Origin: Candidatus Sumerlaeota bacterium
Lineage (GTDB): Bacteria > CG03 > SLGR01
Direction: 5' to 3'
DNA length: 5,131 nucleotides
Assembly: GCA_007136585.1 (NCBI GenBank)
Contig: SLGR01000075.1
Location: 1-5,131, forward strand
Shown here: piece by piece, positions 1-5,131 of the stretch
Numbering within the stretch: position 1 is the stretch's first letter
How the letters are laid out: the number at the start of each line of letters is the position of its first letter
Translations under genes and position numbers: made by a program
Notes under the pieces: generated by a model
Databases searched by the model: none
The model's input: the letters and a program-made list of their open reading frames with translations, nothing else
What the model was told of the DNA's origin: nothing

Positions 1-2
1 AA

Positions 3-164
3 GATCTCGCTGAGCGGGACAGGATAGTCAGGGATTTTTCGCGGAAACACTGCCCGGCGGCTGTTACCCTGGCGGGGGGGTACAGCTGGGACGTGGAAGA
101 TACTGTCAGTATACACGCGGAGACGGTCCGTATCATTCTTAACCTTCCAGGTGAAAACTCTTAG
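3..164 (+). CDS. Histone deacetylase / acetoin utilisation family protein, C-terminal end (partial)
   Basis: Reading from base 3 gives 53 residues and a TAG stop at 162-164; the start lies upstream of the window. Visible are a helix rich in Arg and Asp, then CPAAVTLAGGYSWDVEDT and VSIHAETVRIIL. In the arginase-fold histone deacetylase family the C-terminal GGY carries the Tyr that polarises the substrate carbonyl, and bacterial members typically continue with a D-V-E-D-T / I-H / T-V pattern as here. The family removes acetyl groups from lysines or polyamines using a catalytic metal; the metal ligands would be upstream and cannot be checked. The stop overlaps the start of the next gene by 14 bases, so it is probably cotranscribed with the Rnf-like genes, although no functional link is evident. 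I am fairly sure of the family and unsure of the substrate. Confidence 0.72.
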   Translation, partial: DLAERDRIVRDFSRKHCPAAVTLAGGYSWDVEDTVSIHAETVRIILNLPGENS

Positions 165-1122
165 AGGAGGGTTCCGTATCGCGGGAGGCGGGTCTCCTGA
201 ATATGAAGACAGGGTCCCTTCCGGAGCCGGGTCTTCAACCGTTGTGAGGGCAGAGCTCTATCCTTACAGGCGCGCCGAACTCAGGGAAATGATAATAAAC
301 TCGGGAGCCTACACCCGTATACAGTTTGATAAGCTTGAATCCGAAGGGTGCGGGATGGTTGTGGCAAATATGCTCTGCGTATCTCCCTTCTCAGGGTTCA
401 GGAGCATAATAAGCCGGCGTTTCTCGGAAGGGATAATAACGGGGCTTAAGGTACTTATGGCCGCCTTGGCCGCAGATAAGGGGGAGGCGGCGGTTCCGGC
501 CGCCTCCGCGGAAGTTCTTAGGTCCTGCCGCGAGGCGGTCTCCTCATCTCCCAACATAACGCTGCGCCCCGTACAAGACAGGTACCCCCTGGGGTTTGAC
601 CGGGTTCTGTATGAAAAAATATACGGCGGAACCCCGAGGGGGTATTACCCCGGGAAATCCGGATGCCTTGTAGCCGGAGCGGAGAAACTGCTGGATATTT
701 ACCTGGCGGCGGAGACCGGAGGAGAACCCGGTTTCCCCGTTGTGGGCGTCTGCCCCGGAAAGACCCTGCTTCTATGGTGCAGGAAAGGGAAAAGTTTAAG
801 AGAACTTTCCGGGGAGCATAAAGAGATATCCGGAAAGTTTTATGTAAGCGGGGGGCTTTTATGGGGGGGTCCCGTTTTATCTTCCGGGGACCTGAGATTT
901 GACGGTTCGGGGCTTTTTTTCTCTCTTAAAGGCGGTAAGCTGAGAAAAAATTACTGCCTGGGATGCGGGAGGTGCGCGGCGGTATGCCCGGTAAACCTGG
1001 GGGGGGTAACCAGGTCACGGCTGGAACTTGATACTGTAGTTTCCGGGAAAGATGCAAAAAATCAGGAGTGCTTAAGGTGCGGGCTCTGCGTTTATCACTG
1101 TCCGGGGTACAGCTTTAAATGA
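151..1122 (+). CDS. rnfC: RnfC-like electron transport subunit, shortened and divergent, two 4Fe-4S clusters
   Basis: Protein of 323 residues; RnfC is usually about 430 or more. RnfC is the peripheral subunit of the Rnf ferredoxin:NAD+ oxidoreductase, carrying FMN/NADH sites and two 4Fe-4S clusters. Seen here: an N-terminal LRGGF (residues 4-8) resembling the family's KGG(I/V)H start; RYPLG (144-148) like the YPQG motif; SGGLLWGGP (233-241) then GSGLFF, like the GGPMMG...TSG segment; and two ferredoxin motifs, Cys269/272/275/279-Pro and Cys307/310/313/317-Pro. The usual GVGGAGFPT motif and the following CEPYLTAD are not recognisable; the corresponding stretch near residues 50-85 reads INSGAYTRIQFDKL and LCVSPFSGF. 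The GTG start at 151 is preferred because it keeps the RGGF motif. No canonical start follows the strong AGAGGAGG at 163-170, which lies just inside the gene. The stop overlaps the rnfD-like ATG by four bases. Confidence 0.8.
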   Translation: MKTLRGGFRIAGGGSPEYEDRVPSGAGSSTVVRAELYPYRRAELREMIINSGAYTRIQFDKLESEGCGMVVANMLCVSPFSGFRSIISRRFSEGIITGLKVLMAALAADKGEAAVPAASAEVLRSCREAVSSSPNITLRPVQDRYPLGFDRVLYEKIYGGTPRGYYPGKSGCLVAGAEKLLDIYLAAETGGEPGFPVVGVCPGKTLLLWCRKGKSLRELSGEHKEISGKFYVSGGLLWGGPVLSSGDLRFDGSGLFFSLKGGKLRKNYCLGCGRCAAVCPVNLGGVTRSRLELDTVVSGKDAKNQECLRCGLCVYHCPGYSFK

Positions 1123-1826
1123 ATAACCTCACGCCGCCTTTTACTCATTCGGGGTGTTCCCCCCGGTTATTATATGCGGCGCTTGCTCTTTCCGCCCTGC
1201 CGCCTGCGGCTTACGCAGCGGGGTTTCTTTCTTACCCGGGAACTAATCTGGCGGCTCTCTTGATCTTTCCCGCGGCCGGGTTTTTTTTCGGAACCGTGAT
1301 TTCCGGGAGAGATGCGGGGGTGATGCTGACAAAATACCTTTTAAACGGGGTTCTTTTTCTTATAATAACCCCGGCAGAATCCTTCGGTATAATCAGCCTT
1401 GCGGCTATTTTGACGGTTTCTGTTGGGGTTGAGGAGTTTATCCTTCGCTCCCCGTATTCAAACCCGTTTCCTCCTTTTATTACAGCGTTTCTTTTATTCG
1501 GGGCGCCTGAGACCGCGTCCCTTCCGGCTGCGGCAGTCTGGGTCGCGCTCTCCGGAGTTATAGCGGCCTTTATCCTCCGCACCACGGGGGCGCTTACCGC
1601 GGTTTCGGCCGCGGCGGGAGCCGGTTTGTATATGTTCTTCTCCGGGGCGGGGTTCCCGGAAGCAGCCGCGGTTTCGGTGATAGCGGCGGGTTACCCGGGA
1701 CTCCTTCCTGCAGAGAGGTTAAAGAGGGTTCTTGCGGCGGCTGCGCTGGGGGCGGCGGCCGCAGGAATAGGGTACCGGGGGATGGCGCTGGCCTTTATAG
1801 CCGCGGGGGTTATGGAATGGTTCTGA
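1119..1826 (+). CDS. rnfD: RnfD-like integral membrane subunit lacking the FMN-bearing loop
   Basis: Very hydrophobic protein of 235 residues; RnfD is normally around 320-350. The start PFTHSGCSPRLLYA (7-20) matches the family's SPH-x-H-S-G...R opening, SPYSNPFPPF (111-120) matches the GGLGxNPFNPA region, and the final third (ERLKRVLAAAALG, then GYRGMALAFIAAGV) matches the conserved RGRLIFGAGIG...GYPEGVAFA end. Several membrane helices can be read, roughly residues 17-35, 43-61, 70-84, 88-105, 117-128, 136-153, 158-175 and 203-232. In RnfD/NqrB an extracytoplasmic segment after NPFNPA carries the SGAT motif whose Thr binds FMN covalently. Here the chain runs almost directly from NPF to GAPETASLPAAA, which resembles the later GSLGETSALA motif, so that loop appears deleted. 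Start ATG overlaps the rnfC-like stop (ATGA), and there is no clear Shine-Dalgarno, so reinitiation is likely. Confidence 0.75.
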   Translation: MNNLTPPFTHSGCSPRLLYAALALSALPPAAYAAGFLSYPGTNLAALLIFPAAGFFFGTVISGRDAGVMLTKYLLNGVLFLIITPAESFGIISLAAILTVSVGVEEFILRSPYSNPFPPFITAFLLFGAPETASLPAAAVWVALSGVIAAFILRTTGALTAVSAAAGAGLYMFFSGAGFPEAAAVSVIAAGYPGLLPAERLKRVLAAAALGAAAAGIGYRGMALAFIAAGVMEWF

Positions 1827-2224
1827 GAAAAGTTTTCCTGGGTTTAATAACCGCTCTGTTTTTCGGGGTCCTTATTAAGGTTTACGACCATACCGGGTTG
1901 GATACCACCGAACCCTGCGAATCTCTCCCGGAGGCAAAGGAGGGGGTCTACAGGGGAACGGCAAGGGGGTTTGTTTCCGATATAGAGGTTGAGGTAAAGT
2001 TTGAAAGAAGTAAGCCGGGGGAAGAGGTAAGGATGACCCGTATAAGCGTGGTCTCCTCCCGGGAGGTGAAACGGTACTGGGATAAGGTGCTGGAAGAGCT
2101 GAAACCCCTGGTTCTTGAGACCCAGAGCACCTCAGTGGACGCTGTTACGGGTGCAACGGGTTCAAGCAGGGGTTTTCTGGAAGCGGTAGAGGATGCAAAG
2201 AGAAGAGCTTATAAGAGCGATTAG
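1817..2224 (+). CDS. rnfG: RnfG-like FMN-binding domain protein with covalent-FMN motif
   Basis: Protein of 135 residues, against about 180-210 for usual RnfG. It has one N-terminal membrane helix (about 6-22) followed by a single FMN_bind domain (about 43-130). The domain shows EGVYRGTARGF, the pattern TRISVVSSREVKRYW, and VDAVTGATGSSRGFLEAV. The segment Asp108-Ala-Val-Thr111-Gly-Ala-Thr114 fits the Dxx(S/T)GAT target motif of the flavin transferase ApbE, so Thr114 is the predicted phosphoester-linked FMN attachment residue. In Rnf and Nqr complexes this subunit relays electrons on the extracytoplasmic side, which the N-terminal anchor supports. No apbE gene lies in the window. The ATG overlaps the end of the rnfD-like gene by 10 bases. 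This is the best preserved subunit of the cluster; the function of the whole remains inference. Confidence 0.85.
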   Translation: MVLRKVFLGLITALFFGVLIKVYDHTGLDTTEPCESLPEAKEGVYRGTARGFVSDIEVEVKFERSKPGEEVRMTRISVVSSREVKRYWDKVLEELKPLVLETQSTSVDAVTGATGSSRGFLEAVEDAKRRAYKSD

Positions 2225-2690
2225 AACCGCCCCGCCTGCCGCCCTGGTCCCGGCCCTGGTCTTTTCGCGCAGCATACCCGCATCCCTGTTCGCCGCAGGT
2301 TATTTTGCGGTTATAATATTTTTTCTGTACCTGGCGCTTCTTTTTTCCGGGAAACGGCTAAGCCGCGGAGAAACCATATTTCTCTGCGCCTCGGTTTCGG
2401 GTTTTATCTCAACCCTGTGTTTTATTCTTTCAGCAGGGGGCATCACTGAGACCGAGTCGGCTGTTTTAGGTGTCTCTGCCTTATATTTCGCCTCCGTTAT
2501 GACGGCTGGATTCAGGGTAACAGGTCCTGCGGAGAAGTTTTTTTCAGGAACCGCCGCGGTCTCCCTTATAATAATGGCGGTCTCTCTTCCTGTCACTGTA
2601 ATTCCGTATCCCTCCGCGGCATCCTCCTTTTTTTCCGCCGCCCTTATTTTTGCCGCGGTATCAGCTTTATCGGGTAAGGGAGGGTCTTAG
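2193..2690 (+). CDS. rnfE: RnfE-like integral membrane subunit without the cluster cysteines
   Basis: Protein of 165 residues with about five to six membrane helices (roughly 17-35, 36-52, 60-80, 86-105, 118-135 and 143-159). Assignment rests on position (fourth in a C-D-G-E-A series) and weak similarity in layout. EELIRAIRTAPPAALVPALVF parallels the NPxLVxxLGLCP opening of RnfE, and the basic SGKRLSRGET loop is followed by CASVSGFISTLCFIL, parallel to the IASxVxxVxxLL helix. In RnfE one Cys in LGLCP and one in the later TNC motif help hold a 2Fe-2S cluster between RnfA and RnfE. Here the first aligns with the VFSRS stretch and the second with FASVM, so both appear missing. The only cysteines, Cys65 and Cys76, lie elsewhere. 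It overlaps the rnfG-like gene by 32 bases, the longest overlap in the operon. It could also be an unrelated membrane protein that took the RnfE position. Confidence 0.52.
   Translation: MQREELIRAIRTAPPAALVPALVFSRSIPASLFAAGYFAVIIFFLYLALLFSGKRLSRGETIFLCASVSGFISTLCFILSAGGITETESAVLGVSALYFASVMTAGFRVTGPAEKFFSGTAAVSLIIMAVSLPVTVIPYPSAASSFFSAALIFAAVSALSGKGGS
2676..2684 (+). promoter_or_regulatory. Strong Shine-Dalgarno of the rnfA-like gene
   Basis: AAGGGAGGG lies within the last codons of the rnfE-like gene, seven bases before the ATG at 2692. It is the clearest ribosome binding site inside the operon and decides the start of the rnfA-like gene in favour of ATG 2692 over TTG 2650. Confidence 0.75.
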
Positions 2691-2691
2691 A

Positions 2692-3180
2692 ATGAGTTCT
2701 CCGGCCGCCGCGCTATATTATTTTCTTGGTCTCCGGATCCTGTGGAATATAGCGGAGAATACTCCGGGGAGGTTCCGCCGTCTAAGTTCCGTCTTCTGCG
2801 TTTCCGGGGCGGCGTTTATGACCGGGGTATCTCATATCTTATTAACCGGTCTCTACGGACCGGCTCTTAATATTATTTCGGTTATTCTTCTGGGGGTTTT
2901 CTGGGGCCGGGTGTTCTCCGTCTTTGCCGGAGGGGATTTTTTCCCGGAGTTCAGCACCCTCGGAGCCGGAGGGGCGCTGCTTGCCTCTGAGTACGGGGTG
3001 ACTCCGGGAGCTTCCTTTCTTTTTTTCGGGTATCTCTCGGGAGGGTACTTTGTTGCTGCCGCGCTCTTTCTCCCGGTATACGCCTCCCTGAACAGGAAAG
3101 CGCACCCGTATTTTAGGGGTATACCGGTTATGCTTATAATACTGGGTCTTCTTACCCTGCTTCTAAAGGGATGGGTCTGA
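2692..3180 (+). CDS. rnfA: RnfA-like integral membrane subunit without the cluster cysteines
   Basis: Protein of 162 residues with about five to six membrane helices; RnfA is about 190. The N-terminal YFLGLRILWNIAE (10-22) aligns with the family's KFLGLCPFMGVSKK, with Arg15 in place of the Cys. The C-terminal FRGIPVMLIILGLLTLLLKGW (141-161) closely follows the RnfA ending FRGxxIALITAGLMxLAFMGF. The second family cysteine, in TNCAVLG, has no counterpart, and the only Cys is Cys36. In Rnf/Nqr the RnfA-RnfE pair forms a pseudo-symmetric channel around a 2Fe-2S cluster, so this protein is not expected to bind that cluster. Start: the ATG at 2692 has AAGGGAGGG (2676-2684) seven bases upstream and lies one base after the preceding stop. 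An in-frame TTG at 2650 would add 14 poorly conserved residues inside the rnfE-like gene and is not favoured. Confidence 0.68.
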   Translation: MSSPAAALYYFLGLRILWNIAENTPGRFRRLSSVFCVSGAAFMTGVSHILLTGLYGPALNIISVILLGVFWGRVFSVFAGGDFFPEFSTLGAGGALLASEYGVTPGASFLFFGYLSGGYFVAAALFLPVYASLNRKAHPYFRGIPVMLIILGLLTLLLKGWV

Positions 3181-4268
3181 GTTTATCTGCCGGGAAAAAT
3201 CCCCTGGAGGAGAAAAACCTTATACCTGCTTTGGCAATTCTTACAGTCGCCGCAGCGGCGGTTCAGGCAGCGGAGGGGGCTGCGCCTCTTCCGGATATAT
3301 GGGGGGAGCCGGGGCTTGTAAACCTTGTAACGCTTATCTCTCTTATACTTTTTGGTTCCGGGAGCGCCCTTGGAGTAACTCTGGGAAGGGTTCTTCTCGT
3401 ATCATTTTTTGAGGGGACGTTTCTTTCCCCGGTCTTTTATACTCTCCTAGTCTCCGGGGTTGCTTCGGCCGCGGTTATGATTCTTCTTTACAGGCCCCTT
3501 GGGGTTCTTAGCCCGGTCTGGGTAGGCGTCGCCGGAGGCTTTTCTTATAATCTAACCCGTCTCTTATCGGTCTATCTCCAGACGGCAGTTCCCCCCAGTA
3601 TTCTAAAGCAGTTTCTCCTTCTGGCAGCTGCCGGCGCGGCGGTAGGCGCCGTAAACGGGTATCTGTCCGCCCGGGGTGCTATTGTTCTTACCCGCTTTTC
3701 TCCCAGAAGAATCTACCTGGGGTCCTCTTCTCCCAGGCGTATTGAGATTATGAGAAAACGGGGGGTTCCCGTCATAGTTATCTCACCCGGGATAAATGAA
3801 GGTCCGCCCCTTAAAGGCGAAAACCCCGCTGATTACGCTTCCAGGCAGGCAGAGGAGAAGCTTCGCGCGATTGCCGGGTATCTCAGGCCTCCCGGAATAT
3901 TGATAACAGCTGATACCGTAGTGGAATGCGGCGGCAGGATACTCGGAAAACCTTCCGGGGAAGACGAAGCGGCCAGGATGCTCAGGTATCTTTCGGGGAA
4001 AACTCAGCGTGTTTTTACGGCGGTGGAAGCGCTGAATCTCAGAACAGGAGAAAAATCGGGAAGGGTTGAGGTCTCGGAACTGAAAATGAAAGATATGACC
4101 CCTGAAGAAGTGAGTAACCTTAAAGGGCGCAACCTGGACAAGGCCGGCGCCTACGGGATACAGAGCATGCGTGACCGCTACGTTGAATGGGTTAAGGGGA
4201 GTTACCTTAATATAGTGGGGTTTCCCGTTGCGGCTGTCCGTGACCTGATAAGGGAAGTGGGCGGGTAG
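3171..4268 (+). CDS. Fusion of Gx-transporter/HepI-like membrane domain with Maf nucleotide pyrophosphatase
   Basis: Protein of 365 residues with two domains in one unbroken frame. Residues about 17-168 are hydrophobic and resemble the Gx transporter / heptaprenyl diphosphate synthase component I family: GEPGLVNLVTLISLILFG, RVLLVSFFEGTFLSPVF and VGVAGGFSYNL are typical; about five helices; substrate unknown. Residues about 180-365 form a full-length Maf domain: LGSSSPRR (183-190), INEG (208-211), ADTVV (247-251), GKP (259-261), LSGKTQRVFTAV, DKAGAYGIQ (323-331) and GSYLNIVGFP (343-352). Maf proteins are house-cleaning NTP pyrophosphatases; the DKAGAYGIQ form is that of the YhdE-type dTTP/UTP enzymes, so activity is likely retained. 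The Maf part should face the cytosol. The ATG overlaps the rnfA-like gene by 10 bases; AAAGGG lies immediately before it, with an in-frame CTG at 3177 as an alternative start. It sits where rnfB would be expected. Confidence 0.85.
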   Translation: MGLSLSAGKNPLEEKNLIPALAILTVAAAAVQAAEGAAPLPDIWGEPGLVNLVTLISLILFGSGSALGVTLGRVLLVSFFEGTFLSPVFYTLLVSGVASAAVMILLYRPLGVLSPVWVGVAGGFSYNLTRLLSVYLQTAVPPSILKQFLLLAAAGAAVGAVNGYLSARGAIVLTRFSPRRIYLGSSSPRRIEIMRKRGVPVIVISPGINEGPPLKGENPADYASRQAEEKLRAIAGYLRPPGILITADTVVECGGRILGKPSGEDEAARMLRYLSGKTQRVFTAVEALNLRTGEKSGRVEVSELKMKDMTPEEVSNLKGRNLDKAGAYGIQSMRDRYVEWVKGSYLNIVGFPVAAVRDLIREVGG

Positions 4269-4955
4269 CTACTGAAGCCCGGCAACTTCCGGGTTTACCT
4301 CCACCTGGTAGCGGCGGTGAAGCTCCCTGGCCCAGTGCCCGTAGAGCGCGGTCCTTTTCTCCTGCAGAAGCTGGTTTTCAAGTTCCCTTCTCTTATCTTC
4401 AAATCCGGCAAGAGATCCGTGTTTAGATCTGTAGCGCAGTTTAAGCTCCGGTTCGGTGACCCTGACCGACGATAAGATATGTCTTTCAAGCTTGCGTATT
4501 GCAAGGTCGCGTTTTATAAGATCTTCAAACTCCTCGGGGGTCATGTTCATCGAGAACCTGAGAGCCTGCCGGTAGAGCTGGAAGTTGAAGACGTTATCCT
4601 CCTGGAACTGGGGAAGACCCCTTATGGTCTCTATGACTTCCTGGTCCGGAACGGTTATACCGATCCTGGATGCTTCCTGGTACCGGAGTTCCTGGTTTAT
4701 CATAGAACTCAGGACTTCGTGTCTTGCCTCGATAAGCTGCGCGTCGGTAAGGTCTTCTTCCAGTTCCTGTCTCATCCGGTTTATATGCTGGGTAATCCTC
4801 TGCTGGTAGGTGCGGTATTCTATACGGGTTCGACCAGCTCTCGCCACGGTATTATGATCTCCGGCCCCTGTTCCGAACCAGAAGAAAAGCCCTCCTATGA
4901 AAAGGACGGTTATTACCCACATGACCTTTTTCATGTTTTTTCTGAGTTTATCCAT
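4269..4955 (-). CDS. Membrane-anchored SurA/PpiD-like periplasmic chaperone without PPIase domain
   Basis: From the ATG at 4955 the protein has 228 residues: a basic start (MDKLRKNMKK), one membrane helix (about 10-28), then a SurA_N-type helical domain. Typical features are TVARAGRTRIEYRTYQQRI (36-54), EVLSSMINQELRYQEASRIGI (80-100), VPDQEVIETIRGLPQFQ, MTPEEFEDLIKRDLAIRKLE and VTEPELKLRY (166-175). In SurA and PpiD a parvulin isomerase domain follows. Here the chain goes directly to FEDKRRELENQLLQEKR and a WARELHRRYQVEVNPE end (208-223), the usual final helix and strand, so the isomerase domain is absent. It probably acts as an outer-membrane/periplasmic protein folding chaperone, anchored as PpiD is. 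Start is uncertain: ATGs at 4958, 4955 and 4934 all lack a good Shine-Dalgarno; TTG 4997 would put charged and Cys residues ahead of the anchor. It ends directly against the convergent operon, zero bases apart. Confidence 0.78.
   Translation of the reverse strand: MDKLRKNMKKVMWVITVLFIGGLFFWFGTGAGDHNTVARAGRTRIEYRTYQQRITQHINRMRQELEEDLTDAQLIEARHEVLSSMINQELRYQEASRIGITVPDQEVIETIRGLPQFQEDNVFNFQLYRQALRFSMNMTPEEFEDLIKRDLAIRKLERHILSSVRVTEPELKLRYRSKHGSLAGFEDKRRELENQLLQEKRTALYGHWARELHRRYQVEVNPEVAGLQ
4275..4296 (+). terminator. Possible bidirectional terminator hairpin at convergent gene ends
   Basis: AAGCCCGG (4275-4282) pairs with CCGGGTTT (4289-4296), one G-T wobble, around a six-base CAACTT loop. 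It starts six bases after the Maf-fusion stop and lies inside the last codons of the minus-strand chaperone gene. The T run after it on the plus strand is only TTT then ACC, so it is a weak intrinsic terminator at best. It is the only candidate near the junction. Confidence 0.33.
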
Positions 4956-4970
4956 CATAACAGGTACAAT

Positions 4971-4997
4971 ACTATACAATAACTGCCTGCATATCAA
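4971..4997 (-). promoter_or_regulatory. Candidate promoter of the SurA-like gene
   Basis: On the minus strand TTGATA (4997-4992) and TATAGT (4976-4971) resemble -35 and -10 boxes, but the 15-base spacer is shorter than the usual 17. Transcription would begin near 4964, leaving a leader of only about 6-9 bases before ATG 4958/4955. This would fit the missing Shine-Dalgarno (near-leaderless start), or else the start is ATG 4934. Confidence 0.3.
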
Positions 4998-5020
4998 GGG
5001 CGGAGGTTGTCTCGGTCGTA

Positions 5021-5082
5021 TTGCCTCACAAGAAAATCTAAACGAAACATAATCGTTGCCTCATCAGAAAATCTAAACGAAA
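5021..5082 (+). repeat. Two 27-base direct repeats, 35-base period
   Basis: Copy one is 5021-5047 and copy two is 5056-5082. Both open with TTGCCTCA and close with AGAAAATCTAAACGAAA; they differ only at positions 9 and 10 (CA versus TC), giving 25 of 27 identical. The intervening eight bases are CATAATCG. Base composition is visibly more AT-rich than the flanking genes. Tandem repeated end sequences containing a GAAAA-x-x-x-x-AAC core just before a transposase gene recall the multiple transposase-binding repeats of IS21-family ends. Part of a regulatory operator is the alternative. Confidence 0.85.
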
Positions 5083-5094
5083 TGATTTAGAATA

Positions 5095-5113
5095 GCCACC
5101 GAAGGGAGGTGGC
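5095..5113 (+). promoter_or_regulatory. Hairpin overlapping a strong ribosome binding site
   Basis: GCCACC (5095-5100) pairs perfectly with GGTGGC (5108-5113) around a GAAGGGA loop. The GGAGGT Shine-Dalgarno (5105-5110) lies half in the loop and half in the 3' stem, eight bases before ATG 5119. If it folds in the mRNA it would lower translation of the following gene, a way insertion sequences limit transposase made from outside transcripts. A TAGAAT at 5088-5093 resembles a -10 box, but I see no matching -35 box. Confidence 0.5.
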
Positions 5114-5118
5114 GAAAG

Positions 5119-5131
5119 ATGAGGTTAGAAT
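5119..5131 (+). CDS. Start of a plus-strand gene, probably a transposase (partial)
   Basis: ATG at 5119 follows GGAGGT with ideal eight-base spacing and reads Met-Arg-Leu-Glu before the window ends. The start call rests on the ribosome binding site. The transposase call rests only on the repeats and hairpin upstream and cannot be tested from four residues. Confidence 0.45.

Follow-up and report, generated by a model that had tools for sequence, protein, structure and literature searches.

A shortened Rnf paralogue found throughout a bacterial order has probably lost the canonical transmembrane electron path

Introduction

Rnf and Nqr pumps rely on a single buried [2Fe-2S] cluster together with the flavins of RnfD, and Rnf requires RnfB. 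In the A. woodii Rnf complex, mutating the cysteines of the AE1 [2Fe-2S] cluster, B8, FMN-G or the riboflavin contacts abolishes ferredoxin:NAD+ activity coupled to ion pumping (PMC11889175). A precedent for a subunit of this family without redox cofactors is NqrA, the RnfC homologue of Na+-NQR (PMC12174285). Other relatives carry partial sets: the NQR/RNF-like flavinylated systems (Meheust 2021) are defined by PF03116-PF00175, in which the NAD-binding domain of NqrF is linked to an RnfD/NqrB domain, have a flavinylated membrane domain, and are thought to pass electrons in a single direction to an FMN domain outside the cytosol (PMC8238504). In Listeria, EetA and EetB (PF07009, PF07456) belong to flavin-based extracellular electron transfer, EetB being the FAD exporter for flavinylation, and in many Clostridia EetB is linked to Rnf, as it is to the cluster described here (PMC9973259).

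Here we analyse a cluster of short Rnf-like genes in a 5,131-nucleotide stretch of DNA (the window) and its counterparts in seven other genomes of the same order (G001 to G007). No description of such a set was found in the open-access papers searched.

Results

The five genes were initially annotated as a complete-order but shrunken Rnf cluster, and their positions, lengths and C-D-G-E-A order agree with that annotation: all are open reading frames on the same strand that abut or overlap (Table 1). Each is also shorter than its canonical counterpart in the same order, where RnfC has 418-430 residues, RnfD 332-342, RnfG 173, RnfE 197-199 and RnfA 195-196. Two parts of the annotation did not hold. 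The set does not end at 3180, since the start of a gene joining an EetB domain to Maf overlaps the stop of short A and this gene travels with the cluster. Nor is the cluster complete: the remaining seven genomes of the order have a sixth gene after A, a short rnfB, which the window's genome lacks. The window is one entire small contig; assembly debris was ruled out, as the same cluster is embedded in a 138 kb contig of G003.

Table 1. Positions of the short Rnf-like genes, their motifs and the adjoining EetB-Maf gene in the window
Feature	Position	Strand	Basis
Short RnfC-like protein, 323 aa, GTG start	151..1122	+	Pfam Complex1_51K E 2e-10, Fer4_10; hhalign vs canonical RnfC E 4e-31; alignment; motif audit
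First [4Fe-4S] motif of short C, CLGCGRCAAVC, residues 269-279	955..987	+	Invariant in 8/8 short C proteins
Second [4Fe-4S] motif of short C, CLRCGLCVYHC, residues 307-317	1069..1101	+	Invariant in 8/8 short C proteins
Short RnfD-like membrane protein, 235 aa	1119..1826	+	hhalign vs canonical RnfD 96.8%, E 2e-10, full length; PF03116 on G003 orthologue E 8e-5
Short RnfG-like protein, 135 aa, N-terminal anchor and FMN_bind domain	1817..2224	+	Pfam FMN_bind E 6e-9; hhalign vs canonical RnfG E 2e-13
Flavinylation motif of short G, DAVTGATGS, residues 108-116, predicted FMN-threonine 114	2138..2164	+	D..T.AT.S in 8/8 short G proteins
Short RnfE-like membrane protein, 165 aa, assignment suggestive	2193..2690	+	Best profile match canonical RnfE, E 0.026; position between G and A; alignment
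Short RnfA-like membrane protein, 162 aa from ATG	2692..3180	+	hhalign vs canonical RnfA 90%, E 2e-6; model vs 9eri_A
EetB-like FAD-export ECF-S domain (PF07456, about 3240-3671) fused to Maf nucleotide pyrophosphatase	3171..4268	+	Pfam PF07456 E 2e-15, Maf E 3e-43

Profile-profile comparison (hhalign) matched short C, D, G and A to their own canonical Rnf families (Table 1), and these four subunits are descendants of RnfC, RnfD, RnfG and RnfA. By alignment, short C is a Complex1_51K-type core without the N-terminal region of RnfC. Short D, E and A of the window reached no Pfam or NCBIfam model; PF03116 was matched by the G003 orthologue of D (E 8e-5). The predicted structure of short A resembles RnfA of the A. 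woodii complex (9eri_A, Z 12.8, 2.5 Å over 148 residues) and also NqrE (Z about 11). RnfE and RnfA profiles were kept separate, which gave A-to-A and E-to-E specificity where an earlier pooled RnfE and RnfA profile had blurred the signal. With separate profiles, the match of short E to canonical RnfE was colinear and full length with a score of 20.9, compared to at most 13.2 for reversed-profile nulls, but its E value of 0.026 leaves the assignment suggestive; short E probably descends from RnfE. The AlphaFold model of short E was poor (pLDDT 50), and the absence of an Rnf chain from its list of fold matches is uninformative either way at that quality. The short RnfB of relatives is homologous to canonical RnfB (E 3e-39).

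With the Rnf complex (PF02508, PF03116, TIGR01945; for example 9eri of A. woodii) the short set shares gene order, with B following in relatives, the homology of its subunits, the [4Fe-4S] clusters in C and a flavinylation motif in G. It differs in the ligands of the remaining cofactors, which we audited using the residue roles of PMC11889175. None of the four RnfA/RnfE cysteines of the intramembrane [2Fe-2S] cluster occurs at the aligned positions in any short member, the E part resting on the weaker alignment; canonical relatives retain them in 26/26 RnfA and in 28/29 and 29/29 RnfE sequences. At this site in short A of the window, LGICPFLG has become LGLRILWN. The ATPL loop of RnfD, which carries the threonine for covalent FMN (T156 in A. 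woodii numbering), is missing from all eight short D proteins, and of the positions for riboflavin contacts (N123 and D249), the first is proline in seven and threonine in one, and the second is tyrosine in all eight (N to P and D to Y in the window). The FMN/NADH loop GxGGAxFP of RnfC was found in none of the eight short C proteins, compared to 25/26 canonical sequences. The B8 domain is missing from the short, truncated RnfB of relatives, and the window has no RnfB at all. What is retained lies outside the membrane path: the eight ferredoxin-type cysteines of short C and the D..T.AT.S motif of short G are present in all eight genomes, and the ferredoxin-type clusters of short B are mostly retained in relatives. 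Across families, short E and A have almost no invariant polar residues, and the invariant residues of short D are only P, G, Y and the start methionine. Recognisable family signatures, claimed by the initial annotation for all five proteins, are borne out by Pfam matches for C and G and fail for D, E and A, where the signature residues are precisely those missing.

The short cluster was found at the same place, beside the Maf-fused EetB gene, in 8/8 genomes of the order, and four families share one gene order and one set of motifs. The short C proteins form their own clade (E 1e-119 or better in all eight genomes; the next best match, 7e-34, is of canonical type). The window's own genome also encodes canonical rnfE/A/B (G000:C182) and rnfC (C39), unlinked to the short cluster, and relatives likewise carry canonical Rnf sets, which agrees with the initial proposal that a distinct paralogue accompanies a standard Rnf. 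Elsewhere in the phylum, canonical Rnf occurs in genomes that have no short cluster. Wherever contigs extend over them, all five short frames are open, and dN/dS in two congeneric pairs of relatives was 0.18-0.41, with no value near 1; this points to purifying selection and argues against decay, as initially suggested. When canonical and short proteins are compared over one set of genome pairs, identity is 72-85% for canonical E/A and just 20-34% for short E/A, a contrast in rate that fits the loss of a membrane redox job.

Several genes connected with flavinylation accompany the cluster. The EetB-type PF07456 domain, with a putative role in flavin transport, adjoins the FMN_bind gene cluster in the window. 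PF07456 occurs in the eight genomes of the order and is absent from eight other genomes examined of the phylum, a comparison confounded with ancestry, since all carriers belong to a single order and all non-carriers lie outside it. At the junction of A and EetB-Maf, relatives have a short rnfB, a NusG_II gene or both. The length of short B falls from 187-200 residues (G001, G003, G005, G007) to 121 (G002) and 93 (G004/G006), and NusG_II, present in most relatives, is likewise reduced or lost in some lineages. ApbE is encoded elsewhere in the window's genome, and in G004/G006 it adjoins the NusG_II gene; neither ApbE nor UbiA was found in G005/G007 (94% and 66% complete), though their G retains the flavinylation motif.

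Discussion

We consider it probable, at roughly 0.75, that this locus encodes an order-wide Rnf paralogue that has lost the canonical transmembrane electron path, a figure that covers identity and loss and excludes the role. With high confidence, the sequences indicate that canonical ferredoxin:NAD+ oxidation, or ion pumping by the canonical route, would be impossible for the short complex because the A/E [2Fe-2S] ligands, the RnfD FMN threonine and riboflavin contacts, B8 and the RnfC FMN loop are all missing. The same losses, judged against the A. woodii mutants (PMC11889175), support the initial suggestion of an activity other than ferredoxin:NAD+ oxidation.

Three other systems share parts of the set. 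The predicted fold of short A is related to that of NqrE of Na+-NQR, but short C has two [4Fe-4S] motifs where NqrA has none, and the ligands for membrane cofactors are absent; Pfam found no NqrF-type domain in the window. As in NQR/RNF-like systems, a partial Rnf-type set is combined with an extracytosolic FMN domain, but the joined PF03116-PF00175 domain (no PF00175 match among the seven proteins of the window) and a flavinylated membrane domain are lacking. The EetA/EetB system resembles the locus in its adjacent EetB homologue and FMN_bind protein, in NusG_II in most relatives and in ApbE in most genomes. It differs in that the cytosolic and membrane parts are here derived from Rnf and EetB is fused to Maf; the short cluster contains no Ndh2 or PplA gene.

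The complex would most likely serve as a membrane platform, carrying a periplasmic flavoprotein that is supplied by EetB. As a tentative model of how such an Rnf paralogue, its transmembrane electron path erased, might have been rewired, D/E/A would form a cofactor-free platform to which the cytosolic Fe-S subunits C and B and the periplasmic, covalently flavinylated G are anchored. EetB would export FAD, ApbE would attach FMN to G, and G would then serve as a periplasmic one-electron carrier, receiving electrons via the neighbouring canonical Rnf or a diffusible mediator and not from membrane cofactors of its own. The absence of ApbE from the G005 and G007 assemblies weighs against this model. 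It is possible, though short of an even chance, that the set represents a new Rnf-derived class, which either connects a cytosolic Fe-S module to periplasmic FMN without a fixed intramembrane cofactor or has dropped transmembrane electron transfer, the Rnf fold now serving in transport or in the delivery of cofactors.

Alternatively, the short proteins may be accessories of canonical Rnf, acting as pseudo-subunits in mixed or regulatory complexes or aiding its assembly or flavinylation and not as a separate electron carrier. Such a role needs no membrane cofactors, and it fits the coexistence of canonical Rnf, the linked FAD-export subunit and the placement of NusG_II beside ApbE. We regard it as doubtful, as canonical Rnf elsewhere in the phylum dispenses with the short cluster and hence has no general requirement for it, the two loci are unlinked, and the strict conservation of all eight C cysteines and the G motif suggests that the short complex does redox work itself. 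Considerably less likely is a non-redox unit, in which the cofactor-less RnfA/E/D fold acts as a channel or transporter for Na+ or solutes, with the cytosolic Fe-S subunits as its gate. The comparison would be with Mtr, a Na+-translocating methyltransferase whose MtrE resembles NqrE/RnfA (PMC12774963), and RnfD/NqrB has been described as a relative of ammonium/urea transporters (PMC12174285). The short A model does resemble two membrane subunits of Mtr, 8q3v_C with Z 9.2 and 9qtq_M with Z 8.5, but Z values below 13 are weak evidence for a helical bundle, the scarcity of invariant residues in D, E and A speaks against such a unit, and the retained flavin motif of G would be left unexplained.

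That a duplicated Rnf operon is slowly decaying, kept by residual function alone, is the least probable reading. Such decay would account for the fast divergence and for the shrinking series of B, which ends in absence in the window, but the open frames, the dN/dS values and the constancy of gene order and motifs over four families argue against it. The fast evolution of the short cluster, together with the reduction or loss of B and NusG_II in some lineages, also fits a slowly failing complex.

If the preferred reading of an Rnf paralogue without its membrane electron path is correct, the order offers a natural complex in which Rnf subunits are kept while the buried [2Fe-2S] and RnfD flavin sites are erased, and a ready means of testing which parts of the Rnf fold function in the absence of cofactors, as scaffold, ion path or in flavin delivery. 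It also illustrates that RnfC-like or RnfG-like matches, or gene order, are no proof of ferredoxin:NAD+ activity. A quinone mediator was rejected as a general explanation, since UbiA-type genes were found in 6/8 genomes of the order and are missing from G005/G007. CbiQ/EcfT-type (ECF-T-type) proteins are encoded in 8/8 genomes, which argues against D/E/A standing in for a missing ECF-T partner of EetB.

Homology of the short subunits to Rnf

The window is one whole 5,131-base contig (C228) of a 1.9 Mb draft genome, G000, and its forward strand carries the five overlapping or abutting open reading frames of the initial annotation (323, 235, 135, 165 and 162 residues); for the fifth, A, the listed start is a TTG (2650), and 162 residues follow from the ATG at 2692. 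The recognisable signatures claimed for each subunit were not recovered in all five: in Pfam, short C matches Complex1_51K and a ferredoxin dicluster and short G an FMN_bind domain, and the window's D, E and A have no convincing match in Pfam or NCBIfam.

For profiles, the short cluster was gathered from seven relatives (loci L034-L040) and compared, profile against profile, with canonical Rnf proteins drawn both from the same genomes and from distant ones. Short C (E 4e-31), D (E 2e-10, full length), G (E 2e-13) and the relatives' short B (E 3e-39) each matched their canonical counterparts, as did A with RnfA (E 2e-6, full length) once RnfA and RnfE profiles were separated. The best partner of short E was RnfE, colinear end to end with a score of 20.9 (maximum 13.2 among 47 reversed and rotated controls), though with an E-value of only 0.026. 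In one relative (G003), short D matches PF03116 (E 8e-5); a further weak match is colinear with the first and leaves out the middle of the profile. For A, AlphaFold gave a model (pLDDT 74) whose top seven PDB matches were all RnfA/NqrE chains and which aligned with 9eri_A over 148 residues (VIA-align, Z 12.8, 2.5 Å); that of E was too poor for fold comparison. These profile and fold matches establish short C, D, G and A as Rnf subunits, and E is likely an RnfE homologue by profile and position.

Conserved neighbourhood

Gene order around the cluster is constant among the relatives and runs OTCase, outer-membrane barrel, HDAC-like, C, D, G, E, A, short B, NusG_II, EetB-Maf, SurA_N and HisH-HisF (pieced together from two contigs each in G001 and G002). 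Contrary to what had been proposed, the set in the window is not complete: short B is missing there and present in relatives (187-200 residues in G001, G003, G005 and G007, 121 in G002, 93 in G004/G006). NusG_II lies inside the cluster in G002, G003, G005 and G007, adjoins ApbE in G004/G006 and was not found in G000/G001. In the relatives the HDAC/acetoin-utilisation-like gene ends where short rnfC starts, apparently translationally coupled. The fusion of EetB-like PF07456 to a Maf nucleotide pyrophosphatase in a single polypeptide is unusual and occurs in relatives as well. Near the contig end, TTGCCTCA..AGAAAATCTAAACGAAA occurs twice in near-identical copies, which may mark the boundary of a repeat or mobile element responsible for the break in the assembly.

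Coordinates of features in the window and in loci (L) from other genomes
Feature	Position	Strand	Remark
HDAC/acetoin-utilisation-like gene	window 1-150; L036 10093-10995; L040 9784-10683		
EetB-Maf	window 3171-4268	+	overlaps stop of A
EetB-Maf in relatives	L036 4964-6028; L039 4546-5670		
SurA_N protein	after EetB-Maf	opposite	
Near-identical copies	window about 5018-5090		
Canonical clusters without rnfD, and separate rnfD	L043 6099-10017; L044 6707-10456; L087 6268-7296; L092 4762-5760		
Formyltetrahydrofolate deformylase-like gene	L042 1415-2293; L043 9992-10867; L044 10459-11343		ACT + formyltransferase
Stand-alone RnfD-like protein	L085 7627-8388		genome G012

Cofactor sites and possible role

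In Acetobacterium woodii Rnf, the membrane [2Fe-2S] cluster (AE1) is held by RnfA C25 and C113 and RnfE C25 and C108, RnfD carries FMN on T156 and contacts riboflavin at N123 and D249, and the B8 cluster lies within RnfB residues 30-100; mutants without AE1, B8, FMN-G or the riboflavin contacts have zero activity (PMC11889175). Mapping these residues onto our alignments, we found no [2Fe-2S] cysteine at the aligned positions in any short A or E (canonical A, 26/26; E, 28-29/29). Short D has no ATPL loop with its FMN threonine, and its riboflavin columns hold P (seven members) or T (one) for N and Y (8/8) for D. The B8 domain is skipped in short B, and short C has neither the GxGGAxFP loop, present in 25/26 canonical C, nor the N-terminal region. 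Both CxxCxxCxxxC motifs of short C and the D..T.AT.S motif of short G are kept in 8/8. As judged from these alignments, the U-shaped ferredoxin:NAD+ path should be closed to the short paralogue. With cofactor ligands gone and canonical Rnf elsewhere in the genome, the proposal of a distinct Rnf paralogue doing something else is supported.

Slow decay would be one explanation, against which stand dN/dS values of 0.18-0.41 for each short subunit with estimable dS in congeneric pairs, rough values as dS was 0.56-1.7 and in some cases near saturation. Across families short E/A are 20-34% identical, against 72-85% for canonical E/A in the same genome pairs, and constraint on short E/A appears loosened, not lost. 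The cluster is present in 8/8 order genomes examined, drafts of 66-88% completeness among them; a short-C profile search of 386 genomes recovered these eight members, each with an E-value of 1e-119 or better, and its next matches, from 7e-34 on, were the canonical RnfC proteins.

The short complex may instead be an accessory of the canonical Rnf encoded in the same genomes, or a non-redox transporter built on the Rnf fold. The reading we prefer, tentatively and at a probability of about 0.3, is that it would give a periplasmic flavoprotein, supplied with FAD by EetB, a platform in the membrane. In Listeria, EetB is the FAD-export ECF-S subunit serving flavinylation, and in Clostridia it is often close to Rnf genes (PMC9973259). 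PF07456 occurs in 8/8 order genomes versus 0/8 other genomes of the phylum, ECF-T-type proteins in 8/8 and ApbE in 6/8. Across both genomes of one genus (G005, G007) there is no ApbE or UbiA match, yet their canonical RnfD and short G retain flavinylation motifs; this gap reflects either draft incompleteness or real absence.

Canonical Rnf in the order

The order's canonical cluster reads C-G-E-A-B with rnfD located elsewhere. In the window's genome, a partial rnfG followed by E-A-B lies on contig C182 and rnfC on C39; canonical rnfD was not found in this 88% complete assembly. Separate canonical rnfD genes lie near NifS-like and serine acetyltransferase-like genes, and the formyltetrahydrofolate deformylase-like gene adjoins canonical rnfC in three genomes. 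The stand-alone RnfD-like protein of G012 (253 residues, PF03116 E 3e-13) is without the TGAT/ATPL motif, and its gene sits beside heavy-metal efflux-type genes.

Follow-up and report, generated by a model that had tools for sequence, protein, structure and literature searches.

The window, by which we mean the whole stretch of 5,131 nucleotides analysed here (source: contig C228 of genome G000; 1.88 Mb, 88% complete, fragmented assembly), carries an operon for a separate derived complex and not for a flavin-poor Rnf. We hold with moderate confidence that its C-, D-, G-, E- and A-like proteins, together with an EetB-Maf fusion, make up an Rnf-derived paralogous complex whose known electron-carrier sites were lost in concert, most likely leaving a redox-silent platform. 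We set the complex apart from an Rnf that is merely one flavin short because the site losses are concerted and because canonical Rnf is encoded elsewhere. The sequences lack all of the transmembrane electron-carrier sites known from Rnf; the outer FMN site and the inner [4Fe-4S] motifs remain. With its membrane cofactor sites lost, the complex therefore cannot work as the known Rnf pump. Ferredoxin:NAD+ oxidoreduction by the known route and ion pumping are both predicted to be absent. The features of the window are as follows.

3..164, + strand: histone-deacetylase/AcuC-like gene, C-terminal end (frame-3 translation)
151..1122, + strand: RnfC-like, 323 aa, without N-terminal barrel (TIGR01945, Complex1_51K, alignment with canonical RnfC)
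313..318, + strand: RnfC-like, site of the missing GxGGAGFP flavin/NAD loop, T55/R56 (8 RnfC-like and 6 canonical RnfC aligned)
955..1101, + strand: RnfC-like, two CxxCxxCxxxC [4Fe-4S] motifs (invariant columns)
1119..1826, + strand: RnfD-like, 235 aa, 10 helices, without flavin sites (AF2, Foldseek, VIA, hhalign)
1461..1535, + strand: RnfD-like, deletion point, from NPFPPF (the FNPA equivalent) to GAPETASLPAAA (alignments)
1692..1700, + strand: RnfD-like, YPG, residues 192-194 (family-invariant; replaces TDP(V))
1817..2224, + strand: RnfG-like, 135 aa, single N-terminal hydrophobic helix and FMN-binding domain (PF04205 5.8e-9)
2138..2158, + strand: RnfG-like, DAVTGAT flavinylation motif, T114 (sequence)
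2193..2690, + strand: RnfE-like, 165 aa, without [2Fe-2S] cysteines (position, length, hhalign, cysteine table)
2692..3180, + strand: RnfA-like, 162 aa, without [2Fe-2S] cysteines (hhalign, model, cysteine table)
3171..4268, + strand: EetB (PF07456) fused to a Maf pyrophosphatase domain (Pfam matches)
within the window, - strand: SurA_N protein

Most start and stop codons in the window overlap or nearly abut in an operon-like manner, and the overlaps are intact. The family comprises the window's genome and its relatives G001-G007, eight genomes of one order of uncultured bacteria. Among these, the C-D-G-E-A order is kept in the window and in G003-G007, wherever the contig permits; the shorter contigs show C-D-G plus part of what follows (G002) or C-D-G (G001). 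The upstream neighbour is likewise conserved: by inspection, the window's gene end matches the full histone-deacetylase/AcuC-like genes that adjoin the operon in L006, L007 and L044-L048.

Direct family searches gave nothing for the RnfD-like protein, with no match in Pfam, including PF03116 (RnfD/NqrB), NCBIfam, PHROGs or PDB (phmmer); its identity comes from profiles of its homologues and from structure. The homologue in G003 reaches 21.9 bits against PF03116 (E 7.8e-5; cut-off 27.7). A profile of eight homologues (A1) aligns with the canonical RnfD profile (A2) over 224 columns (hhalign, P 92, E 6.6e-7), and none of the controls, 60 column shuffles and one reversed, falls under E 0.04. Built without canonical sequences, the A1 profile retrieves canonical RnfD in G001, G130 and G323 (E 3e-4 to 3e-7), with two more matches in G162 and G208. 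Weak single-protein matches in G017 and G073 (E 0.004-0.009) did not reappear when the profile was used. The predicted structure (AF2, pLDDT 74.6) contains ten helices and superposes on Azotobacter RnfD with Z 16.9 and an rmsd of 3.0 over 215 of 235 residues, indicating that the RnfD fold is present; the next structural matches are NqrB (Z 13.5-15) and then ammonium/urea (Amt) channels (~7-11; Foldseek, VIA). The RnfD fold is that of the ammonium/urea channels (PMC12174285). The structure models were built from alignments of 7-8 sequences (pLDDT ~75), and on that footing the modelled proteins may still hold a cofactor site of another kind. The profile match and the structure together identify the protein as a genuine, highly diverged RnfD. 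It retains 12 of the 60 columns that are invariant in canonical RnfD (at least 11 sequences), and the homologues' RnfD-like proteins share 18-32% identity with it.

The flavin sites of this RnfD are gone. The earlier note had placed NPF at residues 115-117 and a GETS-like string some 12 residues further on, and both stand there: NPF at 1461-1469 of the window and GAPETASLPAAA at 1500-1535 (residues 128-139). It had also claimed that the segment carrying the covalent FMN is deleted and that no Dxx(S/T)GAT motif is left, which is borne out by the NPF-to-GETS interval, ~15 residues in the window protein as opposed to 59-82 in 12 canonical RnfD from within the phylum. In those 12 proteins, the threonine of [ST]xATP sits between FNPA and GETS; the motifs [ST]xAT and Dxx[ST]xA[ST] are absent from the window protein and its seven same-order homologues (0/8), and a search for an SGAT-type ApbE motif elsewhere in the RnfD-like protein yielded no replacement. 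The phylum's canonical threonine aligns with TTATP of Clostridium tetanomorphum and Acetobacterium woodii RnfD, and T156 is the FMN carrier of A. woodii RnfD (PMC11889175).

Alignment locates the deletion over the FMN threonine, in a protein with the RnfD fold. In the HMMER alignment, FPPF of the family lies on FNPA and a gap extends over the canonical ..SPLDALTTATPLGAWKF..; the hhalign gap likewise covers the threonine. The HMMER, hhalign and MAFFT alignments vary in detail, and none of them has a threonine at the FMN site. Another register from hhalign, FPPFI on FPvlIT, was rejected in favour of FPPF on FNPA, the placement preferred by HMMER and MAFFT, and the threonine is absent either way. 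The note's further claim that the downstream string matches GSLGETS holds for position, which is correct to within ~10 residues, but neither NPF nor PETAS is a conserved string among the seven homologues, and the match of PETAS to GETS may be coincidental.

The riboflavin site is altered as well. Riboflavin in A. woodii RnfD is bound by N123 and D249 (PMC11889175), which correspond to canonical N137 (N of FNPA) and D282 (D of TDPVT) when numbered by hand on the alignment. These positions are changed in all eight proteins, the Asn to Pro or Thr and the Asp to Tyr. The family's invariant YPG stands in place of canonical TDP(V), the motif that supplies the riboflavin-contacting Asp in A. woodii RnfD. 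On the tests for RNF membership, the RnfD-like protein thus displays the fold and is devoid of both the covalent FMN threonine and the riboflavin ligands.

RnfA and RnfE supply two cysteines each to the intramembrane [2Fe-2S] cluster (PMC12174285), and the canonical RnfA and RnfE of these genomes carry LGxCP and NC motifs. None of the LGxCP or NC cysteines occurs in the seven E-like or six A-like sequences, which contain zero conserved cysteine, and a further partial E-like and A-like sequence of G001 agrees with this loss. RnfE-like reads ALVPAL where the canonical protein has LGMCP, and RnfA-like reads LGLRIL where the canonical protein has LGICPF. RnfA-like aligns with canonical RnfA in hhalign (P 79.5, E 1.5e-5), and its model matches A. 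woodii RnfA (9eri_A) at Z 13.0, with RnfA/NqrE chains ranking above most NqrD/RnfE chains. The RnfE-like assignment is weaker than the RnfA-like one, coming mostly from position and length together with a weak, end-to-end hhalign score of 20.0 against canonical RnfE (shuffle maximum 17.7).

On the inner side, the RnfC-like protein matches TIGR01945 under the curated cut-off (6.8e-16, profile 157-416) and Complex1_51K (2.4e-10). Comparison of the eight RnfC-like proteins with six canonical RnfC, G000's own included, displays a six-residue deletion exactly over GGAGFP in 8/8, and the N-terminal barrel is gone too. Both [4Fe-4S] motifs are kept, C269/272/275/279 and C307/310/313/317 being invariant in all eight. 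On the outer side, the DAVTGAT motif and the PF04205 match indicate that RnfG-like retains its covalent FMN attachment site, as the earlier note had said of it, and the threonine is conserved in 8/8. In G004 and G006 the motif takes the form TEAT/TAAT; motif loss in these two was considered and rejected, since the threonine also persists in the SEAT, TAAT, TSAT and TTAT forms that canonical RnfD of the phylum uses. RnfB-like proteins with Fe-S motifs occur in G001, G003, G005 and G007, and shorter ones in G002 (121 aa) and in G004 and G006 (93-95 aa). The CGACG..C ferredoxin domain, which feeds RnfA/E, is missing from the aligned full-length RnfB-like proteins of G003, G005 and G007. In the window, RnfA-like is followed by EetB-Maf with neither an RnfB-like nor an EetA gene in between, and a search of the G000 genome found canonical RnfB only, with no RnfB-like protein and no NusG-II (EetA) match.

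The last gene of the operon joins EetB (PF07456, 1.6e-15, 57.8 bits, cut-off 30, residues 24-166) to the nucleotide pyrophosphatase domain Maf (PF02545, 2.6e-43, residues 180-362). The fusion is found in the window, G001, G002, G003, G005, G006 and G007; in G004 the contig is cut. Listeria EetB is a FAD-binding, ECF-type substrate subunit required for FAD export ahead of flavinylation by ApbE, and eetB is frequently placed with rnf genes (PMC9973259). PF07456 accompanies the degenerate operon in 8/8 genomes, against 0/8 for the phylum's other genomes, a co-occurrence that could be explained by shared descent alone, all eight genomes being of one order. EetA (NusG-II) is present in 6/8 genomes. 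ApbE occurs in G000 and most relatives. Neither G005 (94% complete) nor G007, whose RnfG-like proteins have TGAT motifs all the same, yielded an ApbE gene, possibly owing to an assembly gap. The idea that the Rnf-like core might drive EetB for want of an ECF partner is not supported, as CbiQ/EcfT-family genes are found in all eight operon genomes.

We infer that the membrane core would act as a redox-silent platform rather than a ferredoxin:NAD+ pump, holding a flavinylated RnfG-like protein outside and an Fe-S RnfC-like protein inside. EetB might partner this platform by supplying FAD for flavinylation, and the assembly could take part in flavin-based extracytosolic redox chemistry as an accessory module, a sensor or a channel. 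A transport role is conceivable because RnfD has the ammonium/urea-channel fold. That a whole Rnf-type complex was repurposed in one order as a membrane machine without transmembrane redox cofactors, its RnfD/RnfA-E core forming, for example, a flavin/solute transporter, a channel or a transmembrane redox sensor, is a real possibility, though a somewhat more tentative one.

The main rival explanation is that electrons still cross the membrane by replacement carriers (quinone, haem or a moved flavin) on the D-, E- and A-like proteins, making the complex a rewired extracytosolic reductase that feeds the RnfG FMN. Fe-S clusters inside and FMN outside are both retained, as an inward-to-outward electron line requires, and the EetB (and EetA) partners are those of the Listeria electron-export system (PMC9973259). 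However, few residues are invariant in the families that would have to carry such a cofactor (seven in D, one in E, three in A), there is no Cys or His among them, and RnfB-like is shortened or non-adjacent. We consider this explanation unlikely, although it deserves to be taken seriously.

Less probable still is the loss of the covalent FMN only, with the RnfG FMN sampling a non-covalent RnfD flavin site, as in the two-gene Nqr/Rnf-like complexes (Meheust 2021, PMC8238504; Huang 2024, PMC10979944). Such a site has been published for NqrB/RnfD-like proteins without the conserved flavinylation threonine (PMC10979944), and the two-gene complexes resemble the window complex in pairing a threonine-less NqrB/RnfD-like protein with a threonine-bearing RnfG-like one. 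They have two subunits, however; their RnfD bears a fused PF00175 NAD domain and has kept the non-covalent flavin site. The window complex has five Rnf-like subunits, its 235-aa RnfD-like protein has no PF00175 and hence no NAD-binding C-terminal domain, and the FNPA Asn and TDP Asp are changed in 8/8 proteins. Since RnfD-like proteins without the flavinylation threonine had already been published for the two-gene type (PMC10979944), the point first raised about the window's RnfD is a known type of change.

The earlier note had concluded that the complex would have one covalent FMN rather than two. Its premises stand, the RnfD threonine being lost and the RnfG threonine kept, but the picture of an otherwise normal Rnf fails. 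The loss is wider than the RnfD loop and extends to the riboflavin ligands, the [2Fe-2S] cysteines of RnfA/E and the flavin/NAD loop of RnfC, and a working Rnf with a single covalent FMN is accordingly very improbable. With the RNF complex (RnfABCDGE; A. woodii, C. tetanomorphum, Azotobacter vinelandii) the operons of the window and its relatives share the C-D-G-E-A(-B) order, the RnfD and RnfA folds, the RnfG FMN threonine and the two [4Fe-4S] motifs of RnfC. They differ from it in the absent RnfD FMN/riboflavin sites, A/E cysteines, RnfC flavin/NAD loop and barrel; moreover, RnfB is non-adjacent in the window, and all window subunits are shorter.

Canonical Rnf coexists with the derived operon. 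The RnfC-like gene is present in 8/8 genomes of the order and a separate canonical PF03116 RnfD in 6/8. The canonical genes of G000 comprise RnfC and the start of RnfG on C39, and RnfG-E-A-B with all cysteines on C182; no canonical RnfD (PF03116) was found in its 88% complete assembly, nor does a canonical rnfD stand at its proS and cysteine desulfurase flanks (C45:1-245, C144:4416-4873), which hold a ComM-like and an Rrf2-like gene in its place. This absence would fit a substitution of the D-like protein for canonical RnfD in the window's genome, which is nonetheless hard to credit: six relatives have both proteins, the G000 assembly is incomplete and fragmented, and the D-like protein has no flavin sites.

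The operon genes are intact and, as their substitution rates indicate, under purifying selection. Within two genera, RnfD-like displays dN of 0.28-0.37 and dS of 1.15-1.7, giving a rough dN/dS of ~0.22-0.25 with dS near saturation; the other operon genes are similar (~0.2) and RnfG-like is higher (~0.4). A decaying pseudo-operon, which the many missing conserved residues and the short or (in the window) non-adjacent RnfB-like proteins might suggest, is the least credible explanation, as it is contradicted by dN/dS ~0.2 within two genera, by open frames in eight genomes despite the low identity of their RnfD-like proteins, and by the intact start/stop overlaps.

An Rnf-derived platform complex bears on several matters. 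Coupling of electron flow to ion movement in Rnf/Nqr is still debated, and an architecture kept with its carriers dropped would separate the role of the membrane fold itself from that of the cofactors. Annotation of rnf by synteny or by RnfC/RnfG matches may falsely predict an energy-conserving pump. Through the operon, what is left of an Rnf is also linked with flavin export by EetB, a route recognised recently. In searches of one open-access library we found no Rnf-type operon with joint loss of all transmembrane cofactor sites, which is not proof of absence. The Listeria flavin-based EET locus (EetA/EetB; PMC9973259) shares the EetB family, EetA (in 6/8 genomes) and an ApbE-type substrate; in contrast, the window operon has no Ndh2, DmkA or PplA, has Rnf-like subunits and an EetB-Maf fusion, and EetA is unmatched in G000.

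Another comparison is offered by Bacilli/Izimaplasma MAGs, in which isolated RnfC-RnfD pairs occur (L099, L106, L107, L112, L116, L121). Their RnfC has two [4Fe-4S] motifs without GGAGFP, and their RnfD, in which no flavin threonine motif can be recognised, aligns with canonical RnfD at hhalign P 94.8. Unlike the window operon, they have no adjacent G, E or A, and their sequences are distant (hhalign to A1, P 1.8). The pairs look like a separate degenerate Rnf, parallel and more reduced. Pair coordinates are 701-2669 in L099, 6506-8477 in L106 and 1003-3085 in L121; the L121 pair is preceded by an ApbE-like gene and followed by a NusG-II-like (EetA) gene.

Several minor observations concern other loci. 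In L100, L101 and L103 (Aminicenantes, Neomarinimicrobiota), a CxxCH-rich, probably multihaem gene precedes the Rnf operon, and RnfC is without GGAGFP. RnfD of L103 keeps the loop with FDFRYPL at the threonine motif, so that the covalent FMN may be absent; the RnfA/E cysteines are kept in L100 and L103. A stand-alone RnfD-like protein of 253 aa in L049 (6627-7388; G012:C107) has a PF03116 match that leaves out the flavin segment (profile positions 137-172), and the protein's gene adjoins cupredoxin-like and CusA-like efflux genes. In this order, canonical rnfD is separated from the remaining rnf genes in L051, L052 and L055, adjoining a cysteine desulfurase gene; proS is also beside it in L052 and near it in L055, and the canonical rnfC-G-E-A-B genes are located elsewhere. 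Finally, a direct repeat, TTGCCTCAnnAGAAAATCTAAACGAAA, occurs at 5021-5048 and 5056-5083 of the window, near the contig end, and is possibly part of a mobile element.
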